Under the pieces are notes generated by a model. It did no database searches, was not told the DNA's origin, and was given only the letters and a program-made list of their open reading frames with translations. DNA of 7,060 bases from Oscillospiraceae bacterium (lineage in GTDB: Bacteria; Bacillota_A; Clostridia; Oscillospirales; JAAYXM01): contig JAFQVE010000194.1 of assembly GCA_017408185.1 (NCBI GenBank), forward strand, positions 1 through 7,060, read 5' to 3'. Shown here in pieces: positions 1-7,060 of this stretch; position 1 is the first letter of the stretch; every line of letters starts with the position of its first letter. The position numbers and the translations under genes are program-made.

Positions 1-447
1 AGTCATTTCAAGGCACAAATATTCGTCCTTTTCAAACATGCACTTCACAGGATCAGATGCAAAAAATTCACCGGGCATTACTTCTTTTGTCTTTTGACCG
101 TTAAAACAAATGGTTTTAAAATCAAAAACCCTAATGTCTGCCTGTTCATCCTCGTCGTCCATAACCGCTTCAGAAATGTTTTCGGGAAGATTGATGCTCA
201 CGCATCTGCCGATCCTTGCGCTGTGAATAGTCCAGTTTTCGCAAATCAGGTTTTTATGGCTTATTGAACCGTCGTCATAGGTGCTGTCTATAATGTTTGA
301 AAACAGAACGGAATAGTTATATTCACCGCCTGCAGAGATTTTATAAAAAACTCTTCCTGTACGAATTTCATTTTCATTCATCGCAAAATACAGCTGATTT
401 CCGCTTCCTGCATATGTGTTTGAGTTAAATTGGTCAAAATACTTCAT
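1..447 (-). CDS. Probable SGNH/GDSL-type esterase, N-terminal part (runs off left edge)
   Basis: An open frame of 149 codons reads from an ATG at 445-447 to the window edge with no stop, so the C-terminus is missing. The start is supported by AAGGAG about 7 nt upstream and an extended -10 promoter beyond it. The visible part has no signal peptide and begins MKYFDQFNSNTYAGSG. It contains stretches such as FSNIIDSTYDDGS, ENWTIHSARIG and MPGEFFASDP, ending in EYLCLEMT. From memory these resemble the beta-rich N-terminal domain that precedes the catalytic SGNH domain in clostridial GDSL-family esterases. The catalytic Ser, Asp and His blocks would lie beyond the edge, so the hydrolase call rests on this N-terminal resemblance alone. 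It is downstream of, and on the same strand as, the amidase-GDPD gene, separated by a repeat element and its own apparent promoter. Confidence 0.6.
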   Translation of the reverse strand, partial: MKYFDQFNSNTYAGSGNQLYFAMNENEIRTGRVFYKISAGGEYNYSVLFSNIIDSTYDDGSISHKNLICENWTIHSARIGRCVSINLPENISEAVMDDEDEQADIRVFDFKTICFNGQKTKEVMPGEFFASDPVKCMFEKDEYLCLEMT

Positions 448-474
448 AATGGATCTCCTTATTTTAATGAATTT

Positions 475-483
475 ATTATAACA
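475..483 (-). promoter_or_regulatory. Extended -10 promoter for the SGNH-like gene
   Basis: On the minus strand this reads TGTTATAAT, a perfect TATAAT with the TGn extension. Transcription would start near 468, about 20 nt before the ATG at 447, leaving room for the AAGGAG ribosome site. No good -35 is present at 16-18 bp, which extended -10 promoters tolerate. The expected -35 position falls on the left edge of the repeat element at 498-597. Sequence-based prediction only. Confidence 0.5.
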
Positions 484-497
484 TAAGCGTGAGCGAA

Positions 498-597
498 ATG
501 GTATAATGTTGCCATATTTTCCGGTTTCCGGCAAAGCCGGAGAGGAAAATGGCATTTTAAATCAGTATAATAACTACTTTTGTAGTTATTATACCAT
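498..597. repeat. Palindromic dispersed repeat, copy 1 (MITE-like, 100 bp)
   Basis: The element has perfect 10-bp terminal inverted repeats, ATGGTATAAT at 498-507 and ATTATACCAT at 588-597. Inside are two hairpins. Hairpin A pairs GCCATATTTTCC (511-522) with GGAAAATGGC (544-553) through a 2-nt bulge and carries a GC-rich tip, CCGGC/GCCGG (528-532 and 536-540). Hairpin B is a perfect 13-bp stem (565-577 with 582-594) closed by TTTT. A second copy lies at 2452-2547 in the same orientation, with about six substitutions and a 2-nt indel. There is no coding potential of its own; ORFs crossing it differ between the copies. The end of hairpin B and the right terminal repeat share bases, so a full-length terminal pairing and the local hairpin exclude each other. 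This could be a transposase-dependent miniature element, a REP-like palindrome or a mobile regulatory leader. I do not recognise a named family. Confidence 0.85.
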
Positions 598-627
598 ATT
601 TCTTTTTGGACTGCAATTGTTTTCCGG

Positions 628-795
628 TTATGCTGTAACCTCATTTTGTATAGTAAAGTTAAGGGGTTTTAAGAAAATTGATAGGGATGCTGCTATCTTT
701 GCAACATCCCCTCTTGTTTTATCCGTAATAATCGCCTGAAAGCCTTCCGGATAATAGATCAGATATTTGAGCCCTTCAAAAATTTTTTCTTCCAT
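628..795 (-). CDS. Small ORF of unknown function (55 aa), possible gene remnant
   Basis: Reading from ATG at 793-795 to TAA at 628-630 gives 55 codons with few rare codons. A plausible ribosome site (AAAGGGTG) lies 7 nt upstream. It begins 35 nt after the stop of the amidase-GDPD gene on the same strand, so it would be co-transcribed. The protein starts MEEKIFEGLKYLIYYPEGFQ and continues with an alpha-helical-looking segment (roughly residues 28-43), ending NEVTA. There is no signal peptide, clear membrane span or cysteine motif. The first 20 residues loosely recall the opening strand of alpha/beta hydrolases (GLKY-x-YYP-x-GF), but no catalytic region follows. It could therefore be the stub of a decayed hydrolase, a genuine small protein or non-coding. 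A stable hairpin (684-710) lies inside it, which argues mildly for a terminator or remnant. Confidence 0.35.
   Translation of the reverse strand: MEEKIFEGLKYLIYYPEGFQAIITDKTRGDVAKIAASLSIFLKPLNFTIQNEVTA
684..710. other. Hairpin, possible terminator after the amidase-GDPD gene
   Basis: GGGATGCTGC (684-693) and GCAACATCCC (701-710) form a 10-bp stem with a single non-Watson-Crick (G-U on the minus transcript) pair and a 7-nt loop. On the minus strand it lies about 120 nt past the stop at 831 and is followed by a loosely U-rich stretch (TATCAATTTTCTT). On the plus strand it is followed by CTCTTGTTTT, but no plus-strand gene precedes it. It overlaps the small ORF at 628-795, so only one of the two interpretations may be right. 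Confidence 0.35.
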
Positions 796-830
796 TTTTG
801 GTCACCCTTTCGTTGTGGACGGAAAAAGCT

Positions 831-2438
831 TTATAATACCGTTGCATTTTCTGCAACCCGGGAAATCAGATTGTAGTCATTGGTCAGGATTGTATCAATC
901 CCCATTGCGAGATATTCTCTTGCTTCGTCTTCGTCATCTGACCAGAACACATTGCAGATAATGCCGTTTTCGTGCGCTCTGTCAATCATTTCCTGATCGA
1001 ATTTTCCTTTGAAAAATTGGATTTTTTTGCAATCATACCGGATCGCCCTGTCAACCAGCTCCCGGGGAGCATCTCCGGCACCTACGCAACGGCAAATGTC
1101 GGGTGCCATCCGGCGGGCAAGCCGCAGTAAGTTGTCATTTCCGGATGTAAAGTAAACGTATTTTCTACAGTCGTATTTGTCAATCAGAGCAATTATTTTA
1201 CGCAGAGCATCAGGGTCATATTCGCATTGATTATCGACTGTTTTAATGTGAATATTCATAATGGTATGGCAAGATAATTTTTTTAGGATGTCTTCGAATT
1301 TCAGAATTTTCAGTCCTTTAAATTTTTCGCCATACTTTATACCGAAATCAAATGACAGCAGTTCTTCGTAAATATAATCATAAATGTTTCCTGTTCCGGT
1401 GCTTACCCGGTCCAGCTTTTTATCATGGCAGGAAACAATCTCACCGTCTTTAGTGACCCAAAGATCAAATTCGATCTCCTCTGCGCCCATAGCAACCGCC
1501 GCACCAAAAGCAGGCATACTGTTTTCCGGAGCAATGGTGTTAAAGCCTCTGTGTGCGCAGAACCGCGGATAAGGCATGATGTCATCCGGTCTTACAATGG
1601 CACTGCCGGCGGGACGGTATTTCCAGGGGCGGCGGCCTTTTTCAATATACTCGTAATGTGCGGCATCCGGATTTCCGAAGCCTGCAGGTTTATAATACTT
1701 TTTATGTACATCGATCTCCGCCGTAGACAGGCCTATATGGCTTTCCATATGGCAAAGGACTTCTCCCGTCGGTGCAACCACCATACTTGCACCACCGATA
1801 TTGGAATTAACGTCCATTGATACAGATGATCGGATCACATAGGTATTGGTATTGTATGCCAGAAATTGAGACATAATCTTCAATGCTTCGTGGGTATCGC
1901 TTCTTTGATGGGAGCAGGCAATGATCACATCCAAATTTTGCCTTGCAAGGTTAGGAAAAGCCTCATAGAAATAGGCATCATAGCAAATAAGGAATCCAAA
2001 GCGAATGCCTTCTATTTCGATTACGGTAGGTTCGGAAAACTCAAAAGAATAATCGCCATCGAGCTTCATCACCGATACTTCGCCGGGGGTTAAGTGCTGT
2101 TTATAATACTTCCCCGCAAGTTCGCCGTTACGGTTAAAGGCATAGGTTGTGTTTCGCGAGCCTGTTTCGGTTTCGCTTCTTGCATTTACAAAAAGCAGAG
2201 CGTTACATCTTTTCGCAGTGGCACTTGCAATTTCCAGCAATCTTTGATTGTATTTCTTTACGCTTTTTTCTGCAGCTTCCTTTGTCTTTGCTAAGCAGGG
2301 GATATCACAGGACTCAGGAAATACGATCAGGTCCATTGAACTGTCGCACTGTTCAAATAACGCTAATTGCTTTTCAAATAGCTCATCAGAACGGTTATAA
2401 TCTGTTGAATATTCCGGTTGCGCAACACATACTTTCAT
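831..2438 (-). CDS. Nitrilase-superfamily amidase fused to glycerophosphodiester phosphodiesterase (GDPD)
   Basis: This is a 535-residue two-domain enzyme, probably cytosolic as no signal peptide or membrane span is visible. Residues 1-255 form a carbon-nitrogen hydrolase domain with the full catalytic set: E42 (VFPES), K113 (YYKQHLTPGE, with the accessory E120) and C152 (LICYDAYFYE). Residues 290-535 form a GDPD TIM barrel: H296-R-G, PENS at 304-307, E323-F-D325 followed by TKDG, H338-D339, and a C-terminal ICNVFWSDD...GIDTILTND block. GDPDs split glycerophosphodiesters into glycerol 3-phosphate and an alcohol; nitrilase-family members hydrolyse amides or nitriles. Both substrates here are unknown. 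One oddity is that the usual third metal-ligand Glu (IEIK) is H397 (NIHIK). The ATG is supported by GGAGGAA 5 nt upstream. Repeat copy 2 ends at that ribosome site, and a divergent LysR gene beyond it is the likely regulator. Confidence 0.9.
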   Translation of the reverse strand: MKVCVAQPEYSTDYNRSDELFEKQLALFEQCDSSMDLIVFPESCDIPCLAKTKEAAEKSVKKYNQRLLEIASATAKRCNALLFVNARSETETGSRNTTYAFNRNGELAGKYYKQHLTPGEVSVMKLDGDYSFEFSEPTVIEIEGIRFGFLICYDAYFYEAFPNLARQNLDVIIACSHQRSDTHEALKIMSQFLAYNTNTYVIRSSVSMDVNSNIGGASMVVAPTGEVLCHMESHIGLSTAEIDVHKKYYKPAGFGNPDAAHYEYIEKGRRPWKYRPAGSAIVRPDDIMPYPRFCAHRGFNTIAPENSMPAFGAAVAMGAEEIEFDLWVTKDGEIVSCHDKKLDRVSTGTGNIYDYIYEELLSFDFGIKYGEKFKGLKILKFEDILKKLSCHTIMNIHIKTVDNQCEYDPDALRKIIALIDKYDCRKYVYFTSGNDNLLRLARRMAPDICRCVGAGDAPRELVDRAIRYDCKKIQFFKGKFDQEMIDRAHENGIICNVFWSDDEDEAREYLAMGIDTILTNDYNLISRVAENATVL

Positions 2439-2451
2439 TTAAATTCCTCCT

Positions 2452-2547
2452 GTTATAATATAGCCATATTTTCCGGTTTCCGGCAAAGCCGTAGAGGAAA
2501 ATGGCTTTAAATCAGTATAATAACTGCTTTTGCAGTTATTATACCAT
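2452..2547. repeat. Palindromic dispersed repeat, copy 2 (about 96 bp)
   Basis: This is a direct-orientation copy of the element at 498-597. Hairpin A pairs 2463-2474 with 2496-2505 around the CGGC/GCCG tip; its outermost pair is lost because G540 of copy 1 is T2492 here. Hairpin B is again a perfect 13-bp stem (2515-2527 with 2532-2544) with loop TTTT. Its second pair from the loop is G2526-C2533, where copy 1 has A576-T583, a compensatory change. The right terminal repeat ATTATACCAT (2538-2547) is intact, while the left end is altered to GTTATAAT (2452-2459), one mismatch from perfect inversion. The element sits in the divergent intergenic region and abuts the ribosome site of the amidase-GDPD gene. 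If transcription starts within or beyond it, it forms most of that gene's 5' leader. Confidence 0.85.
2538..2546 (-). promoter_or_regulatory. Possible extended -10 inside the repeat, driving the amidase-GDPD gene
   Basis: On the minus strand the right terminal repeat reads TGGTATAAT, a perfect TATAAT with TGn extension. Initiation would be near 2531, in the hairpin B loop, leaving a leader of about 90 nt that contains hairpin A before the ATG at 2438. No convincing -35 is seen 16-18 bp upstream. No better promoter for this strongly SD-equipped gene is obvious in 2439-2629. AT-rich terminal repeats can produce this motif by chance. Confidence 0.3.
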
Positions 2548-2586
2548 ATATTAAATCAGATTCACAGCACGAAAAAACAGGTATTG

Positions 2587-2606
2587 CTATATAACAATTT
2601 ATATAG
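2587..2606. promoter_or_regulatory. AT-rich dyad, candidate operator for the LysR-type regulator
   Basis: CTATATAA (2587-2594) and TTATATAG (2599-2606) form a perfect 8-bp inverted repeat around CAAT, 23 nt before the LysR start codon at 2630 and just upstream of its AAGGAGGG site (2613-2620). It has the dyad form expected of a regulator site and could mediate autoregulation. It does not show a centred T-N11-A LysR box and is very AT-rich, so it may instead be promoter sequence. Nothing else stands out in 2548-2629 apart from TTCACA at 2561-2566, which has no correctly spaced -10. Confidence 0.35.
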
Positions 2607-2629
2607 TAAAATAAGGAGGGTGATGAAAA

Positions 2630-3487
2630 ATGAATTTAAATCGGCTGCAATATTTCTTAGAAGTTGCAGAAACAGAAAATATTACAAAAACTGCTCAAGC
2701 ACATCTGCTGCCTCCGTCTGCAATATCGGCTTCTATTAAAAAGCTTGAGCAGGATTTAGGCGTTGCGCTATTTGACAGAACACATAATAAGATAACCCTT
2801 AACGCCAAAGGAAAATACTTTGCCGCGGAGATAGGGGGAATATTTAAAAAAATAGAGGATGCAACAGCTCAAATTACTGCTCCCTCTATTGCGCTTCCCG
2901 AAATAAAAATTCTTATTCACGCAAGGTCGAAATGGATCACGGAATTGATTGTGGAATATGCTGCCGGGGAACAAAGCAACAACTTTATCATTTCCAATGA
3001 CTACGCAAACGCAAATATTGATGATTATGATATTATCATTGATGAGCCTGATGATAAATACAACCATCTGAACCATTTTGTATTGAGCGTGGAAAGAATT
3101 TGCGTTAAGGCTTCATCAAACAGTTCCTTGGTGGGGAAAGAGCTTTATTTTCAACAGTTGGAAGATGAACCGTTTATTCTTCCGTGCACAGGTAATGGTA
3201 TGCGGAAGAGGTATGAAGATGCTTGCAAACGCCACAAGATAAAAGAACGTATCATTGTAGAATGCAATGACAGGCAATGTCTGCACCAGTATGTTTCATC
3301 AGGCATAGGACTTACAATCGGTTCATATCGGTCTCTGGAGGACTCTGTCCAACAAAATTTAACTGCGCTCAAAATTTTGGACTTTGACGAAATCCAAACT
3401 GTATGCGTTTTTTACAAGAATAATGAAAAGCCGGGCTTTTATTTAAAAAACTTTTGTGACTATCTCTATTCAAAACGAATTCTATAA
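2630..3487 (+). CDS. LysR-family transcriptional regulator
   Basis: A 285-residue protein, slightly short for the family (usually about 290-310). Residues 1-60 are the canonical LysR winged helix-turn-helix: LNRLQYFLEVAETENITKTA, then PSAISASIKKLEQDLGVALF and the DRTHNKITLNAKG wing. A helical linker covers roughly residues 62-85, and an effector-binding domain of periplasmic-binding-protein type follows to the end. Typical late elements are visible, such as VSSGIGLTIG with C-terminal helix KNFCDYLYSKRIL. The ATG is chosen because AAGGAGGG lies 9 nt upstream and the HTH begins directly after it. It is transcribed away from the amidase-GDPD gene, the classic LysR arrangement in which the regulator controls its divergent neighbour and often itself. 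The inducer cannot be read from sequence, and no terminator is obvious after the stop. Confidence 0.92.
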   Translation: MNLNRLQYFLEVAETENITKTAQAHLLPPSAISASIKKLEQDLGVALFDRTHNKITLNAKGKYFAAEIGGIFKKIEDATAQITAPSIALPEIKILIHARSKWITELIVEYAAGEQSNNFIISNDYANANIDDYDIIIDEPDDKYNHLNHFVLSVERICVKASSNSSLVGKELYFQQLEDEPFILPCTGNGMRKRYEDACKRHKIKERIIVECNDRQCLHQYVSSGIGLTIGSYRSLEDSVQQNLTALKILDFDEIQTVCVFYKNNEKPGFYLKNFCDYLYSKRIL

Positions 3488-3510
3488 ATCCCTCAACGAC
3501 AAAATTCTTC

Positions 3511-3539
3511 TTTACAAAACGTAATATTTATAGTACAAT
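3511..3539 (+). promoter_or_regulatory. Sigma-A-type promoter of the XRE regulator
   Basis: TTTACA (3511-3516) and TACAAT (3534-3539) are separated by exactly 17 bp, each one base from consensus. Initiation near 3546 would give a short leader of about 25 nt carrying the GGAGGGG ribosome site (3560-3566). The LysR gene ends at 3487, so the XRE gene probably has independent transcription. The ATATT/AATAT arms around the -10 form only a weak dyad. Confidence 0.7.
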
Positions 3540-3571
3540 ATACATACTGTTTCAAAAACGGAGGGGTTTGA

Positions 3572-4267
3572 GTGAAAAACAATATGGATTTTCCGCGCAC
3601 CTTGTCTCTTTTACGCAGAGAAAAAAACTTAAGTCAACGCAAGGTTGCAAAAGAGCTTGGGGTATCTCAGGCGGTGCTTTCGCACTATGAAAACGGTCTG
3701 CGTGAGCCGGGGCTTGAATTTGTTGCAAGAGTAGCGGATTATTATAAGGTGTCGGCAGATTTTCTGCTCGGCAGAACAATGTCACGAGAGGATTACACAA
3801 TTACCGCAGAGGATTTGCCCGATAGCTCTGAGGATAAGGACAATGTTCTCCGCGGCAGCATGATGGCAACGCTTGCAAAAAAGCTTGTTATAAATTCGCT
3901 GAGCATAATTTTTGATATTGTCGGTAAATCAAAGAACAAGGAGCTTATCACGGAAACTGCGGCGTTTTTCAATCTTGCGGTGTATAAGGTGTTCCGTTCG
4001 CTGTACTCGGCGGATAAGGAGAGCAGTGAGGATATCTTCTCCGTTGATGAGCGAATCTGGAGTGAGCTTACGAATGCCGAAATGTCGTTTGCCGCGATGA
4101 ATATAAAGCGCGAAGCAGAGGGGATAACGGAAGCGAAAGATAAAAAGAGTGAGCTTCCGTCGGTTTCACAGGAGGATATTTCCGCAGAATATCCGGCACT
4201 TTTCCAGTCGCTTTTGTCGGTGCTTCAGTCGGTCGGCAAACGTCTCGGCGAAAGACTTGATAAATAA
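3572..4267 (+). CDS. XRE-family helix-turn-helix regulator
   Basis: A 231-residue protein starting at GTG 3572. GGAGGGG lies 5 nt upstream, whereas the in-frame ATG at 3584 would be 17 nt away, so GTG is preferred. Residues 10-67 form a Cro/CI-type HTH: LSLLRREKNLSQRKVAKELG, then VSQAVLSHYENGLREPGLEF and a DYYKVSADFLLGR closing helix. The recognition helix is about residues 32-41. Residues 75-92 are an acidic linker. The remaining part (about 95-231) is mostly helical, with a hydrophobic segment around 103-117, and ends in a basic SVLQSVGKRLGERLDK tail. I recognise no sensor domain in it. It converges on potD across a shared terminator. Control of the polyamine operon is possible but unproven, because that operon's promoter is outside the window. 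Confidence 0.88.
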   Translation: MKNNMDFPRTLSLLRREKNLSQRKVAKELGVSQAVLSHYENGLREPGLEFVARVADYYKVSADFLLGRTMSREDYTITAEDLPDSSEDKDNVLRGSMMATLAKKLVINSLSIIFDIVGKSKNKELITETAAFFNLAVYKVFRSLYSADKESSEDIFSVDERIWSELTNAEMSFAAMNIKREAEGITEAKDKKSELPSVSQEDISAEYPALFQSLLSVLQSVGKRLGERLDK

Positions 4268-4273
4268 TATTTT

Positions 4274-4297
4274 AAGGGGTTCGAAAGAACCCCTTTT
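4274..4297. terminator. Shared bidirectional hairpin terminator (XRE gene / pot operon)
   Basis: AAGGGGTTC (4274-4282) pairs perfectly with GAACCCCTT (4287-4295) around a GAAA tetraloop. It lies 6 nt past the XRE stop and 6 nt past the potD stop on the other strand. On the plus strand it is followed by TTGTATTTAT, a usable U-tract. On the minus strand the trailing sequence (AAAATATTATTT) is weaker. It separates the two convergent units. Confidence 0.85.
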
Positions 4298-4301
4298 GTA
4301 T

Positions 4302-5333
4302 TTATACTCCGATTGAGGTTTTAATCTCTGTCCAGAGCTCATCATAGATTTTTGTTTTGTCGCCGAGTGAGGAGAAGATTTCAAGGTCATACTTTGTTAT
4401 ATCAGGATATGCCGTTGGGTCTTTTCCCGCTTCTCCCATAAGCTCACGTGCGGGCGTGCTCGGGGAAGAATAGCCAATGTATTCCGCATTCTTTGCTGCG
4501 ATATCGGCACGGCACATAAAGTTTATAAACTGCTCGGCACCGTCTTTGTTCTCGCAGCTTGCGGGGATACACATAGAATCAAAGAAGATGTTTGAGCCCT
4601 CGGACGGGATAACGTATTCAAGGTCCGGATTTTCGCCCTTGCAGTAAACTGCATCGCCTGCATATACGAGAGCAAGCGCGGCCTCGCCGCCGATCATTTT
4701 ATCCTTTACCTCGTCAACAACCCATGTGAGAACGAGCGGGCTTTGATCAATAAGCTTCTGCTTTGCTGCCTGGAGAGCAGCGGCGTCGGTTGTGTTCAGG
4801 CTGTGGCCGAGATATTTAAGCGTAATGCCGATAGCATCGCGCTGGCTGTTCATCATAATGATGTTATCCTTGTATTTCTCATCCCAGAGCGCGCCCCAGC
4901 TTGTCGGCGCTTCATCTACCATAGTTTTGTTATAGAGAATGCCGACCGTTCCCCAGGTATAGGGTACGGAATACTTGTTATCCTTGTCAAATGACAGGTT
5001 TTTATATTCTGCATCAATATTGCCGTAATTTGTGATTTTGCTCATATCAATCTCGGAGAGAAGATTTTCAGCAATCATACGCTCAATCATATAATCCGAC
5101 GGGATGATAACGTCATATGAGTTGTTTGAATTTTTTATTTTCGTGTACATATCCTCATTTGTCTCAAACATTTCATATATAACGCGCATACCGCTTTCTT
5201 CTTCGAATTGGTCGATTACGCCGGGCGCGATATAGTCACCCCAGTTGTACACCTTTACGACCGGTCTGTCGTCGCCGCAGGATGAAAAGAGCAGGCAGAG
5301 CACTGCAGAAAGAGCCAAAACAATTTTTTTCAT
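4302..5333 (-). CDS. potD: Spermidine/putrescine ABC transporter substrate-binding lipoprotein
   Basis: A 343-residue extracytoplasmic binding protein, close to E. coli PotD (348). Residues 1-18 are a lipoprotein signal peptide (KK, then a hydrophobic core), with lipobox FSSC and lipidation expected at C19. The mature protein opens KVYNWGDYI, the PotD hallmark. By alignment from memory with E. coli PotD, polyamine-contacting positions are kept as W31, Y34, S79, Y81, D252 and Y288. Differences are an NSQRD block (162-166) where E. coli has DDARE, and Y224 in place of a binding-site Trp. It binds polyamine outside the cell and delivers it to PotB/PotC. It is the last gene of the operon, starting in a TAATG overlap (1 nt) with potC, with AGGAG 12 nt upstream inside potC. 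The terminator follows at once. Spermidine versus putrescine preference cannot be decided here. Confidence 0.95.
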   Translation of the reverse strand: MKKIVLALSAVLCLLFSSCGDDRPVVKVYNWGDYIAPGVIDQFEEESGMRVIYEMFETNEDMYTKIKNSNNSYDVIIPSDYMIERMIAENLLSEIDMSKITNYGNIDAEYKNLSFDKDNKYSVPYTWGTVGILYNKTMVDEAPTSWGALWDEKYKDNIIMMNSQRDAIGITLKYLGHSLNTTDAAALQAAKQKLIDQSPLVLTWVVDEVKDKMIGGEAALALVYAGDAVYCKGENPDLEYVIPSEGSNIFFDSMCIPASCENKDGAEQFINFMCRADIAAKNAEYIGYSSPSTPARELMGEAGKDPTAYPDITKYDLEIFSSLGDKTKIYDELWTEIKTSIGV

Positions 5334-6127
5334 TATATTCTCATACTCCTTTTTGATTTATTGTGGTCTTTTTTTGCCGCGCCGACATTCGCAACAATAA
5401 GGATTATCAGAATTGCGGCAAACATTATGGTTGAAAGCGCGTTAATTTCGGGTTTTATTCCGCGCTTTGCCATCGTGTAGATTGAAATTGAGAGGTTGCT
5501 CACGCCGTTGCCGGTGGTGAAAAAGCTGATGATAAAATCATCAATCGACATTGTAAGCGAAAGAAGAAATCCCGTAAACACACCGGGCAGAAGCTCGGGA
5601 AACATTATCCGCCAGAAGGACTGTGTGGGTGTACACCCGAGATCCTGCGCCGCATCGTATAAGCTCCAGTCAAGCTGGCGCGCTTTTGGCAATACCGCGA
5701 GGATAACATACGGAATACAGAAGGTGATGTGAGAGAGAAGCATCGTGAAGAAACCAAGGTCAAGTCCCATAAGGGTAAAGAGAAGCATCAGAGAGACCCC
5801 GGTTACGATTTCTGCATTGAGCATCGGAATATATGCAACGGACAGAATCAGCGTGCTGCCGCCGCCTTTTTTTCTGGCAAGACCGTACGCTGCCATAGAA
5901 CCGATGATTGTTGCGATAAGTGCAGCGAGAAAGCCGCACAGAAGCGTGGTATAAAGCGAGGACATAAGAGCGTCATTTGAGAACAGCTGGCGGTACCAGT
6001 CAAGCGTAAACCCCTGCCAGCTTGCGCGGGATTTGGATGCATTGAACGAGAACACCATAAGGACGGCTATCGGGGCATACAAAAACGCGAGGACGAGACC
6101 GATATAGCATTTTGAAAGCTTTTTCAT
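5333..6127 (-). CDS. potC: Polyamine ABC transporter permease, second subunit
   Basis: A 264-residue inner-membrane permease, a normal PotC length. About six membrane segments are visible, around residues 8-28, 58-80, 93-118, 125-147, 182-203 and 232-250. The cytoplasmic EAA-like coupling loop, which docks on PotA, is at about 158-178 (YDAAQDLGCTPTQSFWRIMFP). The PotC signature region SIDDFIISFFTTG follows at 194-206. It pairs with PotB to form the channel that accepts polyamine from PotD. The ATG overlaps the potB stop by 4 nt (ATGA), indicating translational coupling; GGAGG lies 12 nt upstream within potB. The C-terminus is short and very basic (KKDHNKSKRSMRI). Confidence 0.95.
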   Translation of the reverse strand: MKKLSKCYIGLVLAFLYAPIAVLMVFSFNASKSRASWQGFTLDWYRQLFSNDALMSSLYTTLLCGFLAALIATIIGSMAAYGLARKKGGGSTLILSVAYIPMLNAEIVTGVSLMLLFTLMGLDLGFFTMLLSHITFCIPYVILAVLPKARQLDWSLYDAAQDLGCTPTQSFWRIMFPELLPGVFTGFLLSLTMSIDDFIISFFTTGNGVSNLSISIYTMAKRGIKPEINALSTIMFAAILIILIVANVGAAKKDHNKSKRSMRI

Positions 6128-6960
6128 CGAAGTATTCTACCTCCGTTTCCGGTTCCCGACTCAACATCGCCGCGGTTTATAAAGTACATAAAGACAAGAA
6201 CAATAACCATTATAACGACGCTGAGAGCGCTTCCGAAGTGCCAGTCGTTCACAACGCGGAATTGCTGTTCGATAACATCGCCGATAAGGGGAACCTTGCC
6301 GCCGCCCATAAGCTGGGAGATTACAAAGGTTGTAACGCTTGGCACAAAAACCATCGAAACTCCCGATAAAATCCCCGGTACGGAGAAGGGGAGAGTGACG
6401 CGTAAAAAAGCCTGAAAGGGATTTGCTCCGAGGTCTGCCGCCGCTTCAAGATGGCTTTCGTCAAGCTTTAAGAGCGTTATGTAAATCGGCATAATCATAA
6501 ACGGAAGATAATTATATACCGTGCCGAGGATAACGGCGCCCTCGTTGTAGAGAAAGCGAACCTTCGGCAGACCGAGAGACGCCAAAACCGTGTTTATGAT
6601 TCCCGTGTTTTCGAGAATGGAAAGCCATGAATATGTGCGGAGAAGAAAGTTCATCCACATAGGAAGAAGCATAAGAATCACGATGATAAATTTTGCACGT
6701 GAGCGGCTTCTTGCCAGAATGTATGCGGCGGGGTAGCCGCAAAGGATGCACACGAGTGTGGATATAATTGCAATCTTGAAGCTTTTCAGCACCACTCCGA
6801 GATACATGGGGTCTGCAAGGCGCGAAAAACCTTCAAGGGAAAATTCCGTACCCGCGCCGCCTGCGCGCGTAAACGCAAAATAAATTACGATGGCAAGCGG
6901 GAAAAGCACGAACACCGCCGTCCACACATACAGCGGAATCAAGCAAGCATTTTTTTTCAA
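6124..6960 (-). CDS. potB: Polyamine ABC transporter permease, first subunit (TTG start)
   Basis: A 278-residue membrane protein of the binding-protein-dependent permease family, normal PotB length. Hydrophobic segments are at about 10-30, 60-83, 90-110, 140-163, 193-215 and 245-262. The EAA coupling loop is LEAAADLGANPFQAFLRVTLP (about 171-191). MWMNFLLRTYSWLSIL (101-116) is characteristic of PotB. The only suitable start is TTG (6958-6960), with GGAGG 7 nt upstream. The nearby ATG is out of frame, and the first residues (KKNACLIPLYVWT) are typical for the family. The start overlaps the potA stop by 4 nt (TTGA), the same geometry as the ATGA overlap of potB-potC, so coupled translation is likely. 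It forms the translocation path with PotC. Confidence 0.94.
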   Translation of the reverse strand: MKKNACLIPLYVWTAVFVLFPLAIVIYFAFTRAGGAGTEFSLEGFSRLADPMYLGVVLKSFKIAIISTLVCILCGYPAAYILARSRSRAKFIIVILMLLPMWMNFLLRTYSWLSILENTGIINTVLASLGLPKVRFLYNEGAVILGTVYNYLPFMIMPIYITLLKLDESHLEAAADLGANPFQAFLRVTLPFSVPGILSGVSMVFVPSVTTFVISQLMGGGKVPLIGDVIEQQFRVVNDWHFGSALSVVIMVIVLVFMYFINRGDVESGTGNGGRILR

Positions 6961-7060
6961 ATCTCGACCTCCGAAATTTCATCAGAAGTAATTTTTTTTC
7001 TGTCCGGGGAGTTTTCGCTCTTGTGCATAACCTGAATGTTTTCAGGGTCGACACGGAGAG
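6957..7060 (-). CDS. potA: Polyamine ABC transporter ATPase, C-terminal end (runs off right edge)
   Basis: Only the last 33 full codons are present, ending at TGA 6957-6959. The visible peptide begins LRVDPENIQVMHKSE and finishes with a charged tail (DRKKITSDEISEVEI). The VDPENIQV stretch fits the end of the TOBE regulatory domain that follows the nucleotide-binding domain in PotA (compare W-x-PE in relatives). Identification rests mainly on position: immediately upstream of, and overlapping by 4 nt, potB in a potABCD order. The Walker A, signature and Walker B motifs lie outside the window. The polar extension after the TOBE end may be specific to this lineage. Confidence 0.8.
   Translation of the reverse strand, partial: LRVDPENIQVMHKSENSPDRKKITSDEISEVEI

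Follow-up and report, generated by a model that had tools for sequence, protein, structure and literature searches.

The window, that is, the whole 7,060-nucleotide stretch of Oscillospiraceae DNA that was analysed, contains two copies of a short palindromic element, which share their orientation and are set apart by six substitutions and one 2-nt indel (Table 1). The initial annotation had placed them at 498-597 and 2452-2547, with about six substitutions and a 2-nt indel between them, and had found 50 nt between copy 1 and the gene start at 447 and 13 nt between copy 2 and the gene start at 2438, all of which we could verify. Copy 2 sits between the divergently oriented CN_hydrolase-GDPD and LysR-type genes. 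The gene next to copy 1 had been labelled "SGNH-like", a label that its in-window part does not bear out, as it gave no match in a Pfam search.

Table 1. Features of the window that are discussed in the text
Feature	Position	Strand	Basis and remarks
Gene adjoining copy 1, runs off the window	1-447	-	Start at 447, AAGGAG at 455-460; no Pfam family
Extended -10-like TGTTATAAT, predicted	475-483	-	Outward (leftward) reading, toward the gene start at 447; putative, cf. target sites elsewhere
Copy 1, three-hairpin element of type A, complete	about 474-597	+	Covariance model R1: 108.1 bits, 476-596
H0, outer left hairpin of copy 1	475-507	+	Arm 475-484 ATTATAACAT, loop, arm 498-507 ATGGTATAAT (the left TIR of the initial annotation)
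H1, conserved core hairpin of copy 1	511-553	+	H1 model R2: 64.9 bits at 510-554
H2, outer right hairpin of copy 1	565-597	+	Hairpin 565-594, then CAT; alignment and folding
CN_hydrolase-GDPD fusion gene adjoining copy 2	831-2438	-	ORF and Pfam
Copy 2, left-truncated, without left H0 arm	2452-2547	+	R1: 81.0 bits
H1 of copy 2	2463-2505	+	R2: 52.5 bits at 2462-2506
H2 of copy 2	2515-2547	+	Hairpin 2515-2544, then CAT; alignment and folding
LysR-type regulator gene, divergent from 831-2438	2630-3487	+	ORF and Pfam

Anatomy of the element and its core hairpin

Aligning the copies of the nearest genome examined (G001, which has 55% of sampled words in common with the window) revealed a third hairpin, H0. 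The full unit, mostly 110-130 nt long, thus consists of H0 (TTATACCAT-loop-ATGGTATAA), an imperfect, GC-tipped hairpin H1 and an AT-rich hairpin H2 that ends in TATTATACCA. In the earlier description as TIR-hairpin-hairpin-TIR, the repeat and the hairpins are real, but the left TIR is one arm of H0, so that the left boundary had been set wrongly and copy 1 extends further to the left. At copy 2 a deletion has removed 37 bp that are present at the same locus in G001 (L003), the left H0 arm among them. Folded as single-stranded DNA of the plus strand, the two copies reach z scores of -8.56 (copy 1) and -7.42 (copy 2), with none of 200 shuffles as good. Across 19 copies 92.8% of the cells in the three-hairpin structure are paired and 57 are changed on both sides, against 16.1 after shuffling (0/500), while slid controls gave at most 10 such cells.

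H1 is marked by AT and GG bulges and a T.G wobble within stems that covary. In a set of 30 copies, 13 of the 18 pairs were changed on both sides (98 cells vs. 29.2 shuffled, 0/500; slid controls at most 16 cells), and the T.G (29/30), the adjacent T-A (27/30) and one C-G (30/30) were kept. The AT (28/30), GG (29/30) and GA (29/30) were kept as well, counts to be read with the facts that the script that cut out H1 used GG(T/C)T as its anchor and gave preference to AT and GA, and that R1, the source of part of the set, had been trained on copies of the window's type (type A). The 30 copies came from BLAST hits and R1 hits, with no H1 letter pattern in their selection; loci found by letter pattern were not used for the conservation of AT, GG and GA, since the pattern itself fixes them. 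Four of the 25 R1 hits (L049-L073) were omitted, namely L068, which is the same place as L017, L065, with GGTA for GGTT, L071, in which this core is lacking, and L072, whose stem below H1 is a different one, and L019, an intact distant copy, lies outside the set. H1 is strand-specific, the model R2 giving copy 1 its full score on the plus strand vs. 10.5 bits on the minus strand.

The dominant tetraloop of H1 conforms to GNNA in 25 of 36 genomes and the dominant triloop to GNA in 13 of 19. GNRA accounts for 16 of the 25 GNNA loops (p = 0.23), i.e., the third loop position is not significantly purine. GNA loops reportedly give very stable DNA mini-hairpins (Yoshizawa et al. 1997, cited in PMC7432603). 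For DNA tetraloops there is a GNNA rule. The loop pattern of H1 leans somewhat to DNA over RNA.

A dispersed family with exchangeable outer hairpins

Both window loci are present in G001, with flanks about 98% identical, and this genome has further copies elsewhere: L002 and L004 are full, L005 is interrupted by a contig end and L006 is a right-half remnant. This rules out a merely local duplication. In the host's order R1 found matches (E <= 1e-3) in 48 of 295 genomes, which belong to 30 of 148 genera; as scoring stopped at 12 candidates per genome, the copy numbers are lower bounds. The suggestion that two copies within 2 kb betray a dispersed family therefore holds. BLAST with one copy as query matched 8 of 59 relatives. 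The spread is patchy: among five genomes of the window's genus only G001 had an R1 match, the other four being without. In a class-wide sample R2 matched 6 of 391 genomes, its sensitivity being limited in that it missed G038, G072, G086 and G098, all of which R1 had matched. Four clear matches and a doubtful one (G096, the weakest at 26 bits, which does not resemble H1) belong to the same order, and the sixth, G367, lies outside it. The copy in G367 has type A outer hairpins and H1 stems that are entirely different, yet AT, GGTT and GA are the same. A scan of named genomes with the H1 letter pattern gave at least 120 stretches in at least 69 assemblies (by accession prefix); among the matches listed, the titled hosts are Oscillospiraceae, Ruminococcaceae, Oscillibacter, Pseudoflavonifractor, Angelakisella, Ruminococcus and unplaced Clostridia, many of them from gut or rumen. 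Carriage by phages or plasmids found no support: the exact H1 pattern was absent from viral_contigs, copy 1 had no match in phages, and one type B copy used as query had none in plasmids.

H1 is common to the lineages, and H0 and H2 vary between them. Besides type A we distinguish type B (TATTACTTCCGAA...TTCGGAAATAATA), types built on GTAAACGAAA or on TGACCATTCC with AAGTTTGGAAG, and more. Of 84 copies, 53 have a hairpin with a score of at least 9 to the left of H1 and 70 have one to its right; in random windows the rate is 5.5%. Type B ends in inverted TTAYTTCCGAA with a TA on each side; the ends of type A are direct TATTATACCA-like repeats inside hairpins, with no ordinary inverted termini. 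In arrays of either type adjacent units have one outer hairpin in common, and an orthologous locus in four species holds 2, 2, 3 and 1 tandem units. Type B reaches 74 pieces (copies and fragments) in G296, 54 in G297 and 51 in G298, and 13 full-length copies of G296 are 98-100% identical. Some copies in G297 and G298 are without H2 and may represent a second mobile form or decay. A scan of L253-L350 for type B ends without H1 gave six places, at least one of which (L316 near 535) is a lone end hairpin.

Insertion sites and gene context

For seven type A loci the joined flanks were searched for in five genomes of a single genus, and six loci gave empty sites in two to three congeners; for the seventh, L202, there was no usable match in other genomes. 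The full TATTATA occurs in one or more of the empty sites at four of the six (L206, L034, L211, L212). The empty site of L205 reads GTATACCA and that of L014 CTATACCA or only CCATACCA, a fourth species (G055) retaining a partial copy at the latter locus. In filled sites a TATTATA-like motif flanks the unit on both sides; however, tested as a target duplication, the two repeats differ by letters at three of the six loci (L206, L034, L211), where the letters of the right repeat are those of the target and the left repeat pairs with the element's own H0. For type B, 11 loci of G296 were queried against a relative, G304, which itself has type B copies, and five were empty. At four of these five (L077, L259, L280, L274) the empty site has exactly a single TA and the filled site a TA on both sides, and the fifth (L132) is off by one A in an A run. 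A 5-bp duplication at the type B copy L143 is not borne out by other type B copies. Precise insertions with empty sites agree with the initial annotation's likening of the element to a MITE.

Read on the opposite strand the type A target is TGnTATAATA, which we take to be the extended -10 box motif, and by their letters the TATTATA-like target sites resemble -10 promoter boxes. Going outward from the left end, one meets a ribosome-binding site plus start codon motif within 120 nt in 22 of 41 type A copies, and from the right end in 8 of 41, compared with 32 of 235 random stretches (left vs. right p = 0.003, orthologous copies counted separately); among the empty-site loci it is present outward of the left end at four of six, the exceptions being L014 and L211. 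Crude ORF calls for 47 type A copies, of which 4 inside called ORFs were dropped and tandem and orthologous ones counted separately, put a gene start next to the left end in 30 of 39 cases (p = 0.001) and next to the right end in 23 of 42 (p = 0.64), and at the single loci L211, L206, L212 and L014 these calls contradict or give no help. Since TATTATACCA stands at its left end and -10-like sites are preferred, type A may rebuild a -10 box for the adjoining gene upon insertion.

A position just upstream of genes, as proposed from the two window copies, is hence a bias of type A and does not extend to the family as a rule. We examined the context of 77 of the 88 R1 matches, after dropping four at contig or locus edges, three opposite-strand echoes and four second or weak matches in a locus. 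Only five are inside a called ORF, and the neighbours are divergent for 19 copies, convergent (between two gene 3' ends) for 16, co-directional for 26 and incomplete for 16. The orientation of type B follows local GC skew (28/36, p = 0.001), whereas type A (19/54, p = 0.04) and the remaining copies (25/72, p = 0.013) lean the opposite way (all 72/162); these leanings yield no common rule and gene orientation may explain them.

Mobilisation and relation to known elements

Filled and empty sites together show insertion, and the element is therefore non-autonomous and mobile, MITE-like in effect. We are confident that the copies represent a large family of non-autonomous mobile DNA elements in the host's order of Clostridia, built from a conserved, strand-specific H1 and exchangeable H0 and H2. 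The empty sites would represent the older state, although in part they could also be clean deletions. A transposase supplied in trans would act on the ends and cut at TA or beside TATTATA, and H1 would be recognised as a folded single strand, DNA being somewhat more likely than RNA. That one mobiliser serves types A and B is unproven, because type A is without ordinary inverted termini and type B has them.

Being short, non-coding, mostly intergenic and present in many copies, the family has the general traits of MITEs (as defined in part of PMC3049150). The initial annotation had recognised no named family, and in agreement with this Rfam 15 gave only hits far below the gathering score for the window and eight loci, so that a known RNA family is rejected, and paper searches in open-access PMC found no description. 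Within open-access PMC and Rfam 15 the family is apparently undescribed. The Clostridia shown in the consulted portion of a stem-loop survey of 40 genomes are two Clostridium species (PMC2267715), and the text of a study of GTAG-/CGTC-tagged repeats is without Clostridi-, Firmicutes, Ruminococc- or Faecalibact- (PMC3733652). Streptococcal BOX elements, as described in part of PMC3049150, are likewise modular, dispersed and able to grow by internal units. Going by that description they differ from our family, in which the middle is constant, the ends vary and array neighbours have a common outer hairpin.

It is quite possible, though short of probable, that the family is an ordinary MITE moved by a DDE transposase (IS630/Tc1-mariner-like or related to IS5 or IS30). 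The outer hairpins would then be palindromic terminal repeats, TA the target duplication and H1 a passenger. The inverted, TA-flanked ends of type B and the single TA in four of its five empty sites argue for this. The pneumococcal RUP, which is linked to IS630, is likewise short, intergenic, palindromic and gene-less, and is of similar size to the three-hairpin elements. However, DDE_3 was found in none of nine carriers, including G304, which speaks against an IS630 mobiliser, while IS5, IS30 and other families lay outside that search. Unlike in TA-flanked MITEs, moreover, type A is without inverted termini and has longer, TATTATA-like targets, and across the order it is the ends that vary and the core that stays; a passenger H1 would hardly keep its bulges and wobble while its stems are replaced.

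Mobilisation as folded single-stranded DNA, in the manner of IS200/IS605 and REP, can be entertained tentatively. Here a nuclease would recognise imperfect hairpins, cut 3' of TATTATA or TA and insert the element without true duplication, the site-complementary arms of H0 and H2 guiding the cut. Bulges kept on one strand, the GNNA and GNA loops, the origin of the two repeats at half of the type A loci and the skew-oriented type B all fit with this. REP/BIME elements with their RAYT (TnpA-REP) are also imperfect, bulged intergenic hairpins, single or clustered (passages of PMC6006769), and IS200/IS605 and PATEs share with the family end hairpins whose arms complement the site (passages of PMC6006769 and PMC7290912). 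As in IS200/IS605, an insertion point 3' of a short constant motif would fit the family, and within TATTATA or TA such insertion is indistinguishable from a duplication. On the other hand, a search of 6 nt at the foot of H1 found GTAG or GTGG in none of 124 copies (a tally restricted to H1). Y1_Tnp was absent from 15 of 23 genomes (5/7 and 10/16, the set of seven including G026, whose carrier evidence is a weak H2-like match only), among them the four type B carriers G296, G297, G298 and G304, and 12 Y1 loci gave no H1 match. These results reject membership in REP or IS200/IS605, and with it the REP-type reading of the initial annotation. The family also differs from REP/BIME by its three-hairpin unit with a precise site and from IS200/IS605 and PATEs by its conserved central hairpin. 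The opposite skew of type A and the other copies likewise disagrees with mobilisation as a single strand. Clustering of 752 ORFs from 120 loci, among the matches listed, gave no recurrent candidate for a linked autonomous gene. The largest cluster, from eight loci, looks by eye like an ABC transporter.

It seems unlikely that H1 or the whole element acts as RNA, whether by regulating as a leader or by guiding an enzyme in trans. Covariation with the U.G wobble kept would suit such a role, and type A might be transcribed from the -10-like sequence left at its right end, but the contexts are mixed (16 of the 77 copies lie where two genes converge), the third loop position is not significantly purine and no Rfam family matches. 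A fixed, immobile regulatory site, e.g., an operator of the LysR and CN_hydrolase-GDPD genes, would account for the place of copy 2 in their divergent region; it is highly improbable, as copies adjoin unrelated genes, and it is contradicted by the sites that are empty in relatives.

In small interspersed repeats it is usually the ends, recognised by a transposase, that are conserved, while the middle drifts. In the mobile family described here the middle is kept as a shape and the ends are exchanged, which points to a recognition step that the two transposase families tested (DDE_3, Y1) leave unexplained. We may speculate, while considering it rather doubtful, that the element parasitises, in modular fashion, a transposition system yet to be found: H1, whose identity would lie in its two dinucleotide bulges and T.G and not in the letters of its stems, would be recognised in folded single-stranded form by an undiscovered enzyme, and the exchangeable outer hairpins would pair with the target and so determine it. 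For the lineage of the window this target would be the -10 box, restored on insertion, so that the element could settle before a gene and leave it active. By favouring -10-like sites that face gene starts, type A would be well placed to rewire promoters in common gut bacteria, and the R2 model offers a handle for finding the missing enzyme.

Departures from the three-hairpin unit

In its complete form, the element consists of a core hairpin (H1) enclosed by outer hairpins H0 (left) and H2 (right). At a locus of type A, the type of the window, comparison of L209 with L217 revealed several hundred additional and partly palindromic bases near H2 in genome G037, whereas G014 lacks them. At another locus, L216, H0 is solitary, without H1 and H2.

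Variants and neighbors of type B copies

Type B copies, which enter at TA, can also lack H2: L313–L325 from genomes G296, G297 and G298 end near ATCAA, directly past H1. Three loci of G297 (L326, L327 and L328) carry H1 variants with an additional insert of ∼75 nt that contains two hairpins and lies at roughly the same position inside H1 in each. Furthermore, at least two other short repeats, each found tens of times among the matches listed, adjoin some type B copies in the flanks of G296 and G304 that were used in the empty-site comparison.

Genes of the window

The gene beside copy 2 of the element combines two domains in a single protein and forms a divergent pair with a LysR gene. Further along the window, the solute-binding protein and two permeases resemble a polyamine transporter.

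Coordinates of side features
Feature	Sequence	Position	Strand
CN_hydrolase-GDPD gene	window	831-2438	-
XRE-type regulator, then solute-binding protein and two permeases on the opposite strand	window	3572-6960	
Solitary H0	L216	~1512-1544
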